NCBI GenBank assembly: GCA_021816885.1 | Contig: JAKAWS010000006.1 | Location: 1 to 60,405, forward strand | Length of the DNA: 60,405 nucleotides | DNA from: Microcaldota archaeon | Lineage (GTDB): Archaea > Micrarchaeota > Micrarchaeia > Micrarchaeales > Micrarchaeaceae | Direction: 5' to 3' | The notes under the pieces: model-generated | The model's database searches: none | Told to the model about the DNA's origin: nothing | Seen by the model: the letters and a program-made list of their open reading frames with translations, nothing else | Position numbers and translations under genes: made by a program | In this document: in pieces, positions 1 to 60,405 of the stretch | Layout: every line of letters starts with the position of its first letter | Position numbering within the stretch: position 1 is the first letter of the stretch

Positions 1-70
1 GCATATCAAATACTTCTCTAACAATCGAGAGTGTCCGCCATGCACAACTGCAATCCCAAACCATAAGGGG

Positions 71-78
71 TATAAAGC
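71..78 (+). promoter_or_regulatory. TATA box of the DUF929 gene
   Basis: A TATAAAG element lies 28-33 nt before the ATG at 104. This is the spacing expected for a leaderless archaeal transcript. The first 70 bases of the window show no coding or RNA feature that I can recognise. Confidence 0.5.
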
Positions 79-103
79 TTGGCGATAAAGCTAAACTGGT
101 TAG

Positions 104-1156
104 ATGGAGCATAAAGATAAGCACGCAAGACACACACCCCTGCTCATATATCTGATAATCGCAATACTCGTGGTACAGACAGTCGCCATTGTTTACTTCT
201 TTTCAGAGACAAACAGTTCGATACTCTCCTTGAAGGCAGAGCTTGCGCCGCACTCCGCCTCGCAACCACCTGCATCACAGAACAGCACTCCTTCCTCATC
301 GCTGCTTCCGGAATACCTATCCACAAACGCCACATTCGGCAGAAGGCTTACGAACATATCAAAGCCTATAAACTCTACAGACCTTGCGATTATAAACAAC
401 GCGCCAAACTCATATTTTGAGACAGCTGGCGAGATGCTTCTCAATGGCACTATCCAGAATTATGTAAGTAACGTCCCGGCTAACAAGAGCAATCAATATC
501 CTCCTCTCATAATAGACGGCAAGCCGAGCGTCGTCTATGTGGGTGCCACATCATGCGTGTTCTGTGGAGAGGGCCGATGGGCAATGGCGCTCGCTCTGTC
601 CAGATTCGGAAATTTCTCTAGTTTATACAAAGGATATAGCAGTTTTGGGGACCACGACCTTCCTACGCTATATTGGGCTAAGGACAACTATACAATACAA
701 TCTGGCGTAGGTTACGGGAACAGCTATTCCAGCAAATACATAAACTTCATATCGTCTGACTATGAATCACCGATAATACAAGGCTTTGTAGTTAAACCGC
801 TAACCTTCTTTATACAGAACGCTCCCAACTCTACATACTTGAGCGCCTTACAGTTCATGAATTCAACTGGGAAGTTCTCCGGAACCCCATTTATGTTCTG
901 GGGTACTACAATTATCGACGGCACAGTTGGGGAAGTCTTTGGAAATACGACCCCCACTACAATACTTCCTCTCGAATACGAGACTCATGCGCAGGTATTT
1001 GCCCAGCTTAAAAACTTCAACGACCAGTTCTCATGGTCGGAATACGCCGCCGCGGATGTCTACGCTGCACACACCTGCGGTTCTATAAACAATACTGCAT
1101 CTTTCTGTTCGCTTCCGGCTATAAAATCTCTTGAGAAACAGATGAACGTCACCTGA
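104..1156 (+). CDS. DUF929-family membrane-anchored thioredoxin-like protein
   Basis: This 350-residue protein has one N-terminal membrane anchor (about residues 12-34) followed by a Ser/Asn-rich linker and a large extracytoplasmic domain. Near residue 150 it has the motif VGATSCVFCGEGRW, followed by ALALSRFGNFS. That arrangement is typical of archaeal DUF929 proteins, which adopt a thioredoxin-like fold with a CxxC pair. By family a redox role outside the membrane is plausible, but the substrate is unknown. Several N-x-S/T sites suggest surface glycosylation. The ATG is supported by the TATA box at 71. It is followed after 8 nt by the next gene on the same strand. Confidence 0.75.
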   Translation: MEHKDKHARHTPLLIYLIIAILVVQTVAIVYFFSETNSSILSLKAELAPHSASQPPASQNSTPSSSLLPEYLSTNATFGRRLTNISKPINSTDLAIINNAPNSYFETAGEMLLNGTIQNYVSNVPANKSNQYPPLIIDGKPSVVYVGATSCVFCGEGRWAMALALSRFGNFSSLYKGYSSFGDHDLPTLYWAKDNYTIQSGVGYGNSYSSKYINFISSDYESPIIQGFVVKPLTFFIQNAPNSTYLSALQFMNSTGKFSGTPFMFWGTTIIDGTVGEVFGNTTPTTILPLEYETHAQVFAQLKNFNDQFSWSEYAAADVYAAHTCGSINNTASFCSLPAIKSLEKQMNVT

Positions 1157-1164
1157 GTGTTCGA

Positions 1165-2133
1165 ATGCCCGCCAAGAAAGCGCTCCACAGAAAAGTTCAA
1201 AAAAGGCGCACTGAAGAAAAGAAGAGGAAGATACCACACGCAGATAGAGCATCTATCCCTTCCTCCGCTTCGTCTTACGCAGAGCTTCTCGTCTTTGCCG
1301 CTTCCTCGGGGAAAGACCACAGTATCGAAAGCGCCTCGTTCGCACTGCATTCTCTTCTCTGCTGTGCTTCAGAACGCAACATCGCGTTAGCGAAGCGGCT
1401 TGGAATCTTTGTAGGAAGGACCATATACAGCGGCACTGGCAATCGCTCTACTGGGATAAATGACTATCTCGATAAGCTATCTATGTTCTTCGATGCTTCG
1501 GGATTCGACTCTTCTTATCACATCTTTCCACATCAGATAGAGTTTGATGTTTGGGAAGAGAGGCAGTCAGAGATAGGTGCAATATCTCATCCGTTCGAGG
1601 CCGGAATAGTCTCTGGGTTTTTGTCCGCTGTGTTCAAGGACCATATCGATGTTACTGAGGAAGGGTGCAGGTACTTCGGCAGTTGGTCTTGCCGCTTTAT
1701 CACAAACGTTATAAGCCCTGCCAAAACACTTCCCGCGTCAAACGCCAGCCTCGAAAACCTTATCATTCACATGCGGGATTCACGGGAAACCAGTAATAAG
1801 ATATCTCTTGCGTACGACAGGCTCCTGCTCTCGCTTCTTTCAAAACCAGATTTTCAACCAGATGCTTTTATGCTTATGGAAACTTTCGGGCAGGCTGCGC
1901 GCCGCATTTGCCCTACAGATAAGCATTATATAACGAAGTGGTTAAACATAATCGGTCTCGGGAGCGTATCAGTAAGGGATAAATTCATATACGTACAACT
2001 CGATAAGTCAGTGTCGAGAATGGAGATTGCAAGGCTCATAGGGGCATTCATCAGCGGTCTTCTGGACAAACATCCCATAAAGATTGAAATAAGCCTGGAT
2101 AAAGATTCTTACAGATTGAGGTTCGAGAGGTAA
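1165..2133 (+). CDS. V4R-like domain protein, function unknown
   Basis: A 322-residue soluble protein with a very basic N-terminus (residues 1-22). Residues 143-180 (FEAGIVSGFLSAVF, then EEGCRYFGSWSCRF) resemble the core of V4R (4-vinyl reductase) small-molecule-binding domains, which have a glycine-rich helix followed by a C...G..C.F motif. V4R domains serve as ligand or metal sensors in archaea and in bacterial regulators. No catalytic or DNA-binding domain is recognised with confidence. It sits 8 nt after the DUF929 gene and 4 nt before secY, so the three are probably co-transcribed. The V4R assignment rests on motif resemblance only. Confidence 0.5.
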   Translation: MPAKKALHRKVQKRRTEEKKRKIPHADRASIPSSASSYAELLVFAASSGKDHSIESASFALHSLLCCASERNIALAKRLGIFVGRTIYSGTGNRSTGINDYLDKLSMFFDASGFDSSYHIFPHQIEFDVWEERQSEIGAISHPFEAGIVSGFLSAVFKDHIDVTEEGCRYFGSWSCRFITNVISPAKTLPASNASLENLIIHMRDSRETSNKISLAYDRLLLSLLSKPDFQPDAFMLMETFGQAARRICPTDKHYITKWLNIIGLGSVSVRDKFIYVQLDKSVSRMEIARLIGAFISGLLDKHPIKIEISLDKDSYRLRFER

Positions 2134-2137
2134 TAGA

Positions 2138-3595
2138 TTGAGCTTAGAGTTCATGGATAAGATATCCCCATTCCTTCCGGGGATAAAATCGCCAGGAGCG
2201 CCTCTGTCGCTCAGAGAGAAAATGTACTGGACGGCAGCCATCATAGGTGTCTATTTCCTTCTATACAATACATATGCGATAGGAGTAAACCAGCAGGCGA
2301 TATCGCAGCCGCTTCTTCAACTCATAAGCATAATATTTGCCGCAAGGATCGGCAGCGTAATAACCGTAGGCATAGGGCCGATTGTGCTTGCAAGCATAGT
2401 GCTGCAGCTGCTTGTCGGCTCCGGTCTCTGGAACATCGACCTTGACGATACTGCACAGAAAGCGAGGTTCCAATCTCTTCAGAAGCTTGCTGCCATATCG
2501 ATAGCGATAGGCGAATCTATCATATACGTGTATACTGGATTTGTCCCGGTAGCAAGCGTGGGGGCTATTGGCATGGTGATACTTCAGCTTGCCATCGGCG
2601 CAATAACCATAATAATGCTGGACGAGGCTATGGCGAAATATGGGATAACCTCTGGAATAAACATGTTCATAGCCGCCGGGGTATCTTATGCGATAGTTGC
2701 AGGTACGATAAGCATACTGGTACCTGGCGCAGTGGCTGCAATTCAAGCCGGCGGTGCAGCAGCACTATCAAACGCGGTCGCGGCGTTCGGCCCACTTATA
2801 TTCGCGATAATCGTATTCCTGCTTAGCATATACACATACGAGATGAAGGTTGAACTGCCGTTGAGCTTTGAACAGCTCAGGGGGGTAGGAGGCCGCCTTC
2901 CAATTCCGTTCTTATATGTCAGCGTGCTTCCCGTGATATTAGCAACTGCACTGGAGGAGAGCTTGACTGTATGGTTCAGGTTCATAGCGAGCTCCACGAG
3001 CAACATTGCAAGGTTCTTCGCTTATTATCAGCCTATTGCAACAGCAACAGGCGGGACTACGCCTACACTATCTGGCGGACTCGTTTACCTCATATCGCCA
3101 TCGTTTCCGCTTCCATATCAGGCGCCTTACGGCATAGGTGGATACGGTCCATATATTACCTACCTTGCAACGCACACCACACAGCTCTTCCTTCCATGGG
3201 GAGGGATGGTCCTGGTTCCTGAGTGGATGCATGTGATAATATACGTAGTAGTGCTTATGCTCCTCTCTGTAGTGTTTGGCAAGTTCTGGGTAGAAATGAC
3301 TGGCCAGAGCCCAAAGCACCTCGCAGAACAGCTTGGCTCAACAGGTTGGCAGATACCTGGCTTCAGAAGAGATCCGCGCATAGTCGAGAACGTGCTCAAT
3401 AAGTATATCCCGACCATAACAGTGCTCGGAAGCCTATTTGTAGGGTTCCTTGCAGCAATCGCAACGCTGACCGGTGCTATTGGGACAGGGATGGGCATAT
3501 TGCTTACAGTAGGGATAATATACATGCTCTATCAGCAGCTGCAACAGGAGCGCTTATACGAGACATATCCGATACTGGAGAAAATCGCGAAGTAG
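2138..3595 (+). CDS. secY: Protein translocase subunit SecY
   Basis: This is the central channel of the Sec translocon, which carries proteins across or into the cytoplasmic membrane. The 485-residue product begins with the archaeal SecY plug region (PFLPGIKSPGAPLSLREK) and has about ten hydrophobic segments. It has the typical cytosolic loop with VELPLSFEQLRGVGGRLPIP and the C-terminal GFRRDPR segment. Length matches archaeal SecY. The open frame begins with TTG at 2138, 4 nt after the upstream stop; an ATG at 2153 is an alternative start. Family assignment is secure. Confidence 0.96.
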   Translation: MSLEFMDKISPFLPGIKSPGAPLSLREKMYWTAAIIGVYFLLYNTYAIGVNQQAISQPLLQLISIIFAARIGSVITVGIGPIVLASIVLQLLVGSGLWNIDLDDTAQKARFQSLQKLAAISIAIGESIIYVYTGFVPVASVGAIGMVILQLAIGAITIIMLDEAMAKYGITSGINMFIAAGVSYAIVAGTISILVPGAVAAIQAGGAAALSNAVAAFGPLIFAIIVFLLSIYTYEMKVELPLSFEQLRGVGGRLPIPFLYVSVLPVILATALEESLTVWFRFIASSTSNIARFFAYYQPIATATGGTTPTLSGGLVYLISPSFPLPYQAPYGIGGYGPYITYLATHTTQLFLPWGGMVLVPEWMHVIIYVVVLMLLSVVFGKFWVEMTGQSPKHLAEQLGSTGWQIPGFRRDPRIVENVLNKYIPTITVLGSLFVGFLAAIATLTGAIGTGMGILLTVGIIYMLYQQLQQERLYETYPILEKIAK

Positions 3596-3701
3596 CGCGG
3601 ATGCAGGATTGAGGCAGAGCACAGCAACGCATCATCGAACCACCATAGCTGTAGATCCATGCGCGAGCCGTCCGCGTATGTTGCTGGAGTAAGGGCCCAT
3701 C

Positions 3702-4169
3702 TCAATATTCACGGAGAAAATATTTTAGATTTTGCGCGGCTCTCATGCGGACCTTTATATCATCATCATTACTCAATGCCTTTAGTGTCTCTGTGTCTGT
3801 GTTTGGGTTTCCAGCTACCTTAGCTCTGACCCACATCTTCATATCTTTACTTAGTACTCTCAGCGTTCCCGCGTCTGTGTTCGGGTGTTCTGCTACCTTT
3901 ATTCTAATCTCTGCATCATCATCATTACTCAATGCATTCAGAGTCTCCGCGTCCGTATGTGGATTTCTAGCGACCTTCTCTTTAATCCATATATCTACAT
4001 CCTCACTCAGTATCGCAAGCGTCTCGGCGTTGGTGTTTGGGTTTTCGGCGACCGCGGCTCTGATCCGCACATCTATATCATCACTTAGTATATCCAGCGT
4101 CCCTGCATCTGTGTTTGGATTTCCAGCGAGCCCCGCCCTGCTATTCAAACTCACGTTTTTAAAAGCCAT
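3702..4169 (-). CDS. Leucine-rich-repeat-variant (LRV) repeat protein
   Basis: This 155-residue protein consists almost entirely of five tandem 26-residue repeats with the pattern A.NPNTDAETL..LS.D.D..VR..V. That pattern belongs to the LRV/HEAT-like alpha-solenoid class, which usually mediates protein-protein contact. The repeats are also visible at DNA level with a 78-nt period. There is no signal peptide and no enzyme motif. It is transcribed against secY and stands alone. A minus-strand TATA-like element (TTTATATAT, around 4220) lies about 50 nt upstream. The binding partner cannot be predicted. Confidence 0.7.
   Translation of the reverse strand: MAFKNVSLNSRAGLAGNPNTDAGTLDILSDDIDVRIRAAVAENPNTNAETLAILSEDVDIWIKEKVARNPHTDAETLNALSNDDDAEIRIKVAEHPNTDAGTLRVLSKDMKMWVRAKVAGNPNTDTETLKALSNDDDIKVRMRAAQNLKYFLREY
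3757..4150. repeat. Five in-frame 78-bp tandem repeats
   Basis: The DNA encoding the LRV repeats has a 78-nt period with strongly conserved NPNT and ETL codon blocks. Unit number could change by recombination without shifting the reading frame. Confidence 0.65.
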
Positions 4170-4650
4170 ATTATCACCATATTATGCGTATCACACGTAT
4201 CCTCTATCTCTGAGAGATATATAAACCTCCGCCGCAAGCTTCAAAAAGTCAAAAGAGAAGCCAGCGCACATGAAAATTAAGAAACTACCTGTTTGTGTCG
4301 AATAGTTTATGCTTCTTTGAGATTAGGTTGACGCCTTCTCTAGGTTTTGCGTGTGTCTCTACGCCTACGGCTGTTGCCATCCGTTTCAGCAATCCGGACA
4401 AATCGCGAAGTAGTGCAGTGTGTTCCTCTGATGCACTGAAGCATCAGAGTTTTCCGACTCTGCGCTTCTGCGCCCTCTTCAGTCTCTTTCTTCTTTTCTT
4501 CTTCCACTTCCAGCGCATGCGTCCTTTCTTCTTCCATTTTCTCGGTATGCTACCCAAAAAGAATACACCTTAAAGCGTTAATCGATGAAGATATAGTTAG
4601 AAAGGTTATTAAACTCCTACCCATACCCACCCAACGCCAAGATTTTTATT
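4170..4650. other. Intergenic stretch without a supportable gene
   Basis: This 480-nt stretch holds the promoter of the LRV gene (minus strand, near 4220). It also holds a TATA-like TTATTAAAC near 4605 for the plus-strand gene at 4651. A minus-strand frame from 4537 to 4340 would encode a Glu/Arg-rich 65-residue peptide, but it has no family resemblance or clear start signal, so I do not call it. No RNA gene is recognised. Confidence 0.5.
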
Positions 4651-5763
4651 GTGTGGGTATTAAACTATATCGGTGCTCGCTTGAACGGGAAGAAATTAGC
4701 CTCATACTTCGTAGTCATGATAATACTTATTGTACTAGCCATACTGTTCGGACATCTGCTCACAATCTTCAAGACTGGCCACATAATCCCATCCGTCCCT
4801 ACCACAGCGCCCGTATCAATAAATCCCATAAAGAATACGACTACCTCCAACATAATATACTCAGGGAGCTGCTCAGACCTCTTCATATACGAAGGCATAA
4901 ACGCAAACAACACAGTCAGGTACAAGTGCTCCTGGACGGGCGGTGCACTTGGCATCTGGTCCGCATCCGGCATATCCACAACCGACAACGTGTTGATAAT
5001 GGGATATGACAACAAGACGTATTTCAATCAGAGTAACAACTATTCCTGTCTTACATTCCTAAACTCGATATATCTGCCAGCCCAAAACTATACTGTGGAA
5101 TTCTCGACATATGGAGACAAAGGCACATGCTCTAATCCGCACCAGATACTCTCGATGAACACTACGACGGTGCCGTCGACACAGAACAAGTATAATTTCG
5201 TGTTCAACGGAAACTTTTCTACTGGAACTTATGCCGGCTGGTCTGTCAACACTATCGCTTTCGGCACCCTACCCCAAAACATTATAGTGGCAAACAGCGA
5301 GATATGCTTCAAAGACTTCCCATGGCTCGGGTTATATGGGACAGACTACTTCGCATCGACCGGCACGTGCTCCAACATACAGTTCAACGGAAACCTCACA
5401 TCCTCATACTTCAATGCTACGGCCCCATATCTGGACTTCCAAATAGTGAGTCCAAACAACCGCACCGACTATGTTGAGATATTATACCAGAACGGCACAC
5501 CTGCGATAATCGCAAGCTACAACACATATTCTGGCTCGTCGAGCGACCTACTCTACACATTCCAAAACGCCTCGATACCTCTGCTTTCGGTCAAGAACAA
5601 GATAGTCCGTTTCAGGGTGGTGTCAGACATATACGGGATACAACCTACGATTCCGACACGTGAGCGCCCAATCAGCAATTTTACCGCGATATCTGACATA
5701 CACATGTCGTCGGTGCCATGGCAGACTGAGAATATAACCGCTACAATGACCATAGAGAAATAG
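4651..5763 (+). CDS. Membrane-anchored extracytoplasmic protein, unknown
   Basis: A 370-residue protein with a single hydrophobic anchor at about residues 16-40 and a long extracytoplasmic region. That region is rich in Asn, Thr, Ser and Tyr and has more than a dozen N-x-S/T sequons. The composition is typical of glycosylated archaeal surface proteins. Six or more cysteines (for example in SGSCSDLF and YKCSWTGG) could form disulfides outside the cell. No named domain is recognised. The frame opens with GTG at 4651; TTG at 4681 would give a shorter anchor. The cysS gene follows after 8 nt, so the two may share a transcript. Confidence 0.65.
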   Translation: MWVLNYIGARLNGKKLASYFVVMIILIVLAILFGHLLTIFKTGHIIPSVPTTAPVSINPIKNTTTSNIIYSGSCSDLFIYEGINANNTVRYKCSWTGGALGIWSASGISTTDNVLIMGYDNKTYFNQSNNYSCLTFLNSIYLPAQNYTVEFSTYGDKGTCSNPHQILSMNTTTVPSTQNKYNFVFNGNFSTGTYAGWSVNTIAFGTLPQNIIVANSEICFKDFPWLGLYGTDYFASTGTCSNIQFNGNLTSSYFNATAPYLDFQIVSPNNRTDYVEILYQNGTPAIIASYNTYSGSSSDLLYTFQNASIPLLSVKNKIVRFRVVSDIYGIQPTIPTRERPISNFTAISDIHMSSVPWQTENITATMTIEK

Positions 5764-5771
5764 GCTGGTGT

Positions 5772-7214
5772 ATGAAGCTCTATAACACCCTCACACGCAA
5801 GAAGTCAGATTTTAAGGCGATAAAGGAAAAAGAGGTGAGGATGTACTCATGCGGTCCTACGGTATACAGCCATGCGCATATCGGCAATCTCCGCGCCTAC
5901 ATAATCTCCGATACTCTGCGGCGGATGTTCGAGCATCGTTCCTACAAGGTAATACACGTCATGAACATAACAGATGTGGGTCATCTTGTGGGCGACGGCA
6001 GCCTCGGGGAGGACAAGCTCAAGCAAACAGCCAGGATAGAGCACAAGAGCGCAAAGGAGATTGCGAAGGAGTACGAGAGGCTGTTCCTTAAAGACATCAA
6101 AAAGATTGGCATAAAGATGCCATCCATCATAGCAAGGGCGACAGATCACATACCACAGATGCTTAATCTTATAGAAAGTTTGGAACGCCGCGGATATCTA
6201 TACAAAGCAGAGACCGGCATATACTTCGACACATCCAAGTTTAAGGACTATGGCAATCTATCTGGGACTGACTTCAAGAGACTGAACTCTTCTCTGATCG
6301 GAGGGGCGAGGATCGAGCGCCCTTCTGGCACAAGGAACATAACGGATTTTGCGGTATGGAGGTTCTCCCCGGAGAAAGAAAAGGAGATGGTGTGGGACTC
6401 TAAATACGGAAGAGGATTTCCTGGCTGGCACATAGAATGCAGCGCGATAAGCATGGAATACCTGGGAAACCATTTTGATGTGCATACTGGCGGGGTAGAC
6501 CATATACAGATACATCATCAAAACGAGATTGCGCAGTCGGAAGGAGCAACCGGCGAAAAGTTCGTGAACTTCTGGGTGCATAACGAATTCCTTAAGGTAA
6601 ACGGCTCAAAGATGTCAAAGTCGCTCCATAACACATACACGATAGAAGACTTGGAAGGAATGGGGATCTCGCCGCAGGGATATAGGTACTTTGTTTTGAC
6701 AGGCCATTACAGAAGCATAATGAACATGACAAAAGAGGCACTCGGGAACGCGCAACGCACCATTGCCTCTATACATTCATTCATAGAGCGAATATCTGGA
6801 TACGATGCAGAAGGGAAGCCTGATCGGGAGTTTATCGAAGAGATAGCTTCGCTAGAACGCGAATTCTTTGAATGGATGGAAGACGATATGAACACGCCGG
6901 AGGCGCTAGCGTCCTTACATGCCCTTATAAGTGTGGTCAATAAGTGCCATTCTACCGGAAAACTATCCAAGGCTGGCAGAGATGCAGTTATGGCTACATT
7001 GCTCAAAATGGACAGTGTGCTGGGACTTTCGTTCAAGGAGCATACTGAGACAAAGCCGCTTGCCGCAGAGCCGAAGAGATTAATAGAGGAAAGGGAGAAG
7101 GCGCGCCAGAGCGGAGATTTCAAGTCTGCCGATGAGATTAGACAAGAACTCAAGGAGCGGTTCGGGATTATAGTGGAAGACGGCAAGAACGGGTCGGTAT
7201 GGCGCCGTCAATAA
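5772..7214 (+). CDS. cysS: Cysteine--tRNA ligase
   Basis: A class I aminoacyl-tRNA synthetase that charges tRNA-Cys. The 480-residue protein has the N-terminal YSCGPTVY with a zinc-ligand cysteine, and the HIGH-type signature AHIGNLR near residue 35. It also has the zinc-site segment GWHIECSAIS, the HTGGVDHIQIHHQNE block, and the KMSKS loop at about 280-284. The C-terminal helical domain is complete. Length is normal. Presence of CysRS means the cell need not rely on the indirect SepRS/SepCysS route. The ATG at 5772 follows the previous stop by 8 nt. Confidence 0.97.
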   Translation: MKLYNTLTRKKSDFKAIKEKEVRMYSCGPTVYSHAHIGNLRAYIISDTLRRMFEHRSYKVIHVMNITDVGHLVGDGSLGEDKLKQTARIEHKSAKEIAKEYERLFLKDIKKIGIKMPSIIARATDHIPQMLNLIESLERRGYLYKAETGIYFDTSKFKDYGNLSGTDFKRLNSSLIGGARIERPSGTRNITDFAVWRFSPEKEKEMVWDSKYGRGFPGWHIECSAISMEYLGNHFDVHTGGVDHIQIHHQNEIAQSEGATGEKFVNFWVHNEFLKVNGSKMSKSLHNTYTIEDLEGMGISPQGYRYFVLTGHYRSIMNMTKEALGNAQRTIASIHSFIERISGYDAEGKPDREFIEEIASLEREFFEWMEDDMNTPEALASLHALISVVNKCHSTGKLSKAGRDAVMATLLKMDSVLGLSFKEHTETKPLAAEPKRLIEEREKARQSGDFKSADEIRQELKERFGIIVEDGKNGSVWRRQ

Positions 7215-7221
7215 TCTGAAA

Positions 7222-7230
7222 GGTTTATAA
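7222..7230 (+). promoter_or_regulatory. TATA box upstream of the 7260 gene
   Basis: GGTTTATAAAG lies about 30 nt before the ATG at 7260. This favours that ATG over an in-frame upstream TTG at 7239, which would lie too close to the TATA box. Confidence 0.45.
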
Positions 7231-7259
7231 AGAAGAAATTGTTTAATAAACTGATTTCT

Positions 7260-7763
7260 ATGCCGAAGACAGATGTGCAGAAAGTCACAGAAGACAAGAT
7301 AAACAGCGGAGGCATACTTCTAAAGCTCTATTTCGACATGCACAGCAAAGAGAAAGAAAAACTGCAGCCGTTGATGGTCGACCTTGTCAACAACCGCCTT
7401 CTTAAAGAGCCAGGTGTGGTTTACTGTTTCGGGGCGATAGAGGAGCCATTAGAGATAGAAGGACTGTTCACCACAAGCGCCACAGTCACAGTGCTATTCG
7501 AGAACATGCGCAGCGCGATAACGATGGTCTTCAGGTACGCTCCGGTCGGGATAGAGATGGTGCAGCCCACAAGGGATATGAACCTAAAACCCTCAGAGGT
7601 GCAGTCTATACTCATGGATATATCACAGACGGCAAGCAATTACTCCAAATACATACTTCAGAATGTGATGTCTGACGAACAGAGAGCTGCCCTGGCGAAT
7701 GACATAGATTCACGAACAGAGGAAGGAAAGAAGCATATGCAAGAAGGTTCGTCAAAACCCTAG
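7260..7763 (+). CDS. Conserved archaeal-type hypothetical protein
   Basis: A 167-residue soluble protein with no signal peptide or membrane segment. It begins MPKTDVQKVTEDKINSGG and has an alternating alpha/beta character, with a distinct beta segment around EGLFTTSATVTVLFENM and a charged, disordered C-terminus. I do not recognise a characterised family. Its start is set by the TATA box at 7222. It converges on hisS with a 4-nt overlap of coding ends, which is typical of compact DPANN genomes. Confidence 0.6.
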   Translation: MPKTDVQKVTEDKINSGGILLKLYFDMHSKEKEKLQPLMVDLVNNRLLKEPGVVYCFGAIEEPLEIEGLFTTSATVTVLFENMRSAITMVFRYAPVGIEMVQPTRDMNLKPSEVQSILMDISQTASNYSKYILQNVMSDEQRAALANDIDSRTEEGKKHMQEGSSKP

Positions 7764-9061
7764 CGGGTCGGATTGCCAGAGAAAAAGTCCTGCAGCTTGC
7801 CTGATTCAACTTCCTCTTCTTTGCCGCTTACCATATCCTTTATCTTTACGGTCCCATTTTTCTCCTCGCTGTCTCCTACCACAAGCACAAATCGGTAACC
7901 TATATTCGAGGCGTAGGAGAGCTGGTTGGATATGTTCCTTTCTGCAAGGTTTATATCTGCAGGTATTCCTTTCTCTCTGAGCAGATTTGCGACTGTGAGG
8001 GCATACTTGAAGTTGCTCTGTTTTATGTTGGCGACAAAGACGTCTGAAACGCTTTTCTTCTTCTGCTTAGTGAAATCAAGGACATCGAGTATCCTGTCTA
8101 TGCCCAACGCAACTCCTACCCCGCCGAGATCCCTTCCCCCAACGTTCTTCACGAGATTGGAATACCTTCCGCCTCCGCCAACGACGTCAAATTTTCTGAC
8201 CAGATTCCCATTTATCTCTACGGTTCTGTCTATTCTCATCTCCAATACTATGCCGGTGTAGTAATCAAGGCCGCGTATCACAGTCAAGTCCACAGAGACT
8301 TTCTGTTTAAGCTTATACGTCTCCAATATGTCGATAGTTTCTTTCAGCTCCTTTACTGCATCTTCTCCTGCGATTTCAGCAGCGTATCTTATCTTCTCTT
8401 CATTGGTTCCCTGGAAATCTATCATAGCCATCAGTTTTGATGATATCTCTTCCCCTACATAGCCATTCAACAGTCCCTGTATCCCGTCTCTGCCCTGCTT
8501 GTCGAACTTGTCTAATATTCTCATGCATCCTACAAGCTTCTCCGCGCTTACGCCGAAGTTGACCAACGCCCGTTCGATTATCTCCCTGCTGTTCAATGAT
8601 ATGTCAACAGCGATTCCCAAGGCGTCAAAAGTCGCTGCAGCAGCCCCAACGATCTCTGCGTCAGCTGCAGCTATGCCGCCTCCTACTATATCTATATCTG
8701 CCTGGGTGAATTCCCTGTATCTGAGCCGTTGGGGTTCGTCCATTCTCCACGAAAGACCGATACAGTACCTCTTAAACGGCAGCGGCAGGTCCTGATGCAT
8801 AGCAACATATCTGGCCAGAGAGACAGTCATATCATATCTCAGTCCAAGGTTCTCCTGCGCAATCTCAAATATGAGTTTGTTTTCCTCTCCTATCGCGTTC
8901 TTTGCCTTGAGCAGATCGAGCGACTCTATCTTAGGGGTCTCGATAGTCAAAAATCCGAATCTCTGGAAAACGCTTTCTACTGTCTGGATTACCTTGTTCC
9001 TGAAGAGCGCTTCGTTCGGCAAAAAATCCCGAACTCCTCTAGGCATAGGTATATCAGCCAT
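7760..9061 (-). CDS. hisS: Histidine--tRNA ligase
   Basis: A class II synthetase that charges tRNA-His. The 433-residue protein opens with PRGVRDFLPNEA and carries motif 2 (WRMDEPQRLRYREFTQ, about residues 105-120). The histidine-specific blocks are at residues 73-79 (GLRYDMT) and 263-270 (RGLDYYTG). A C-terminal anticodon-binding domain follows. All expected parts are present. It is followed by no other gene in its direction, and trxA lies 4 nt upstream on the same strand, so trxA-hisS is probably one transcript. Confidence 0.97.
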   Translation of the reverse strand: MADIPMPRGVRDFLPNEALFRNKVIQTVESVFQRFGFLTIETPKIESLDLLKAKNAIGEENKLIFEIAQENLGLRYDMTVSLARYVAMHQDLPLPFKRYCIGLSWRMDEPQRLRYREFTQADIDIVGGGIAAADAEIVGAAAATFDALGIAVDISLNSREIIERALVNFGVSAEKLVGCMRILDKFDKQGRDGIQGLLNGYVGEEISSKLMAMIDFQGTNEEKIRYAAEIAGEDAVKELKETIDILETYKLKQKVSVDLTVIRGLDYYTGIVLEMRIDRTVEINGNLVRKFDVVGGGGRYSNLVKNVGGRDLGGVGVALGIDRILDVLDFTKQKKKSVSDVFVANIKQSNFKYALTVANLLREKGIPADINLAERNISNQLSYASNIGYRFVLVVGDSEEKNGTVKIKDMVSGKEEEVESGKLQDFFSGNPTR

Positions 9062-9065
9062 GAAA

Positions 9066-9386
9066 TCAGAGGCTTTTGTTTATCCAGCTCTTCAAAGCGT
9101 CTTTTCCGATTGCGCCTACGCTCACTGCCTTTAGCTTTCCCTTCTCGATAAGCGCCACTGTAGGTATCCCCATAACCTCATACTCTCCCACGAGCTTCTC
9201 GTTATCATCCGCGTTGATCTTGACAAAGTTTACCTTGCCTTTGTAATCCTCAGATACCTCCTCTATTATAGGGGAGAACATCCTGCAAGGTCCGCACCAC
9301 GGGGCCCAGAAATCTATCACAACCGGCAGATTTGATTTGAGAACCTCTGTCTCAAAATCCTTTTCATTCACTTCCTTTACCGACAT
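9066..9386 (-). CDS. trxA: Thioredoxin
   Basis: A 106-residue classical thioredoxin with the active site WAPWCGPC (C31 and C34), the cis-proline segment GIPTVALI, and normal length. It reduces disulfides in cytosolic proteins using electrons from a thioredoxin reductase, which is not seen in this window. It lies 4 nt upstream of hisS. The AT-rich 227 nt upstream holds no recognised gene. Confidence 0.95.
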   Translation of the reverse strand: MSVKEVNEKDFETEVLKSNLPVVIDFWAPWCGPCRMFSPIIEEVSEDYKGKVNFVKINADDNEKLVGEYEVMGIPTVALIEKGKLKAVSVGAIGKDALKSWINKSL

Positions 9387-9613
9387 CTAATTCACCAAAA
9401 GTCTCAAAACCCTACGATAAGAGACGATATAGACACACATTCAAAAATTAAATACCTTTCTAAAACCTGTTGCCACTTTCCTGACTCAAATCCGTAAAGT
9501 AAAGAGACATCGGTAACTAGAGCTTCTGCTAATGTTTTTCAAGCAAAAAGAGCCTTTTACATCGCAAAACGGCCGACTACCTGAATTAGGACAGTTCCGC
9601 CATTTCCCTGAGG

Positions 9614-10219
9614 TTAAAATAAATTGTCTTTAGTTAAGTTTTCCCAAAGCGCATGCATATACTCCTTTTTACCAATATTGTGCTCCCCGGATTTTACAAC
9701 AACCAATCTGCTGTTATCTATTGATTTGCGTATAGCTTTCGCCCGTCTTAACATAAAATCATATTCTCTATCGCCTATAAAAACAATCATCTTTGACCTA
9801 AACTTCCTCATAATGGGTTTAAACTTATAATTATTAAAACTTAGAAATTTCTCTTCTCCAATTTCGCGAATCGACTTTCTATCCCAATACTTGATATCTT
9901 CCTTAAAGTACGGAGAAGGTGAGCATAAAATAGTCATATACGGTACTAACTTTATAGCAGCCATAAGCACTATCCATGCCCCTGCAGAAAATCCAAATAA
10001 ATAAACTTTATCTCCATCTTTTTTGGTAACATTGTATTTTTTAATAAACTGTGTAATATAACCATTCATAGATGATTTCCAATTTATATTAATTAATACT
10101 GGCTTTATCCCATTTGACCTAAAGAGTTTTGCTACCTCTAAAAATGATTTATGTCTAAGCGAGGTATTCATTCCCGGAACAATATATACTATTTGCCTAC
10201 CAGTCATACAATCAGTCAT
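9614..10219 (-). CDS. Alpha/beta-hydrolase fold protein
   Basis: A 201-residue protein with the nucleophile elbow GFSAG (Ser78), a candidate acid in FIGDREYD (Asp150) and a candidate base in SGEHNIG (His180). This is the order and spacing of a small alpha/beta-hydrolase triad. An early VPGMNTS segment fits the oxyanion loop. The substrate is unknown; serine esterase or acyl hydrolase activity is inferred. The gene is clearly more AT-rich than its neighbours and lies next to an integrase fragment, which suggests lateral acquisition. ATG at 10219 is used; ATG at 10207 is an alternative. Confidence 0.65.
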   Translation of the reverse strand: MTDCMTGRQIVYIVPGMNTSLRHKSFLEVAKLFRSNGIKPVLININWKSSMNGYITQFIKKYNVTKKDGDKVYLFGFSAGAWIVLMAAIKLVPYMTILCSPSPYFKEDIKYWDRKSIREIGEEKFLSFNNYKFKPIMRKFRSKMIVFIGDREYDFMLRRAKAIRKSIDNSRLVVVKSGEHNIGKKEYMHALWENLTKDNLF

Positions 10220-10425
10220 ATACCTTAAATTTTTTGGTTTATTCCAATACGTTTAGCTATTCGTGTTAAATGGCCATTTTCCTGCAATTATAACCAACTG
10301 CAAAAGTAATTAGATCCGAAAACTTAAAATGCTTCTATCAGAATCAACGGCCAGCACATCTTAAAACTTCCCTTGTCAAAGTTCAACATTCACTTATTAT
10401 GGCCTTCCGTTGCCTTAATCTCTTT

Positions 10426-10623
10426 CTAGCGCTTGTTCATAAATTCAACAGTTTCTTTGAATAAGTCCAAAAGAATTATCAGCAAATCTTTGTGCCATGG
10501 CTTCTCGCTCTTAATCGTTAGTTCTCGTTTGTCGAAATCGATATTGCTTATATGCAACTTGCAGACCTCGCCAACTCGAAAATCCTGAGGAGTCCGGAAA
10601 AATACATAAAATGGTACAATCAC
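10426..10623 (-). pseudogene. Tyrosine recombinase (integrase) fragment
   Basis: The 65-residue frame contains DFRVGEVCKLHISNIDFDKR, which matches the region of XerC/D-type tyrosine recombinases around the first catalytic arginine (consensus GLRVSEL..L...DID). The N-terminal core-binding domain and the C-terminal HxxR...Y catalytic half are absent, and a stop codon closes the frame just upstream. It is therefore a remnant. Together with the AT-rich hydrolase gene it marks a decayed mobile element or a past integration site. Confidence 0.55.
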
Positions 10624-10779
10624 AAAGATTTCATATCGGGATTAATAATAATGTCCTATCTGTGCTTTACAAATCACAAAATATCATCTATCTTGGTTGC
10701 CATAACCAAACCGTCAAAATTAAATACCCTGCCTAACAATCATCGGCGTGATGATTTCGCATAACTGAGCTATGCTGTG

Positions 10780-11019
10780 ATGATGATCTTGAGTGCTGAA
10801 GTGGAGAAAAAGACAAGGATTCTGAAGAACACCTTGAAAAAGTTCGTCAAGGAGCGGTTCGGAGTCAATATGACCGATGAGGCGGCCGAAGAGCTTGCCA
10901 AGATAATTGAAGCCAAAGCGATCGAGATTTCAAAACATGCGATAAAAATGTCAAAACGTCATCATTCCGAAGAGATAACTCCCGCAGACATCGAATCCTA
11001 CAAGATAGACAGTGATTAG
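10780..11019 (+). CDS. Archaeal histone-like protein
   Basis: A 79-residue protein with a single histone fold. Recognisable parts are VNMTDEAAEELAKIIEAKA (helix 1 to helix 2) and the C-terminal EITPADIESY, which matches the helix 3 region of HMf-type histones. A Lys/Arg-rich N-terminal helix precedes the fold. It should bind and wrap DNA as a dimer or multimer. ATG at 10780 or 10783 is the likely start; GTG at 10777 is also in frame. Its stop overlaps the region just before the next gene's ATG. Confidence 0.75.
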   Translation: MMILSAEVEKKTRILKNTLKKFVKERFGVNMTDEAAEELAKIIEAKAIEISKHAIKMSKRHHSEEITPADIESYKIDSD

Positions 11020-11023
11020 CGTC

Positions 11024-11554
11024 ATGGAGTCAAACATATCGGAGAGCCCCAAGCACGCAGTCAGGCTCGAATATACATCAGACGGTTCTCAGAGAATAAA
11101 AACGTGGGAGAGCGTCAAGGATGGGGATGTGTTGGAGACTGTCTTCTCAGAAGGCGGGACCATACTGGATCGCCACCTGCTTAAAGCCGGCAAGACCCCA
11201 AAGGAACACGCGGAGGAATTTGTAGAAGTTGCTGGCCTCGAACCAAGAGAGAATGTGTACGAGGCCGTCTCCCTTCAGAAAGGCTGCCCGAAATGCGGTT
11301 CTTCCGTGTCGTGTATCATTGAAGGCGAACAAGGAGACATACCTGTCATGCCCGTCTACATGTGCGATTCGTGTAAGTCCAAAAGCTATTGCCTTACAGA
11401 TCAATACCTAATACTTTTGATATCACGGAACATCAAGATGTTCTCAGAGGCAGAGTTAGAAGCCTACACCAAAAATCCGGAAGAGTTTATAAAGGATGTA
11501 AAGGCTAATATAAACAGGATGTTTGCCGCCAAACATATCTACGAGATAAAATAG
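11024..11554 (+). CDS. Zinc-ribbon protein, unknown
   Basis: A 176-residue protein with one C4 zinc ribbon, CPKCGSS followed after about 27 residues by CDSCKSK. N- and C-terminal parts are charged and have no recognised family. Placement between a histone and a PRC-barrel gene on one compact transcript hints at a nucleic-acid-related or regulatory role, but this is context only. The start ATG is 5 nt after the histone stop; an in-frame start at 11012 would overlap it. Confidence 0.55.
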   Translation: MESNISESPKHAVRLEYTSDGSQRIKTWESVKDGDVLETVFSEGGTILDRHLLKAGKTPKEHAEEFVEVAGLEPRENVYEAVSLQKGCPKCGSSVSCIIEGEQGDIPVMPVYMCDSCKSKSYCLTDQYLILLISRNIKMFSEAELEAYTKNPEEFIKDVKANINRMFAAKHIYEIK

Positions 11555-11563
11555 GTGTTACTG

Positions 11564-11809
11564 ATGGATCTAAGGATATCGGAAATCTACGGGAAGGGAA
11601 TAATAACTACTTCAGGTAAAAAATTAGGCAGGGTCGAAGACCTTATAATCGACTTCGAGGACGGCGCAGTCTCATCGATACTTCTGAAAAACATGGACAA
11701 CATATCCAGGTCAGAAGATTTGCACGAAGAGATAAGGAAGAACAGCATAAACTACAAGCGGGTAAAGAACGTATCGGAAGTCATAGTGGTAGGTAACGAA
11801 CCTCTCTAA
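11564..11809 (+). CDS. PRC-barrel domain protein
   Basis: An 81-residue single-domain protein. It shows the PRC-barrel pattern of a short strand with ISEIYGKGIITTSGKKLGRV, then EDLIIDFEDG, and a C-terminal VSEVIVVG. Archaeal stand-alone PRC-barrels are widespread and have been linked to RNA processing and division-associated functions. Which role applies here cannot be told. It meets rpoP tail to tail with zero spacing. Confidence 0.75.
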   Translation: MDLRISEIYGKGIITTSGKKLGRVEDLIIDFEDGAVSSILLKNMDNISRSEDLHEEIRKNSINYKRVKNVSEVIVVGNEPL

Positions 11810-11941
11810 TCAGTCGCTCTTTACCTCTCTAGCTATGCCTGGTCTTCTCTTCCTTACCATCCTGCTTCCGCAGTACGCGCAGTTGACTCCGTTCTCTACG
11901 CTTTCTATTTCTCTCTTGCATTCAGCACAAAAATATACCAT
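11810..11941 (-). CDS. rpoP: DNA-directed RNA polymerase subunit P (Rpb12 homologue)
   Basis: A 43-residue protein. It has the RpoP zinc ribbon YFCAECKREIE and CAYCGSRMVRKRRPG (two CxxC pairs) and ends with EVKSD. RpoP is an essential small subunit of archaeal RNA polymerase, equivalent to eukaryotic Rpb12. It occupies its usual place near rpl37ae and the exosome genes. GTGAT directly before the ATG can pair with the 16S tail. Confidence 0.9.
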   Translation of the reverse strand: MVYFCAECKREIESVENGVNCAYCGSRMVRKRRPGIAREVKSD

Positions 11942-11980
11942 ATAATCACTAGTCAGTCAACATTCAGATATAAAACATTT

Positions 11981-12337
11981 TCATTTCTGTTTTTTGAGCC
12001 ACTTCACGAAATCGCAGTGCAGCTCTGATTTCCTCATATCCAGAACCCTAACGCTTATCGGGGCAGGGTAGCTATCGTCCTTCAGTTCTAGTACTGGATT
12101 GTAATCCTTCATTTCAGTATAATGGACCTCTGCCCAATGCAGCGTTCCATGAAGGTATTCTTCTATGACCTTTCCAGTCATCGGAAGGTTGCTAAATCCG
12201 AAGAGGACCCCTCCGCACCAATACAGAGGTATGGTGCCTCCGGGGGTCAATCTCTCTCTTATCATCTCATCAAGTTCCATCTTTACCGCAAGGTGCACTA
12301 CCAGCTTCTCAATCTTTCCGTAGACCACTTCTGTCAT
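11981..12337 (-). CDS. Hypothetical protein inside the exosome/ribosome cluster
   Basis: A 118-residue protein with no signal peptide. It has WCGGVLFGFSNLPMTG near residue 40 and a cluster of His/Trp/Tyr (GTLHWAEVHYTEM) in the middle. I do not recognise the family; it is not Brix, Pcc1 or prefoldin, which are common at this position in other archaea. Tight spacing (40 nt to rpoP, 4 nt to eL43) suggests co-expression with the translation and RNA-decay genes. Confidence 0.55.
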   Translation of the reverse strand: MTEVVYGKIEKLVVHLAVKMELDEMIRERLTPGGTIPLYWCGGVLFGFSNLPMTGKVIEEYLHGTLHWAEVHYTEMKDYNPVLELKDDSYPAPISVRVLDMRKSELHCDFVKWLKKQK

Positions 12338-12341
12338 TGCC

Positions 12342-12584
12342 TTACCTTCCCTCGTTTATCATCTTGATCTGCTGCCTTGCGAACTCCCCTGCGGGTGTTG
12401 TCATAGTATACGCTCCCCCGGCATACGTCTTTTCGCAATGCCTGCATCTCCATATCCCAGTGCCGACCCTCTCCACGGAGATATGCCCGCACGATTCGCA
12501 TTTGTACAATGATATCTTATTCTTCTTTATCGCGCGCACCGCCTTTCTTATCCTTCTTCCATACCTTATGGTGTCCTTTGCCAT
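12342..12584 (-). CDS. rpl37ae: Ribosomal protein eL43 (L37Ae)
   Basis: An 80-residue large-subunit protein with the eL43 zinc ribbon. The ribbon has LYKCESCGHISVER and WRCRHCEKTYAGGAY (two CxxC pairs) and the typical start RYGRRIRK. Family length and features fit fully. It lies 4 nt after rrp42 in the standard archaeal superoperon order. Confidence 0.96.
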   Translation of the reverse strand: MAKDTIRYGRRIRKAVRAIKKNKISLYKCESCGHISVERVGTGIWRCRHCEKTYAGGAYTMTTPAGEFARQQIKMINEGR

Positions 12585-12588
12585 GTTA

Positions 12589-13365
12589 TCATCTCTTGAT
12601 ATGTTTTGTTATCTCTTCGTTTTTGCTGAGCGCGATGTCTATGAGCTGTTCTACTTGCTTTATTGTGAAATCCCCATTTAAACCTTTCTGCATCGCCCTG
12701 ACGACCTTTCCATCAGTCGCTATGGTTATTCTCGCATCTGCAGCTTGTTCCTCATCCGCATTCATATCTAGGATTATATCCTCTCCGAATTTCCCGAAGG
12801 TCGTAGACGAGACAACATTGTCTATCTTGAGGCTCCTGCTCCTGTCCTTCCTGTCTATCTCGCCGTCGGAATACTTGGGCAGCTTTGTATTCATAAGTGC
12901 GCTCATCGCAGCTATAGTGCATACGTCGAACAGGTTTCCATCGTAATCTAACACGTATACGTCAATATACACCGAATAGACCTTTCCATCCTCTATGAAC
13001 AGGCCTCCCATATCGACACATCCGCCAGCCCGTATCCCCCTGTCAACCACTCTTGCAAGCTCTATTGCAGCAGGACTTGGCGGACCTGTCTCAAACCCTG
13101 CTGAAGCCATCGGCAGAAGTTCGGCAGACACCACCATGTTTCCCTCCTTCGGAGTATCGGAATGGGGTGCTTCAACTACTACCTTTACTCCTGCTATCAC
13201 ATCTGTGTTTCCGAGTCTAGCTCTGGCTGAGCCCTCTGCGTTAGAAAGCACTTCTTTCTTCACCTCTATCTCGCGCATCTGGAACTTCTCCCTGGAGTCG
13301 ATTCTCTTCTCGTCCTTAAGCACAGACCTTATATAAGCCCCTTTCAAAGTATTAATTCCGCTCAT
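12589..13365 (-). CDS. rrp42: Exosome core subunit Rrp42
   Basis: An RNase PH-fold protein of 258 residues. With Rrp41 it forms the hexameric ring of the archaeal exosome, which degrades or tails RNA 3' to 5'. Rrp42 is the structural, non-catalytic partner. The sequence shows LKDEKRIDSREKFQMREIEV, GNTDVIAGVKVVVEAPH and LPMASAGFETGPPSP, all typical of Rrp42. It directly abuts rrp41 (0 nt), as in most archaea. Confidence 0.96.
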   Translation of the reverse strand: MSGINTLKGAYIRSVLKDEKRIDSREKFQMREIEVKKEVLSNAEGSARARLGNTDVIAGVKVVVEAPHSDTPKEGNMVVSAELLPMASAGFETGPPSPAAIELARVVDRGIRAGGCVDMGGLFIEDGKVYSVYIDVYVLDYDGNLFDVCTIAAMSALMNTKLPKYSDGEIDRKDRSRSLKIDNVVSSTTFGKFGEDIILDMNADEEQAADARITIATDGKVVRAMQKGLNGDFTIKQVEQLIDIALSKNEEITKHIKR

Positions 13366-14091
13366 TCAAACACCCTTATAAACTGCAAGAAGCGCCTCTC
13401 TCTGTAGCTCCTTTATCTTCTTTCCAGCCACAACAGCCATATCAAAACCCCTTCTGACCTCCTCGTTGCTCATGTCCCCATCCATCTGAAGCAAGAGTAT
13501 GCGGTCGTCTCTATGCGATATCGCAAGGGGCATATCCGCGTCAGAATAATTATCCTCGAGCATATCTACATCGACGCATATCTCTCCATCCACCTTTCCC
13601 ACGCTTACTCCATAGACCATGTCCTTCATCGGTATGCCTGCGCTCGCGAGCGCCACAGCCGCTGCATTTATGCATGCGGCCCTCGTACTGCCGTCGCTTT
13701 GCAGTACCTCCATAAATATGTCTATCTCGCTGTTCGGGTACTCGTTCAGAAGGACCACGTTCTCGAAGACCTCCTTTATGACCTTTGATATCTCAATAGC
13801 TCTCCTGTTCTGTCCAGACCTTCCGTGTTCCTCAAGGGAGGAGAACGGGGCCATGGAGTACCTGCACTTGATTATTGCTGCGTTAGGGTCTGCAAAATGT
13901 TTTGGCACTACCTCCCTCGGGCCGTACACTGCTGCTATTATCCTGTTTTTCCCCCATTCGAGGTAAGCGGAGCCGTTTGCGTTCCTGAGCACTCCTGCCT
14001 CTATCTTTATCTCTCTGAGCTCGTCTGCTTTACGTCCGTCTAGCCTCTTTCCGCCATGGATGAGCTCTGGTTTATTTATCTTAGACGCCAT
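13366..14091 (-). CDS. rrp41: Exosome catalytic subunit Rrp41
   Basis: The catalytic RNase PH subunit of the archaeal exosome. The sequence has KRLDGRKADELREIKIEAGV, AAVYGPREVVPKH, the phosphate-binding region LQSDGSTRAACINAA, and the acidic motif VDVDMLEDNYSDADMP that carries the catalytic aspartates. ATG at 14091 gives the usual short N-terminus; ATG at 14106 is in frame and also preceded by a GTGAT motif. Both avoid overlap with rrp4. Confidence 0.95.
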   Translation of the reverse strand: MASKINKPELIHGGKRLDGRKADELREIKIEAGVLRNANGSAYLEWGKNRIIAAVYGPREVVPKHFADPNAAIIKCRYSMAPFSSLEEHGRSGQNRRAIEISKVIKEVFENVVLLNEYPNSEIDIFMEVLQSDGSTRAACINAAAVALASAGIPMKDMVYGVSVGKVDGEICVDVDMLEDNYSDADMPLAISHRDDRILLLQMDGDMSNEEVRRGFDMAVVAGKKIKELQREALLAVYKGV

Positions 14092-14113
14092 AATATCACT
14101 AAGCATTATCACT

Positions 14114-14731
14114 TCACTTATCATATTCCTTAATAGAAAGGAGCATCTCTCTTATTCTGTCAGTGAGCCCCGGAGTGTGCGCTTCCGACTCTATCTTTCT
14201 TATAGAAGCGACAGCGGGGTTTATACCCTTTCCGCTAATCGCGACGAATCCGTTCAACCCGACTATTATTCTTGTTTGAGTAAGCTCCTCTATCTGTCTA
14301 AGCATCGAGTTATTTCTGCCTAATACTCTTGGTATCTTGGAAGGTTTAACATACACAAGCCAGCTAGATTCCTCTATTGGCCGTGCCCTGTCCATCACAG
14401 GCACATTCTTTCTCTCTATGCTCTTTACAACTGATTCTATAACATCCCCGACCCTTGGTCTGTACCTGCTCATCCTATCGTTTATTAATACCCCGTAGGA
14501 CGAATGCCTAAGATCTATGGAACACGTGTTCCTATCTACGGACGCTACCACGCCAACTATGCTGTTGCCAACTCTCGGATGCCATGCGCCTTCCAACGGC
14601 ATTATTTCTTTCCTCTCATCGTCGTACACACCGACAACTTTAGATATGGCGTGTCCAGCGCTCATATAGGTATAATGTGTTCCAGCCAAACCTTCCGGCA
14701 TTGCGTCTCCTGGCAAAACTACTGTTTTCAT
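14114..14731 (-). CDS. rrp4: Exosome RNA-binding cap protein Rrp4
   Basis: A 205-residue protein with an N-terminal segment (VLPGDAMPEG), an S1 domain (VGNSIVGVVASVDRNTCSID onward) and a C-terminal KH domain (IPRVLGRNNSMLRQIEELT, with GLNGFVAISG). Rrp4 sits on top of the Rrp41-Rrp42 ring and feeds RNA into it. Gene order and spacing (8 nt to the SBDS gene) are those of the conserved superoperon. Confidence 0.95.
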   Translation of the reverse strand: MKTVVLPGDAMPEGLAGTHYTYMSAGHAISKVVGVYDDERKEIMPLEGAWHPRVGNSIVGVVASVDRNTCSIDLRHSSYGVLINDRMSRYRPRVGDVIESVVKSIERKNVPVMDRARPIEESSWLVYVKPSKIPRVLGRNNSMLRQIEELTQTRIIVGLNGFVAISGKGINPAVASIRKIESEAHTPGLTDRIREMLLSIKEYDK

Positions 14732-14739
14732 ATAAAAGC

Positions 14740-15426
14740 CTACTTAAGTATCTCACTCTGCGCATTTCCGTGCGACAACGAGTTTATCTTCTCATAAAAG
14801 ATGTTTTGGAGACCGGCCGGCACTTCCACCACAGCCTTGAGCGCTCCGTTAGACATCCATTCCTCTGATTTGACGTTAAACTGCCTTATTATCCAGAAAC
14901 TTCCGCTTGCATATTCCGGAGGTATAACCACCTGTATCTTCACAACAGCTATCTTTATTGGTAGCAAAGGCCTTATCTTCTCTACAATATCCTCTACTTG
15001 TTCGCTCACGCTCTTGAAAGGATCTATATTTATCCTTGCCTCGTGTATCGCATTCTCTATACGGATCTTAGGCATCGGTGCATTTGTTCTGGGGTCCATT
15101 GCGTTCCTTGTGATCTCCTCTATTACCTGCCTTCTCTTTTCATCTGCCATCTTGTTTCTGTGCTCTGTAGTGAGCGGCACGTTCCCTTTTTTCATTATCT
15201 GCGCCACCACATCAGGGAGGTCTGTGGTGCCGAAGGCCTTTTTTATCTTGTCCTGGCTCTGCCTGATCCCTTTGTTAGAGTCTCTCCATATTTCGTCCGA
15301 TTCCAATATGCCCATCGGATCTGTCCTTTTCCCACTCAAATACTCATAGGCAAGCTCAGAATCCACTATTATCTCAAAAACCTCTTTGTCATGCGTGTAT
15401 TTCACAACTATCTGCTTAGAAGACAT
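14740..15426 (-). CDS. sdo1: Ribosome maturation protein SBDS
   Basis: A 228-residue SBDS-family protein. It has the N-terminal FYSH-like domain (VKYTHDKEVFEIIVDSELA), the Asp/Gln-rich central region (TTDLPDVVAQIMKKG and LTTEHRNKM) and the C-terminal RNA-binding domain (IPPEYASGSFWIIRQF). It releases anti-association factor aIF6 from the nascent large subunit. It is located between psmA and rrp4 as in most archaea. Confidence 0.96.
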   Translation of the reverse strand: MSSKQIVVKYTHDKEVFEIIVDSELAYEYLSGKRTDPMGILESDEIWRDSNKGIRQSQDKIKKAFGTTDLPDVVAQIMKKGNVPLTTEHRNKMADEKRRQVIEEITRNAMDPRTNAPMPKIRIENAIHEARINIDPFKSVSEQVEDIVEKIRPLLPIKIAVVKIQVVIPPEYASGSFWIIRQFNVKSEEWMSNGALKAVVEVPAGLQNIFYEKINSLSHGNAQSEILK

Positions 15427-15441
15427 AGTAACACTGCGTAC

Positions 15442-16134
15442 TCAGAAATATTTGGAGATGTTGGTTAGCTTTTCATAGCCCTTTTTCTCTGATATGTAAC
15501 TTATCTCCACATCCTCAGAGTCTATCTTAGACTTATCGTTTACCTTCTTTATTATGCTGATTCCTATGTTTATTCCGTTTTCCAAAGATATGTTGTCTTT
15601 GTATTCCTTGAGTAATATCTCTGAAGCGACCTTCTTCCCCTGGCCTATCGCGTCGGCTTTGTACCCTGAAAGGGTGGCTCCCGGCTCAACCTCGAAGAGC
15701 TGAAGTTCTGGGGCTGCGCCACCTATGAGCAATGATACTGCATACGGTCTTATTCCTCCGTACTGCGTAGCCTCTTGCATCTTCTCTGCGATATTCTTTG
15801 CTACCGTCTCGACTGATTGTGTTTCGTCGTAGAGCATCCTGTGCATCTGCGTGCTTCTTCTTAGGTTCTTCACGACCATAAGCCCGTCAGAGACAATACC
15901 GCTGTAAGCTAAACCTATGAAAGGATCTAGCTTGAATATCTTCTGTATGGTCGAAGGGACCACTAGCGGATCGGATATGTTCTTGTGCGCTATGAGCAAT
16001 ACACCCTTGTCTGTTATCATACCTAACGAAGTAGCTCCGCGCTTGACCGCCTCTCTTGCATACTCTACCTGAAACAGCCTTCCATCAGGGCTGAACATGA
16101 CTCCTCTGTCATAAGCTTGTATATTTGGGTACAT
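15442..16134 (-). CDS. psmA: Proteasome subunit alpha
   Basis: A 230-residue 20S proteasome alpha subunit. The alpha-specific N-terminal signature runs from YDRGVMFSPDGRL into FQVEYA (about residues 8-26). It is followed by AVKRGATSLGM and the RPYAVSLLIGG block. Alpha subunits form the outer rings that gate access to the beta catalytic chamber. The beta subunit is not in this window. It leads the exosome operon. Confidence 0.97.
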   Translation of the reverse strand: MYPNIQAYDRGVMFSPDGRLFQVEYAREAVKRGATSLGMITDKGVLLIAHKNISDPLVVPSTIQKIFKLDPFIGLAYSGIVSDGLMVVKNLRRSTQMHRMLYDETQSVETVAKNIAEKMQEATQYGGIRPYAVSLLIGGAAPELQLFEVEPGATLSGYKADAIGQGKKVASEILLKEYKDNISLENGINIGISIIKKVNDKSKIDSEDVEISYISEKKGYEKLTNISKYF

Positions 16135-16289
16135 ATGTATACACCATAAAGGATAAACTGCGTCTTGCCAGAAGTAAGACCAATCTAATAAGGACTAGAA
16201 CCTTAATAAACTTTATGCAGGAGCGACGTTGTTGTAAGTAGCGCTTTTGCAAAAGCGTCTTGCAGCAATACCTGCTTCGGCAGCACACT

Positions 16290-16631
16290 TTATTCTCGTT
16301 TTCTAACTGTATCTATGCCGAACTCACCGAAATACGCCCTAAGTGCCTTCAGTGTCCCTGAACTCCTAAGCGTGTAGAAGGCGCATTCCTTGCCTGCAAG
16401 CCTTTTCAGCATCGTCAGAGAGAGAACTGAATCCTCATAACCTTCAAGGTCTACCTTGAGTATGAAATGAGTACCGTCCATTACCTGTATCACTCTCGGG
16501 TTTGACTTATGGAATCTTATCTGGCCTATCACCGAGAGCATGCCTCCTGCCAGTTCCCTATCAAAATCCTTTATGTAAGCCAGATCTGGCAGACATTCCA
16601 CTATGATATATCTGCGCTTGGTCCTCATCAT
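16290..16631 (-). CDS. rnp2: RNase P protein component 2 (Pop5 family)
   Basis: A 113-residue protein that begins MMRTKRRYIIVECLPD and carries the C-terminal YTLRSSGTLKALRAYF. This matches the Pop5 pattern of basic RRYI.. start and ..SGT.(R/K)AL near the end. Pop5 with Rpp30 activates the catalytic RNA of archaeal RNase P, which matures tRNA 5' ends. Its place just upstream of psmA is the conserved archaeal location and strengthens the call. Sequence similarity alone is modest. Confidence 0.75.
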   Translation of the reverse strand: MMRTKRRYIIVECLPDLAYIKDFDRELAGGMLSVIGQIRFHKSNPRVIQVMDGTHFILKVDLEGYEDSVLSLTMLKRLAGKECAFYTLRSSGTLKALRAYFGEFGIDTVRKRE

Positions 16632-16635
16632 TAGC

Positions 16636-17394
16636 TCATCTCTCCATTCTCCTCTTCATTATCCTCTCCATCTTTTCTCCAAGCGTCTCCTTCTTGAAGC
16701 GCATCTTGACAATCTTGAGTATCCTGTCAGATGTGGATACGCTGAAAGCATCCCCCTCATTTACGATTCCTGCATCTATTCCATCATATCTGAGCATTCC
16801 GTTATACTTCGCTATCTCTATCTCTATGACAGAGCCGGAATCTACGACCAGGGAGTTCCTATAAGGCCCGTCGGTATTCAGGAACGTCACGCACATCACC
16901 TTGTTGCTGAGGAGGATAGGCCCCATTGCGGACCTATTGTACGCGGTCGAGCCGATCTCCCCAGTAACCACTACTCCGTCTCCAGCGACCACGAAAGGAA
17001 AGATTCGCCTCCTCTCTTTGTTCTTCTCAAACACCCTAAAGCTTACCTCCTGTTTTATATGGTTTAACGAAATTTCATTCACTGCAAAATACTCCTTCTT
17101 GTTGAAAGAAAGCCTAAGTTTGTTTGCCGCATCTTTGACATCATATTCATGCTCCTTCAGGCCTTCGATGATGCGCGGAAGGTCTTTGGTGCTGAGGTCA
17201 GAGTAAAAGCCAGAGCTCATGTTCTCGTTTACCCTTATCGGCAGTATCGGCACATCGTACTTCATCGCAGCGTGCACGAATGTCCCGTCCCCGCCAAGGG
17301 CTATGCATATCGCACCTTTCTTCACAACATCAAAATGCCTCTTTATCAGAGATATCTCGGGATAATCCCTTTTGGAAACTATGCTGACCTTCAT
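16636..17394 (-). CDS. nadK: NAD kinase
   Basis: Phosphorylates NAD to NADP. The 252-residue protein has the diagnostic ALGGDGTFVHA motif (about 32-42), NENMSSGFYSDL in place of N...lGFL, and the second signature GDGVVVTGEIGSTAYN. The catalytic Asp of GGDGT is present. ATG at 17394 is chosen; GTG at 17403 is in frame. It ends 4 nt before rnp2, so both are likely co-transcribed. Confidence 0.92.
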   Translation of the reverse strand: MKVSIVSKRDYPEISLIKRHFDVVKKGAICIALGGDGTFVHAAMKYDVPILPIRVNENMSSGFYSDLSTKDLPRIIEGLKEHEYDVKDAANKLRLSFNKKEYFAVNEISLNHIKQEVSFRVFEKNKERRRIFPFVVAGDGVVVTGEIGSTAYNRSAMGPILLSNKVMCVTFLNTDGPYRNSLVVDSGSVIEIEIAKYNGMLRYDGIDAGIVNEGDAFSVSTSDRILKIVKMRFKKETLGEKMERIMKRRMER

Positions 17395-17474
17395 TCGTAC
17401 CACAAAAGATAATGGTCTGCATAATCTAAAAATCTAACCACGGTCAGAGTAACCGGGAACACTGCAAAAAGATA

Positions 17475-17666
17475 TCAGCTTCCCTCTCTCTGCGCTACTG
17501 CCTCCACAGATTGCCTCGCTATGTCAAACCTGCAGCTATTGTGGATCGCACACCACATATGGCACTTGGCTGCCAATGCCTTATCTGTATAATGCAGCCC
17601 GCATATACCGCATGCATACCTTGCCATATATCCCGATACGCACTCAACTAATAAAAACCGTTCCAT
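17475..17666 (-). CDS. Small Cys-rich zinc-binding protein
   Basis: A 63-residue protein with YACGICGLHYTDKALAAKCHMWC, giving CxxC plus CxxxC and nearby histidines, followed by a SCRFDIA tail. This pattern is known from small archaeal proteins of unknown function and probably binds one zinc ion. It stands alone between nadK and pilin copy A. Confidence 0.6.
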   Translation of the reverse strand: MERFLLVECVSGYMARYACGICGLHYTDKALAAKCHMWCAIHNSCRFDIARQSVEAVAQREGS

Positions 17667-17675
17667 CAGATTAGT

Positions 17676-17846
17676 AAGAGTTCGGGATTTGTTGCCACTA
17701 GAATAGTATAAGAGCAGATTTGTAAGATATCATTATCACGGAGCAGTATACCCGTTCTCCCAGCTGGAGGTAAAGATTACATTGGTAGGAACGCCGTTGT
17801 TGCCGTTGCCGCTGTAGTCTTTGGAATTACCATTCAGCGGCCACCA
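17676..17846. repeat. 3' constant block shared by pilin copies A and D
   Basis: These 171 bp, covering the 3' flank and the last 37 or so codons, match 51180-51350 with a single mismatch that I can see. Identity then ends abruptly where the variable domain begins. Confidence 0.85.
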
Positions 17847-18740
17847 CCCAACGAGGTTCTGCAGGTCTATCGGCGCGCCACCGATGCCTTCAGTATAGAG
17901 CGCCTGGATCTCGCCTTTCGAAAGTGTGGCGTTGTAAATCTGGAGATTGGCAATCGATCCATTGTATTGGTATGCGGACTGCAAACCACCATATAGCGAA
18001 CCTACATTGTTGCCTATTGCATAATAGTGTGTGGTGGGGTTGAACTCAGATTGGCCTGTTGTTGAAGAAACAAATTTGCCGTTAACGTAAAATATTACAT
18101 TACCAGTGCCAACCCCTCCATTTGAAAGTGTAACTGTAATAAAGTTTATTGAACCTGCTTTTACGGCCCCTGTACTTGAGTTGGAAAAGTACCAATTTCC
18201 CGAATAACCTTGGTTCCAGAGGTGAATTTCTATTGCACCTGCAGAAGTTACTTCAAGATTCAAAGTAGCATCTGGAATGCCTTCCGAGTATATAAAATTG
18301 CCATTTATAGAGTCTACCCATGCGGATATTGTAAAGCTAGGCAGATTGTTGAGTAACGCTATACTGTTCCCGCTTATATACTCGCCGTTTTGAGTGAATG
18401 ATGCAATGAACTGCGGTATCTCGTTGGTGCATGGACCTATTTCCGATGCGGTGGTGCCAGGGCTGTTCGGCCTTAGTATCTGGCAGCTTCCCGGACTTGC
18501 CTTCGGGGAGAACGTGTAAGGATTGAACACACCGAGGGAGAAGAACGCCACCAAGACTATCGCTAGTATGAGGATCGCCCATCCGTATGTCGTTAGGTAT
18601 TCCATTGCCGACTGTGACTTCAGCCCTATCTTTTTGTCTTTAGAATGAACTATCTTTCGGCGTTGGTTTTCTGGTGTGTGTGTCACGCTTTCAAGGTTCT
18701 GCACCCACTCCGAAACCCGTCCTAACACAATCTCAAACAT
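17736..18740 (-). CDS. LamG-domain type IV pilin-like surface protein, copy A
   Basis: A 334-residue protein with an unusually long charged leader (44 residues) ending KSQSAMEYLTTYGWA, a class III (prepilin) signal peptide. After the hydrophobic helix come the conserved FNPYTFSPKASPGSCQILRPN segment, a variable LamG/concanavalin-A-like jelly roll (FTISAWVDS, YAIGNN, SIANLQIYNATLS) and a constant tail (LVGWWPLNGNSKDYSGNGNN). It should be exported, processed by a prepilin peptidase and assembled or displayed on the surface. The start ATG lies about 28 nt after a TATA-like TTATTAAAA. The leader contains (GT)5 in the sense-antisense repeat at 18674-18683. It is one of four copies in this window. 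Confidence 0.8.
   Translation of the reverse strand: MFEIVLGRVSEWVQNLESVTHTPENQRRKIVHSKDKKIGLKSQSAMEYLTTYGWAILILAIVLVAFFSLGVFNPYTFSPKASPGSCQILRPNSPGTTASEIGPCTNEIPQFIASFTQNGEYISGNSIALLNNLPSFTISAWVDSINGNFIYSEGIPDATLNLEVTSAGAIEIHLWNQGYSGNWYFSNSSTGAVKAGSINFITVTLSNGGVGTGNVIFYVNGKFVSSTTGQSEFNPTTHYYAIGNNVGSLYGGLQSAYQYNGSIANLQIYNATLSKGEIQALYTEGIGGAPIDLQNLVGWWPLNGNSKDYSGNGNNGVPTNVIFTSSWENGYTAP
18674..18683. repeat. (GT)5 tract in the leader of pilin copy A
   Basis: Ten bases of alternating GT on the plus strand encode part of VTHTP in the leader. The same codon position in copy D holds (GT)12. Five units keep copy A in frame. Confidence 0.85.
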
Positions 18741-18793
18741 GTTTCCACTCCATTAATGTGGTAAGAGCTTTTAATAACTGTTTGTTTTTGAAA
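18684..18793. repeat. 5' constant block shared by pilin copies A and D
   Basis: These 110 bp, spanning the promoter and first 19 codons, are identical by reading to 52211-52320. The flanking sequence beyond both blocks is unrelated, so each gene looks like a discrete duplicated unit of about 1.1 kb. Confidence 0.85.
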
Positions 18794-19068
18794 ACCGCTT
18801 CGTCTGATGATATACAGAAGAAAACAAATCAACAGAGTAGAGGAATCGATAATATGGATAGTTGCACAATCAAGTCTCTCTATATGTCTTCTAAACTTCC
18901 AGAGAATGATTACATCGAAAACCCAATAAATATACTGAAATCAGGTGTCTTCTTGATGCCGTACAAATTTTACACCGTTACCCAGATTACAAAAAGTATT
19001 TAAATCATTAATCCCATAATAGAGGGTGGCTCTTCATTCTCTGATGCAGGGATTAAAACCGAGTCAAG

Positions 19069-19278
19069 GTGATTCATATTAAGATAGCAGACATACGCGC
19101 ATTGCCAGACAATGACCTAAGAGGAAAAATAGACGGTCTATCACTAGAATTGGCTATAGAGAAGAGAAAGATAAAGGCAACTGGCGTATCCAGCAAAGTG
19201 GTAAAGGTAAGAGCGATGAAGAGGGACATAGCAAGGATAAAAACAATCCTTAACGAGAGAGGTGCACTTAAAGAATGA
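19069..19278 (+). CDS. rpl29: Ribosomal protein uL29
   Basis: A 69-residue large-subunit protein with the uL29 pattern (IADIRALPDNDLRGKIDGLSLE, then KVRAMKRDIARIKTILNER). Start is GTG at 19069. Its stop overlaps the start of the aIF1 gene (ATGA), which mirrors the rpl29-sui1 pairing of many archaeal ribosomal operons. Here the pair is separated from the main S10/spc cluster. Confidence 0.9.
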   Translation: MIHIKIADIRALPDNDLRGKIDGLSLELAIEKRKIKATGVSSKVVKVRAMKRDIARIKTILNERGALKE

Positions 19279-19583
19279 ATGATATATGCTCAAAATGTGG
19301 CCTGCCGAAAGAGCTATGCGTCTGTGACGTGCTTGAAAAAGAGGCAGAAAATCTAATAAAAGTTTACACAAAGAAAGCGCGGTTCAACAAGATAATAACG
19401 ATAATAGAAGGAGTTCCTTCAGATGATATAGAATCTGCTGCAAAGGCGCTCAAACGGAAACTCGCATGCGGCGGAACCGTGAAAAACGACCAATTCATAG
19501 AGCTCCAGGGGAACCATAAGAACAAAATCAAGGAGCTGATAGTCGGGATGGGCTACAAAGAGTCGAACATAGACATAATATGA
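19275..19583 (+). CDS. sui1: Translation initiation factor aIF1 (SUI1)
   Basis: A 102-residue SUI1-family factor that promotes accurate start-site selection on the small subunit. It has an N-terminal CSKCGLPKELCVCD zinc-like cluster and the SUI1 core FNKIITIIEGVPSDD, with LACGGTVKNDQFIELQGNH. It overlaps rpl29 by 4 nt and meets the aTrm56 gene tail to tail without a gap. Confidence 0.95.
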   Translation: MNDICSKCGLPKELCVCDVLEKEAENLIKVYTKKARFNKIITIIEGVPSDDIESAAKALKRKLACGGTVKNDQFIELQGNHKNKIKELIVGMGYKESNIDII

Positions 19584-20111
19584 CTACGGCTGTTTTTTCC
19601 GGACTCTTTTACCGCGTTCCGATCCTATTACTGATATCTCAGCGCCCAAAAAATCTTTGGAAAGTTCAAGTCCGTTGTTTACCCTATCGAGAAATATCGC
19701 CAGCGCGGCGACCTCTGAATGTGGCTGGTTCCCAACAGCTATATTCAAGTCAGAATTCTCGTAATACCACCGTTCCACCTTTCCAGCACCAACCACCACA
19801 AGAATTCTGCCATCCATATCCGACCATCTTTTATCATCTATGTTGATACCATACATGGTAAGGTGCACCACTTTTCCGCCGTCTTTTTTCCACTCTCTGA
19901 CGAAACGCTTCGGATCGTTAACAGAGCATATGGAGAATTTATCGGATCCGCCCCACTTGTCAACCAGTTTACGTATGCTCGCAAGGCTCTCGTTATCACC
20001 TTCCAGCACAAAGGAATCCGCGCCGAACGCCCGCGCAACCAACGCAACATGGGTAGTGATGCGCACATCCCTCTTCGGCCTGTGCCCTATCCTCAGCACG
20101 CATACGCTCAT
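19584..20111 (-). CDS. trm56: tRNA (cytidine(56)-2'-O)-methyltransferase aTrm56
   Basis: A 175-residue SPOUT-class methyltransferase. It starts VCVLRIGHRPKRDVRITTHV, followed by VARAFGADSFVLEG, which is diagnostic for archaeal aTrm56. It methylates C56 in the tRNA T-loop using S-adenosylmethionine. The knot region includes VVVGAGKVERWYYE and NIAVGNQPHSEVAALAIFL. It sits 8 nt from tyrS on the same strand. Confidence 0.92.
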   Translation of the reverse strand: MSVCVLRIGHRPKRDVRITTHVALVARAFGADSFVLEGDNESLASIRKLVDKWGGSDKFSICSVNDPKRFVREWKKDGGKVVHLTMYGINIDDKRWSDMDGRILVVVGAGKVERWYYENSDLNIAVGNQPHSEVAALAIFLDRVNNGLELSKDFLGAEISVIGSERGKRVRKKQP

Positions 20112-20119
20112 CGGCGCTC

Positions 20120-21199
20120 TTACCCCTTGTTTCTCCCTTCAAACACCTTTATTAGTTCCCTGTCCCTATTGTTGTCTAATTTATCCCTTATCCTTCCAAC
20201 AAGTTCAGATATTCCGCCAGCTACAGCTAATTTTAGGTCTGAAGGGTGGAGCGTTCCTCCGACATAGTCGCTTGCAATGCTCTTATAGTCGGAATATTGG
20301 ATATCTCCGCCAAAGCGCTTGTCTCTTTTGACATCAAGCTTTTCCTTTGCCGGCATTATGACATACTTGCACAGTTCTAAGATGGGATTCCCTTCCTCCT
20401 CTCTGTCGGGGCACCAGGCACCTCCGATTATTTTCGATATCTCCTCATTTGTAGCTATTACGGATATTGCAGAGCCCGGTTTAGACTTGCTCATCTTCAT
20501 CTCTGCCACCAGTTCCTCTTTCTCCTTGGTTAGCGTATCTGTCCGTTGTGCTGGTTTTACAAGGGATGCGAGAAGGTGGTGGTGCAGCGGCACTATCTCT
20601 CTCATGCCTTCAGCCTTGAACAGCTCCTTTGCAAGCATATGCACTCTTCTCTGATCCATTCCCGCATGGGGAATATCTACATCAAGCGCAAGTATGTCCG
20701 CAGCCTGCATGATCGGATATAAATACTGAGAGACGTGCAGAGTGTCCTTCTCGCTGCGTCCCTCTATTATGAGCGTTCTGGTGGCTCTTGCGATAGTTGT
20801 CTTAGCGGCAAGCTTCATTACATCCTTCCAATACTCCTCAAAATCTGAATAGAGGTCCGATCCTAGGATTATTTTCGCGTCCGGGGAGGCTATGCTGAAT
20901 ATCCTTCTATATAACTCCGCCCCCTTTATTATTTTATCCCAGTCTCCATCAAGTTTTCCGTTTGCGAAACTATGCCAATCCGCAAGAAGTATGTTTGGCC
21001 GTCCGCCAATCTTTGCTATATCATTTATCTTCTTGCATCCTACAAGCACATGTCCTATATGGAGCATGCCGCTTATCTCAAGGCCAAAATAATGCCTCGG
21101 GCTGGCATTCGTTTCAAGGAGGCCCCTAAGCGCCTCCTCTGTCACAATCTCTTCGGTGGGCGGCGACTTTATAATTTCAAGCTTAGTCTCGATGTCCAT
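20120..21199 (-). CDS. tyrS: Tyrosine--tRNA ligase
   Basis: A class I synthetase of archaeal/eukaryotic type, 359 residues. It shows YFGLEISGMLHIGH (HIGH at 47-50), LLADWHSFANGKL, the tyrosine-binding YLYPIMQAADILALDVD, and the signature KMSKSKPG near residue 235. Length is typical. Read first in its transcript, with trm56 downstream. Confidence 0.96.
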   Translation of the reverse strand: MDIETKLEIIKSPPTEEIVTEEALRGLLETNASPRHYFGLEISGMLHIGHVLVGCKKINDIAKIGGRPNILLADWHSFANGKLDGDWDKIIKGAELYRRIFSIASPDAKIILGSDLYSDFEEYWKDVMKLAAKTTIARATRTLIIEGRSEKDTLHVSQYLYPIMQAADILALDVDIPHAGMDQRRVHMLAKELFKAEGMREIVPLHHHLLASLVKPAQRTDTLTKEKEELVAEMKMSKSKPGSAISVIATNEEISKIIGGAWCPDREEEGNPILELCKYVIMPAKEKLDVKRDKRFGGDIQYSDYKSIASDYVGGTLHPSDLKLAVAGGISELVGRIRDKLDNNRDRELIKVFEGRNKG

Positions 21200-21457
21200 C
21201 CAATCGATAGATTATATCTCAACGATTTAATAACTTTTAGATTATTCGCAAATATCAGCCCGAAGGCCCTGTTCTGTCGCATTTTCATTACCCGGGGCGG
21301 AAATACATTAAAGATTTTAGTGGCTCGATTACTTCATTTATTCATTTTATTCATTATTATGGGACGAATAAACTGCGGGCGATATAATTATCAAATGAAA
21401 TGATGCTCCAAACGACGAAAATATAAGCTCAAGACCCTTATTTCAGGAGAGTTGCAC
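21200..21457. other. Intergenic region upstream of 16S rRNA
   Basis: AT-rich sequence between tyrS and the rRNA promoter. I see no coding or RNA gene. It probably holds the tyrS promoter on the minus strand. Confidence 0.4.
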
Positions 21458-21473
21458 AAGGTATATATACCTT
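21458..21473 (+). promoter_or_regulatory. rRNA promoter TATA element (perfect palindrome)
   Basis: AAGGTATATATACCTT is a 16-bp perfect palindrome containing a strong TATA box. It lies about 90 nt before the pre-16S processing stem and 147 nt before mature 16S. It is the best candidate for the rRNA promoter. The symmetry could also make it a regulator site. Confidence 0.55.
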
Positions 21474-21562
21474 ATCCCTACAATCATATTTGCTTTTCTT
21501 GATTTTTATTTGCAGGTATAGTACCATTTTTAAAGCATGAAAATTCCAGCTCGGAATTGGAT

Positions 21563-21591
21563 TTAGCCTCGAGAAGTGCAATTCTACCTAA
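21563..21591 (+). other. 5' arm of the pre-16S processing stem
   Basis: TTAGCCTCGAGAA (21563-21575) is perfectly complementary to TTCTCGAGGCTAA at 23665-23677. CTACCTAA (21584-21591) is complementary to TTAGGTAG at 23649-23656. The two helices separated by unpaired bases bracket the whole 16S gene, as in archaeal pre-rRNA stems cut by the splicing endonuclease. Confidence 0.75.
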
Positions 21592-22437
21592 AATTGTCAA
21601 AAAGATTCCAGTCGATGCTGCTGGAGGGCACTACTATCAGATTTCGACAGCCATGCAAGTCAGCTCTATGGCATCATAGGGCGGCGTACGGCTCAGTAAC
21701 ACGTAGTCAATTTACCGTAAAGAGGCGAATACCCCCGGGAAACTGGGGTTAATACACCATAGGCTAATGCATCTGGAAGGAGCGTTAGTCGAAAGGGGCG
21801 CAAATTGGAGCGTTTCCACTTTATGATAGGACTGCGGCGGATCAGGCAGATGGCGGGGTAACGGCCCACCATACCGATAACCCGTAGGGGATGTGGGAGC
21901 ATAAGCCCCGAGAAGGGTACTGAGACAAGGACCCTAGCGCTACGGCGTGCAGCAGGCGCGCAAACTCCACAATGCGCATACGCGTGATGGGGGGAACCTG
22001 AGTGGGTTGCTAACGCAACCCTTTTGCAAAGTCTAATCATCTTTGCGAATAAGTGCTGGGCAAGACCGGTGCCAGCCGCCACGGTAATACCGGCAGCACA
22101 AGTAGTGTCCACGATTATTGGGCTTAAAGCGCTCGTAGCTGGCCGATACCGTCTCATGTGAAATATTGGCGCTCAACGTCAATGCGGGCATGGGATACCT
22201 ATCGGCTAGGGAGCGGGTGAGGTCAGGGGTACTTATAGGGGAGGGGTTAAATCCTATAATCCTTTAAGGACCAACGGTGGCGAAGGCGCCTGACTAGAAC
22301 GCATCCGACAGTGAGGGGCGAAGGCTAGGAGAACGAATCGGATTCGATACCCGAGTAGCCCTAGCAGTAAATGATGCAGACTCTGGTGTTGCAAGTGTCT
22401 TGAACGCTTGCAGTACCGTAACGTAAGTGTTAAGTCT

Positions 22438-22471
<34 letters not shown>

Positions 22472-22654
22472 TAAAACAATTGACGGGGGAGCACACAAGG
22501 GGTGGATGCTGCGGTTTAATTGAACCCAACGTCGGAAACATTACCAGGGGCGACGGCAGGATGAAGGTCAGACTAAAGATCTTACCTGACGAGCCGAGAG
22601 GTGGTGCATGGCGGCCGTCAGCTCGTGGTGTGAACTGTCCGGTTAAGTCCGGTA

Positions 22655-23182
22655 AGTAAGTGAGTGATGTAATGACGCAAAAGATTAAGCTAAATCCCGA
22701 TATCTGCTATCTGCTTGGAGCGCATAGCTGCAGCAAATGCAGCGATAATTCTTCAGTGGAGATGTCGTCCAAAGACGAGTCTTCATTGGAACGCTTCATA
22801 AAGATAGCAATCGGACTAGGCATAGAACCGAATAAGCTGCTCGTAAGCAAGAGCCAGAGGCCTACCCTATACACAGTAAAATTCTACAACTCTAAGATGA
22901 GAAAGTTCATTGATACGTCAATGGAGCGTTCAGAACATATCTTCAGATACGCAAACATATACACAGCAAACTACTTTGCTGGGATGTTCGACGCGTGCGG
23001 AGGCGCTGATGAACGCGGAATATACTTGTATGGGCCAGGCAAAAGGAACATAATGCTTATCGAGAAGTTCGGCTTCCATACCTCACACACAACAAAGGTG
23101 AGGATAAGGAAAGCAGAGAGTTTTATCACGTTTATAAGAAAACATAGCTTAAGAGTGCAGAACATTGTTCATTTACCCGGTA
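22655..23182 (+). mobile_element. Archaeal (bulge-helix-bulge) intron in 16S rRNA
   Basis: The 528-nt insert is bounded by the direct repeat CCGGTAA (22649-22655 and 23177-23183). In the precursor, CCGG of exon 1 can pair with the self-complementary CCGG at the intron 3' end. The intron-side strands GTAAGTG (22656-22662) and CATTTAC (23170-23176) form a 7-bp helix, and UAA bulges flank the 4-bp core. This is a bulge-helix-bulge layout, so splicing would be by tRNA-splicing endonuclease and ligase. Joining restores GTCCGGTAACGAGCG. The intron encodes a LAGLIDADG-type protein. Confidence 0.85.
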
Positions 23183-23202
23183 ACGAGCGAGACCTCTGCT
23201 GA
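22672..23202 (+). CDS. LAGLIDADG-type homing endonuclease of the 16S intron
   Basis: A protein of about 176 residues lying almost entirely in the intron. The second LAGLIDADG helix is clear (ANYFAGMFDACGG, with the catalytic-position Asp). The first, near the N-terminus (CYLLGAHSCS), is degenerate and lacks the acidic residue. Such enzymes cut intronless alleles to spread the intron. In the chromosome the frame runs 20 nt beyond the 3' splice site to a TGA at 23200-23202. In the circular excised intron the frame instead meets TAA directly after the junction. GTG at 22660 is an alternative start. Confidence 0.8.
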   Translation: MTQKIKLNPDICYLLGAHSCSKCSDNSSVEMSSKDESSLERFIKIAIGLGIEPNKLLVSKSQRPTLYTVKFYNSKMRKFIDTSMERSEHIFRYANIYTANYFAGMFDACGGADERGIYLYGPGKRNIMLIEKFGFHTSHTTKVRIRKAESFITFIRKHSLRVQNIVHLPGNERDLC

Positions 23203-23648
23203 CAGTTGCTACTGGCTTAGCGATAAGCCAAGCACTCTGTTAGGACCGCCTCTGTCTAAAGAGGAGGAAGGAAGAGGCGACGACATGTCAGTATGCCCCA
23301 AATCTCCTGGGCTACACGCGGCATACAAAGGTCGGCACAATTGGACGCAATGCCGAGAGGCAAAGCAAATCCCCTAAAACCGATCCAAGTCCGGATTGAG
23401 GGCTGCAACTCGCCCTCATGAAGCTGGAATCCCTAGTAATCGCTTGTCACTATCGAGCGGTGAATCTGTCCCTGCTCCTTGCACACACTGCCCGCCAAGT
23501 CACCCAAGTGGGGTTTCAGTGAGGAACTTTCTATGAAATTTTCGAACTGAGGTTCTGTGAGGAGGGCTAAGGCGTAACAAGGTATCCGTAGGGGAACCTG
23601 CGGATAGATCACCTCAAAACTTCAACGAAGTTATGATTAAAGTGTGCA

Positions 23649-23677
23649 TTAGGTAGCGCATAAATTCTCGAGGCTAA
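23649..23677 (+). other. 3' arm of the pre-16S processing stem
   Basis: TTAGGTAG (23649-23656) and TTCTCGAGGCTAA (23665-23677) are perfect complements of the 5' arm at 21563-21591. Confidence 0.75.
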
Positions 23678-23695
23678 TTTCTTTTTATATTTTTC
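23678..23695 (+). terminator. T-rich terminator after 16S rRNA
   Basis: The T-rich run TTTCTTTTTATATTTTTC directly follows the processing stem, as expected for intrinsic termination by archaeal RNA polymerase. Confidence 0.5.
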
Positions 23696-23777
23696 TGTTG
23701 TCATCTTGTTTGGAATTTTGCCCACGCAACAATATCCTGCATGCCAGGATTGGGCACGTCCCATCAATAGTGGTTTT

Positions 23778-24284
23778 ATGAAGATGGAAGAACAGACAAA
23801 GGATTATCCTGAAACATTCTACGCGTTTGTAGAGATAGCCGAAGGCAGCGACATAAAATACGAATACAAGGAGGACATAGAGGCAATAGTGGCTGACAGG
23901 TTCTTATTCACATCGATGGCATATCCAACGAACTATGGTTTCATAATGGGCACATTGGCGAAGGACAACGATCCATTGGATGTTCTGATTGTGGCGAGCA
24001 AAAGGATAATGCCGGGAACTGTCATAAAATGCAGGGCAGTAGGGAAGGCAGTCATGAAAGACGAGGAAGGCCAGGACAACAAGATAATAGCGGTGCCGGT
24101 AGAGAAGGTCGATCCATACTCATCCTTGTACACTGATATAAAAGACGTGCCGGAAGCCCTAAAACAAAAGCTGAAGCACTTTTTTGAGCACTACAAGGAG
24201 CTCGAGAAAGGAAAGTTCATGAAATTCGAGTCATTCGAAGGAAAGGAGTCGGCAATGGCAGAACTAAAGGAATCGAGAAAGTAA
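23778..24284 (+). CDS. ppa: Inorganic pyrophosphatase
   Basis: A family I soluble pyrophosphatase of 168 residues. It shows FVEIAEGSDIKYEYKED, TSMAYPTNYGFI and the signature DNDPLDVL (about 63-70), whose aspartates bind metal and pyrophosphate. It hydrolyses pyrophosphate made by tRNA charging and nucleic acid synthesis. The open frame extends upstream to 23706, but ATG at 23778 gives the normal family N-terminus. Confidence 0.96.
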   Translation: MKMEEQTKDYPETFYAFVEIAEGSDIKYEYKEDIEAIVADRFLFTSMAYPTNYGFIMGTLAKDNDPLDVLIVASKRIMPGTVIKCRAVGKAVMKDEEGQDNKIIAVPVEKVDPYSSLYTDIKDVPEALKQKLKHFFEHYKELEKGKFMKFESFEGKESAMAELKESRK

Positions 24285-24312
24285 GCCAAAAGGAGGCCTA
24301 GTTAATGTCCGC

Positions 24313-24560
24313 GCATGCTACGGTTTGCGCTTTGACACCACGGTATTCTGATACACTCTCGGAAAATTCGACAAAGCCAATATTTTTATACTATTGTTTG
24401 CCATCGTATCACGATGACAATGCAACAGCGCAGGAACGAAGCGAACAACGCTTCATCGTAGATTTCCAAGAGAGAGATAAATAAATTCATCCGGAAAAGG
24501 CGCGACCGGAAACAAATCCTTAAATCATCTGAGTTTGCAACAAAGTATCAAGAACCTTCC
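24313..24560. repeat. 5' block duplicated in front of pilin copies B and C
   Basis: The block starts GCATGCTACGGTTTGCGC and recurs at 26023 with few differences, including the same promoter and long leader. The offset of 1,710 bp indicates a tandem duplication of a unit containing one pilin gene. Confidence 0.8.
24381..24390 (+). promoter_or_regulatory. TATA box of pilin copy B
   Basis: TATTTTTATA lies 24-33 nt before ATG 24414 and is identical to the element at 26091-26100 in front of copy C. Confidence 0.55.
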
Positions 24561-24566
24561 GGGAAA

Positions 24567-25367
24567 GTGTTTCATCAGAAGTCGCAATCTGCGATGGAAT
24601 ATCTGATGACATACGGGTGGGCGATACTCATCATCGCAATTGTGCTGGTGGCGTTCTTCTCACTTAATCTCTTCAACCCATACACATTCGCACCGAAGGC
24701 GAGTCCGGGAAGCTGCCAGATACTAAGACCGAATGGACCGGGCAGCAACCTGTTCGTTTCTGCGGTGGGGCCGACTTGCACCACCAACGAGATACCGCAG
24801 TATGTGGCGCGGTTTAATGGTAGCGGTAGCGGTATAACTGTCCCATCTTCATCTAAAGAAATTTTTGGTAATTCTTCCTTTTCCTCTAGCGGCTACGCTA
24901 CTTGTTTTTTTAATGTTGAGTGGGTTTGTGGTGGAATTACCACAATCGAACCCAATATGTGGCAATTTGTTGCAGTAAGCAATAATCCACCAGCTAATCA
25001 GTTAAACTTATATGTGGGAGAGCAACCTGTTACAGATAATGGTCAAGGCACCAATGCAATCACCATTACTGCATGGATTTATCCTATAACTCATCAAAAT
25101 GACAATATAGTAACATGGCCAATTCTGGGTAATATCTTTAATGGCTCTATCGCAAACATCCAAGTCTACAACACCTCCCTCTCTTCAAGTCAAGTTTTTG
25201 CATTATACTCCGAAGGAATAGGAGGCACGCCAATAGATCTGCAGCATCTCGTCGGCTGGTGGCCACTGAACGGGAACTCGAACGACTACTCCGGAAACGG
25301 CAACAACGGCGTTCCTACCAACGTAATTTTCACCTCCAGCTGGGAGAATGGGTATAGTAGCCCATGA
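24567..25367 (+). CDS. LamG-domain type IV pilin-like surface protein, copy B
   Basis: The 266-residue frame from GTG 24567 begins FHQKSQSAMEYLMTYGWA, a class III signal peptide. It continues with the constant FNPYTFAPKASPGSCQILRPN segment, a variable LamG-like middle (ITITAWIYPIT, SIANIQVYNTSLS) and the constant end (LVGWWPLNGNSNDYSGNGNN). The promoter and long leader of tandem twin C are also present, starting at ATG 24414. Here the leader frame is cut by TAG at 24459-24461 where C has CAG. The gene therefore either starts internally at GTG 24567 or is switched off. The middle domain is shorter and less regular than in the other copies. Confidence 0.65.
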   Translation: MFHQKSQSAMEYLMTYGWAILIIAIVLVAFFSLNLFNPYTFAPKASPGSCQILRPNGPGSNLFVSAVGPTCTTNEIPQYVARFNGSGSGITVPSSSKEIFGNSSFSSSGYATCFFNVEWVCGGITTIEPNMWQFVAVSNNPPANQLNLYVGEQPVTDNGQGTNAITITAWIYPITHQNDNIVTWPILGNIFNGSIANIQVYNTSLSSSQVFALYSEGIGGTPIDLQHLVGWWPLNGNSNDYSGNGNNGVPTNVIFTSSWENGYSSP

Positions 25368-25427
25368 ATTTGCCGGTGTACGCTGGTATCAGTCGGCCTA
25401 ATACAATTCAATCCATGCTATAAGTCG

Positions 25428-25436
25428 ACTTTATAA
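25428..25436 (+). promoter_or_regulatory. TATA box of the DUF4258/DUF2283 pair
   Basis: CTTTATAAAC is a good TATA element upstream of the small pair. Its distance to the first ATG (25530) is about 95 nt, which leaves room for a longer N-terminus from a non-ATG start or for a leader. Confidence 0.4.
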
Positions 25437-25529
25437 ACAGGCAGTGGTATAAAACTGTATCGCGCAAATAAAAATCGTTGGGATACGACGGCTAGGAAAA
25501 TACGCTTAGGTAAGCACGCCGAGACGGCA

Positions 25530-25769
25530 ATGCGTGAAAGGAAGATAAAGGCTGGTCCTCTCTTAATCGCACTAGAGAAGCCTGAAAGAAGATTCTTTGA
25601 TATCTCAACGAGCCACCTTGTAGCTGTCAGGCGGATAAACGGCAACTCGCTGATTGTGGTGTATGATATCTCCGGCAAAACTTACGACGTGGTGACGATG
25701 TTTGCGACATCCAAGGCAGAAAAGATTATAAAGAGAAAGGTGGAAATAGGTTATTGGGCGAGATTATGA
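25530..25769 (+). CDS. DUF4258-family putative toxin
   Basis: A 79-residue protein with the DUF4258 pattern MRERKIKAGPLLIALEKPER, then VAVRRINGNSLIVVYD and DVVTMFATSK. DUF4258 genes are often paired with DUF2283 genes, which suggests a toxin-antitoxin-like module. The conserved N-terminal His of the family (in GKHAETAMRE) lies just before this ATG in an open frame with no ATG, GTG or TTG. The true start may therefore be unusual or the gene slightly eroded. It overlaps the DUF2283 start by 4 nt (ATGA). Confidence 0.65.
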   Translation: MRERKIKAGPLLIALEKPERRFFDISTSHLVAVRRINGNSLIVVYDISGKTYDVVTMFATSKAEKIIKRKVEIGYWARL

Positions 25770-25990
25770 AAGTTGAGTACGACGAAAAGGCAGATATACT
25801 TTACATAAGGTTAGAGCCCAAAGGTAAAATCGTGGATACCGATATGCTAGACGATGATGTTTTAGTGGACCTGGACGACAACGGCAAGATTGTGGGCATA
25901 GAGGTTTGGGGTGCATCCAAAAACATAACCGAGCCCATAGCAAAAGTGCTAGCCAAAAAGCTTAAGGGCACCATGATTGCAAGGGCGTAG
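25766..25990 (+). CDS. DUF2283-family putative antitoxin
   Basis: A 74-residue protein with the highly typical DUF2283 sequence MKVEYDEKADILYIRL, VDLDDNGKIVGIEVWGAS. It overlaps the upstream DUF4258 gene by 4 nt, so the two are translationally coupled. DUF2283 proteins are the common partner of DUF4258; neutralisation of the partner is inferred and not visible in sequence. The module lies inside the duplicated pilin region. Confidence 0.8.
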   Translation: MKVEYDEKADILYIRLEPKGKIVDTDMLDDDVLVDLDDNGKIVGIEVWGASKNITEPIAKVLAKKLKGTMIARA

Positions 25991-26090
25991 ATGCTGAGAC
26001 TGTAAATGTCTCACAAAGCCGTGCATGCTACGGTTTGCGCTTTGACACCACGGTATTCTGATACACTCTCGGAAAATTCGTCAAAGCCAA

Positions 26091-26100
26091 TATTTTTATA
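26091..26100 (+). promoter_or_regulatory. TATA box of pilin copy C
   Basis: TATTTTTATA lies 24-33 nt before ATG 26124, supporting that ATG and the long leader as the real start. Confidence 0.55.
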
Positions 26101-26123
26101 CTATTGTTTGCCATCATATCACG

Positions 26124-27140
26124 ATGACGATGCAACAGCGCAGGAACGAAGCGAACACAACTTCGTCGCAGATTTCCCAGAGAGAGAGAGAGATAAATAA
26201 ATTCATCCGGAAAAGATTCGGCCAGAAACAAATCCTTAAATCATCCGGGTTTGCAACAGGGCATCGAAAACCTTCCGGGAAAGCGTTTCGTCAGAAAGCG
26301 CAATCTGCGATGGAATATCTGATGACATACGGATGGGCGATACTCATCATCGCGATAGTCCTGGTGGCGTTCTTCTCCCTCAACCTCTTCAACCCCTACA
26401 CGTTTTCCCCAAAGGCGAGTCCGGGAAGCTGCCAGATACTAAGACCGAATGGCCCAGGTAGCAACCTGTTTGTGTCGGAGGTCGGATTATGCAACACCAA
26501 CGAGATACCGCAGTATGTGGCGCAGTTTAATGGCGCGGATTATATAAATATGGGAAATGTTGATGATATTACCGGCACACAAATTTCGATTTTTATATGG
26601 AACTATCCGTTTGCAGGTCAATATAGTTATCCAACGCAAGTTTCTAGGAGCGACTATCAATTAGGTTCAAATGAGACTGGTACCGGCACATTTGAAATAC
26701 GTTTTTGTATGCTTAGTGCTTGCCCCTCGACTACTCCGCCAAATACAATTAGTAGTAATACCTGGTCTCAGGTCGGTATTACTTATAATGGTTCAATTGT
26801 GACATTCTATATTAATGGCCATTCCGCAGGAAGTGTATCGGCTTCAGGATCGTTACTACCAGTACCCTCAAATCTAACTATTGGCATAGCAAGGAACCTT
26901 CTTAATCCATTCAGCGGTCAAATCTCAAACGTCCAAATCTACAACACTTCCTTCTCTCCAAGCGCGGTAAATACACTTTATACCGAAGGAATAGGAGGCA
27001 CGCCAATAGATCTGCAGCACCTCGTCGGTTGGTGGCCGCTGAACGGGAACTCGAATGACTACAGCGGCAACGGCAACAACGGCGTTCCTACCAACGTAAT
27101 TTTCACCTCCAGCTGGGAGAACGGGTATAGCAGCCCATGA
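26124..27140 (+). CDS. LamG-domain type IV pilin-like surface protein, copy C
   Basis: A 338-residue protein with a leader of about 60 residues rich in Arg, Lys and Gln, ending RQKAQSAMEYLMTYGWA, which is a class III signal peptide. The constant FNPYTFSPKASPGSCQ segment follows, then a complete LamG-like domain (ISIFIWNYPF, WSQVGITYNGSIVTFYINGH, LTIGIARN, ISNVQIYNTSFS) and the constant C-terminus (LVGWWPLNGNSNDYSGNGNN). The leader includes an (AG)7 run encoding alternating Arg/Glu. The frame is intact, so this copy is probably expressed. It is the downstream member of the B/C tandem. Confidence 0.8.
   Translation: MTMQQRRNEANTTSSQISQREREINKFIRKRFGQKQILKSSGFATGHRKPSGKAFRQKAQSAMEYLMTYGWAILIIAIVLVAFFSLNLFNPYTFSPKASPGSCQILRPNGPGSNLFVSEVGLCNTNEIPQYVAQFNGADYINMGNVDDITGTQISIFIWNYPFAGQYSYPTQVSRSDYQLGSNETGTGTFEIRFCMLSACPSTTPPNTISSNTWSQVGITYNGSIVTFYINGHSAGSVSASGSLLPVPSNLTIGIARNLLNPFSGQISNVQIYNTSFSPSAVNTLYTEGIGGTPIDLQHLVGWWPLNGNSNDYSGNGNNGVPTNVIFTSSWENGYSSP
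26179..26192. repeat. (AG)7 tract in the leader of pilin copy C
   Basis: Seven AG units inside the leader frame. Copy B has four at the same place, a difference of 6 nt that keeps frame. Gain or loss of one unit would shift the frame. Confidence 0.75.
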
Positions 27141-27292
27141 ACGTATCTAGTTTACTGTGTTGAACTAATCCTAATCATTGATCGTAGTTATATCGGTATC
27201 ATACCCTCAACAAAAGGTTTATGGTTTGTGCTTGCTATTGGGTTGGTATTCTCTGCACAAGAAACCGAAAATGCTTCAGCATAGTTGATTCA

Positions 27293-27622
27293 ATGGATAA
27301 AAAAAGGCTCAAAGAGATAAAAAAAGAGCTGAAATTAAAAGGGCTGACCAAATTCCAGGTAAAAGTCTTATCTATGCTCTGCACAGTTAACAAAGGCAAG
27401 ACAATAACTTACAAAGAGCTTGCGGCGCAGGCCGGATATCCAAATGCATACCGCGCCGTCGGATCTGTTATGCGCATAAACCCCCTGGCACCTAAAATTC
27501 CCTGCCACAGAGTCATAAAGAGCGACGGCAGCCCGGGAAACTACTCTGGCGGTGGAACAAAAATCAAGCTTGAACTGCTCGTGGCAGAAGGCGCAGCTCT
27601 AAAAACTCCGAAAAAGAGATGA
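27293..27622 (+). CDS. ogt: Methylated-DNA--protein-cysteine methyltransferase
   Basis: A 109-residue DNA-repair alkyltransferase consisting of the C-terminal catalytic domain only. It shows FQVKVLSMLCTVNKGKTITY, the helix-turn-helix region with YRAVGSVMRINP, the active site IPCHRVI with acceptor Cys, and GNYSGGGTKIKLELL. The Cys is kept, so it is an active-type Ogt rather than an alkyltransferase-like protein. ATG at 27293 is chosen over an upstream in-frame start because family similarity begins there. Confidence 0.88.
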   Translation: MDKKRLKEIKKELKLKGLTKFQVKVLSMLCTVNKGKTITYKELAAQAGYPNAYRAVGSVMRINPLAPKIPCHRVIKSDGSPGNYSGGGTKIKLELLVAEGAALKTPKKR

Positions 27623-27625
27623 GAG

Positions 27626-28114
27626 TTATACTCTCCTCCCTCTCTTTCCTCCAGGCCTCTTCGTTGTGTCTGTCGGCTGCGGCGTAACGTCCTCTATCCT
27701 TCTGACGTTGAGCCCGCTCCTTGCCAACATCCTTACTACAGAATGCGCTCCCGGCCCCGGAGTCTTAGAGTTATGGCCTCCAGGCGCTCTTATCCTTATT
27801 ATTATCTCAGTTATTCCCCTTGACTTTGCCGCCGCAGCTATCTTGTATGCCGCCTGCATTGCTGCATACGGCGAGCCTTCCTGCGAGTCTGTATTCACTA
27901 TCATGCCTCCACTCGCAACAGCAATCGTCTCCGCTCCGCTCATGTCGGTCAACGTTATTATCGTATCGTTCTTTGAGGAATACACGTGCGCTATCGCTTT
28001 TCTCTCTGGCCTGGCCTTTACTTTTAGCTCCTCCATTGCCTTCTCTTCGTAAGAGGCGACCTCCTTCTGTTTCTTCTTTGCTCCTACTACTGGTTGCGCG
28101 TTCTTTTTAACCAT
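27626..28114 (-). CDS. rps11: Ribosomal protein uS11
   Basis: A 162-residue small-subunit protein with the uS11 core ([75 protein letters not shown]). It has an N-terminal lysine-rich extension of about 38 residues not usual in shorter archaeal uS11. It follows uS4 by 9 nt in the conserved uS13-uS4-uS11 order. Confidence 0.96.
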
Positions 28115-28123
28115 TTAAGTACC

Positions 28124-28723
28124 TCATTGATTTATTGCTGCTGTCTGTCCGGCCTCTACGGCAGCGGCGTCATCTTCCTTTCCATTCCCTTCTGCATTTT
28201 CCGTCTCAGCGTGCAGCACGCTTTCTGTGCTTGCCTTTACCTCCAGATCTATTGGTTTATAATAGCCAATCATGTTGTCCTCGCTTATCCTTACTGTGTA
28301 TCCCGGCTTATCCACCCTTGTGCCGTTTATCGATATAAAACCATGCACGATAAGCTGCCTTGCCTGCTTCATGCTTTTTGCAAGCCCTTTCTTGAATACT
28401 CTCGATTCCAGCCTTCTCTCAAGAAGGTCGGTCTCCTTAAGGTCAAGAAGCCTTTCCAAGCCCACATTTCCGTCCACTATGCCAAGCGTTACCAGCCTCC
28501 CTAAGATATCGGCCCTTCTTTTATCTGCTCCTGGGGTGCCCCCTGCAAGCAGTACCCTCACATTGCTTCTTAGCCTGCTAAGTTCTGTCTGCGCCGCCCA
28601 CAGTTCATGCATGTTTTTGAGTCCATACTCCTTTATCATCGCTCTGTCAGCCTCTATCCTTGCTGTATTGTAAATGTTCTTTGGTTTGCTGAACTTCTTT
28701 CTATTTCTCTTCGGTGCTCCCAT
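28124..28723 (-). CDS. rps4: Ribosomal protein uS4
   Basis: A 199-residue small-subunit protein of the archaeal uS4 type. It starts MGAPKRNRKKFSKPKNIYN and carries the S4 RNA-binding motif LERRLESRVFKKGLAKSMKQ and VHGFISINGTRVDKPGY. The C-terminus is a low-complexity Glu/Ala tail. The middle gene of the uS13-uS4-uS11 operon. Confidence 0.96.
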   Translation of the reverse strand: MGAPKRNRKKFSKPKNIYNTARIEADRAMIKEYGLKNMHELWAAQTELSRLRSNVRVLLAGGTPGADKRRADILGRLVTLGIVDGNVGLERLLDLKETDLLERRLESRVFKKGLAKSMKQARQLIVHGFISINGTRVDKPGYTVRISEDNMIGYYKPIDLEVKASTESVLHAETENAEGNGKEDDAAAVEAGQTAAINQ

Positions 28724-28732
28724 TCAAACAAC

Positions 28733-29257
28733 CTATTTCTTGCCGGCAGCCGCCGTAGTTTTCTTAGGGCTTTCCTTCTTTTTCGTAACTCCTACTGTGC
28801 TCCCTGTCCTTCCTGTGGATCTCTCGCTCTGCCCTCTCACCTTCAAGTGGTTCTGATGCCTATACCCTCTCCATGTCCTAGTTGATATATCCCTAGTTAT
28901 ATATTGCCTTGAGGCTATGGAAAGCTCTGATCCCACTAGGTGGACGTCTTTTCCGCTTTCTACATATTTCCTATTGTTAAGCATGTAAGTCGGTATCCCA
29001 TACTTCACCGGATCGCCAATCACGCTGCCCATGTTCTTTATCTGCTCCTCGCTCATTTCTCCTATCTCGGTGTCCGGGGTTATCCCAAAGCTCTTGTTCA
29101 TCGCATAAGACAGAGCGTGTGCCATTCCTGTGTTTATGCCCTTTATCTGCACGAGCGCCTTTTCCACCTTGAACGAACCATCTATGTCTTTTCCGCTTAT
29201 TCTGACTATCGTCTGTGCTACCTTCTTGCCTTGCACTCTCTGCTTGTTCTCTGTCAT
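28733..29257 (-). CDS. rps13: Ribosomal protein uS13
   Basis: A 174-residue small-subunit protein. It has IVRISGKDIDGSFKVEKAL, the helix-hairpin-helix LVQIKGINTGMAHALSYAM, and the C-terminal WRGYRHQNHLKVRGQSERS. The C-terminal tail is Lys/Thr-rich. It is first in its operon; the Shine-Dalgarno-like AGGTAG lies just upstream. The next 250 nt to lysS contain promoter-like AT-rich sequence and no gene. Confidence 0.96.
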   Translation of the reverse strand: MTENKQRVQGKKVAQTIVRISGKDIDGSFKVEKALVQIKGINTGMAHALSYAMNKSFGITPDTEIGEMSEEQIKNMGSVIGDPVKYGIPTYMLNNRKYVESGKDVHLVGSELSIASRQYITRDISTRTWRGYRHQNHLKVRGQSERSTGRTGSTVGVTKKKESPKKTTAAAGKK

Positions 29258-29507
29258 TATACTACCTAAATCAACATTACGCCAGGACTGGGATATTCAG
29301 CATTGATTGCTTTTGAACCCAGAAGGCCCAGATGAGCCATACGCTCTCAAGTAACTTTTCCAGGCGTACGCGTTACCGGTTTCCGCCATCCTGGCTTCTG
29401 ATGTTCTTATCTAGATACCTATTTAAAGCTGCTGATATCTCTTCATCGGCAATAGATTACTGAAGCACAAAGTATAAAAGCATCCCTCTTTGCCTACAAA
29501 AGCGGTA

Positions 29508-30980
29508 TTATCGCTTTTGGCCGTCCTTCTCATTTTCCGGCCTCATTGCCGGAAATGCGATAACCTCCTTAATGCTCGCGTTTCCAGTCAGTATCATGCT
29601 TAATCTGTCGATAGATATGCCTATGCCGGCGGTTGGCGGCATTCCGTACTCTATCGCCTCAAGGAAATCTTTATCGTTGGGCTGCGCCTCCGAGTCGCCT
29701 TTCTTCCTCTCCGCTTCCTGCTCCTCGAACTTCTCTTTTTGTTCGACCGGATCTGTCAGCTCAGAATAGCAATTGGCCTCCTCTTTTCCTGCCACATACA
29801 GCTCAAACCTCTCGCTCAGCAACGCGTTTCCCCTGCACCTCTTTGTCAGCGGGCACATATACTGCGGAAAATCCATTACAAATGCCGGGTTCCAAAGCCG
29901 TGGTTTTATGTATTTGTCGAATAAGGCATCAGCAACATGGTATGCATTCCTGACGTTTGTTTGCAGTGCTTCCTTTATCGCTATCCTCTCGGCTTCCTCA
30001 TCGCTCATCTTCGATACATCGATTCCAGAAAGTTTTTTTAACTCCTCAACCCAATAAACCCGTTCGAATGGAGGGGTAAAGTCAAGTGTCTTTCCGCAAT
30101 ACTCTATGGTGTAGCTGCCGAAGATCTCCTTCACAACTCCGCCTATCATCTCCTCGGTCATTTTCATATAATCGTTGTAATCCTTGTAAGCCTCGTAACA
30201 TTCTATCTGGGTGAATTCAGGGTTATGCGTTGAATCTATATCTTCGTTTCTGAAATCCTTAGAAACCTCGTAGACTCTCTCGAATCCGCCTATGATAAGC
30301 CTCTTCAAATAAAGTTCATCTGCCACTCTAAGGTAGACATCGGTATCTAATGCCTCGTACCTTGTCTTGAAAGGCGTTGCATTTGCCCCGCCGTAAGTGT
30401 GCTGCAAGACCGGCGTCTCAAACTCTATGTAGCCCCTGTTGTCAAGAAAATCTCTAAAATACTTCAGTATCCTAGACCTGACAAGGAAGAATTCTCTGAC
30501 ATCGTAGTTTACTATAAGGTCCAAGAACCTCTTTCTGTATCTAAGCTCCGTGTCAGTGAGGCCATGAAATTTCTCCGGCATTATCGATAGCGATTTCGAG
30601 AGAAGGGTAATGCTTTCCGCAACAACGCTTATCTCGCCTTTTTTGGTCTTTCCAACCCTGCCCATAACTCCCACTATGTCTCCAACGTCGAGCAACGGTA
30701 TAATCACAGCGCTCTTATCAAGTCCGGAAAGCGCAACAAGCACCTGTATTTTTCCGCTTTGGTCGAGGAGGTCAAAGAAGAGAAGCTTGCCCATGTCGCG
30801 CATCCCGGTTAACCTCCCGGCTATCTCAACCACTCTGTTTTCGTAGCCTGCATAATCAGACACTATGTCCCGCGATTTTGCACTAACCTTATACGAGTAC
30901 GGGTAAGGGTCTATTCCCATAGCCCTTATCTGCTCAAGTTTACGCAGCTTCTCAATATCAGCCAAATTCTCCCCCAACAA
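29508..30980 (-). CDS. lysS: Lysine--tRNA ligase, class II
   Basis: A 490-residue class II LysRS. It has an N-terminal OB fold (YENRVVEIAGRLTGMRDMGK and LLFFDLLDQSGKIQVLV) and class II motifs (ILKYFRDFLDNRGYIEFETP, FRNEDIDSTHNPEFTQIECY, GMPPTAGIGISIDRLSMIL). Most archaea use the unrelated class I LysRS, so class II points to exchange or lineage-specific choice. The C-terminal half carries an insert rich in Glu/Lys near EEQEAERKKGDSEAQ. It lies 5 nt from the transporter gene upstream. Confidence 0.93.
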   Translation of the reverse strand: MLGENLADIEKLRKLEQIRAMGIDPYPYSYKVSAKSRDIVSDYAGYENRVVEIAGRLTGMRDMGKLLFFDLLDQSGKIQVLVALSGLDKSAVIIPLLDVGDIVGVMGRVGKTKKGEISVVAESITLLSKSLSIMPEKFHGLTDTELRYRKRFLDLIVNYDVREFFLVRSRILKYFRDFLDNRGYIEFETPVLQHTYGGANATPFKTRYEALDTDVYLRVADELYLKRLIIGGFERVYEVSKDFRNEDIDSTHNPEFTQIECYEAYKDYNDYMKMTEEMIGGVVKEIFGSYTIEYCGKTLDFTPPFERVYWVEELKKLSGIDVSKMSDEEAERIAIKEALQTNVRNAYHVADALFDKYIKPRLWNPAFVMDFPQYMCPLTKRCRGNALLSERFELYVAGKEEANCYSELTDPVEQKEKFEEQEAERKKGDSEAQPNDKDFLEAIEYGMPPTAGIGISIDRLSMILTGNASIKEVIAFPAMRPENEKDGQKR

Positions 30981-30985
30981 TATCG

Positions 30986-31957
30986 CTAACGGCTTCTTGC
31001 CTTAACAGAATATAACTCAGCAGCCTTATTAATAGCCTTTCTGTAAGAGAGGAAACCGATTATTACTACTACGAGTATGACGATGAAGAAACCGATTCCG
31101 AGGTTGTGCAGGTTATGCACCTTTATCGGAGTCACTATCGCATAGTCCAGTATCTGGGGGAAGAGGAGTATGGAAGCTCCAGCGATCGCAAACGCAAGAC
31201 CGCCGTAGAACAACACATCAGAGCTTATTGTCCTAGACACGAAGCCTATTCCTTGCTTGGTCAGCCTTTTTATCTTGCTGAGCCATTTTCCGAAAGCAGC
31301 GCCGAAAATTATCTGCATCGTCATTGTTCCAAGTCCGAACATCGCGCCCGGTATCCAACCTAACCAAGCGCTGCCCATCTCTGGAGAAAGGACTGTGTAT
31401 ATTATGAGCGCAAACGCCCCAAACCCAAAACCCGCAACAATTCCATGCAGAAATGCAAGTTTGCCGGGGACAGGTTTCAGCTCCTCATTTTTTCCCTTTC
31501 CCTCATGCATTATCGGATTCTTTTTATGCATTAATTCTTCCTTCTCATCCGACTTATCGTGCTTATGTATGCTAAAAATGCCTCCAAGCCAATGCTCCAA
31601 TGTGTGCCAATGTGGGTATATGTCTTTTCTCTTTATGTAAGCCCCAGCCGCAAACATGGAGATACCTACAATAACGTAAGTTATTCCGAACGCCGCCGCA
31701 GACATAAATATCCCTGCAAGCGCAAAATAAGCGATTTCTGACATCACTGCGCGCTGTATGGTAAATCCGCTGGAGAAAATCAGGCCCGCCTTCATCCCTC
31801 CTTTTGTGTTTCCGCTTCCGACAGCATACGAGAATGTTATTGGCCATGTGTGCTCGTCCGGGGTTATCCCATGCACGAGGCCGAGTGCATACGCCGTTAT
31901 CACTATTCCTATGAACGTAAGGTCCGCAGGACTCCAAAGGTTCAGTTGAAATACCAT
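30986..31957 (-). CDS. NicO/NiCoT-like metal transport membrane protein
   Basis: A polytopic membrane protein of about 323 residues and 7-8 hydrophobic segments. The first transmembrane region has GLVHGITPDEHTWPITFSYAVG, similar to the H..(x)DH metal-selectivity motif of nickel/cobalt permeases, and the second half has LAFLHGIVAGFGFGAFALI. A His-rich cytosolic loop (HWHTLEHWLGGIFSIHKHD) could bind metal. The substrate is not determined. ATG at 31957 is chosen because GTG at 31969 lies within the adjoining tRNA-Lys gene. Confidence 0.6.
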   Translation of the reverse strand: MVFQLNLWSPADLTFIGIVITAYALGLVHGITPDEHTWPITFSYAVGSGNTKGGMKAGLIFSSGFTIQRAVMSEIAYFALAGIFMSAAAFGITYVIVGISMFAAGAYIKRKDIYPHWHTLEHWLGGIFSIHKHDKSDEKEELMHKKNPIMHEGKGKNEELKPVPGKLAFLHGIVAGFGFGAFALIIYTVLSPEMGSAWLGWIPGAMFGLGTMTMQIIFGAAFGKWLSKIKRLTKQGIGFVSRTISSDVLFYGGLAFAIAGASILLFPQILDYAIVTPIKVHNLHNLGIGFFIVILVVVIIGFLSYRKAINKAAELYSVKARSR

Positions 31958-31968
31958 AACATCGTTCA

Positions 31969-32043
31969 CGGACCTGGAGGGATTTGAACCCTCGACTTAG
32001 AGGTTAAAAGCCTCCCACTCTAGCCAAGCTGAGTTACAGGTCC
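31969..32043 (-). tRNA. tRNA-Lys (anticodon UUU)
   Basis: A 75-nt cloverleaf on the minus strand. The acceptor is GGACCTG with CAGGTCC, the T-arm GAGGG TTCAAAT CCCTC, and the anticodon stem GGAGG/CCTCT around loop CTTTTAA. No intron and no encoded CCA. It lies immediately upstream of the transporter gene on the same strand. Confidence 0.95.
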
Positions 32044-32067
32044 AGATAGAGGAATGCCCCATAGCAA

Positions 32068-34746
32068 TTATTTATTCTTTCCTGTTTGTATCACGCCTTC
32101 AGATATCCTTCCTGTGCCTCCTCCCCTGAACTCTCCCTTCGATATCTTCCCCAAGTTCTCTCTCAGGAAAGCGTCTGCGCTTATCCCTGATTTTATTCCT
32201 GATACGCATACTATCTCGTTCTGATCGTTGTACAGCAGCGCAACCGCCTTCTCGTCCTTAGCCGCTATCCTTGTCGCTATCTCTCTGAGCATCAGCCTAT
32301 TGTACCCTGCTTTCTCTATGATTCTCTCGGAACGATGCCTGCCGATTATCGCATCCGCTTCTATGGCGCTCAAGTGCTGCAACGCTTCGTTATACCTCTT
32401 CCTGTACACATCGAGTTCGCGCACAAGTTGCGGCATCCTCCCCTCTATCTTGTCCTTGTCTATTCCGGCCGCCTCCGCGACAGAGTTTATCTTTTTTTCA
32501 AGTGCGTCTATGTAATCCGAGCAAGCTTTACCAGCAACATACTCTATCCTGTTTACCCCATCGTGTATCTTCGAATAGTTTATGATGCGTATAGTCCCCA
32601 ACATATATTCCCTGTTCTTCACATGCAGGCCGCCGCACGCCTCTGCGTCAATTAAATTTCCGTCAATATCTGTTATCGTGACTATCCTAAGCTTCGCGGC
32701 CGGCACTCCATGTCCCTGATATATCGAAAAACCGTATTCAGATTCTGCCGCAGCCCGTTCAACCTCGTTTACATCTACTTTTATCCCATTAAGAATCCAG
32801 AGGTTTGCCTGTCTCTCCATCTCACTTACTTGCTTTGCGCTCAGCGCATCAAAATGTGCTATATCTATATGTGCTTTGCCGGCTCCTTTGGCCGCGCCTT
32901 CCTGCCATGCGTGTTTTCCTAAGACGCTTCTTGCAGCGGCGCTTATCAGGTGCGTTGCAGTATGGTGCGCCATCAATCTCGTCCTTCTTTCATGATCAAT
33001 AGCGCATTCGACACGGTCTCCGGCCTTAAAGGGCGGTTTTTTCTGCAGAATGTGCACTACTACTCCATTTATTGCGTTTGCGCCAACAACATTTTCTCCA
33101 GATATGCTACCATGGTCTGCCTCCTGGCCTCCTCCCTCGGGATAGAATGGGGTCTGGTCGAGCACCACCGCATTATCAAAAACCTTTATCACACGTGCGT
33201 TTGCGCGCTCAGCAAAATCATAATAAAGCCTCTTTGTCTTTTCCAGCCCTTCGACATTGTACTGCGCGCTCACCTCCTTTCTCTTCTCGGAAAAATCTCC
33301 CTTTATTATATCCGAATAAGCTTTCTCATCTATCTCTATATTAAGCCCCTTGCCAGCCGCCACATTCCGGATGAAGTCAGGCGTTATTCCATTGCTCTGA
33401 TAGAGCGTCCTGAATTTATCCATACTTATTTTCTCCTTCCTTTCCAATAACTGCCCTACTACCTTCCCGGCATTGGCCTTCATCTCAGCATATCTTCTCT
33501 TCTCTATATCGAAGACATCCTTTATGGTCTCTATGTTCTCCTCTATTCCAGGATACAGCGGCTTCAGCTCATTTGCATGCATCTCAACAAGTTTGACAAG
33601 GTCAATATCTATCCCGTAACGCTCCGCAAAATCCAGCATCCTCCTGAATATAACTCTTAGATTGTACCCGCCGCCAACATTGCTAGGCAGCGCACCATCA
33701 TTTATTGCAAAGAGAAGCGTCCTAGTATGGTCCGCTATGGCATACACTGCCTGCTGCGGCTTTATCACAGACTCATAAACATTCTTATCTATACCTGCCG
33801 CTTTTATGAGCCCATCCTCAGCTTTGTGCCCTGATCGTTCCGATATGTCTATCTTTCCGGAGAGGCTTGCAATCCTGGCATACATTTTATGGTCCGGCCT
33901 TATTCCTGACGATTTATATATTTTGCTGATCACGCCAGGGAATACGGCATCGTATATTGTCTGCGCGCCAGTTTTATACCATAAGAGGCGCTCGAATCCC
34001 CACCCTACATCAACAACTTTTCCATTGAGTTCAGATACCGTCCCATCCAAATATTCGAATTCTGTAAATACATTATTAACAAGTTCAAGTCCTCCGGCAA
34101 ATCCCTCTATGCACGGTCCAAACTCGGAAAAATCTCCCATCGCCCAGACATCTTCAACATAGCTCAAATCATTGCGCTTTACGCCTATGTGTTTTGTAAG
34201 AAACCCATAGTCCAGTTTCATTGTCTCTTCTCTCCAGTAACCCTCTTTTGGGTAGTTGAAAGAGTGCTGCCCCGCCATCATGAAAGAGGTGAAATGCCTG
34301 CCAGTTACTCCTACATTCGGTATATCATTGAATCTAAGGCATATCTGCGGCACTACCAGCGGATTCTTCTGGTACTCGAAGCTCATCTTACCGGATTCTA
34401 TCCTTTGAAAATCTTGTATGCTTGCAATAGTGAAATAGAGGTCTTGGCGCCATCGGCTTACAACAGGATAGGCAGGTATCTCCGAATGGCCATTGTCCGA
34501 GAAGAACTTCGCAAACATCTTCCAGAAGTCCGCATATCCTTGCTCTGTTGGGCTCTCTTTTATGAAAGAATAGCCTTCATGCTCAGCATCACCGCAGAGC
34601 TCTCTGGAGGGCTCGGCAGTCCAGAATCCTTTGCCGCACGCCTTGCACTCCCTTCTCTCGAATCCCTCATCGGAGAGAATTTTCGTCTGATAATATTTCT
34701 TATGCTCTTTCGAGAAACTTCTTCGGAGCTCTTCTTTGTCAAGCAT
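32068..34746 (-). CDS. alaS: Alanine--tRNA ligase
   Basis: An 892-residue class II synthetase of archaeal type. It has the N-terminal zinc-like CKACGKGFWTAEPSRELCGD, the catalytic core (YPVVSRWRQDLYFTIASIQDF, DIPNVGVTGRHFTSFMMAGQ), the editing domain with MAHHTATHLISAAAR and EACGGLHVKN zinc ligands, and a C-terminal oligomerisation region. It charges tRNA-Ala and edits mischarged Ser and Gly. It starts 1 nt after the nuclease gene stop, so the two are co-transcribed. Confidence 0.97.
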   Translation of the reverse strand: MLDKEELRRSFSKEHKKYYQTKILSDEGFERRECKACGKGFWTAEPSRELCGDAEHEGYSFIKESPTEQGYADFWKMFAKFFSDNGHSEIPAYPVVSRWRQDLYFTIASIQDFQRIESGKMSFEYQKNPLVVPQICLRFNDIPNVGVTGRHFTSFMMAGQHSFNYPKEGYWREETMKLDYGFLTKHIGVKRNDLSYVEDVWAMGDFSEFGPCIEGFAGGLELVNNVFTEFEYLDGTVSELNGKVVDVGWGFERLLWYKTGAQTIYDAVFPGVISKIYKSSGIRPDHKMYARIASLSGKIDISERSGHKAEDGLIKAAGIDKNVYESVIKPQQAVYAIADHTRTLLFAINDGALPSNVGGGYNLRVIFRRMLDFAERYGIDIDLVKLVEMHANELKPLYPGIEENIETIKDVFDIEKRRYAEMKANAGKVVGQLLERKEKISMDKFRTLYQSNGITPDFIRNVAAGKGLNIEIDEKAYSDIIKGDFSEKRKEVSAQYNVEGLEKTKRLYYDFAERANARVIKVFDNAVVLDQTPFYPEGGGQEADHGSISGENVVGANAINGVVVHILQKKPPFKAGDRVECAIDHERRTRLMAHHTATHLISAAARSVLGKHAWQEGAAKGAGKAHIDIAHFDALSAKQVSEMERQANLWILNGIKVDVNEVERAAAESEYGFSIYQGHGVPAAKLRIVTITDIDGNLIDAEACGGLHVKNREYMLGTIRIINYSKIHDGVNRIEYVAGKACSDYIDALEKKINSVAEAAGIDKDKIEGRMPQLVRELDVYRKRYNEALQHLSAIEADAIIGRHRSERIIEKAGYNRLMLREIATRIAAKDEKAVALLYNDQNEIVCVSGIKSGISADAFLRENLGKISKGEFRGGGTGRISEGVIQTGKNK

Positions 34747-35394
34747 TCAACCATTCCTGCAGTAACACTCCCTCCATTCCCCTTTAAATATGTCGAATAG
34801 CACATGCTTCGGCTGCTCCCCCTTGACCAGTTCTCTTGCGCGGTTGAGCAGTTCCTGCATATGCGATTCGCAGCTGTCTATCACGTCTCTGCCAGCTTCA
34901 ACACTTCCGGTTATATTATGCGTCTCCTTTTCGCGGCTTACCAGCCTTACGCCAGCAACAAAGCACGTGCTCCCATACATATTGGAATGCTCTACCGTCA
35001 TTGTGTATGCGACGAGCTGTATCATGTAATATGTCGGTATCATCCTATGCGGTACTCTAGAATATTTGCTGTCTATGACGATGCACTCGTTCCTGCCCAT
35101 GTGAACCTTTCCCGTGAAGTAAAGGCTGTCTATTCTCCCGCTTAACATCAGCTTGTAGTCCTTTATGGGGAGCTCGACAGCCTCGAATTCCTCCCTTTTG
35201 CTTATATTCTCGATTATCTCTTCCTGGGTCATCTTTGGTTGGCTCTTCGCAAGGTCTTCGTGCATAATGCTTCCTATCTGCATAGCCTTCGTAGGGAAAA
35301 GAGTTCCAGATATGGCCTTGACAAACTTGGTCTCGCAAGATCCCATCTGGCTCAATTCGCTTATTCTTATAAATTGGTTCCTCTCGTAGGGCAT
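34747..35394 (-). CDS. Cas4/RecB-like PD-(D/E)XK nuclease
   Basis: A 215-residue protein with the full PD-(D/E)XK order. It has GSIMHED (His45), SGRIDSLYF (Asp89), IVIDSKYSR (Asp108, Lys110) and the MIQLVAYTM Q-motif (Gln126, Tyr130). One Cys near the start (MGSCETKF) and CYC near the end could hold an Fe-S cluster as in Cas4. There is no CRISPR array or other cas gene in the window, so a general repair or end-processing role is more likely than spacer acquisition. ATG at 35394 is preceded by GAGGTAG. Confidence 0.75.
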   Translation of the reverse strand: MPYERNQFIRISELSQMGSCETKFVKAISGTLFPTKAMQIGSIMHEDLAKSQPKMTQEEIIENISKREEFEAVELPIKDYKLMLSGRIDSLYFTGKVHMGRNECIVIDSKYSRVPHRMIPTYYMIQLVAYTMTVEHSNMYGSTCFVAGVRLVSREKETHNITGSVEAGRDVIDSCESHMQELLNRARELVKGEQPKHVLFDIFKGEWRECYCRNG

Positions 35395-35400
35395 TAGCAA

Positions 35401-35568
35401 CTACCTCTCAGCCTGCCTACCATTCATCATAGCGAAGCTCAGCGATTACCTCAGTCATCACAATACTGTTGATTAACAGAGGTTTTTATACCTAACCATA
35501 AAAACAACACCTGCCGCAAATCAGAAAGTAATATTAACTTTTTATGGGATAAGTGTTTAGGTGATCGG
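35401..35568. promoter_or_regulatory. Divergent promoter region
   Basis: The region contains TTTTTATAC (minus-gene side) and CTTTTTATGGG near 35537 for the plus-strand regulator. The regulator ATG is preceded by TAGGTGATC, which can pair with the 16S tail GATCACCT over 8 bases. Confidence 0.5.
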
Positions 35569-36789
35569 ATGGGAGAGATAGTAAAGGATGGTATTATCAG
35601 CATGCTGAAGGAGAGACTTCAAATAACATATAATGAGCTTTCTGATATGGCTTCAAAGAACGGTGTTTCGCGCAGCACCCTCGATGAAACAATAGCGCTT
35701 CTTGAACAGGAGAAGACAATCGCAGAGACGAGCAATGGCGGAATAAAGACCTATTATCTTCTCAAAGATCAGGACAGGCCAAAAAGAGTGCTTATAGTGG
35801 AAGACGACAAGAACATCAATAGGCTTATGTCCATAGCGATAGGAAAGAGCTTTGAGATAACACAGATATACGACGGCGGAGAGGCGATGGGGAAGATAAG
35901 GTCCATAAAGCCCGACCTCGTAGTGCTGGACCTCATGCTGCCCCACAAGGACGGGCTCGACATATGCCAAACAATAAAGAGCGATCCTGGCACAAAGGAC
36001 ACCATAGTCATAATAGTCAGCGCTATGGATCCGACTAGCAATAGATTCAAGGGCATAAAATACGGCGCCGATTACTATATACGCAAACCGTTTAATCCTG
36101 ACGAGCTAAGGAACCTTACTACGTTGTTCTTGAGCAAGAAAGGGAAGAGGTTCGACCCGCTTATAGATCTGCCAAACGACCAGAGGATATCGGAGGAAAT
36201 AGAGCGATATGTCAAGGAAGGAGAAAAATACACGATGGGCACGATAACCGTGGAAGGGCTATCAGCATACGCATCCAAGTTCGGCAGAGAAGATAGGGCT
36301 GTGGTATTAAGACTCATATCGCAGTTGATGCAAGATGTGATAAACACGGAAAAGAAGAACGCGTTCATAGGGTTCCTGAACAGCGACGAGTTCGTGATTG
36401 CGGGAAATGCGGGAGAGGTAGCTAGCGTAGTAAGGGCGGCGACAAAAGAGTTTGAGGACGTTACCCCGTTCATACTCCAGGATCACGGATACAAGAACGC
36501 AGCCATCGACTTTGTGGATAACCTCTTCGAATCGAACGAGATACCAAAACTTTCACTGATATACAAGGAGACCCGAAAAGAGAGGTTAAAGGAGAGGAGA
36601 GACAGGATACTCAAGGACAAACGGTCAGCAGAACGCAAGGGCAAAGGGGAGGTAGGGCTATATACATACAGCGAGCTGCAGGAACTGTTGGGCAAGGATG
36701 ATCTAGATGTATCCATAAAGAGGGATTCGCAAGGAGTGAAGCTGAACGTGGGAAAGAAAGCTGACAACGATGGGAAAAAGAAAGATTGA
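35569..36789 (+). CDS. wHTH - REC - GGDEF-like response regulator
   Basis: A 406-residue protein with three parts. Residues 1-66 form a winged helix-turn-helix. Residues 72-188 form a receiver domain with acidic pair D79/D80, phosphoacceptor D121 (LVVLDLMLPHKDG), S151 and K173. Residues 195-330 resemble a GGDEF domain (DPLIDLPNDQRISEE and a NSDEF signature at 271-275). The GGDEF glycines are replaced, so cyclic-nucleotide synthesis is doubtful. The C-terminus is a Lys/Arg-rich helix. No histidine kinase is nearby. It overlaps the downstream pilin gene by 20 nt and so probably regulates the surface-protein operon. Confidence 0.75.
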   Translation: MGEIVKDGIISMLKERLQITYNELSDMASKNGVSRSTLDETIALLEQEKTIAETSNGGIKTYYLLKDQDRPKRVLIVEDDKNINRLMSIAIGKSFEITQIYDGGEAMGKIRSIKPDLVVLDLMLPHKDGLDICQTIKSDPGTKDTIVIIVSAMDPTSNRFKGIKYGADYYIRKPFNPDELRNLTTLFLSKKGKRFDPLIDLPNDQRISEEIERYVKEGEKYTMGTITVEGLSAYASKFGREDRAVVLRLISQLMQDVINTEKKNAFIGFLNSDEFVIAGNAGEVASVVRAATKEFEDVTPFILQDHGYKNAAIDFVDNLFESNEIPKLSLIYKETRKERLKERRDRILKDKRSAERKGKGEVGLYTYSELQELLGKDDLDVSIKRDSQGVKLNVGKKADNDGKKKD

Positions 36790-37348
36790 TGCTTGCGTGC
36801 CGCGGCAGAATGGCATACTCAAGGCTCAGTCGGCACTTGACTATCTAATATCATATGGCTCTGCCCTTCTGATAATCGCGGCAGCCATATATATCATAGC
36901 TTCATCCGGAGTACTGACTCCTTATCTCTCAGGAAGCTCTTGCACACCTGCGCCAGGCTACATATGCAATGCGTATGCGATAAACAGCTCCGGAGTGCTA
37001 ACTGTGAAGCTTGCGCAGGTGACTGGAGTAGGACTCCAGATAAAAGGCGCAGCCTGCTCCACTGCAGTAAATTCCACGAACGCATCTATGCCCAGATACG
37101 GCAACATTTATGTTAAAAACTACGCAGCATATCCTGCCTCATATCCGAACAATGATCTTCTCAACCAAATGGTAATCCAAAGCGATTCTTCCAATTCAAT
37201 ATACGTATATTGCTATGGTGCAGGTGGGCATGCCTCGTCCAAACCAGGGAACATCTTCAACGGCTATTTATTCATAAACTATACCATAGCAGGGCTGACA
37301 GCCAGCAACATAAGGGAAGTGGCAGAGATAACCACAAAATACAGTTAG
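36770..37348 (+). CDS. Type IV pilin-like protein
   Basis: A 192-residue protein with a class III signal peptide. The charged leader ends ILKAQSALDYLISYGS, with a hydrophobic helix (about residues 26-48) and an Asn/Ser/Tyr-rich domain after it. A pair of early cysteines (SSCTPAPGYICN) and two later ones may form disulfides. It lacks the LamG domain of copies A-D. It overlaps the regulator gene by 20 nt and is followed by an exported Ig-like protein. GTG at 36797 is an alternative start. Confidence 0.7.
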   Translation: MGKRKIDACVPRQNGILKAQSALDYLISYGSALLIIAAAIYIIASSGVLTPYLSGSSCTPAPGYICNAYAINSSGVLTVKLAQVTGVGLQIKGAACSTAVNSTNASMPRYGNIYVKNYAAYPASYPNNDLLNQMVIQSDSSNSIYVYCYGAGGHASSKPGNIFNGYLFINYTIAGLTASNIREVAEITTKYS

Positions 37349-37412
37349 TCAGAAAAAACCGGCCGGAAAGTCCAAAGGAAAGTAATTTAAGGATAAATAA
37401 ACCAAATCAGAT

Positions 37413-38240
37413 ATGCGGTACCAATACATTATTGCCCTGGCTGCGTTCGCAGCGATAATAAGCATTGCAGGTTCTACGGCGGTCAGCATAACCGAGCCGG
37501 TAGTGATGTCAATAAACAATAGCTCATCTGTATATCTGGGAAAGGTGGGTCCCGGCCAGACGTTCTATGTCAACATAACCTCATCAGCGTACACCAGTTC
37601 GGGGAACTACCTTAATATCGGCTGGAACGAGTTTGTGGTCAAGAAGGCACCGCCAGGATGGACAATCCAGAACTCATCGCTCAATACCATAGACCTGTCA
37701 GTCCTCATCAAGCCCGCGCCAGATACTCCTACAGGAAGATACCCAATAACATTCGAAGCAGTAAACATAGGTAACTATTCTGGTCTGGGCACACTCACAT
37801 TTACGGGATACATAAACGTGACGCCAGACGTATTTAAACTGCAAGCGAACCCAGCGGTATTGCAGGCCAATGCGGGCTCAACATCGGACATACTTGTATC
37901 TATAAACAACACCGGCGTATCAGACAATCCATTTCTTATAACGCTTACAGGACTCCCTGCATGGAACCAGACTGAGACTGCGATAGCGCTGCATCATACA
38001 TCGAGAACATTCACATACGGAATCAATGAATACATACCCGGAGTCTATAAGACGGCGCTGCTGGTACAATCGATATCGAGTCCCATCGTATACAAAGAAA
38101 CAAACATAACTATAGTCGTAGAGAGGAACCCAATAAGCGACTACACCGCGATAGGAGGAGGGACCATAACGTTTCCGATAATATACGAGCCAGCCCTTGC
38201 CATAATGTACATAATAGGGGAAGCAATAAAGCACTTATAG
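37413..38240 (+). CDS. Exported Ig-like surface protein
   Basis: A 275-residue protein with an N-terminal signal peptide (RYQYIIALAAFAAIISIAGS). Two beta-rich Ig-like or NEW3-like modules follow, rich in N-x-S/T sites; one is GPGQTFYVNITSSAYTSSG and another TGLPAWNQTETAIAL. A C-terminal hydrophobic segment (about 250-272) is a likely anchor. It is probably part of a cell-surface or pilus-associated structure with the preceding pilin. No enzymatic motif is seen. Confidence 0.6.
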   Translation: MRYQYIIALAAFAAIISIAGSTAVSITEPVVMSINNSSSVYLGKVGPGQTFYVNITSSAYTSSGNYLNIGWNEFVVKKAPPGWTIQNSSLNTIDLSVLIKPAPDTPTGRYPITFEAVNIGNYSGLGTLTFTGYINVTPDVFKLQANPAVLQANAGSTSDILVSINNTGVSDNPFLITLTGLPAWNQTETAIALHHTSRTFTYGINEYIPGVYKTALLVQSISSPIVYKETNITIVVERNPISDYTAIGGGTITFPIIYEPALAIMYIIGEAIKHL

Positions 38241-38252
38241 GTGGTGTTGACA

Positions 38253-38933
38253 ATGCCGGAAAAGAGAAATGGGGCTTCTGCTCTATCATTATTCTTCATA
38301 AAAGTCAAATCGCTGTCAGACCTGGCAAGAAGCACATACTCGCCTGACGGTCCGAACGCTCCGTTATTCCTAATAGAGAAGGAGGGAAAGAACCTAATAT
38401 TCTCAATAGGGGAGAACATATCCGGAATAAGATTGGCATATTCATTCCAGACAGAGAAGAAAGGAAAGATATGCATATACACCAATAAAGACCTCTACAA
38501 CAAGGAGAGCATAGAGATATTGGAGAGATACCCAGAGCACCAGAACTACAAGAGTTACGTGATACCAATAATAGAGTTAGACAAGAAGAATATAAACGAG
38601 AAGAAGCCAAGAGAAAACAGCGTGATAAAGATAAAGGCCCAAGACTACCGACCGATGATGCTTGGGCTGATAGACAAGGCAGTATCGTCAGGAAACATAA
38701 CCAACATATACATGTTCGTGCACAAAGAACAGAGATATCTTGGAAGCTTCGATATAATCGACTACGATGATAAGAAGGTATTTATATATTCTCCGATAGA
38801 TTCGGAGAAGGATTTCAAGTTCCTCCGGTACGACCAGGCCGCAAGCGAGATAAAACCGACAGACACATATTCTGAGGACATTTCGCTTAGTGTGATAAGC
38901 ATAGAGACACCAGATCTTCTTGTGCCCGAGTAG
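38253..38933 (+). CDS. Hypothetical protein ending within tRNA-Asn
   Basis: A 226-residue soluble, Lys/Asp/Tyr-rich protein with no signal peptide and no recognised domain. ATG 38253 follows the Shine-Dalgarno-like TAGGTGG; GTG 38241 abuts the previous stop. The coding end is unusual: the final codons and TAG stop (38931-38933) are formed by the first 10 nt of the tRNA-Asn gene. It is the last gene of the regulator/pilin operon. Confidence 0.55.
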   Translation: MPEKRNGASALSLFFIKVKSLSDLARSTYSPDGPNAPLFLIEKEGKNLIFSIGENISGIRLAYSFQTEKKGKICIYTNKDLYNKESIEILERYPEHQNYKSYVIPIIELDKKNINEKKPRENSVIKIKAQDYRPMMLGLIDKAVSSGNITNIYMFVHKEQRYLGSFDIIDYDDKKVFIYSPIDSEKDFKFLRYDQAASEIKPTDTYSEDISLSVISIETPDLLVPE

Positions 38934-38995
38934 CTCAATGGTAGAGCGTCCGGCTGTTAACCGGAAGGTCGCAGGTTCAATCCCTGCCTCGGGCG
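38924..38995 (+). tRNA. tRNA-Asn (anticodon GUU)
   Basis: A 72-nt cloverleaf. It has acceptor GCCCGAG/CTCGGGC, D-arm TAGCTCAATGGTAGA, anticodon stem TCCGG/CCGGA around loop CTGTTAA, and T-arm GCAGG TTCAATC CCTGC. No intron and no encoded CCA. Its 5' end overlaps the upstream coding region. An accessory AbiE-type module lies directly downstream. Confidence 0.96.
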
Positions 38996-39172
38996 AAGCA
39001 AAACCGTATTATTTCAAACCGGCTCAAAGATATTTTTGAGCGTAGTTAGAGTTAGATTTATACGGTTTCTGAAGACTATATATTTGTGGATTGAATGAAC
39101 CAGCGGCACTATATTCAGCCAGACCATCAAACCAATAATTATTAAACCGAGCAGGGACACAGAAAATTATAT

Positions 39173-39208
39173 ATAACTTAAGTTACATTATATTGTAACT
39201 TAGGTTAT
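39173..39208. promoter_or_regulatory. Palindromic operator of the AbiE-type pair
   Basis: Two 15-nt arms, ATAACTTAAGTTACA and TGTAACTTAGGTTAT, form an inverted repeat with one mismatch and a 6-nt centre. The left arm overlaps the TATA-like TTATATATAAC and the right arm ends 4 nt before the first ATG. This is where an AbiEi repressor would be expected to bind for autoregulation. Confidence 0.75.
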
Positions 39209-39212
39209 TTCG

Positions 39213-39869
39213 ATGAAAATCCCGATAATTAATCTTTTAAAAAAAAGAGAATACCAAGAGCTCTCAAAATTCCAGGATGTGATAGTTACAACACTTTATC
39301 AGATAGATAGCAGAATCGTCCTGCACGGCGGGACAGCAATCTGGCGCTGCTTTTCTGGCAGTCGATTCTCAAATGACATAGATGCATATATCTCATCAAA
39401 GAACGAACTTAATGGTCTAAAGGCAGGAGTACTCTCAATAGCATACAAGCAGGGAATAAAGGTAGAAAAGATAAAGGATACCGGAAACCTAATCTTTATG
39501 GCATTTTCTTCTGCAGATACCTATCTAAAGGTCGAGATGAATTACGCAAAGAAGCACATTAACGCAGTAGCAACAAGATTTGAAAAAATCGATGGCACGT
39601 ATACTGAGATTTTGACACTTTCTCCAGAAGATTTGATTCTGGAGAAGATTGCTGCATACTCTGATAGGAAATTCATACGTGACATTTATGATATGTATAT
39701 ACTGAGTGATTATGTTAACGATGCAGAGAAGATTAAGAATGCCGTGTCAGTATTTATCGACAAGATTGAAAAACCTGTCAATGAGAATGATCTCAAAGCA
39801 CTAATTTATACCGGCCCAATCCCGTCTTTTAGCAACATGGTAAAATACATACAGGCGAAATTTTCATGA
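39213..39869 (+). CDS. AbiEii-type nucleotidyltransferase toxin
   Basis: A 218-residue nucleotidyltransferase-fold protein. It carries LHGGTAIWRCF (about 37-47) followed by SRFSNDIDAYI with catalytic Asp55 and Asp57, and a downstream TLSPEDLILEKIAAYSDRKF with the helical lysine/aspartate segment of AbiEii. Such enzymes transfer nucleotides to tRNA or other targets and cause growth arrest. Its stop overlaps the next gene's start by 4 nt (ATGA). Unlike most AbiE loci the toxin gene comes first. Confidence 0.85.
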   Translation: MKIPIINLLKKREYQELSKFQDVIVTTLYQIDSRIVLHGGTAIWRCFSGSRFSNDIDAYISSKNELNGLKAGVLSIAYKQGIKVEKIKDTGNLIFMAFSSADTYLKVEMNYAKKHINAVATRFEKIDGTYTEILTLSPEDLILEKIAAYSDRKFIRDIYDMYILSDYVNDAEKIKNAVSVFIDKIEKPVNENDLKALIYTGPIPSFSNMVKYIQAKFS

Positions 39870-40489
39870 AATATATAAGATACGTCAGAGAGCATTTCGG
39901 TGATCAAGGTTTTCCAGTTATAAGGCTCTCTGACTTGAAGACCGCTCTAAAATCCCAAAAAATAAGCGATGCTTATCTTAAAAGACTAGTAAATTATATG
40001 ATGCATAGCGGAGAACTGAAAAGGATAACCAAAGGTACATACACATTGCATGACGATATAACTGTTATTGGTTTCGCCTTTCAGCCATTTTATTACGGAC
40101 TCGAAAATGCCCTGACAATAAGAAAGCTTTGGGAGCAGGGCACTAATCCGATTGTCTTAACTCCGAAAATGGCGAGAACAGGGGTAAGAAAATTTGGAGA
40201 CGCTAACTATCTGGTTCAACGGATACCGAAGAATTTATTTTTTGGTTACGAGCTCGTGAAGTACTATGATTTTTGGATACCTGTATCAGATATTGAAAAA
40301 ACTTTGATAGATTTCGTGTATTTCAGACATTATATAAGAGATGATGTAATGAAAGTAATGAAATCTTTGATTGACAAAAAGAGATTACTGAACTATCTGA
40401 ATAAGTACCCTTACGAAACAAAGAAGAATGTACTGGATCTACTAAAACCGAAGACACAAAACGAAAGAAATACTTATAAAATGAAGTAG
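39866..40489 (+). CDS. AbiEi-type antitoxin/transcriptional regulator
   Basis: A 207-residue protein with an N-terminal winged helix (SDAYLKRLVNYMMHSGELKR and ITKGTYTL). The AbiEi body follows, with YYGLENALTIRKLW and PVSDIEKTLIDFVYFRHYI. In AbiE systems this partner neutralises the toxin and represses the operon through inverted repeats. A fitting palindrome sits at 39173-39208. Coding is AT-rich relative to flanking housekeeping genes. Confidence 0.8.
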   Translation: MKYIRYVREHFGDQGFPVIRLSDLKTALKSQKISDAYLKRLVNYMMHSGELKRITKGTYTLHDDITVIGFAFQPFYYGLENALTIRKLWEQGTNPIVLTPKMARTGVRKFGDANYLVQRIPKNLFFGYELVKYYDFWIPVSDIEKTLIDFVYFRHYIRDDVMKVMKSLIDKKRLLNYLNKYPYETKKNVLDLLKPKTQNERNTYKMK

Positions 40490-40522
40490 TACTAATAGCG
40501 GACATGCTCCGTTGTAAAATTC

Positions 40523-41596
40523 TCAAGTAGTGTTATAATCCTCAAAAACCTTAAGGATTAAAGGATAGAATTCTGCGAACGTATGATATTCTTTTCTTTT
40601 TGATTCGTATTCCTCCAACTTTTTATTGATTTTAGTTACAAAAATAAATCCACGTTGTTCTAATTGTTTGAGTTCCTCTATAACAAACTTCTCACGACTG
40701 ACACTGTCTGTTTCTGTCATTGAAGCTACCAGTCTTATTTCTATTGCACGTATTATGTTTTCGATTACCACACTGTAGAAAGTGTTATATCCCTCGGGTA
40801 TGGGTGTGCTTTTATGTCCCATAGCCATGTCCGAAATTTTTTCTTTGACACTTTCAGTAATCGGCTCCACAAAATGATGGCTGAATTCATGGATCGAGGT
40901 ATTAACCAGGCTTAAACCTTCTACTACAGGAATCCCATCTTTAACTCCAGTTGACCCTATTATTGCATATGCATCATATGAACCACCGTGGCATTCCATC
41001 CTGAACCCGTTTCCACCCCACTTTCTAAACAAAGGTTCAATCAGTAAAGTATAACTGTGTTGTTTTATACCATAATAATTTTCAAGTGCATCTATTACAC
41101 CATATCTTGTCAACTGTTCTTCCGTGTTCGCCTCGATCTTTCTGAACATATCGCTGTGCGATTCGAAGAAGGAACAAAAACCTGTTGCAGCCGCAAAATT
41201 TCTCAATAAATGTATAAATTCTTGCAAATTCTCTTTATCTCCAAATCTTTGCTCGAATTCTTTTGGTAATGGCACAGCCACTTCGAGCTCCGGTGGTTTT
41301 GTTAGATGGAACATCAGGTTTGACCATTTGTCTAGATAAAAATTTTGATTACTGACTAGCTGTTCGAACACCTTCACAATCGGATCGTTTTTGTACATCA
41401 AAAAATGTTTTACAAATCTGGACTTATAAGGGATATCAAATTCTGTTAAAGCGGCCGGACCAGGCTTACTACAGCCACAAAAACCAACATCTCTGCTATC
41501 GCTTAGGATCTCTAAGCTTGTTAGCAACACCATGCGTGAATCTATAGTTGCCCGCACTTTTACTTTTGACGTTGTATCAACTATAACACTTACCAT
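40523..41596 (-). CDS. DUF4932-type putative zinc metalloprotease
   Basis: A 357-residue protein with the zinc-binding motif HEFSH at 236-240, followed by HFVEP. This is the hallmark of DUF4932-type metallopeptidase-like proteins, and the long helical surroundings fit. There is no signal peptide. The gene is AT-rich and lies convergently against the AbiE pair inside the tRNA-bounded accessory segment, so it is likely cargo. The biological substrate is unknown. Confidence 0.65.
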   Translation of the reverse strand: MVSVIVDTTSKVKVRATIDSRMVLLTSLEILSDSRDVGFCGCSKPGPAALTEFDIPYKSRFVKHFLMYKNDPIVKVFEQLVSNQNFYLDKWSNLMFHLTKPPELEVAVPLPKEFEQRFGDKENLQEFIHLLRNFAAATGFCSFFESHSDMFRKIEANTEEQLTRYGVIDALENYYGIKQHSYTLLIEPLFRKWGGNGFRMECHGGSYDAYAIIGSTGVKDGIPVVEGLSLVNTSIHEFSHHFVEPITESVKEKISDMAMGHKSTPIPEGYNTFYSVVIENIIRAIEIRLVASMTETDSVSREKFVIEELKQLEQRGFIFVTKINKKLEEYESKRKEYHTFAEFYPLILKVFEDYNTT

Positions 41597-41764
41597 ACAT
41601 TAGCTAGAGAGCGTATAATATCTTTATGCCTTTCGGGAAAAACCCTCTTTCAGACCAAACAATATCAAATAATGGGTGTCTATTTTGCTTCCTCTCAGAA
41701 ACGTCCAATATTCACTTCCTAACGCAGGGAATACAATTTGCGATATTATTGTATTCTGGCGATT
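41597..41764. other. AT-rich intergenic DNA
   Basis: Contains the minus-strand promoter region of the DUF4932 gene and no recognised gene or RNA. Confidence 0.4.
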
Positions 41765-41884
41765 TTGTTTGACAGAGTACGTTACATAAAGAAAGAGGGT
41801 TGCGAAAAGTTTCTACATCTCACAGAAAAAGTAGACGAACTCGAGAAGAAGGTAGAAGAACTCCAGAAACACCTCTGGATATAA
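41765..41884 (+). CDS. Possible small coiled-coil protein
   Basis: A 39-residue frame from TTG 41765. It contains HLTEKVDELEKKVEELQKHL, a convincing heptad repeat for a short coiled coil. It has no ATG, and no ribosome-binding signal decides the start. The coiled-coil pattern is the only support; it may be a real microprotein or a remnant of a longer gene. Confidence 0.35.
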   Translation: MFDRVRYIKKEGCEKFLHLTEKVDELEKKVEELQKHLWI

Positions 41885-41958
41885 AAATCTTAACGTTCCT
41901 TCATCAAAAAGGATTATGAAAGACGATAAGAGTAACATAAACCAGAAGGCAAAAGAGG

Positions 41959-42031
41959 TGCGATTGCCGGGATTTGAACCCGGGTTATTGGCTTGGAAGG
42001 CCAAAGTCCTACCAGGCTAGACTACAATCGC
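41959..42031 (-). tRNA. tRNA-Gly (anticodon UCC)
   Basis: A 73-nt cloverleaf on the minus strand. It has acceptor GCGATTG/CAATCGC, anticodon stem TTGGC/GCCAA around loop CTTCCAA, and T-arm CCGGG TTCAAAT CCCGG. No intron. It borders the right side of the AbiE/DUF4932 segment. Confidence 0.96.
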
Positions 42032-42082
42032 TCGCAACAGATTGTCAAAAAGCATTAATAAAGGAGTAGATTCTTGTTTGGG

Positions 42083-42310
42083 TTACTGGTGGTGTCCTCC
42101 GCACCCGCACGATCCACCGCATCCGCATCCGTGGTTTTCGAAATGCTGGTTTCCTTCCGTAGTTGTTCCGGACGGCGCGACAGTCGCTCCACAATCCTCG
42201 CACTCAAATTTTCCTTCCTTGTTGAACTGCAGCGCCTCCTTCTTGTTGAGTTCCCTTCCGCATATAGGGCATGATGCACGTTCGTCCATTTCCTGTTCTT
42301 TTACATCCAT
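42083..42310 (-). CDS. Zinc-ribbon protein with Cys/Gly/His-rich tail
   Basis: A protein of about 75 residues. It has a C4 zinc ribbon (CPICGRELNKKEALQF, then ECEDCGATV) and a C-terminal metal-binding-like tail of Cys, Gly and His (HFENHGCGCGGSCGCGGHH). The tail could store or deliver a metal such as zinc, nickel or copper. ATG 42310 is used; GTG 42319 is in frame. It lies between two tRNA genes on the same strand. Confidence 0.65.
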   Translation of the reverse strand: MDVKEQEMDERASCPICGRELNKKEALQFNKEGKFECEDCGATVAPSGTTTEGNQHFENHGCGCGGSCGCGGHHQ

Positions 42311-42394
42311 TTTAATCACTTGCTCTTGTAATGAACCTCAGATATAAATCCTTTTGCGCGGCGTTTTTTTTACGCCGCTCCATCATTTACTGAG

Positions 42395-42480
42395 CGCCGG
42401 GAGTGGGAATCGAACCCACGGAGGCCGAAACCAGCCAAACAGCTTAGCAGGCTGCCGCCCTACCTCTAGGCGACCCCGGC
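42395..42480 (-). tRNA. tRNA-Ser (anticodon GCU)
   Basis: An 86-nt class II tRNA on the minus strand with a long variable arm (GGCTGGTTTCGGCC region). It has acceptor GCCGGGG/TCCCGGC, anticodon stem CAGC/GCTG with loop CTGCTAA, and T-arm GTGGG TTCGATT CCCAC. No intron. Confidence 0.95.
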
Positions 42481-42513
42481 ATATACGCAATACAGATATC
42501 TACCATCCTTAGT

Positions 42514-42548
42514 GACATCCTCCCACTCGTAAACGGGGTGGGCTTCCC
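42514..42548. mobile_element. IS200/IS605-type end hairpin
   Basis: GACATCCTCCCACTCGTAAA, followed by a GTGGG arm and GCTTCCC, closely resembles the right-end hairpin of archaeal IS605/IS1341-type elements as read on the other strand (GGAAGCCC...GGGAGGATGTC). It marks the edge of an eroded insertion. Confidence 0.45.
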
Positions 42549-42721
42549 AAGCGAAAACTGATAGAAGGAGATGAACGAGAAGGTGTATATATGTTTGCGA
42601 TAAAATCATATTATACGGCGGGACACGCCGAAATCAACGCCTTTGGAGATACTAACCTCTGTGTTCCAACAGGGAATGCAAGTTGTTTCGATGAATTAGG
42701 AACATACCAAGCGAAAACTGG
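42547..42721. repeat. 14-bp direct repeat flanking the TnpB remnant
   Basis: CCAAGCGAAAACTG occurs at 42547-42560 and at 42708-42721, bracketing the remnant with a 161-bp offset. It could come from an internal deletion or from element ends. Confidence 0.6.
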
Positions 42722-42760
42722 TCGTGATGTCATTCATCCCTCTAAAAAGGGATTGCTCGC
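42591..42760 (+). pseudogene. TnpB C-terminal remnant
   Basis: The frame reads YYTAGHAEINAFGDTNLCVP, which matches the C-terminal tail of TnpB proteins of IS605-type elements ((T)AG..EINACGD). The catalytic RuvC parts and the zinc finger are missing, so only the last part of the gene remains. It lies between tRNA-Ser and SRP RNA, next to the IS-end hairpin. Confidence 0.45.
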
Positions 42761-42892
42761 ATCCAAATATGGATGTTCGACGAGGTCACTGATCGATGAA
42801 TCAAGGGCTTCTATTTATCTGCGGTTCGCTTTCATCCTACCCTGGAAGGATGTGGGATCTCCCGCTATTCATAGTTAAAGATTTACGCAATC

Positions 42893-43162
42893 GTGCAGTG
42901 GCAGAAGTCGGATCTGCACATACATGCACATATGTACTGGTCGCAACTCTGCTCAATCCCGTATCCCAGAAGCATATGCTGGGTAAGTTTAAGGTTGCTC
43001 CTTCCGGCCTGGCCTAGTTCACATACACGCATATCATCCGGGGCAGGACATCCTCGTTTCATTGCGGGTGCATACATGCGCATACATACTCGTCCGACAT
43101 TCGCCCGCCATAAGGGGGTGTGCGGTACGGAAAACCCCTAGCTTCCCGCTTATCTGCCATCT
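42893..43162 (-). ncRNA. Signal recognition particle 7S RNA
   Basis: The minus strand holds the diagnostic domain IV hairpin CAGGCCGGAAGGAGCAACC (GGAA loop around 43002-43005), with its helix 8 partner strands GTGAACTAGGC and the following TTAAACTTACCCAGC. Long pairing arms (helix 5) and terminal GGCAGA/TCTGCC strands frame a molecule of about 270 nt. A TATA box (GGGTTATAAACTG on the minus strand, near 43183) lies about 25 nt upstream of the predicted 5' end. The RNA scaffolds SRP54/SRP19 for membrane targeting. Exact ends are approximate. Confidence 0.88.
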
Positions 43163-43262
43163 TATAATCCATATCACAGTTTATAACCCTTTTTAGCGTT
43201 CCGACAACAAAACAATATATATCTTCCTTAGCAATGATTCATCAAACAACGAGAATGATGAT

Positions 43263-43676
43263 TTGGAAGAAAGAGATTATGCAGAGCTGCTTGACAGGGC
43301 GCTGAAAGATGTTCCGGAGCTTACAACTGAGAAGTCCGACTTCGTAATACCAACAACCGAGACATTCAGCCAAGGGAACAAGACTGTGCTGAAGAACATC
43401 GGTATGATTGCGGACAGGGCGAGGCGCAGCCCGGCAGATATCGCTAAATATCTAACAAAGGAACTCGGTGTCCCAATCAGTAATGATGGTCAACAGCTTG
43501 TCATAAACGGTCGTTTCGCGAACGATGAGATAGACAGGAGAATCAAGCGCTATTTCGAGGTATATGTTATATGCAAGGAGTGCAAGAAGCCGGACACCCA
43601 CATCGAGAGCGCCGGCCGCGGTGTAGCATATCTAATCTGTGAGGCATGCGGCGCCAGATACGGGATAAAATCATAA
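43263..43676 (+). CDS. eif2b: Translation initiation factor aIF2 subunit beta
   Basis: A 137-residue factor. It has the central alpha/beta domain (FVIPTTETFSQGNKTVLKN) and the C-terminal zinc ribbon (VICKECKKPDTHIES and CEACGARYG). Part of the aIF2 heterotrimer that brings initiator tRNA to the ribosome. The best in-frame start is TTG at 43263; the nearby ATG is out of frame. TATATAT near 43215 serves as promoter. Confidence 0.94.
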   Translation: MEERDYAELLDRALKDVPELTTEKSDFVIPTTETFSQGNKTVLKNIGMIADRARRSPADIAKYLTKELGVPISNDGQQLVINGRFANDEIDRRIKRYFEVYVICKECKKPDTHIESAGRGVAYLICEACGARYGIKS

Positions 43677-43693
43677 TCTAAGTGGTCAAATTG

Positions 43694-44023
43694 ATGAATA
43701 AGCGTAGGGGAAGAGGTAATTTCAGAGGCAGGAAATCCAGTATGCCGGAGGCAGAGCACGCGTTGCGCACTCCGCGCTCTCCCGAAACGGTTGGCCTAGT
43801 GGTAAAGTCCCAAGGCTCGGCAAGGTTCCATGTGCACTGCATGGACGGCAAAGAGCGAATCTGCATAATCCCCAAAAAGTATAAGAGGAGCTTTTGGATA
43901 AAAGAGAATGACGTAGTGCTCGTTGCCCCATGGCCGGTACAGGGAGAGGAGCGCGGCGATATAATAATGAGATACAGCATATCCGACGCGAATAAACTCA
44001 GAGAGCGAGGATTATTGAAGTAG
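43694..44023 (+). CDS. eif1a: Translation initiation factor aIF1A
   Basis: A 109-residue OB-fold factor. It has a basic Gly/Arg-rich N-terminus (MNKRRGRGNFRGRKS), then the core VVKSQGSARFHVHCMDGKER and WIKENDVVLVAPWPVQ. It binds the A site during initiation. ATG 43694 is chosen; GTG 43682 is in frame. Co-directional with the aIF2-beta gene 17 nt upstream. Confidence 0.95.
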   Translation: MNKRRGRGNFRGRKSSMPEAEHALRTPRSPETVGLVVKSQGSARFHVHCMDGKERICIIPKKYKRSFWIKENDVVLVAPWPVQGEERGDIIMRYSISDANKLRERGLLK

Positions 44024-44080
44024 TATTTTTATATACTATCTGGGTAAACATACCAATTGCTTTCATAAAGTGGGGTAGAA

Positions 44081-45286
44081 ATGCAGAAACTCAGCGACCT
44101 TCTAGGAGAATCAAAAATATTCGCCGACCGTGAGGTGCTCTCTCCGCATTATATTCCGAACACCTTGATATTCAGAGAGAAGGAGATAGGAAAGATAGAG
44201 CGCGCGCTTGCGCCTTCTTTGAAGGGCGAGAAAGGACGCAATATATTCCTATATGGGAAGACCGGCACAGGCAAGACAAGCTGCGCAAAGTACGTAGTGA
44301 GGGAAGTTGAAGAGATTCCGAACTCCAAAGCGAAGATATCCTACATAAACTGCAAGATGTACAATTCGAGGTACCGCGTACTCAACAAGATAATATCGGA
44401 CCATCTGCCGACATACTCGAAAAGGGGATATGGGGCGATAGATCTGTACGAGAAGATTGCCAACTGGATAGAAGAGGACAATAAGACTCTGATAACGATA
44501 CTGGACGAAATAGATGTTGTAAAGGACCTCGATGACCTTGTATACACCCTCACACGCATAAACAGCGATATGAGGGCGGGAGGCTTTACGATAGTCGGAA
44601 TATCCAACAACGTCTCGTTCAAGGAAAGCCTGGATCCAAGAAGCCTTTCTGCACTTTATGAGACAGAGATAGTATTCCCACCATACAACGCGACTGAGAT
44701 ATATGCGATAATAAAAGATAGGTCGGAGAAGGGATTCAAGAAGGGAATGATTGATGACAATGTACTTCACTATGTGGCAGCCGCCGCTTCTCAGCACGGC
44801 GGCGACGCAAGGTTTTCTTTGAAGATAATCTCAAGAATAGGCGAACTTGCAGAAGAGGCACAGAAGGATAAGATAACGCTTTCGGAGGCAGAGGAGGCGA
44901 TAAAGATAGCCGAGAAGGACATAGTATATGAGGTCATAGCGAACCTTCCCGAGCAGCAGAAGATAGTCCTATACGCTATATCGAAGATATCAAAGGAAGG
45001 CGGTTCTTACAAGAAGCTCATAACTGATGGGCTAGACAGGTACATATTCAGCGGCGAGGTCTATAAACACTACCGATCCATATCGGAGAGCGTAAAGAAG
45101 CCTCCAAAGAGCGAGAGATGGTATAGGAACTACATATCAGAGCTGGAGATGCAGGGCATAATCAAAACATTCGACTCTGGAAAGGGAATAAGAGGCCACA
45201 CAAAACTCATAAAGTTAATGTATCCTCCAGACAAGACGCAGGAAGTGATAGAGAACAGCATATTCGGCCTTAAAGAGGTCAGCTGA
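44081..45286 (+). CDS. orc1: Orc1/Cdc6 replication initiator
   Basis: A 401-residue AAA+ ATPase. It has Walker A YGKTGTGKTS (58-67), Walker B LITILDEIDVV (137-147), sensor motif IVGISNN, and a C-terminal winged helix (LEMQGIIKTFDSGKGIRG, followed by HTK). It binds origin DNA and loads the MCM helicase. Only one copy is visible in this window. The upstream intergenic region is short and has no clear origin-recognition box. The adjacent gene follows immediately. Confidence 0.96.
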   Translation: MQKLSDLLGESKIFADREVLSPHYIPNTLIFREKEIGKIERALAPSLKGEKGRNIFLYGKTGTGKTSCAKYVVREVEEIPNSKAKISYINCKMYNSRYRVLNKIISDHLPTYSKRGYGAIDLYEKIANWIEEDNKTLITILDEIDVVKDLDDLVYTLTRINSDMRAGGFTIVGISNNVSFKESLDPRSLSALYETEIVFPPYNATEIYAIIKDRSEKGFKKGMIDDNVLHYVAAAASQHGGDARFSLKIISRIGELAEEAQKDKITLSEAEEAIKIAEKDIVYEVIANLPEQQKIVLYAISKISKEGGSYKKLITDGLDRYIFSGEVYKHYRSISESVKKPPKSERWYRNYISELEMQGIIKTFDSGKGIRGHTKLIKLMYPPDKTQEVIENSIFGLKEVS

Positions 45287-45799
45287 ATGGACGCATATGA
45301 CCTTGTAAGGATGGAGATCAATCCCGTTCTCTCGAAAAAGCTCGGATTTGCGAGAATGCTCGATGCCGCCAAGGAGGTGCGCTTAGGCGTATCTTCATCT
45401 AAGGTGGTGGTGTCTACTGACCCGGCGGCTATACACCGTATCAGGGAAGGGATTGTAGGGATACTCTTCGCAGATTACAGCATTGGGGGCAAGCTGCTGG
45501 CTGAGATATCTGACAACGACATTGCGCTCTATATTGCGGTATCTCCGATTATCAGCGGATATGGGATCCACCGTTCCCGCCAGATATTTAAGGCAGCATC
45601 GCTTTTCGATCACTCCGAGAAAAAGGGCGTAAGGGTGGGTTTTGTGAGCTTCGCCGGTTCTCCTTCCGAACTATGTTCTAGAATCCAGCTCTTAAATCTT
45701 GCAAAGCTGATATCGGAGGATGATAGTTACGCTAGGCGCTCTATCTCAGAGACAAACTCCCTTCTGCTAAAGGCCGTCGAGCAGAAGAACAATATTTAA
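45287..45799 (+). CDS. rnp3: RNase P protein component 3 (Rpp30-like)
   Basis: A 170-residue protein that resembles a short Rpp30/Rnp3 (PHP-fold). It has MDAYDLVRMEINPVLSKKLGFA at the N-terminus, GIHRSRQIFKAASLFDHSEK in the middle, and a C-terminal LCSRIQLLNLAKLISEDD in place of the Rpp30 RsPrdl..la.llG segment. It is shorter than most archaeal Rpp30. It abuts orc1 with no gap, away from its usual neighbour rnp2, which is at 16290. The family call is from pattern resemblance. Confidence 0.5.
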   Translation: MDAYDLVRMEINPVLSKKLGFARMLDAAKEVRLGVSSSKVVVSTDPAAIHRIREGIVGILFADYSIGGKLLAEISDNDIALYIAVSPIISGYGIHRSRQIFKAASLFDHSEKKGVRVGFVSFAGSPSELCSRIQLLNLAKLISEDDSYARRSISETNSLLLKAVEQKNNI

Positions 45800-45956
45800 A
45801 CCTTTCTAGATAAGCTATAGCGGGTATAGACTATGGACGACACAGAATGGCACCAATCCCTATCAGCTTAACGGAGGGAAAAGAAGATTCTAGATTTCCA
45901 TCTGCATCTACTGTGCAGTTTGAAAATTATTGACTTACCGTCTATCTTGTCCGTTC

Positions 45957-47309
45957 CTACTTTTTGGTCTCTGTACGCATATTATTCAATGCCTCATACT
46001 GTTTTGAGAGTTCTGCCCTTATTCTCCTATAATTTATCTCTCCCTTTACCACATCGCTTATTGTCATGCTCTCGCTCTGTGCCCCTTCGACAAGCTCATT
46101 GAGCCTATCTACCTCTTTTTCAGCCTCTCCATTGCGGAACACAGGCATTATGCGCAATATACCATAGGGGGAGGTCATATCTACAACCATCGAGTACTTA
46201 TTGGCCACTTCTCCTGTATCCTCTATAATATCTTTTAGCATCTCCTTTCTCGAAGCGCTCATCTTCGCTCCGTTTATCAACAACGTGAGTATCACAGAAT
46301 TATACTTAAAATCAAGACCCCGCAATGCGATACTCGTTCTCTTTATGATTCCCTTCGCCTCCAACCTCTCATATATATGCCTGGAAGTACCGGCGCCCAT
46401 CCCGGTCAGCTTGTCTATATCAGCAAATTTCGCGCCGCCGTCTCTCACTATCACTTTTAGAAACTCATACTCCCTGCTTGTTATCTGATTCGGCAATGGC
46501 TTCGGAACGCCTCTCTTCCTTGCCCATACATTCTTTCTCATGTTTTCAGAGTCGATGAAGTCTGGGTTTACTGGTTCCAATCCAAAACTCATAAAGAACG
46601 GCGTAAGATTAAGCTCTAAGTCATATTTTCTTAACTCCGTAGATATCGCTATCTTATTCAGGATGAACGCCGCGCTGTCGGAATCCCTGGCATATATGAA
46701 CATCAACATATCATACCGGCCTATCGTCATACACGCGAACTGTATCTCGCTTATTCCGCTAAGCGCCTCCTTTACGGTCTTGATATCGGGTCGCGAATTC
46801 AAAAACTTCGCCAAAAGTATGTACTTGCTGTATCCGAACTTCTCCATGTTCAGTTCGACAACTCTGACAATCCCATATTTCCTTTCTAGCTTAGAGAGCC
46901 GGTGGAATGCCGCAGTGGTCTTTGTGCCTATCTGCTCTCCAACGCTTTTGGCTGACATGCGTCCGTCCGAACTGAGGCTTTCTATTATCTTTATGTCATG
47001 TTCATCCACATTAAGTGCTGTCTCTTCGGGGGAAGCGAGCACCTGCCCCCTGTTTCCATTCTTCTCCAAAATTGCCTCAATCTCCTTTTTTCCTATCTTC
47101 CTATGCCTTGCAGGGACCACCAATCCAGATTCAGTTATCCTCGCTATATAAGAATAAGGTGTGCTATATATTCCTTCATCCAGTAGCCTCTTCGGTCTGC
47201 GTTCAAAGACAAGGAACATACCTCTGATGCTCTTTAGTATGATTCTTCCTCCATACTCCTTCCTAAGCCCTTCAAAGCTCTTAGTTACCTGTTCAGGCAC
47301 ACTCTGCAT
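45957..47309 (-). CDS. Tandem Lrp/AsnC-family transcription regulator
   Basis: A 450-residue protein with two Lrp-like halves. Each has a winged helix-turn-helix (about 101-150, DEHDIKIIESLSSDGRMSAK; and about 287-335, TSREYEFLKVIVRDGGAKF) and an AsnC-type alpha/beta ligand domain (IQFACMTIGRYDMLMFIYAR in the first). An extra N-terminal region of about 95 residues is unassigned. Most Lrp proteins have one such unit (about 150 residues). Palindromes in the upstream region may be its operators. Confidence 0.75.
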   Translation of the reverse strand: MQSVPEQVTKSFEGLRKEYGGRIILKSIRGMFLVFERRPKRLLDEGIYSTPYSYIARITESGLVVPARHRKIGKKEIEAILEKNGNRGQVLASPEETALNVDEHDIKIIESLSSDGRMSAKSVGEQIGTKTTAAFHRLSKLERKYGIVRVVELNMEKFGYSKYILLAKFLNSRPDIKTVKEALSGISEIQFACMTIGRYDMLMFIYARDSDSAAFILNKIAISTELRKYDLELNLTPFFMSFGLEPVNPDFIDSENMRKNVWARKRGVPKPLPNQITSREYEFLKVIVRDGGAKFADIDKLTGMGAGTSRHIYERLEAKGIIKRTSIALRGLDFKYNSVILTLLINGAKMSASRKEMLKDIIEDTGEVANKYSMVVDMTSPYGILRIMPVFRNGEAEKEVDRLNELVEGAQSESMTISDVVKGEINYRRIRAELSKQYEALNNMRTETKK

Positions 47310-47627
47310 ACTGATATATTGTTATACACATATTTATATATTCCTTTTACCAAAGTTGGTATAATATAGGGTTAAAATACAAAAAACAGAAAAAAAGTGC
47401 AAACAAAACGATATGTTATAAATAAAAATGTTAAATCCCTAGCAATTTATACCAACTATCTATATATAAAACGCCGCCAATAATAATAGTGGTTGGCGAA
47501 ACACTTGTACTTTGTATAAGTACCGATCGGAAACATCCATAACCCATCCCAAAAGATGTTAGCCATTTTCGCCCAACCGAAAGGTAGGCAATTTTGCCTA
47601 CCGCTATTCTTACCAAACAGTGAGAGC
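47310..47627. promoter_or_regulatory. AT-rich control region between the Lrp gene and priS
   Basis: This 318-nt gap has no supportable gene. It holds a minus-strand TATA tract (TATATATTTATATA around 47325), the inverted repeat TACCAA-AG-TTGGTA (47350-47363), and further ACCAAC/GGTTGG half-sites near 47452, 47492 and 47567. It is the probable promoter/operator of the Lrp regulator. Confidence 0.5.
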
Positions 47628-48782
47628 TCAGGCAACGAATTTTGCATACCTCTTTAGGACTAAGTATAGGGCAGCATATGCCGGAAGAGTCAAGCGTTTG
47701 CCGGAATTCTCCCTTTCCATATCAATCTTGCCAATCGAGAGCGGCTGAGTCTCGCGTGTTATCTCGATATCGTGCTCTCCTTTCTTAAAAACGACAGAAT
47801 GCAGCATAGGGTCAAAATCTGCCAGCCGCCCAACAGAGCTTATCTTTCTTGAGAGTAGGCCGGTATCGCCATGCAGGGTATTTGGCATTCTAAGAAGATG
47901 GTATACACTGCTCGTGACGTTTCCGTCTATAGAATCGCTTTGCCTTACCTTCATCCTATCGGTCACGCCGCTCCAGAAGCGCTCTCTCCCGTTGATTTTT
48001 ACCCTATCCCAGTTTCCGTTAGTTATTCCCATTATTATGTTCGCTCTGTTCTCGTACATGAGGCGCGCTTCCGATCTAGACATCCCAAGCGATATGAGTG
48101 ATTCATCGCCCGAGTTGAGCGCGCTCACCATACTGCGAGCAATCTTTCCGGGCCAGCCGAAGTCAGATGGTTTCGGCCCATAAAGTTTTGCGTTCTTGTT
48201 TTCAATCATTGGGAATATCATCTTGGCAGAGACACCTTCGCCAGATATATAATCTGTTATCTCTTTCCTCGCGTCAGATCCAAGATTGAATATCTCTTCA
48301 GAGTCTACATGGACATGATAGCCCCTGTTGCCGCTGAAATTTATCCCTATCTGATTCTTGGAGAAGCCGAAGTCCGGAACAAGGAAATCCTCTATCAGCT
48401 TTATGCACTCGGATTTTACAGCATCTTGGCAAATGCTGCATACCCATCCTCTTCCATGTTTTTCCTGGCACGGGAGACCAAGATCAGTAGAATCAAGGTC
48501 AAAGACAAGCTCAGAGCCAATCCAGCCTTTCCTCTCCATCGGTCTGGCGGAAGGGAAGTTGTAAAGAGACGGAGAGCAGGAGACGAATGCAGGCACAGAT
48601 CCTGTCAGGTATCTATGCAATTCGTCGCCGCCGCCAAAAGCCGTGTGCCTGAACATTATCTTCTTTTCAAAATTGCCGAAACCGAATTCACGTTTTTCCA
48701 GGTTATCTATCTCAACATTCGCAACCTTGTAGTAAGACCTGAACAGCGACTTCGATTTTGCTTCAGATGCGGCATCGAGCAC
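47628..48782 (-). CDS. priS: DNA primase small subunit PriS
   Basis: The catalytic subunit of archaeal/eukaryotic primase, 384 residues. It has the metal-binding pair in ELVFDLDSTD (Asp95, Asp97), the zinc-type segment CQEKHGRGWVCSICQDA, and the SGNRGYHVHVDSEE motif. It synthesises RNA/DNA primers with PriL, which is not in this window. It follows the polyprenyl synthase gene by 9 nt. Family call is secure. Confidence 0.95.
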   Translation of the reverse strand: MLDAASEAKSKSLFRSYYKVANVEIDNLEKREFGFGNFEKKIMFRHTAFGGGDELHRYLTGSVPAFVSCSPSLYNFPSARPMERKGWIGSELVFDLDSTDLGLPCQEKHGRGWVCSICQDAVKSECIKLIEDFLVPDFGFSKNQIGINFSGNRGYHVHVDSEEIFNLGSDARKEITDYISGEGVSAKMIFPMIENKNAKLYGPKPSDFGWPGKIARSMVSALNSGDESLISLGMSRSEARLMYENRANIIMGITNGNWDRVKINGRERFWSGVTDRMKVRQSDSIDGNVTSSVYHLLRMPNTLHGDTGLLSRKISSVGRLADFDPMLHSVVFKKGEHDIEITRETQPLSIGKIDMERENSGKRLTLPAYAALYLVLKRYAKFVA

Positions 48783-48791
48783 AGCCCCACC

Positions 48792-49784
48792 CTAAGGAGA
48801 TATCTCCCCGCTCTTTATCTTGCCTGTCATATCTATCAGGTAATCCTTGTAGGCGCTCTCTGGCAGTCCAAGCAGTTCCTTTATCCCTTTATCTACATAC
48901 CCGGACAGCATCTTGTTGCAGTATTCCATAGAACCTGCCGCATCAATCATTTCGAATATCTTTTTCGCAAGACCTGACTTTTCTACGGTATCCCTTATTG
49001 CCCTGATCTGCCCAAAAGTCTCCTTTATAATCTTTTTCTCGGAATCGCTTGCATTATTGTATAGATGGACTATGGGTAAGGTTATCTTGCCGCTTATTAG
49101 GTCGTAACCCGCCTCTTCCCCGTTCATTGATGTGTCTACCATATCATCTTTTATTTGATAGGCCATTCCGAAATTCTCGCCGAATCTGGATAGCCGCGCG
49201 ATTGTATCTGCATCGGCCGAAGAGGCAATTGCGGCACATTCTGTGGCTGCCTTGAACAACGACGCCGATTTGAGATATATCTTCCTCAGATAATAATCTA
49301 CAGCCGTATTCCTATCCTCGGATATGTCGATGTACTCGCCGTTGCAGAGGTTCATCCCATAATCCGCGACGCTTGCCATTACTTTCGGCCCATAATCCGC
49401 GGAAAGCTTTATCGCCAGCGAGATAAGCGCATCGCCGGCAAGTATCGCAGTATCGCGCCCCCATCGCTTGTTTATAGATTGGATGTTCCTTCTCATCTCG
49501 TCTCCATCTATTATGTCATCATGCACCAAAGTCGCAGTATGCAGCATCTCGAATGCGACAGCAAGGTCCATCAGGAATTCGCGTTTGCTGCCTAACGCCT
49601 GTCCAACCATGATGCTTATTACCGGTCTGAGTCTCTTCCCGCCATGGCCGAGCGCATAACTCACAACAGGAGATATTTCCATGTCTGATATCCGCGACAT
49701 ACGATCGGATATCGCCGCATCTACATGAGATCTAGTCTCATTGAGATAAGTACCTATTCCTTCCAGAACCACACCAACAAACAT
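48792..49784 (-). CDS. idsA: Polyprenyl (geranylgeranyl) diphosphate synthase
   Basis: A 330-residue trans-prenyltransferase with the first Asp-rich motif LVHDDIIDGDEMRRN (Asp89, Asp90, Asp93), GGKRLRP upstream, and the second motif AYQIKDDMVD. It builds C15-C25 chains for archaeal ether lipids. The product length cannot be fixed from sequence by eye. It is co-directional with priS. Confidence 0.94.
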   Translation of the reverse strand: MFVGVVLEGIGTYLNETRSHVDAAISDRMSRISDMEISPVVSYALGHGGKRLRPVISIMVGQALGSKREFLMDLAVAFEMLHTATLVHDDIIDGDEMRRNIQSINKRWGRDTAILAGDALISLAIKLSADYGPKVMASVADYGMNLCNGEYIDISEDRNTAVDYYLRKIYLKSASLFKAATECAAIASSADADTIARLSRFGENFGMAYQIKDDMVDTSMNGEEAGYDLISGKITLPIVHLYNNASDSEKKIIKETFGQIRAIRDTVEKSGLAKKIFEMIDAAGSMEYCNKMLSGYVDKGIKELLGLPESAYKDYLIDMTGKIKSGEISP

Positions 49785-49870
49785 GACTATATGCTAAAAT
49801 ATCTCCAAACATTAAAAATGGTTTGCAGGACTATTAATGAACAAAGTTCTTTATAGGGCAGGGTAAAAAG

Positions 49871-51037
49871 ATGGCGATGTTCATTCATGTGTTGGGAAGA
49901 CAGCCAGAGATAGGGAGCGCGGAGTTGGAATCGCTGTATGGCGCCGCCGCAATAACAAGACTGGGCGACGAGTGCGCAGCGGTAGATATCGGAGAGCAGG
50001 TACCGCACGAAAGGATTGGCGGCACGATAAAGATAGCGGAATACATCAGCAAGTCAGGATTCAGGAACATGAGCACACTTTCATCATTCGTGATAAAGGA
50101 GATAGTGGGGGTTGTGGCGAGCTGCCCGACTTCTGTAAAAAGGATAGGGATTAGCGCATATGGGATAAGGACAAACCCATCAAGGGTGATAAGCCTATCG
50201 TTCACGATAAAAAGGAGGTTGGAGCAGAAGAAGCTGAATGTAAAGCTGGTAATACCGCGCAAAGACACAGCTCTGAACACCGCCCAGGTAATGTATAACG
50301 GATTGGACGGCAAGGAGGGATACGAATTTATCGTATCTGCAGGCGAGAGGGAAGTATGGATCGGCAAGACAAAGTCGATACAGGACATCAACAGTTATTC
50401 AAAAAGGGATTACGGAAGGCCGAAACGCGATCCATCGGCAGGGATGCTGCCGCCAAAGCTTGCGCAGATTATGCTAAACCTCGCCAAGGTATCGCCAGGC
50501 TCCAGTGTCCTAGATCCATTCTGCGGCACAGGGGTAATACCTATGGAAGCCGGTCTTATGGGAGCCAAAGCGATAGGATGCGACATAAACAAGAGGATGG
50601 TGGAATACACAAAGGAGAATATGGGTTGGCTCTCAAAGGAGAACCGCATCGGGAATTGGAAGGCGTTCGCATGCGATGCGGTTACATTCCAGTGGAAAGA
50701 AAAAATAGATCACGTGGTAACAGAGGTATATCTGGGCCCGAGATTGCACGGAAGGGTTAAGGATGACGAGCTAAGGGCGATAATCGACGACTGCGACACG
50801 CTCCTGAGAAAGTTCTTGGCGAACCTGTCAAAACAGATAGCCCCAAAGACACGATGCTGTATAGCGGTGCCGGCGTGGTTTGTCAATAATAGAATGTTAC
50901 GCGTCCCGACATCAAGAAAGCTGGACCGAATCGGGTACAAGAGGATTGAGTTCAGGTGTGCGAAGGGGCAGCCACTCATATATCACAGGGAAGGGCAGTC
51001 AGTCGGAAGGGAGTTGTTAGTGATTGAAAAGGTATAA
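49871..51037 (+). CDS. Trm11-like THUMP tRNA guanosine methyltransferase
   Basis: A 388-residue protein with an N-terminal THUMP-type RNA-binding region and a C-terminal Rossmann methyltransferase (LDPFCGTGVIPMEAGLMGAK, CDINKRM, FACDA). This is the layout of tRNA (guanine-10-N2)-methyltransferases. The usual catalytic (D/N)PPY motif is replaced by HVVTEVYLGPRLHG. A TE.YLGP version is known in some distant Trm11-like groups, so activity and target are less certain. It stands divergent from idsA. Confidence 0.75.
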   Translation: MAMFIHVLGRQPEIGSAELESLYGAAAITRLGDECAAVDIGEQVPHERIGGTIKIAEYISKSGFRNMSTLSSFVIKEIVGVVASCPTSVKRIGISAYGIRTNPSRVISLSFTIKRRLEQKKLNVKLVIPRKDTALNTAQVMYNGLDGKEGYEFIVSAGEREVWIGKTKSIQDINSYSKRDYGRPKRDPSAGMLPPKLAQIMLNLAKVSPGSSVLDPFCGTGVIPMEAGLMGAKAIGCDINKRMVEYTKENMGWLSKENRIGNWKAFACDAVTFQWKEKIDHVVTEVYLGPRLHGRVKDDELRAIIDDCDTLLRKFLANLSKQIAPKTRCCIAVPAWFVNNRMLRVPTSRKLDRIGYKRIEFRCAKGQPLIYHREGQSVGRELLVIEKV

Positions 51038-51179
51038 CGGCGCATCCTCACGGCGAATGCGTCAAGGCATAATCCACACGCTGTTGCAACGCGTGTCGCG
51101 GTGCTTCATAACTTGTCGGAGGTTGTAGCGGAGACTTTTGTTGCAGAATCACAAAGCCGGCCTTTCGGCGCAGGCCCGC
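51038..51179. other. GC-richer spacer before pilin copy D
   Basis: The stretch has several short inverted repeats (for example CAACGCGTGTCGC and GGCGCATC/GAATGCGTC) but no gene or RNA that I can name. Confidence 0.3.
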
Positions 51180-51350
51180 AAGAGTTCGGGATTTGTTGCC
51201 ACTAGAATAGTATAAGAGCAGATTTGTAAGATATCATTATCACGGAGCAGTATACCCGTTTTCCCAGCTGGAGGTAAAGATTACATTGGTAGGAACGCCG
51301 TTGTTGCCGTTGCCGCTGTAGTCTTTGGAATTACCATTCAGCGGCCACCA
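51180..51350. repeat. 3' constant block of pilin copy D
   Basis: Matches 17676-17846 of copy A with a single visible mismatch over 171 bp, then diverges at the variable domain. Confidence 0.85.
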
Positions 51351-52118
51351 ACCGACGAGATTCTGAATGTTTGTTGGAGCACCGCCTATTCCTTCCTGGT
51401 AAAGAGCCGTTATTTCTGGTTGTGAGAGCGAGGTGTTGTAGATTTGGACGTTAGAAATCGAGCCGTTAAACCAGCCCACTCCACAATACATTTCACTTCC
51501 TATACAACTCACACCACTCTGGGCTTGGAAAGCATTTGCTGATGCTCCGCTGTTATCAAGTTCAGAATAACCCCCACCATACAAATAGATGTATTTGTTA
51601 TTGCTACTATAATTATATGACCAGACAACAAAGTACCACACATTGTCTGCTAAAGCTTTGTTACTGCCTATATCATCGCCGTAAAATCCGAAATAAAGGC
51701 CATCACTACGTATTACAAGATGCATGCAAGAATTAACATAACATGTTCCCGAAGCATTACTCTCCCCGAAAACTCCAAGGTCACTATAGGTAGTATACTG
51801 TGCAGTATTGGGGCTTTTTATCCATGCTGATACTGTGAAGTTTCTATTAAACAAAGGAACAAACGATGTCAGATCAATCAGGCTGTGGCTGGCAGTAGAA
51901 AATGAACCAACATACTGCGGTATCTCGTTGGTGTTGCATAATCCGACCTCCGACACGAATAGGTTGCTACCCGGCCCGTTCGGCCTTAGTATCTGGCAGC
52001 TTCCAGGACTCGCCTTCGGGGAGAACGTATATGGGTTGAAGAGGTTAAGGGAGAAGAACGCTACCAGCACAATTGCGATGATGAGTATGGCCCATCCGTA
52101 TGTCATCAGATATTCCAT
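51240..52118 (-). CDS. LamG-domain type IV pilin-like surface protein, copy D (currently out of frame)
   Basis: The core frame of 292 residues begins MEYLMTYGWA and has the constant FNPYTFSPKASPGSCQILRPN segment. A LamG-like variable domain follows (FTVSAWIKSPN, DNVWYFVVWSYNY, SISNVQIYNTSLS), then the constant tail (LVGWWPLNGNSKDYSGNGNN). The promoter and promoter-proximal ATG (52267) are identical to copy A, but a (GT)12 tract at 52187-52210 puts that ATG out of frame and it stops at TAG just after the tract. In the core frame, a TGA lies directly upstream of the tract, and no start codon gives the KSQSA signal site. Eleven or fourteen units would restore one frame of about 343 codons. Confidence 0.75.
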   Translation of the reverse strand: MEYLMTYGWAILIIAIVLVAFFSLNLFNPYTFSPKASPGSCQILRPNGPGSNLFVSEVGLCNTNEIPQYVGSFSTASHSLIDLTSFVPLFNRNFTVSAWIKSPNTAQYTTYSDLGVFGESNASGTCYVNSCMHLVIRSDGLYFGFYGDDIGSNKALADNVWYFVVWSYNYSSNNKYIYLYGGGYSELDNSGASANAFQAQSGVSCIGSEMYCGVGWFNGSISNVQIYNTSLSQPEITALYQEGIGGAPTNIQNLVGWWPLNGNSKDYSGNGNNGVPTNVIFTSSWENGYTAP

Positions 52119-52186
52119 CGCAGACTGCGACTTCAGTCCTACCTTTACGTCTTTAGAATGAGCTATTTTTCGGCGTGGGTTTTCTG

Positions 52187-52210
52187 GTGTGTGTGTGTGT
52201 GTGTGTGTGT
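52187..52210. repeat. (GT)12 microsatellite in the leader of pilin copy D
   Basis: Twenty-four bases of pure GT inside the coding leader. Copy A has (GT)5 at the same position and flanks are identical. The 14-nt difference shifts the frame by 2. Frame is kept for 5, 8, 11 or 14 units. Confidence 0.95.
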
Positions 52211-52320
52211 CACGCTTTCAAGGTTCTGCACCCACTCCGAAACCCGTCCTAACACAATCTCAAACATGTTTCCACTCCATTAATGTGGTAAGAGCTTTTA
52301 ATAACTGTTTGTTTTTGAAA
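52211..52320. repeat. 5' constant block of pilin copy D
   Basis: Identical by reading to 18684-18793 over 110 bp, including the TATA-like TTATTAAAA promoter and the first 19 codons from ATG 52267. Confidence 0.85.
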
Positions 52321-52898
52321 GTTATGTAATGCCCCGTACATATCATCGAAACTGTACGGTACAAATTATATCCAAACCCTCGCAAAATTCCCGTGCGCAC
52401 GTTTCCCCATCACCGCACAAATTTCAAGATGTCACACAAACCCTAAACCATTAAAGACCGTATCCTCCAATATATTCTAATGGAACAAATTACACGCACG
52501 CGAAAACAGGATAATCACGTCAAGAGCCTATTGCGCATAAGTCCCAGTGATGAGACGTCCGGGATACTATGCGAACGCAATCGATGCACATATGACACTG
52601 AAGGCGGATATATTACCCCGCCAGATCACGAAAGCGGCTCCGAAGCGTGCTTTACAAGCAGAGACAATGCGCGCCAGCTCCCCTGTTGCGCCGCCAGTCC
52701 TGATAGGTACGATCCATATCTGATAGATGTCAACGACAATGTAAATGATTGACGTGCCTGCGAGTTTTTACACAGACAGACCTTGTACTGCCAACCCCTC
52801 CAAAATGGATTGCATGCAAGAGATGTAGCTAAGGCGCACACCTCAACCTAAAACAATTTAAACTATCGCGCGGAGAGTAGGTTATCGGGTGCTATGGG
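52321..52898. other. Intergenic region with one doubtful frame
   Basis: A plus-strand frame from ATG 52480 to 52752 would encode a 90-residue Cys-containing peptide (GILCERNRCTYDTEGG). Its composition is not like neighbouring proteins, it has no family resemblance and a TATA-like element sits too close to the ATG. I regard it as unproven. The promoter of the antiporter gene should lie near the right end. Confidence 0.3.
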
Positions 52899-54182
52899 TT
52901 GATAACCTCATCAATAGACATATACACTGCTGGCATAGCCGGAGTTGTAGTCATAGGTTTTATAGGGGACATGATAGCTAGGAAGAGCCATCTTCCATCT
53001 ATAGTGTGGCTGCTTGCGTTTGGGCTTGTGCTTGGACCTGTGTTTGGAATACTAAAAAACTCCCTGCTTGTAGGGCTTAGTCCGATTGTATCGACAATCG
53101 TGCTCCTGATAGTGGTGTTCAATGCAGGGCTTAAGCTGAACATATACCAGTTTATCAGGTCGATCTCAAGGACGATGCTCCTGGCAGTCGTCAATTTCGT
53201 GATTGCAGCTGCGATTACGGCCGCCGCCGCATACATATTCGGATTTAGCCTGATAGACGGAATTCTGCTTGGAGCCATAGTTGGAGGCACAAGCGCCGCC
53301 GTGATCCCGATAATATCAAAAGGCTCTTCGCTCTCCCCTCAGGCTAAGAACCTTGTTACTGTAGAATCCATACTCACAGATCCTATCGGGATAGTGCTCA
53401 CTCTTGCAATAATCAACATAATAATCCTCAATAACTATTCTCTAAATTTTGTAGTAAGCTCTGTAATATCCAGTTTTTCTATATCCCTGGTCATGGGAGC
53501 AGTTGCAGGTTTCATATGGATACCTATAATGGGGTACCTGCAGCGCGACCGCTACGAATATTCTTATGCAGGCGCGCTAGCTGTCGCATTCATCATATTT
53601 CTAATTACCCAAGCCCTCAACGGGAGCGGTCCTATAGCTGCGCTGGTGTTCGGAATAATGATAGCAAACGGAGAGGAGATATTCAAATGGCTCAAATACA
53701 AGGACACAAACAGTTTTACATTGAATTCGGAGTCGCGCCGTTTCAATAACTTGATAACATTCTTTACCGCAGCATTCTTTTTCGTCTACTTGGGTGCGCT
53801 TGTTTCGTTCAGCAACTATTCTTCCATGCTGATCGGCCTTGGTATAACCGTATTGCTTATAGTATCGAGGTTTATCGGAACGCCTGTCGCCTTATTCAAA
53901 TCCCAGTACCAGAAGGAAGAGATGCCGCAGATATCAACAATGGTGTCTAGGGGCATGGGGGCAGGAGTTTTGGCAACTCTGCCGTTGGCATATGGTGTTC
54001 CGGGAACAGCGCAGTTCATAAACATAATATTTATGGTTATATTAGCGAGCATACTCTTCAATAGCGCCGCAGCATTCTTCTTTGCTTCGAAAAAGCCCAA
54101 GGTGAAGGTCAGCCCCAAAGCCGCCCTGAGCGAACAGGCAAAGCAGGAAGCCACAAAGCAGCAGAAAAAACCCCTGCCCTAA
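52899..54182 (+). CDS. CPA1-type cation/proton antiporter
   Basis: A 427-residue protein with about 12 membrane segments in the NhaP/CPA arrangement. It has SIVWLLAFGLVLGPVFG, the broken-helix segment LLGAIVGGTSAAVIPII, VESILTDPIGIVL (the paired acidic position of the ion site), and GPIAALVFGIMIANG. The C-terminal tail is Lys/Gln-rich. It exchanges Na+ or K+ for H+ across the membrane. Start is TTG 52899 beside an ATG in another frame. Its end overlaps the convergent PLD gene by 4 nt. Confidence 0.88.
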   Translation: MITSSIDIYTAGIAGVVVIGFIGDMIARKSHLPSIVWLLAFGLVLGPVFGILKNSLLVGLSPIVSTIVLLIVVFNAGLKLNIYQFIRSISRTMLLAVVNFVIAAAITAAAAYIFGFSLIDGILLGAIVGGTSAAVIPIISKGSSLSPQAKNLVTVESILTDPIGIVLTLAIINIIILNNYSLNFVVSSVISSFSISLVMGAVAGFIWIPIMGYLQRDRYEYSYAGALAVAFIIFLITQALNGSGPIAALVFGIMIANGEEIFKWLKYKDTNSFTLNSESRRFNNLITFFTAAFFFVYLGALVSFSNYSSMLIGLGITVLLIVSRFIGTPVALFKSQYQKEEMPQISTMVSRGMGAGVLATLPLAYGVPGTAQFINIIFMVILASILFNSAAAFFFASKKPKVKVSPKAALSEQAKQEATKQQKKPLP

Positions 54183-54712
54183 TCGCTTCGCCAAAGTTCC
54201 ATAAAATGAGCCCGTAAGGCAGAGAGCTTATCCCTGTCTGAGATGATGTCTATATGTTCTACATTCATATGCATGCCCGCAAAAGTCAGGTTTGCGCTGC
54301 CAGTGGCTCCAATCCCGTCGCTGATATACAGTTTTTCATGCACAAATCTGTCTTTTATTATTTTAACGCGCATATTTCCTCTAACTGACAGGATTAGAAT
54401 AACCAACGAGATTAGGAGCGGCGCCAAGAAGAGAATCGGGAACAAGGTCCAACGGGGGTATACTACAATGAGAAATAACGAATATAAAACAGAGAAGAAG
54501 GCTGCATCCCTGTTTACTCCGGTCATCTTTAGCCGCTTAAGCTTCTCTTCCGACGCCTTTGAGGATATGAGCAGCACCCTCTTTCTCCTTGATTCTTTTA
54601 TTAGCATATCTATGTAGTGTCTATCTATGTATGGCGTGCACACCATGAGTAGTTTTGACCTGCCTTTGATGATCCTGTCTACATGCTTGTATGAGGAACT
54701 TCCGCTATACAT
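54179..54712 (-). CDS. Membrane-inserted PLD-like protein with one HKD motif
   Basis: A 177-residue protein that starts like a phospholipase D half (LLMVCTPYIDRHYIDMLIKE). Two membrane helices (about 85-125) interrupt it, and it then resumes with the HKD motif VHEKLYISDG and TGSANLTFAG. Only one HKD is present, so a dimer would be needed for catalysis, as in Nuc-type nucleases. Substrate (phospholipid or nucleic acid) is open. A PLD domain split by transmembrane helices is unusual. Confidence 0.7.
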   Translation of the reverse strand: MYSGSSSYKHVDRIIKGRSKLLMVCTPYIDRHYIDMLIKESRRKRVLLISSKASEEKLKRLKMTGVNRDAAFFSVLYSLFLIVVYPRWTLFPILFLAPLLISLVILILSVRGNMRVKIIKDRFVHEKLYISDGIGATGSANLTFAGMHMNVEHIDIISDRDKLSALRAHFMELWRSD

Positions 54713-54768
54713 GCTCTCGATTATCCAATCGCCACATATATTTGGCAGTAAAAAATAAGAAATAGCGT

Positions 54769-54981
54769 TCAGGATATCGGAAGGACGGCAGCGGAACCCT
54801 TATTCTTGAATGCCTTTCTTGTCTTCATATTCGACCAGCAATCCTTGCATATTACTAGGCGACGGATCTTGGATGCGCTCTGCGAGCTTTTTACACAGTC
54901 AAAGCATACATCCCTCTTGCAGTAGTTGCATACCTCGAACTTGAATACCTCCTTCTTACATCTTCCGCACAGCTTTGTCAT
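54769..54981 (-). CDS. Small FYVE/RING-like zinc-finger protein
   Basis: A 70-residue protein with CGRCKKEVFKFEVCNYCKRD and CFDCVKSS, then CKDCW. Eight cysteines in four pairs indicate two zinc sites in a cross-brace-like order. No partner or function is known. ATG is preceded by TTAGGTGA, a good Shine-Dalgarno match to the 16S tail. Confidence 0.65.
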   Translation of the reverse strand: MTKLCGRCKKEVFKFEVCNYCKRDVCFDCVKSSQSASKIRRLVICKDCWSNMKTRKAFKNKGSAAVLPIS

Positions 54982-55037
54982 AATATTTCACCTAAGCATA
55001 TTTATTTAACCACTTACAATAAATAACGATAGGTATT

Positions 55038-56315
55038 ATGCGGGCATATATAAAAACATACGGGTGTCCTCTCAACCATGCGGATAGCAGGATAATAAGC
55101 ACGGTCCTGAAAGGGGAAGATATAAGCGTGTGCGACAACGCAGACGATGCGGATGTGCTTATCGTAAATACCTGCACAGTAAAAAGCTCGGCGGAAAGGA
55201 GGATAATGGATTACATAAAGGAAAAATCCGCAGAGGGAAAAAGGATTGTTGCTACGGGCTGCATTGCAGGATCATATCCGGAAAGGATATCGAGGCTCGT
55301 TCCCGGGGCCAGCATAATAACCGCTCCCAACATAGAAAAAATTGGATACGTCGTAAGGGAGAGCAGCGAGGGGAGAGCCGCACATATAAGGGATTATTCG
55401 AAAGTGGACAGGGCAGGGCTTTTGGGCCAGCACTCTTTCGGGAACGTCATAGAGCAGATACCGATAAGCGACGGGTGCCTCAGTAGTTGTGGTTTCTGCG
55501 CTACCCGGTTCTCAAGAGGTCCGCTCAACAGCTTTTCGGAAAAATCGATAATAAATGCAATCAAGTTCGCGGCAATGAGAGGCGCAAAGGAGATACAGGT
55601 AACCTCGCAGGATATCGGTGCGTACGGTCTCGACAAAAAGACCAACATAGCAGAACTCATGGACTCGATTGCAGAGATAGAGGGCGACTTCTCTGTAAGG
55701 ATAGGAATGCTTAATCCGGAGCACCTGCCCAAATACATTGATCACTTTATTGAGGCTATGCGAAATAACAAGTTCTACAAGTTTGTGCATCTGCCTGTTC
55801 AGTCTGGAAGTGACAAAGTCTTGAGTCAGATGGGGAGGGGATATACTGCTGATATGGTCCATGCCTATTTAAAAAAGATAAGATTGGGAGTAAAAGGCGT
55901 AAGCTTCATGACAGACATAATTGTTGGTTACCCGACGGAGACGGCCGATGATTTTGAGCAAACGCTCAATTTTATTGAGTGCGCAAAGGCTGATACTGTG
56001 AATCTCTCCAAATTCACTCCTCGGCCAGGGACACGCGCAGCGGCGCTGCCGCAGATATCCAACCCGGAGATAAAGAGGCGCAGTATAATCGCAACAAAGG
56101 CAATACACGATAACCAGAGGCTATTAAATGCAGAGTACATGGGCAAAACATATAAATGCCGGATAACAGAAAGGACAGACATGTCATTCAACGGCCGCAC
56201 CGAATCCTACAAGCAAGTCGTCTTTAATCATGATCTTGGATTGTCGGTAGGAAAAACATACTCCGGAAAAATATTCAAAATAAGCTCAAATGTGCTCTAT
56301 GGAAAGGTGGTATGA
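55038..56315 (+). CDS. tRNA t6A-37 methylthiotransferase (MtaB/CDKAL1 type)
   Basis: A 425-residue radical SAM methylthiotransferase. It has an N-terminal UPF0004 domain with cysteines (YGCPLN, VNTCTVKSSAERR, ATGCIAG), the radical SAM cluster in ISDGCLSSCGFCATRFSRG (CxxxCxxC), and a C-terminal TRAM domain. It should convert t6A to ms2t6A at position 37 of tRNAs. Length and order fit the archaeal subfamily. Confidence 0.92.
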   Translation: MRAYIKTYGCPLNHADSRIISTVLKGEDISVCDNADDADVLIVNTCTVKSSAERRIMDYIKEKSAEGKRIVATGCIAGSYPERISRLVPGASIITAPNIEKIGYVVRESSEGRAAHIRDYSKVDRAGLLGQHSFGNVIEQIPISDGCLSSCGFCATRFSRGPLNSFSEKSIINAIKFAAMRGAKEIQVTSQDIGAYGLDKKTNIAELMDSIAEIEGDFSVRIGMLNPEHLPKYIDHFIEAMRNNKFYKFVHLPVQSGSDKVLSQMGRGYTADMVHAYLKKIRLGVKGVSFMTDIIVGYPTETADDFEQTLNFIECAKADTVNLSKFTPRPGTRAAALPQISNPEIKRRSIIATKAIHDNQRLLNAEYMGKTYKCRITERTDMSFNGRTESYKQVVFNHDLGLSVGKTYSGKIFKISSNVLYGKVV

Positions 56316-56330
56316 ACGTACTCGAAAAAG

Positions 56331-57647
56331 GTGCAGGAGTCATTCGATAAGGGAGGAATAGGGATCGGCGATGCGATATCGGTGAGTGTGCAGGGAAAGG
56401 AGTTTGAAGGGGTGCTGATGCCTAATACGGAGGCAAATGCTGACGACGCAATCATCATAAAGATGGGAAATGGATACAACATCGCATTTAAGTTCTCTGA
56501 AGTTAAAATATCAAAAAAGGGAACCAAGAACAGGAAACCCGAATTTCCACAAGTGAAGATTGAAAGCAGGACGGAGCTTCCGAACATATCTCTGCTCTAC
56601 ACCGGAGGGACTATCGGCAGCAAGATAGATTACACAACAGGCGGAGTGTATATGCTGACAAAGCCCGAGGAGCTGCTCTATGAAGTACCGGAGATATCAG
56701 AGATAACAAACATAAAGGTAAGAAACCTTTTCAGCATCCCCAGCGAGGATATGTCAAGCTCCGAGTGGTCCGAGATGGCAAAGAGGGTTTCTGACGAATT
56801 GAATAGCGGCTCGAAGGGTGCAGTCATAAGTATGGGCACAGACACAATGCATTACGCAGCAGCGGCTCTTTCTTTCATGCTTGATGGATTAAACTCGCCA
56901 GTAGTCATGACTGGCGCGCAAAGAAGCAGCGATCGCGGATCGAGCGACGCTTTCATGAACCTCTTCTGCGCCTCTGCAGCCGCAGCGCAATCCGATATCG
57001 CAGAGGTAAGCCTATGCATGCATGCGACCAGTTCAGACGACTATTGCAATATCATCAGGGGCACAAAAGCCAGAAAGATGCATTCATCAAGAAGGGATGC
57101 GTTCAGACCAATAAACGATAGGCCGATAGGCAAGGTAGACAGGAAGGGTAAGATAACTTACATATCCGGTTATAAAAAGGCGTCCGGCACGTCCGAGAAG
57201 ATAAAGATGATTACCGGGTTCGAAAACCGTACCGCCATAGTGGTCGCACATCCAAACTCTGATCCATCGATAATAGACTTTTTTGCGGAAAAGGGGTACA
57301 AAGGCATTATAATAGAGGGAACCGGCCTAGGCCATACCCCCGTCTCCACAAAAATTAAGGAGATGTCATGGCTCGAGAACATCAGGGCCGCCGCGGAAAG
57401 AGGTATAATAGTCGGGATTACGACACAGTGCATATATGGCCGCACAAACAGCTCTGTGTACAGGAATCTGCGCCTGCTCAATCAAGCAGGCGCCATACAT
57501 TGCGAGGATATGACCCCCGAGACGGCGTATGTCAAGCTAGGGTGGCTTCTAGGTAACTACGGTAGAGATAAGGCTGCAGCGATGTTGACAAAGAACCTCA
57601 GAGGAGAGATAAAAGAGCGAACAGAATACGACACGTTTTTGGTATGA
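56331..57647 (+). CDS. gatD: Glutamyl-tRNA(Gln) amidotransferase subunit D
   Basis: A 438-residue protein with an N-terminal beta-barrel domain and an asparaginase-like catalytic domain. The latter has LLYTGGTIGSKID, the second threonine region VISMGTDTMHY, and VVMTGAQRSSDRGSSDA. GatD releases ammonia from Gln or Asn for GatE. Start is GTG 56331. It overlaps gatE by 4 nt, so the subunits are translationally coupled. Confidence 0.96.
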   Translation: MQESFDKGGIGIGDAISVSVQGKEFEGVLMPNTEANADDAIIIKMGNGYNIAFKFSEVKISKKGTKNRKPEFPQVKIESRTELPNISLLYTGGTIGSKIDYTTGGVYMLTKPEELLYEVPEISEITNIKVRNLFSIPSEDMSSSEWSEMAKRVSDELNSGSKGAVISMGTDTMHYAAAALSFMLDGLNSPVVMTGAQRSSDRGSSDAFMNLFCASAAAAQSDIAEVSLCMHATSSDDYCNIIRGTKARKMHSSRRDAFRPINDRPIGKVDRKGKITYISGYKKASGTSEKIKMITGFENRTAIVVAHPNSDPSIIDFFAEKGYKGIIIEGTGLGHTPVSTKIKEMSWLENIRAAAERGIIVGITTQCIYGRTNSSVYRNLRLLNQAGAIHCEDMTPETAYVKLGWLLGNYGRDKAAAMLTKNLRGEIKERTEYDTFLV

Positions 57648-59497
57648 GGATGGACGCGAAAAAGATAGACTACAAGGACATTGGCTTCCTATGCGGCTTA
57701 GAGATACATCAGCGCCTTCTGACAGAGCATAAACTTTTCTGCAAATGTCCTGCAGTGATAAACCTTTCATCTCCAGAAGTGAAAATAACAAGGCGGCAGA
57801 GGGCTGTGGCAGGAGAGCTAGGAAACATAGATATGTCGGCCAGTTTCGAAGAGAAGAAATCAAGGGATTTCGTATATGCGATAAACGGAAACAATGCCTG
57901 TTTAGTCGACATAGACGAAGAGCCGCCGGGAGAGATAAACAGGGATGCGCTGCTTACTGCGCTGTCAATGGCGGATGCGCTTTCTATGAAAATACCATAT
58001 GAGGTGCAGCCTATGAGGAAGGGGGTGGTCGACGGAAGCAATCCAAGCGCATTCCAAAGGACCATGGTCGTAGGGCTCGACGGCAGCATAAAGCTCCACG
58101 GCCGCACGCTGCGCATTCCATCCATATCTCTGGAGGAGGAGTCTGCGGGGATAATAAAGACCGAACAAGGAGTAGCAGAATATGATTGCCAGAGAATAGG
58201 AATCCCTCTGATAGAGATAGATACAGACCAATACATAAAAGATCCGGAGGAGGCGAAAGAGGCGGCATTGTATATAGGGAAGATGATGAGGATAACGGGC
58301 AGGGTGCAAAGAGGCATCGGATCCATAAGGCAAGACGTGAACGTATCAATATCAGATGGCGCGCGCGTAGAGATAAAGGGGCTGCAGGAGGTTGCGTATC
58401 TGGATAGGTATGTGGAGAACGAGGTGCTGCGGCAGATAGCATTGACAGAGATAAAAAAGGAGCTCAAGAGAAGAAGGGCAAAGGTGGAAAAGGCAAAGTC
58501 CCTAACAAGGATCTTAAAAGAGACAAAATCAAGATTGATAAGTTCAAATCTGCAGAGCGGCGGCGCGGTATACGGTTTCAAGCTTGAAGGTTTTGGGGGA
58601 TTATTGGGGAAAGAGGTAAATCCGGATCGGCGGCTAGGAACAGAAATAAGCGACTATGCAAAGATGGCAGGAGTAAAAGGGCTAATACACAGCGACGAGA
58701 AGCTCTCGGATTACGGGATAACATCTGCCGAGGAGAAGGCGATCAGGGAAGAGCTCGGAGCAAAGAAAAACGACGCATTCATAATTATAACAGGGGAAGG
58801 CGCGCAGGTAGAGAACGCGATATTCTATACCGCAGGAAGGGCAAAAGGGGCGATAGAAGGCGTTCCAAGCGAGACAAGGGGGGTACACGACACAAAGCTG
58901 TTTACCACAAAGTTCCTCAGACCGATACCCGGGGGCGCAAGGATGTATCCAGAGACTGACGTTCTGCCTGTAACGATCGAAAAACGCGTGCGTGAAGAGG
59001 CGCACACGATCTCGCCGGATATAGAGCGTACCTTATCCGAATTCAAAAGGGAGCTTGGAAGCGAAGAACTAGCCAATCAGATGCTTGCCTCATACAGGCT
59101 TGACCTATACAAAAAGCTCTCGTCCGAGACGAAGGCGGAAAAGAAGTTCATAGCAAACATCCTCCTTCAAAAATTCGTAGAACTATCAAGGAACGGGTAT
59201 AAAACAGACAGTATAGAAGAGGCAGAGCTTGTAAAGGCGTTTAAAGAGTACGCATCGGGAAAGATAACCAAGAAAGGTGTCGAAGAGCTGATAAAGGGGT
59301 TGGCAGAAGGCGGCAAAACATCCGAGATAATATATAAGTCGCATCTCAAAAAGAAGACGATGGCAGAGATCAAGCAGATAATAGAGGGCATAAAAAGAAG
59401 GGAGCCAAGCATACCGAAAGAGCGGATAATATCGAGGGTAATGGCAGAGTACGGGACAGTGGTAGATGGGGAAGATGTCAAAGATATGGTAGAGTAA
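57644..59497 (+). CDS. gatE: Glutamyl-tRNA(Gln) amidotransferase subunit E
   Basis: A 617-residue GatB-family protein with the archaeal GatE insert. It has GLEIHQRLLTEHKLFCKCPA, VVDGSNPSAFQRTM and VAYLDRYVENEV, an inserted AspRS-like domain of about 100 residues, and a C-terminal YqeY-like tail. With GatD it turns Glu-tRNA-Gln into Gln-tRNA-Gln, which implies that tRNA-Gln is first misacylated by GluRS. Confidence 0.96.
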   Translation: MRMDAKKIDYKDIGFLCGLEIHQRLLTEHKLFCKCPAVINLSSPEVKITRRQRAVAGELGNIDMSASFEEKKSRDFVYAINGNNACLVDIDEEPPGEINRDALLTALSMADALSMKIPYEVQPMRKGVVDGSNPSAFQRTMVVGLDGSIKLHGRTLRIPSISLEEESAGIIKTEQGVAEYDCQRIGIPLIEIDTDQYIKDPEEAKEAALYIGKMMRITGRVQRGIGSIRQDVNVSISDGARVEIKGLQEVAYLDRYVENEVLRQIALTEIKKELKRRRAKVEKAKSLTRILKETKSRLISSNLQSGGAVYGFKLEGFGGLLGKEVNPDRRLGTEISDYAKMAGVKGLIHSDEKLSDYGITSAEEKAIREELGAKKNDAFIIITGEGAQVENAIFYTAGRAKGAIEGVPSETRGVHDTKLFTTKFLRPIPGGARMYPETDVLPVTIEKRVREEAHTISPDIERTLSEFKRELGSEELANQMLASYRLDLYKKLSSETKAEKKFIANILLQKFVELSRNGYKTDSIEEAELVKAFKEYASGKITKKGVEELIKGLAEGGKTSEIIYKSHLKKKTMAEIKQIIEGIKRREPSIPKERIISRVMAEYGTVVDGEDVKDMVE

Positions 59498-59585
59498 GGT
59501 GCTTCGCGCCAGAACCCCTATCGTCAGTCAGAATGTTTATTAATCTATGTTGGTATACTCCAATGCCTATTTATCTGGTGTAAGA

Positions 59586-59981
59586 ATGAGTGTATACAGC
59601 AAACAGAGAAACCGTTCATCAAAGACCAAGAAGAGCGGGAATGGAAAGAGGAAGATAAAGTTCAGGGGAAACAGGAGGAGCGAGCGCGGTCGTCATTTCA
59701 CCGCGACAAAATCGTCAGACAAGAACATAACTGCGACAATCAGGCACAAGGGCGGAAGCCGGACAAAGGTGCTGAAGTCAGCAGGATTCGTGAACCTGCT
59801 CTCCGGAAAGACATATGTCAAAGCCGCGATAAAGAACGTCTTGGAGTCCAAGGATAATAGGAACTTCGCAAGGCTCAACATAATAACAAAAGGCACAGTA
59901 CTGGATACCGACAAAGGGAAGGCAGTAGTGACAAACAGGCCGTCGAGAGAAGGATGCATAAACGCCAGGCTCATAGAGTGA
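59586..59981 (+). CDS. rps8e: Ribosomal protein eS8
   Basis: A 131-residue small-subunit protein with the eS8 features GGNGKRKIKFRGNRRSERG-like start (GNGKRKIKFRGNRRSERGRH), ATIRHKGGSRTKVLKSAGF, NIITKGTVLDTDKGKAVVTN and RPSREGCINARLIE. ATG 59586 is chosen over an upstream in-frame start at 59547. Confidence 0.92.
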   Translation: MSVYSKQRNRSSKTKKSGNGKRKIKFRGNRRSERGRHFTATKSSDKNITATIRHKGGSRTKVLKSAGFVNLLSGKTYVKAAIKNVLESKDNRNFARLNIITKGTVLDTDKGKAVVTNRPSREGCINARLIE

Positions 59982-59985
59982 TGGA

Positions 59986-60366
59986 TTGCCAGTCAGAGTA
60001 TACGAGTGCGCGGCAGAGGAGGCAGAAGCGGTAAAACGCCTTTTAGAATACAATCCGGCCACGGACAAATCTATAACGTTGGACGAATACAATGCGCTGC
60101 TCAACGATGAATACAAAGGAGTGATATTCTCCAAGCAGGAATGCCTGATGAGGGACGGAAGGGAAATGGGCATAGACGACGGAAAATACTACATATACAT
60201 AAATGCGGGCGAGGAGTTCCAGGAAAGTGCAGAAAGGCGATTCTCGCACGATTTCAAGACGGTAAAGCGCGCAAGCCAGGAATCAGAGAAGAAGATGATC
60301 GAGCTCATCAAGGCCGAAGAGTCAAAAGTGAATTCGGGGGTAGGCGCCATCTTCGGAAATTCATGA
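59986..60366 (+). CDS. Hypothetical protein following eS8
   Basis: A 126-residue acidic soluble protein starting at TTG 59986, 4 nt after the eS8 stop. It starts VRVYECAAEEAEAVKRLLEY and has VIFSKQECLMRDGREMG and a helical C-terminus. No recognised family. Tight coupling suggests a translation-related or co-expressed role. The last 39 bases of the window contain no further complete feature. Confidence 0.55.
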   Translation: MPVRVYECAAEEAEAVKRLLEYNPATDKSITLDEYNALLNDEYKGVIFSKQECLMRDGREMGIDDGKYYIYINAGEEFQESAERRFSHDFKTVKRASQESEKKMIELIKAEESKVNSGVGAIFGNS

Positions 60367-60405
60367 GCATGCGGGGTTGCGGGCGGCCCGGGAAGAAGAC
60401 GCAGA

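Follow-up and report, generated by a model that had tools for sequence, protein, structure and literature searches.

Pilin-like genes of this Micrarchaeota genome probably (we estimate a probability of about 0.7) belong to a dispersed modular family of type IV pilin-like proteins, the members of which are both phase-variable and mosaic adhesive pilins. In the arrangement that we propose, each gene would combine a constant membrane and pilus-assembly N segment, a copy-specific pentraxin/LamG jelly-roll core, and a constant tail. Recombination at the N and tail blocks, whether by gene conversion or by double crossover, would homogenise the ends within a genome and may swap cores from one copy to another or with DNA that enters the cell. 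Some copies carry an (AC)n or (AG)n tract that lies in the leader ORF, after the start codon and ahead of the prepilin-type signal. There, slippage by one unit would shift the pilin body in or out of frame (phase variation) and recombination would join different promoter and start regions to shared pilin bodies. The resulting varied, stochastically expressed adhesins may contact a host archaeon.

Pilin-LamG genes in the window and in the phylum

The window, i.e., the whole stretch of 60,405 nucleotides that we analysed, is contig 16 of the source genome G000 (795,193 bp in 21 contigs). It encodes four pilin-LamG genes, A to D, each with a short, hydrophobic, pilin-like N segment followed by a LamG core and a GWWPLNGN tail; the initial annotation had recognised two, A and D. 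Their features are as follows.

17736-18740, minus strand: gene A, pilin-LamG gene, 334 aa
18405-18614, minus strand: N segment of A
17940-18404, minus strand: LamG core of A
17739-17939, minus strand: tail of A
18674-18793, minus strand: 5′ block of A, made up of promoter region, leader codons 1 to 19 (ATG at 18740) and AC tract
18674-18683, minus strand: (AC)5 tract in the leader ORF of A, in frame (ON)
17676-17846, minus strand: 3′ block of A, 111 bp of coding end including the stop plus 60 bp of 3′ flank
24567-25367, plus strand: gene B, pilin-LamG gene with GA-type leader
26124-27140, plus strand: gene C, pilin-LamG gene of 338 aa, in frame (ON), with GA-type leader
26179-26193, plus strand: (AG)7.5 tract in the leader ORF of C
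51240-52127, minus strand: gene D, intact mature pilin-LamG body of 295 codons
51909-52127, minus strand: N segment of D
51444-51908, minus strand: core of D
51243-51443, minus strand: tail of D
52201-52320, minus strand: 5′ block of D, 120/120 identical to that of A
52187-52210, minus strand: (AC)12 tract of D
51180-51350, minus strand: 3′ block of D, common to A

Because the leader of B has an in-frame TAG (24459-24461), GTG 24567 is the sole remaining start of this gene; the otherwise very similar G000 copy C5p has TGG at that codon. The window also has a small pilin-like ORF of 192 aa without LamG (36770-37348), with the same kind of signal motif. The GWWPLNGN tail is present in 14 genes of G000, to which one N-terminal fragment at a contig edge can be added. 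Since contigs C1, C5, and C6 each end at or close to a pilin copy, the true copy number in G000 may be higher.

The tail family was found in all 59 genomes searched, G000 counted in. Judged by the best 80 of 473 confirmed loci, a selection that makes the genome sets incomplete, genomes with related proteins were nearly all Candidatus Micrarchaeota MAGs. For comparison we used G001 (YP3.bin43), of the same genus as G000, and G038 (FK1.bin85), a single contig of 771,545 bp. Elsewhere, a locus in G010 (G010:C1:584315-590410) has four equal-score tail matches at a spacing of exactly 1974 bp, either a tandem array or an assembly artefact, and in G000 (L070, G000:C20:40500-48500) large surface-type ORFs of 509, 590, and 929 aa form a cluster, two of them with LamG cores in tandem plus the GWWPL-like element.

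The PF13385 profile matched A, C, and D above its cut-off, and B scored 26.7 bits against a cut-off of 27.6. An AF2 model of C (86-sequence alignment, pLDDT 83.4, pTM 0.82) has a jelly-roll of the pentraxin/LamG fold with 4dqa as best structural match (Z 18.7, rmsd 3.0, 194 aligned); a sequence search of solved structures with C gave no match at E ≤ 0.1. By profile and predicted fold the core is thus a LamG/ConA-like jelly-roll domain, a fold that does not imply a ligand. At the N terminus, a KSQSAMEYL-type motif was recognised by eye, and residues 2-26 form a helix in the C model. T2SSE ATPases are present in G000. The Pfam search returned no class III signal match in these pilins, and NCBIfam gave nothing but weak TafC fimbrial matches, far under the cut-off. 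We rejected a circular permutation of LamG because sequential structural alignments run through the tail in order, with residues 65-279 of the C model aligned to 130-380 of 4dqa, a pentraxin-type domain. The permutation had been considered because the tail resembles the usual first strand of LamG and because, in a protein encoded on C20, the tail element precedes a core.

Separate histories of ends and cores

Genes A and D share nearly identical ends around unrelated cores, and the initial annotation had rightly noted how little sequence their LamG middles have in common. The 3′ blocks match at 170 of 171 positions (60/60 in the flank and 110/111 in the last coding part), with the one mismatch reported earlier, and the abrupt boundary described at that time was borne out: the block adjoins 117 bp with 40 mismatches (66% identity; Fisher p 6e-17). 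The 5′ blocks have no mismatches at all and extend over 120 bp rather than the 110 bp first given; what had been called a constant 5′ end is promoter plus leader rather than pilin domain, and it stops exactly at the AC tract. Between the blocks, the pilin N-terminal part of A is only 83% identical to that of D, and outside the unit identity is 26-29%. Since non-coding and synonymous sites of the 3′ block are identical right beside strong divergence, selection on the protein is insufficient to account for it.

We then compared tail-bearing proteins segment by segment, as the initial annotation had proposed, with 108 distinct proteins of 230-360 aa from 31 genomes that had recognisable N and tail marks. 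This set does not include C1 and C5p, which are truncated by contig edges. Scoring covered the multi-copy genomes (n = 97 proteins), as opposed to 11 genomes with a single copy. The ends group by genome and the cores do not: the best match lay within the same genome for 75/97 N ends and 63/97 tails but for only 8/97 cores, against 6.1 expected by chance. Where the best core match had E < 1e-20, it was in another genome in 17 of 19 cases. The core of C5a, for example, is 51% identical to that of L181, while for its N segment identity is 67% with L181 and 98.6% with another copy of the same genome as C5a; the core of L239r is 61% identical to that of L192. Among 11 G000 copies, N and tail distances were uncorrelated (Mantel r 0.11, p 0.23).

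Median pN/pS values among G000 copies were 0.023/0.36 for N (78 pairs), 0.58/0.79 for the core (66 pairs), and 0.13/0.53 for the tail (66 pairs), with C6 and C20 left out. In 7 of 14 genomes with at least three copies, the median pS of N was at least 0.68, and several of these had amino acid identities near 0.9 or higher. Several genomes thus conserve the protein sequence of the ends although their synonymous sites are saturated, so that homogenisation at the DNA level need not be recent. By comparison of synonymous sites, recent homogenisation is clear in G000, in the three variable copies of G001, and in JAJZEU, JAJZBL, and JAJYVH, but not in genomes such as JAJYJW.

Synteny with G001 separates ends from cores at individual sites. 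At three sites with shared flanking genes, the ends are related at 67-78% (N) and 64-76% (tail) and the cores are at background (28-33%): C6 and L160_2999, with a distinct N type (N 67, tail 76, core 28, z 3.0), C5a and L247_1226 (N 75, tail 64, core 33), and the C5b site (N 78, tail 72, core 31). The C5b core is instead 51% identical (z 25) to the non-syntenic G001 copy adjoining the C6 site. The pair C20 and L248r are ordinary orthologues, congruent throughout (N 80, core 83, tail 87% aa); because the C20 core diverges no faster than its ends, LamG cores are not inherently fast-evolving. No pilin was found in G001 at the window sites A, B/C, and D, though the flanking genes are conserved, one flank of the A site being 83% identical over 233 bp; pilin genes are therefore also gained and lost as wholes. 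The B/C site in G001 is occupied by a single open frame of 1407 codons, apparently a surface protein (L308, G001:C3:263800-269600).

Taken together, the best-match split and the core mismatch at syntenic sites give good support, as history, to recombination through the N and tail blocks that would have exchanged cores and homogenised ends. The earlier proposal that gene conversion through constant blocks swaps domains is upheld in this historical sense. Congruence of ends and centres, named beforehand as evidence against the proposal, was found in C20 only, which serves as a control. If the copies were instead ordinary paralogues, recently duplicated, whose ends are held by strong purifying selection and whose cores diversify fast under selection, with no recombination, the low pN of the N segment (0.023 in G000) and its conservation as protein despite saturated synonymous sites in some genomes would follow from real constraint. 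We regard this account as highly improbable, since it is largely contradicted by the 3′ block, with its identical non-coding flank and synonymous sites, and by the best-match test, which places the nearest relatives of cores in other genomes; the slow C20 core also speaks against it. A different history, in which pilin genes move as wholes, being gained, lost, and acquired from other species, with conversion merely smoothing their ends, draws on the pilin-free sites in G001, on the core matches in other genomes, and on the small-pilin neighbour of C5b, which pairs with a LamG pilin elsewhere in G001. It is conceivable but rather unlikely as the whole explanation, because C6 has orthologue-like ends around an unrelated core, for which exchange inside the gene is needed, and because N and tail distances in G000 are uncorrelated. 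A diversity-generating retroelement was considered separately and set aside, as the cores differ domain-wide with indels, unlike a variable repeat.

Dinucleotide tracts in the leaders

The AC-type leader is common to A, D, C13a, C13b, C21a, and C21b, with 5, 12, 13, ∼4, 15, and 15 units, respectively. Tracts of at least seven AC units occur at four places in G000, and every one is a pilin leader. In a set of 301 genomes from the phylum, (AC)≥9 was found at 17 places in 7 genomes, all of one order (G000, 4; G038, 2; G181, 2; G183, 3; G203, 1; G205, 1; G218, 4). Sixteen of these lie in pilin leaders, including one in G203 that resembles a small pilin without LamG and two that are cut by a contig end inside the pilin; the 17th sits 83 bp from a contig end and has matching flanks. 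The odds of such placement by chance are ∼2e-36, a rough value that assumes 20 genes with 250-bp leaders per genome. Within the 615,663 bp of the best 80 of 473 confirmed loci, all five dinucleotide tracts of at least six units are in pilin leaders, and the four tracts outside pilin leaders have exactly five units each. The leaders of L166, L174, and L200 fall outside the leader motif and were recovered separately. Long tracts are rare (7/301 genomes for AC), and most pilin copies have none. The initial annotation had passed over these tracts, as well as B, C, and the gain and loss of whole genes by site. AG tracts were rejected as a wide marker, as (AG)≥8 occurs in only 2/59 genomes and neither locus is a LamG pilin; the case for AG outside G000 and LL2.bin4 (L174) is weak. 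At L154 (G024:C15:12349), (AG)8 comes right after an ATG and, judged by eye, is out of frame with a glycosyltransferase-like ORF; this may be a contingency locus of another type.

Each of the 27 genes checked has an ATG 5′ of the tract, at a distance of 1-20 codons. With tract lengths taken as the MAG consensus, one per locus, the upstream ATG is in frame with the pilin for 6 of 16 tracts (C21a, L242, L284, L286, L289, and L297), close to the one-third expected if tract length bore no relation to frame. Seven lack any in-frame ATG, GTG, or TTG (D, C13a, L241, L285, L287, L288, and L298), and three are ambiguous, C21b with only a GTG and L290 and L291 with an ATG 3′ of the tract. In D, the pilin is in a different frame from the leader ATG at 52267 (OFF), and the body is intact, its N segment differing from that of C with pN 0 and pS 0.375. 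Five G038 copies form a ladder of 4, 6, 7, 11, and 11 units, two ON and three OFF. One OFF copy, L241 (G038:C1:739713-741936), is, in addition, interrupted immediately ahead of its tail by ∼1.2 kb of other sequence. As judged by eye, several copies come with a TATA-like leader and an ATG of their own. These genes thus have two features of phase-variable loci, a long tract within the 5′ coding part and both ON and OFF copies with intact bodies, and we infer from tract placement and reading frames that AC/AG slippage would toggle translation.

The tract is also the exact joint between unrelated 5′ ends and shared pilin bodies, as seen at four junctions, where recombination may have swapped promoters. 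To the right of the tract, C21a is 93-97% identical to A, D, C13a, and C21b and 75% to C13b; to the left, it is 67-68% identical to the first four and 63-68% to the AC-type copies overall, close to shuffled sequences with a mean of 57 and a maximum of 67. Similarly, identities left and right of the tract are 68-70% and 89-92% for L238 against L237 and L239 in G038, and 62% and 85% for the LL2.bin4 pair L166/L200. The left side of L287@5577 is 95% identical to L200, and its right side is 91% identical to L287@1595.

The same tracts might be neutral microsatellites in a 5′ untranslated leader, with translation starting downstream and tract length having no effect on expression. Possible downstream starts exist. 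In 6/6 G000 AC leaders (by eye), a CTG occupies the usual start position, three codons ahead of where the mature protein begins, and some G218 copies have in-frame ATGs after the tract; such an ATG is present in L290, L291, and L297, the last of which has them on both sides. However, other lineages have no conserved alternative start at this point (TTA or none in several G038 copies, GCG in L166), and both the constant upstream ATG and the concentration of 16/17 (AC)≥9 places at this single gene position make neutrality improbable. It is also very unlikely that short-read MAG contigs were misjoined at repeated pilin ends. The G000 contigs ending at or near pilin copies are of the kind that could mislead in this way, but the pattern recurs in several unrelated assemblies, including the single contig of G038, and the junctions are at the same place in three lineages. 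Our preferred reading of phase-variable, mosaic pilins can be extended to a two-layer variation of an archaeal surface, in which (AC)n would be an on/off switch and a joint between promoter-start and body, atop LamG core exchange; we give this extension roughly even odds.

Relation to known systems and significance

Repeat-driven phase variation has been described as a bacterial bet-hedging strategy, mainly from bacterial pathogens. Gonococcal pilE/pilS is a type IV pilin system with a constant N end, a variable region, and exchange through conserved blocks. The genes described here resemble it in all three respects, and the incongruent segment histories expected of pilE-type antigenic variation were found; they differ in that several copies have their own leader, where pilE-type variation has one expression site fed by silent promoterless copies, and in that the variable part is the whole LamG core rather than the hypervariable loops of pilE. 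To simple sequence repeat contingency loci of Neisseria, Haemophilus, and Campylobacter, as presented in the available text of the sources (PMC11868660, PMC5084427, PMC2651432, PMC6321876), the likeness lies in a long tract of short units in the 5′ coding region of surface genes, in random frame across copies, and in OFF copies with intact bodies. In contrast to those bacterial loci, the pilins are archaeal, the tract doubles as a recombination junction, and slippage is suggested by sequence. In the text available of PMC11868660, archaea are treated merely as a future extension.

Single components have parallels elsewhere, here too as far as the available text of each source goes. The modular pilins PilB and PilC of S. 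sanguinis join a pilin N module to a ConA-like lectin module (PMC8179133), but as single bacterial genes rather than a multi-copy mosaic archaeal family. The hypervariable VARTIG modules of Thermococcales belong to an archaeal surface protein in which recombination, apparently across strains or species, has diversified a domain (PMC8416519); there, Ig domains sit in a large protein and the text reports no repeat-based frame switch. An expansion of LamG proteins in DPANN, some linked to T4P loci, has been described for Mia14/ARMAN (PMC5498576, PMC6336744) and concerns the same kind of proteins, with no mention of mosaicism or tracts in that text. Haloferax PilA1-6 share a nearly identical H-domain, tied to assembly and motility control, and differ in the rest (PMC4371748); they are likewise several pilins with a constant N region, and the text mentions no LamG core. 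In the literature on archaeal and DPANN phase variation and slipped-strand mispairing, of which coverage was partial, we found no phase variation of an archaeal pilin.

Contact with a host archaeon is the probable role of these proteins, by analogy with the symbiotic life of ARMAN relatives described in the available text of PMC5498576; surface display, a ligand, and this purpose are what we infer for the pilins. If the main reading is correct, host-attached archaea would face variable partners or viruses, pressure enough for switchable adhesins, and AC tract length would be a readable marker in metagenomes for testing the switching. Should the two-layer reading hold as well, host-dependent nano-archaea would possess combinatorial, stochastic adhesin repertoires, and the family would be an archaeal instance of repeat-driven phase variation.

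Follow-up and report, generated by a model that had tools for sequence, protein, structure and literature searches.

Overall, we believe that the dinucleotide tracts described here are best explained as a multi-gene system in which slipped-strand mispairing turns the translation of surface pilins on and off; we hold this to be very likely, while recognizing that neither a change of tract length within a population nor the expression of any copy has been shown. The window, by which we mean the whole 60,405-nucleotide stretch that was analysed, is contig C16 of a 795-kb Micrarchaeota genome (94% complete), from a group of tiny, acid-loving archaea with small genomes of the DPANN type. The original prediction, made from a single pilin gene in this window (copy D), was that slippage in a repeat switches the gene, and phase variation by slippage remains the best reading, supported by tracts throughout the family, by frame states that are close to random, by selection on copies that are off, and by orthologs and paralogs that differ in state. 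The family-wide pattern, the (AG)/(CT) counterparts, the placement ahead of the peptidase site and the exchange of cassettes at the tract had no part in that prediction.

In copy D, the tract at which we propose slippage lies exactly where it had been placed, at 52187-52210, reading (AC)12 on the coding minus strand and (GT)12 on the plus strand, and it leaves the gene out of frame. It is the strongest microsatellite of the window, in which no other dinucleotide tract is equally long; under a first-order Markov model the expected count of (AC|GT)12 is about 3e-11 in the window and about 4e-10 in the genome. The tract starts 57 nt past the first base of an ATG (52265-52267, minus strand) that opens the leader MFEIVLGRVSEWVQNLESV..., and it separates the promoter and start codon from the prepilin-LamG core. 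An SD-like GGAG (52275-52278) and a TATA-like box, TATTAAAA (52296-52303, 29-36 nt upstream of the ATG), can be read on the same strand, and because both precede the ATG, the (AC)12 of copy D is placed inside a translated leader. It follows the promoter as well as the start codon, as a contingency locus requires. A TATA-like box also stands about 35-40 nt before the ATG in other tract genes, and a search for inverted repeats near copies A and D found nothing relevant.

From its ATG, copy D translates as MFEIVLGRVSEWVQNLESVTHTHTHTHQKTHAEK, out of register with the intact core, and at n = 12 this frame terminates, as had been claimed, at a TAG (52163-52165, minus strand) that is the eighth codon after the tract. 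The claim that a core-frame TGA abuts the repeat needs correction: the core-frame TGA lies 8 nt before the tract (52218-52220, minus strand), and the TGA that abuts it belongs to the third frame. The predicted remedy of 11 or 14 units is arithmetically right, either number restoring a single frame of about 341 or 343 codons, respectively. Likewise, the contrast drawn with paralog A holds, the unit counts being 12 in D and 5 in A, and the (AC)5 of copy A (18674-18683, minus strand; ATG at 18738-18740) allows it to read through in one frame.

What the tract precedes in copy D is an intact mature pilin ORF of 295 aa (QSAMEYLMTYGWAIL..., 51240-52127, minus strand), comprising an N-terminal helix and a LamG/ConA-like domain. 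The core begins KS|QSAMEYLMTYGWAIL, and its junction LKS|QSAMEYL supplies the basic residue, the Q(+1) and the E(+5) of a predicted prepilin-peptidase cut, with a hydrophobic helix next; QSAMEYL is invariant in 13 sequences, and the predicted structure of D has an N-terminal helix at 3-26. Among Pfam models, Laminin_G_3 alone scored on D, and the class III signal model gave no score, the N-terminal motif being short. We therefore speak of a putative class III type IV prepilin, an identity that rests on the motif and the modelled helix. The LamG/ConA-like domain is recognized at E 2.4e-14 (PF13385), with pentraxin/ConA-like PDB matches both by sequence and by fold, the latter from a modest model (pLDDT 58). 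The genome also encodes a prepilin peptidase (PF01478, G000:C13:50598) and two paired copies of the pilus membrane protein T2SSF (PF00482, G000:C1). Since the tract is upstream of the predicted cut, length changes that keep the frame should leave the mature protein unaltered. As a point of gene order, the peptidase gene (G000:C13:50598-50897) is situated about 3 kb upstream of one tract-bearing pilin.

Copy D is one of a family. With the pilin N-terminus as query, 21 relatives were found in the home genome, six paralogs carrying AC tracts between ATG and core; three of these are in frame, with n = 5 (copy A), 4 and 15, and three out of frame, with n = 12 (copy D), 13 and 15. All four home-genome AC tracts of at least 8 units sit in the leaders of paralogous pilins, at the same position. 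Within the window, the core of paralog A is encoded at 17736-18614 (minus strand), and the leader of paralog C holds an in-frame (AG)7 (26179-26192, plus strand), the window's only other dinucleotide tract of at least 6 units, ahead of a mature pilin ORF at 26301-27140 (plus strand). Paralog B has (AG)4 in its leader (24469-24476, plus strand), with an in-frame TAG upstream, and its mature part is at 24585-25367 (plus strand). That TAG, within 24440-24600, stands where a near-identical paralog (G000:C5) has TGG, and copy B may be off through point mutation, or may start at a GTG nine codons before MEYL.

The arrangement extends well beyond one genome. We counted the bare repeat in 301 genomes of the phylum, 164 of them in the order, restricting genome-wide counts to AC/GT and AG/CT and leaving out homopolymers and longer units. 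There are 21 AC tracts of at least 8 units, in 8 genomes, the match counts reconciling exactly with tract lengths, and none in the 137 phylum genomes outside the order. Nineteen of the 21 lie directly before ...SQSAMEYLMTYGWAIL pilin cores, and two are cut by contig ends, one with a matching linker (L063, n = 20) and one with a leader like that of a complete copy, L072 (L066). In these pilin leaders the coding strand reads AC every time. Such placement has p ~ 2e-16 by chance, even with six independent genera, on the assumption that pilin leaders occupy about 0.24% of a genome (estimated as about 20 genes x 100 nt). AG tracts of at least 7 units behave similarly, 12 of the order's 18 being found in pilin leaders at the position of the AC tracts; two of these 12 read CT in the coding direction, and one, truncated by the end of its contig, follows a matching leader. 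When one genome per species was searched (84,980 species), AC tracts of at least 6 units joined to the core motif gave 13 stretches, all from this Micrarchaeota group. The trait is nonetheless patchy, since the pilin leaders read in the same-genus genome G001 are plain, short and without tracts. A chance microsatellite is ruled out by the census together with the Markov expectation. On a point of labelling, one of the 13 stretches is filed under Marsarchaeota and is the same record as G095.

The general mechanism we propose is as follows. In each member of the family, a TATA promoter and an ATG are followed, inside the first ~20 codons, by an (AC)n or (AG)n/(CT)n tract, and this in turn by a linker, a class III type IV prepilin motif and a variable LamG/ConA-like domain. 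Replication slippage, which we infer to occur within populations, would alter n; in its favour, archaeal PolB and PolD slip in vitro (PMC4134008), and no MutS or NucS was detected (see below). One third of n values would link the ATG to the core and yield a full prepilin (on), and the remaining values would lead to a stop after a few codons (off), a state in which the absence of protein is likewise inferred. The leader, tract included, would then be removed at the predicted peptidase cut, itself an inference, to give the same mature protein. With several paralogs, independently switched and bearing different lectin domains, a single clone might display many surface combinations, and we infer an ecological role in which these could vary host-cell attachment or allow escape from viruses that target pili. 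A broader proposition, that one Micrarchaeota order practises genome-wide, multi-locus microsatellite phase variation, with convergent AC, AG and CT tracts in the cleaved leaders of lectin-like pilins that double as joints for cassette swaps, we consider evenly balanced between true and false.

The tract might instead serve mainly as a recombination joint for swapping promoter-leader cassettes, with variation in length and frame as a by-product, a possibility that we take seriously but think unlikely. Copies A and D, as the original prediction had it for their promoter and first 19 codons, are identical over a 110-bp 5' cassette that includes the start and ends at the tract (52211-52320 in D, 18684-18793 in A, both minus strand), this despite a dS of 1.3 over the first 60 core codons; the linker beyond is 85% identical, and identity also breaks off abruptly at the upstream side of the 110 bp. 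In L006 an unrelated 5' part is followed by linkers that are 93-97% identical, one copy in G073 joins the 5' part of one paralog to the linker of another, and G110 mixes likewise. These mixtures imply that paralogs trade 5' cassettes, the exchanged part ending at the tract or close to it. Ordinary gene conversion, however, could also yield shared cassettes, and a joint predicts neither placement just behind the ATG nor AC, AG and CT tracts all at the same spot. Nor does it exclude switching, as both can hold; cassette exchange complements the slippage switch and does not replace it.

Frame states and selection bear on a second alternative, that the out-of-frame copies are genes that died recently, their leader being dispensable and its repeat a microsatellite without selective effect. 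Taking the nearest upstream ATG as the start, a rule that is ambiguous in L102, eight of the 21 genes with AC tracts of at least 7 units are in frame and 13 are out (p=0.65 against an expectation of one third), whereas all five with tracts of at most 6 units are in frame (Fisher p=0.04 against the long tracts; small numbers). Unit numbers are the assembly consensus of MAGs, and a consensus cannot show mixed alleles. The lack of excess in-frame states among long tracts is compatible with dead genes. So is the repair complement, in that searches of 10 genomes (four of them at least 90% complete; controls positive) for two mismatch-repair routes, MutS and NucS, yielded no match, so that microsatellites may drift. 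But neutral (AC)>=8 tracts should then turn up elsewhere in these genomes, and none does. Moreover, nearly all off copies retain intact cores of 276-310 aa, and in pairs of home-genome off copies dN/dS is 0.01-0.05 for the first 60 codons and 0.10-0.12 for the C-terminal part, on either side of a lectin domain that is highly diverse. Out-of-frame copies are thus under purifying selection by pairwise paralog dN/dS, values that gene conversion could lower. We accordingly disfavour the dead-gene explanation and judge it improbable.

Different states are also observed at one and the same locus. Beside a divergent smc-like gene, the pilin of G038 has 11 units and is off, and its ortholog in the sister species G073 has 8 units and is on, the two loci being about 85% identical upstream. 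Near-identical paralogs, namely A and D, and L060 and L074, similarly differ in n and in state. The linkers of the latter pair, from G073, also differ by one unit in short tetranucleotide repeats (AAGC/TAGC).

We cannot dismiss outright the idea that the tract does not control expression, translation beginning in the core frame at a rare codon or at the ATG of MEYL, or the ribosome shifting frame within the repeat, but we consider it very improbable. Three off genes in relatives (L058, L067 and L068) have a possible in-frame start downstream of the tract, which could permit their expression whatever the tract length; in L004 the core frame contains a GTG upstream of the tract. In contrast, copy D, L008 and most off copies offer no in-frame ATG, GTG or TTG from the last core-frame stop (in D, the TGA at 52218-52220) to MEYL. 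A start at MEYL would leave out the leader together with the QSA of the predicted peptidase site, and no known slippery signal was recognised. Separately, in L067 and L068 (both G110) a C10 homopolymer follows the AC tract in the leader and precedes the possible in-frame ATG (MRKGCPRTSKIQSAMEYL in L067), which makes a double switch or a bypass start possible.

An action of the repeat at the DNA or RNA level, through promoter spacing or Z-DNA and not through frame, seems to us highly improbable. Alternating purine-pyrimidine AC tracts can adopt Z-DNA, but that capacity is general knowledge and no result here supports such a role; the tract is downstream of the TATA box and the ATG, which rules out a promoter-spacing switch, and the AG tracts at the same place are not alternating purine-pyrimidine. 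Scarcely tenable, finally, is a function for the encoded His-Thr or Arg-Glu peptide in the leader, for although HTHTHT does precede the pilin in copies that are in frame, about 60% of the long AC tracts leave their gene out of frame, states that rule out a functional His-Thr leader, and at the same place AG encodes Arg-Glu and CT Leu-Ser, with related pilins lacking the peptide.

Phase variation by slippage is familiar from textbooks as a property of bacteria that face immune systems or phages. In H. pylori, adhesin paralogs with CT repeats switch independently of one another, and pentamer repeats occupy the signal-peptide region of Neisseria opa genes. Among the closest parallels to the archaeal pilins is the CT-repeat switching of the H. 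pylori adhesins SabA and OipA (PMC2715451, PMC10564699). There, too, the 5' coding sequence of a surface adhesin, one of several paralogs, contains a dinucleotide tract whose unit number sets the frame, giving in- and out-of-frame alleles. The H. pylori proteins, however, are bacterial outer-membrane proteins, and ours are archaeal prepilins whose tracts are mostly AC and stand before a predicted prepilin-peptidase site; replication and repair machinery also differ in archaea. With the simple-sequence contingency loci of Neisseria and Haemophilus (reviewed in PMC11868660) the pilins share translational on/off control by slipped-strand mispairing, a removable leader and a multi-copy surface-protein family, but the repeat units, organisms and protein family are different, and only in those bacteria is switching experimentally proven. 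Gonococcal pilin undergoes antigenic variation through gene conversion. In both cases type IV pilin paralogs exchange segments; here, though, what is exchanged is a 5' promoter-leader cassette bounded by a repeat and not the variable mature domain. Finally, the haloarchaeal virus phiCh1 shows invertase-driven phase variation (cited in PMC8371274). This also is a case of varying adhesion specificity in an archaeal context, but by site-specific inversion in a virus and not by microsatellite slippage in a cellular gene.

Thus the kind of switch is known, and three aspects of it have not been described in the literature searched: its occurrence in the archaeal domain, the family of proteins involved and the exchange of cassettes bounded by a tract. 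That search, in which subscription journals were mostly not covered, found no archaeal phase variation by simple repeats, and a 2025 review of phase variation (PMC11868660) contains no example from archaea and defers the question of how widespread it is among them to later studies. If the slippage switch is real, the same strategy has arisen in a further domain of life, among organisms that have no animal host, and attachment to host cells or evasion of viruses is then suggested as its driver. The concrete loci now available for cheap testing number at least 21 with long AC tracts and 12 with AG/CT tracts. Our results also suggest that discarding out-of-frame pilin genes in archaeal MAGs as pseudogenes is unwarranted.

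Two further observations concern the tracts and their surroundings. Contig ends often hold pilin genes or tracts (C1, C5 and C13 of G000; G075:C36, G097:C71 and G130:C46), which suggests that assembly fails at 5' cassettes that are repeated or variable. In addition, at L117 (G024:C15:10850-13850, minus strand) a glycosyltransferase-like ORF, so named by eye from its sequence, is divided into two frames by an (AG)8 at about codon 50, making it a candidate for a second class of switched surface gene in this family.
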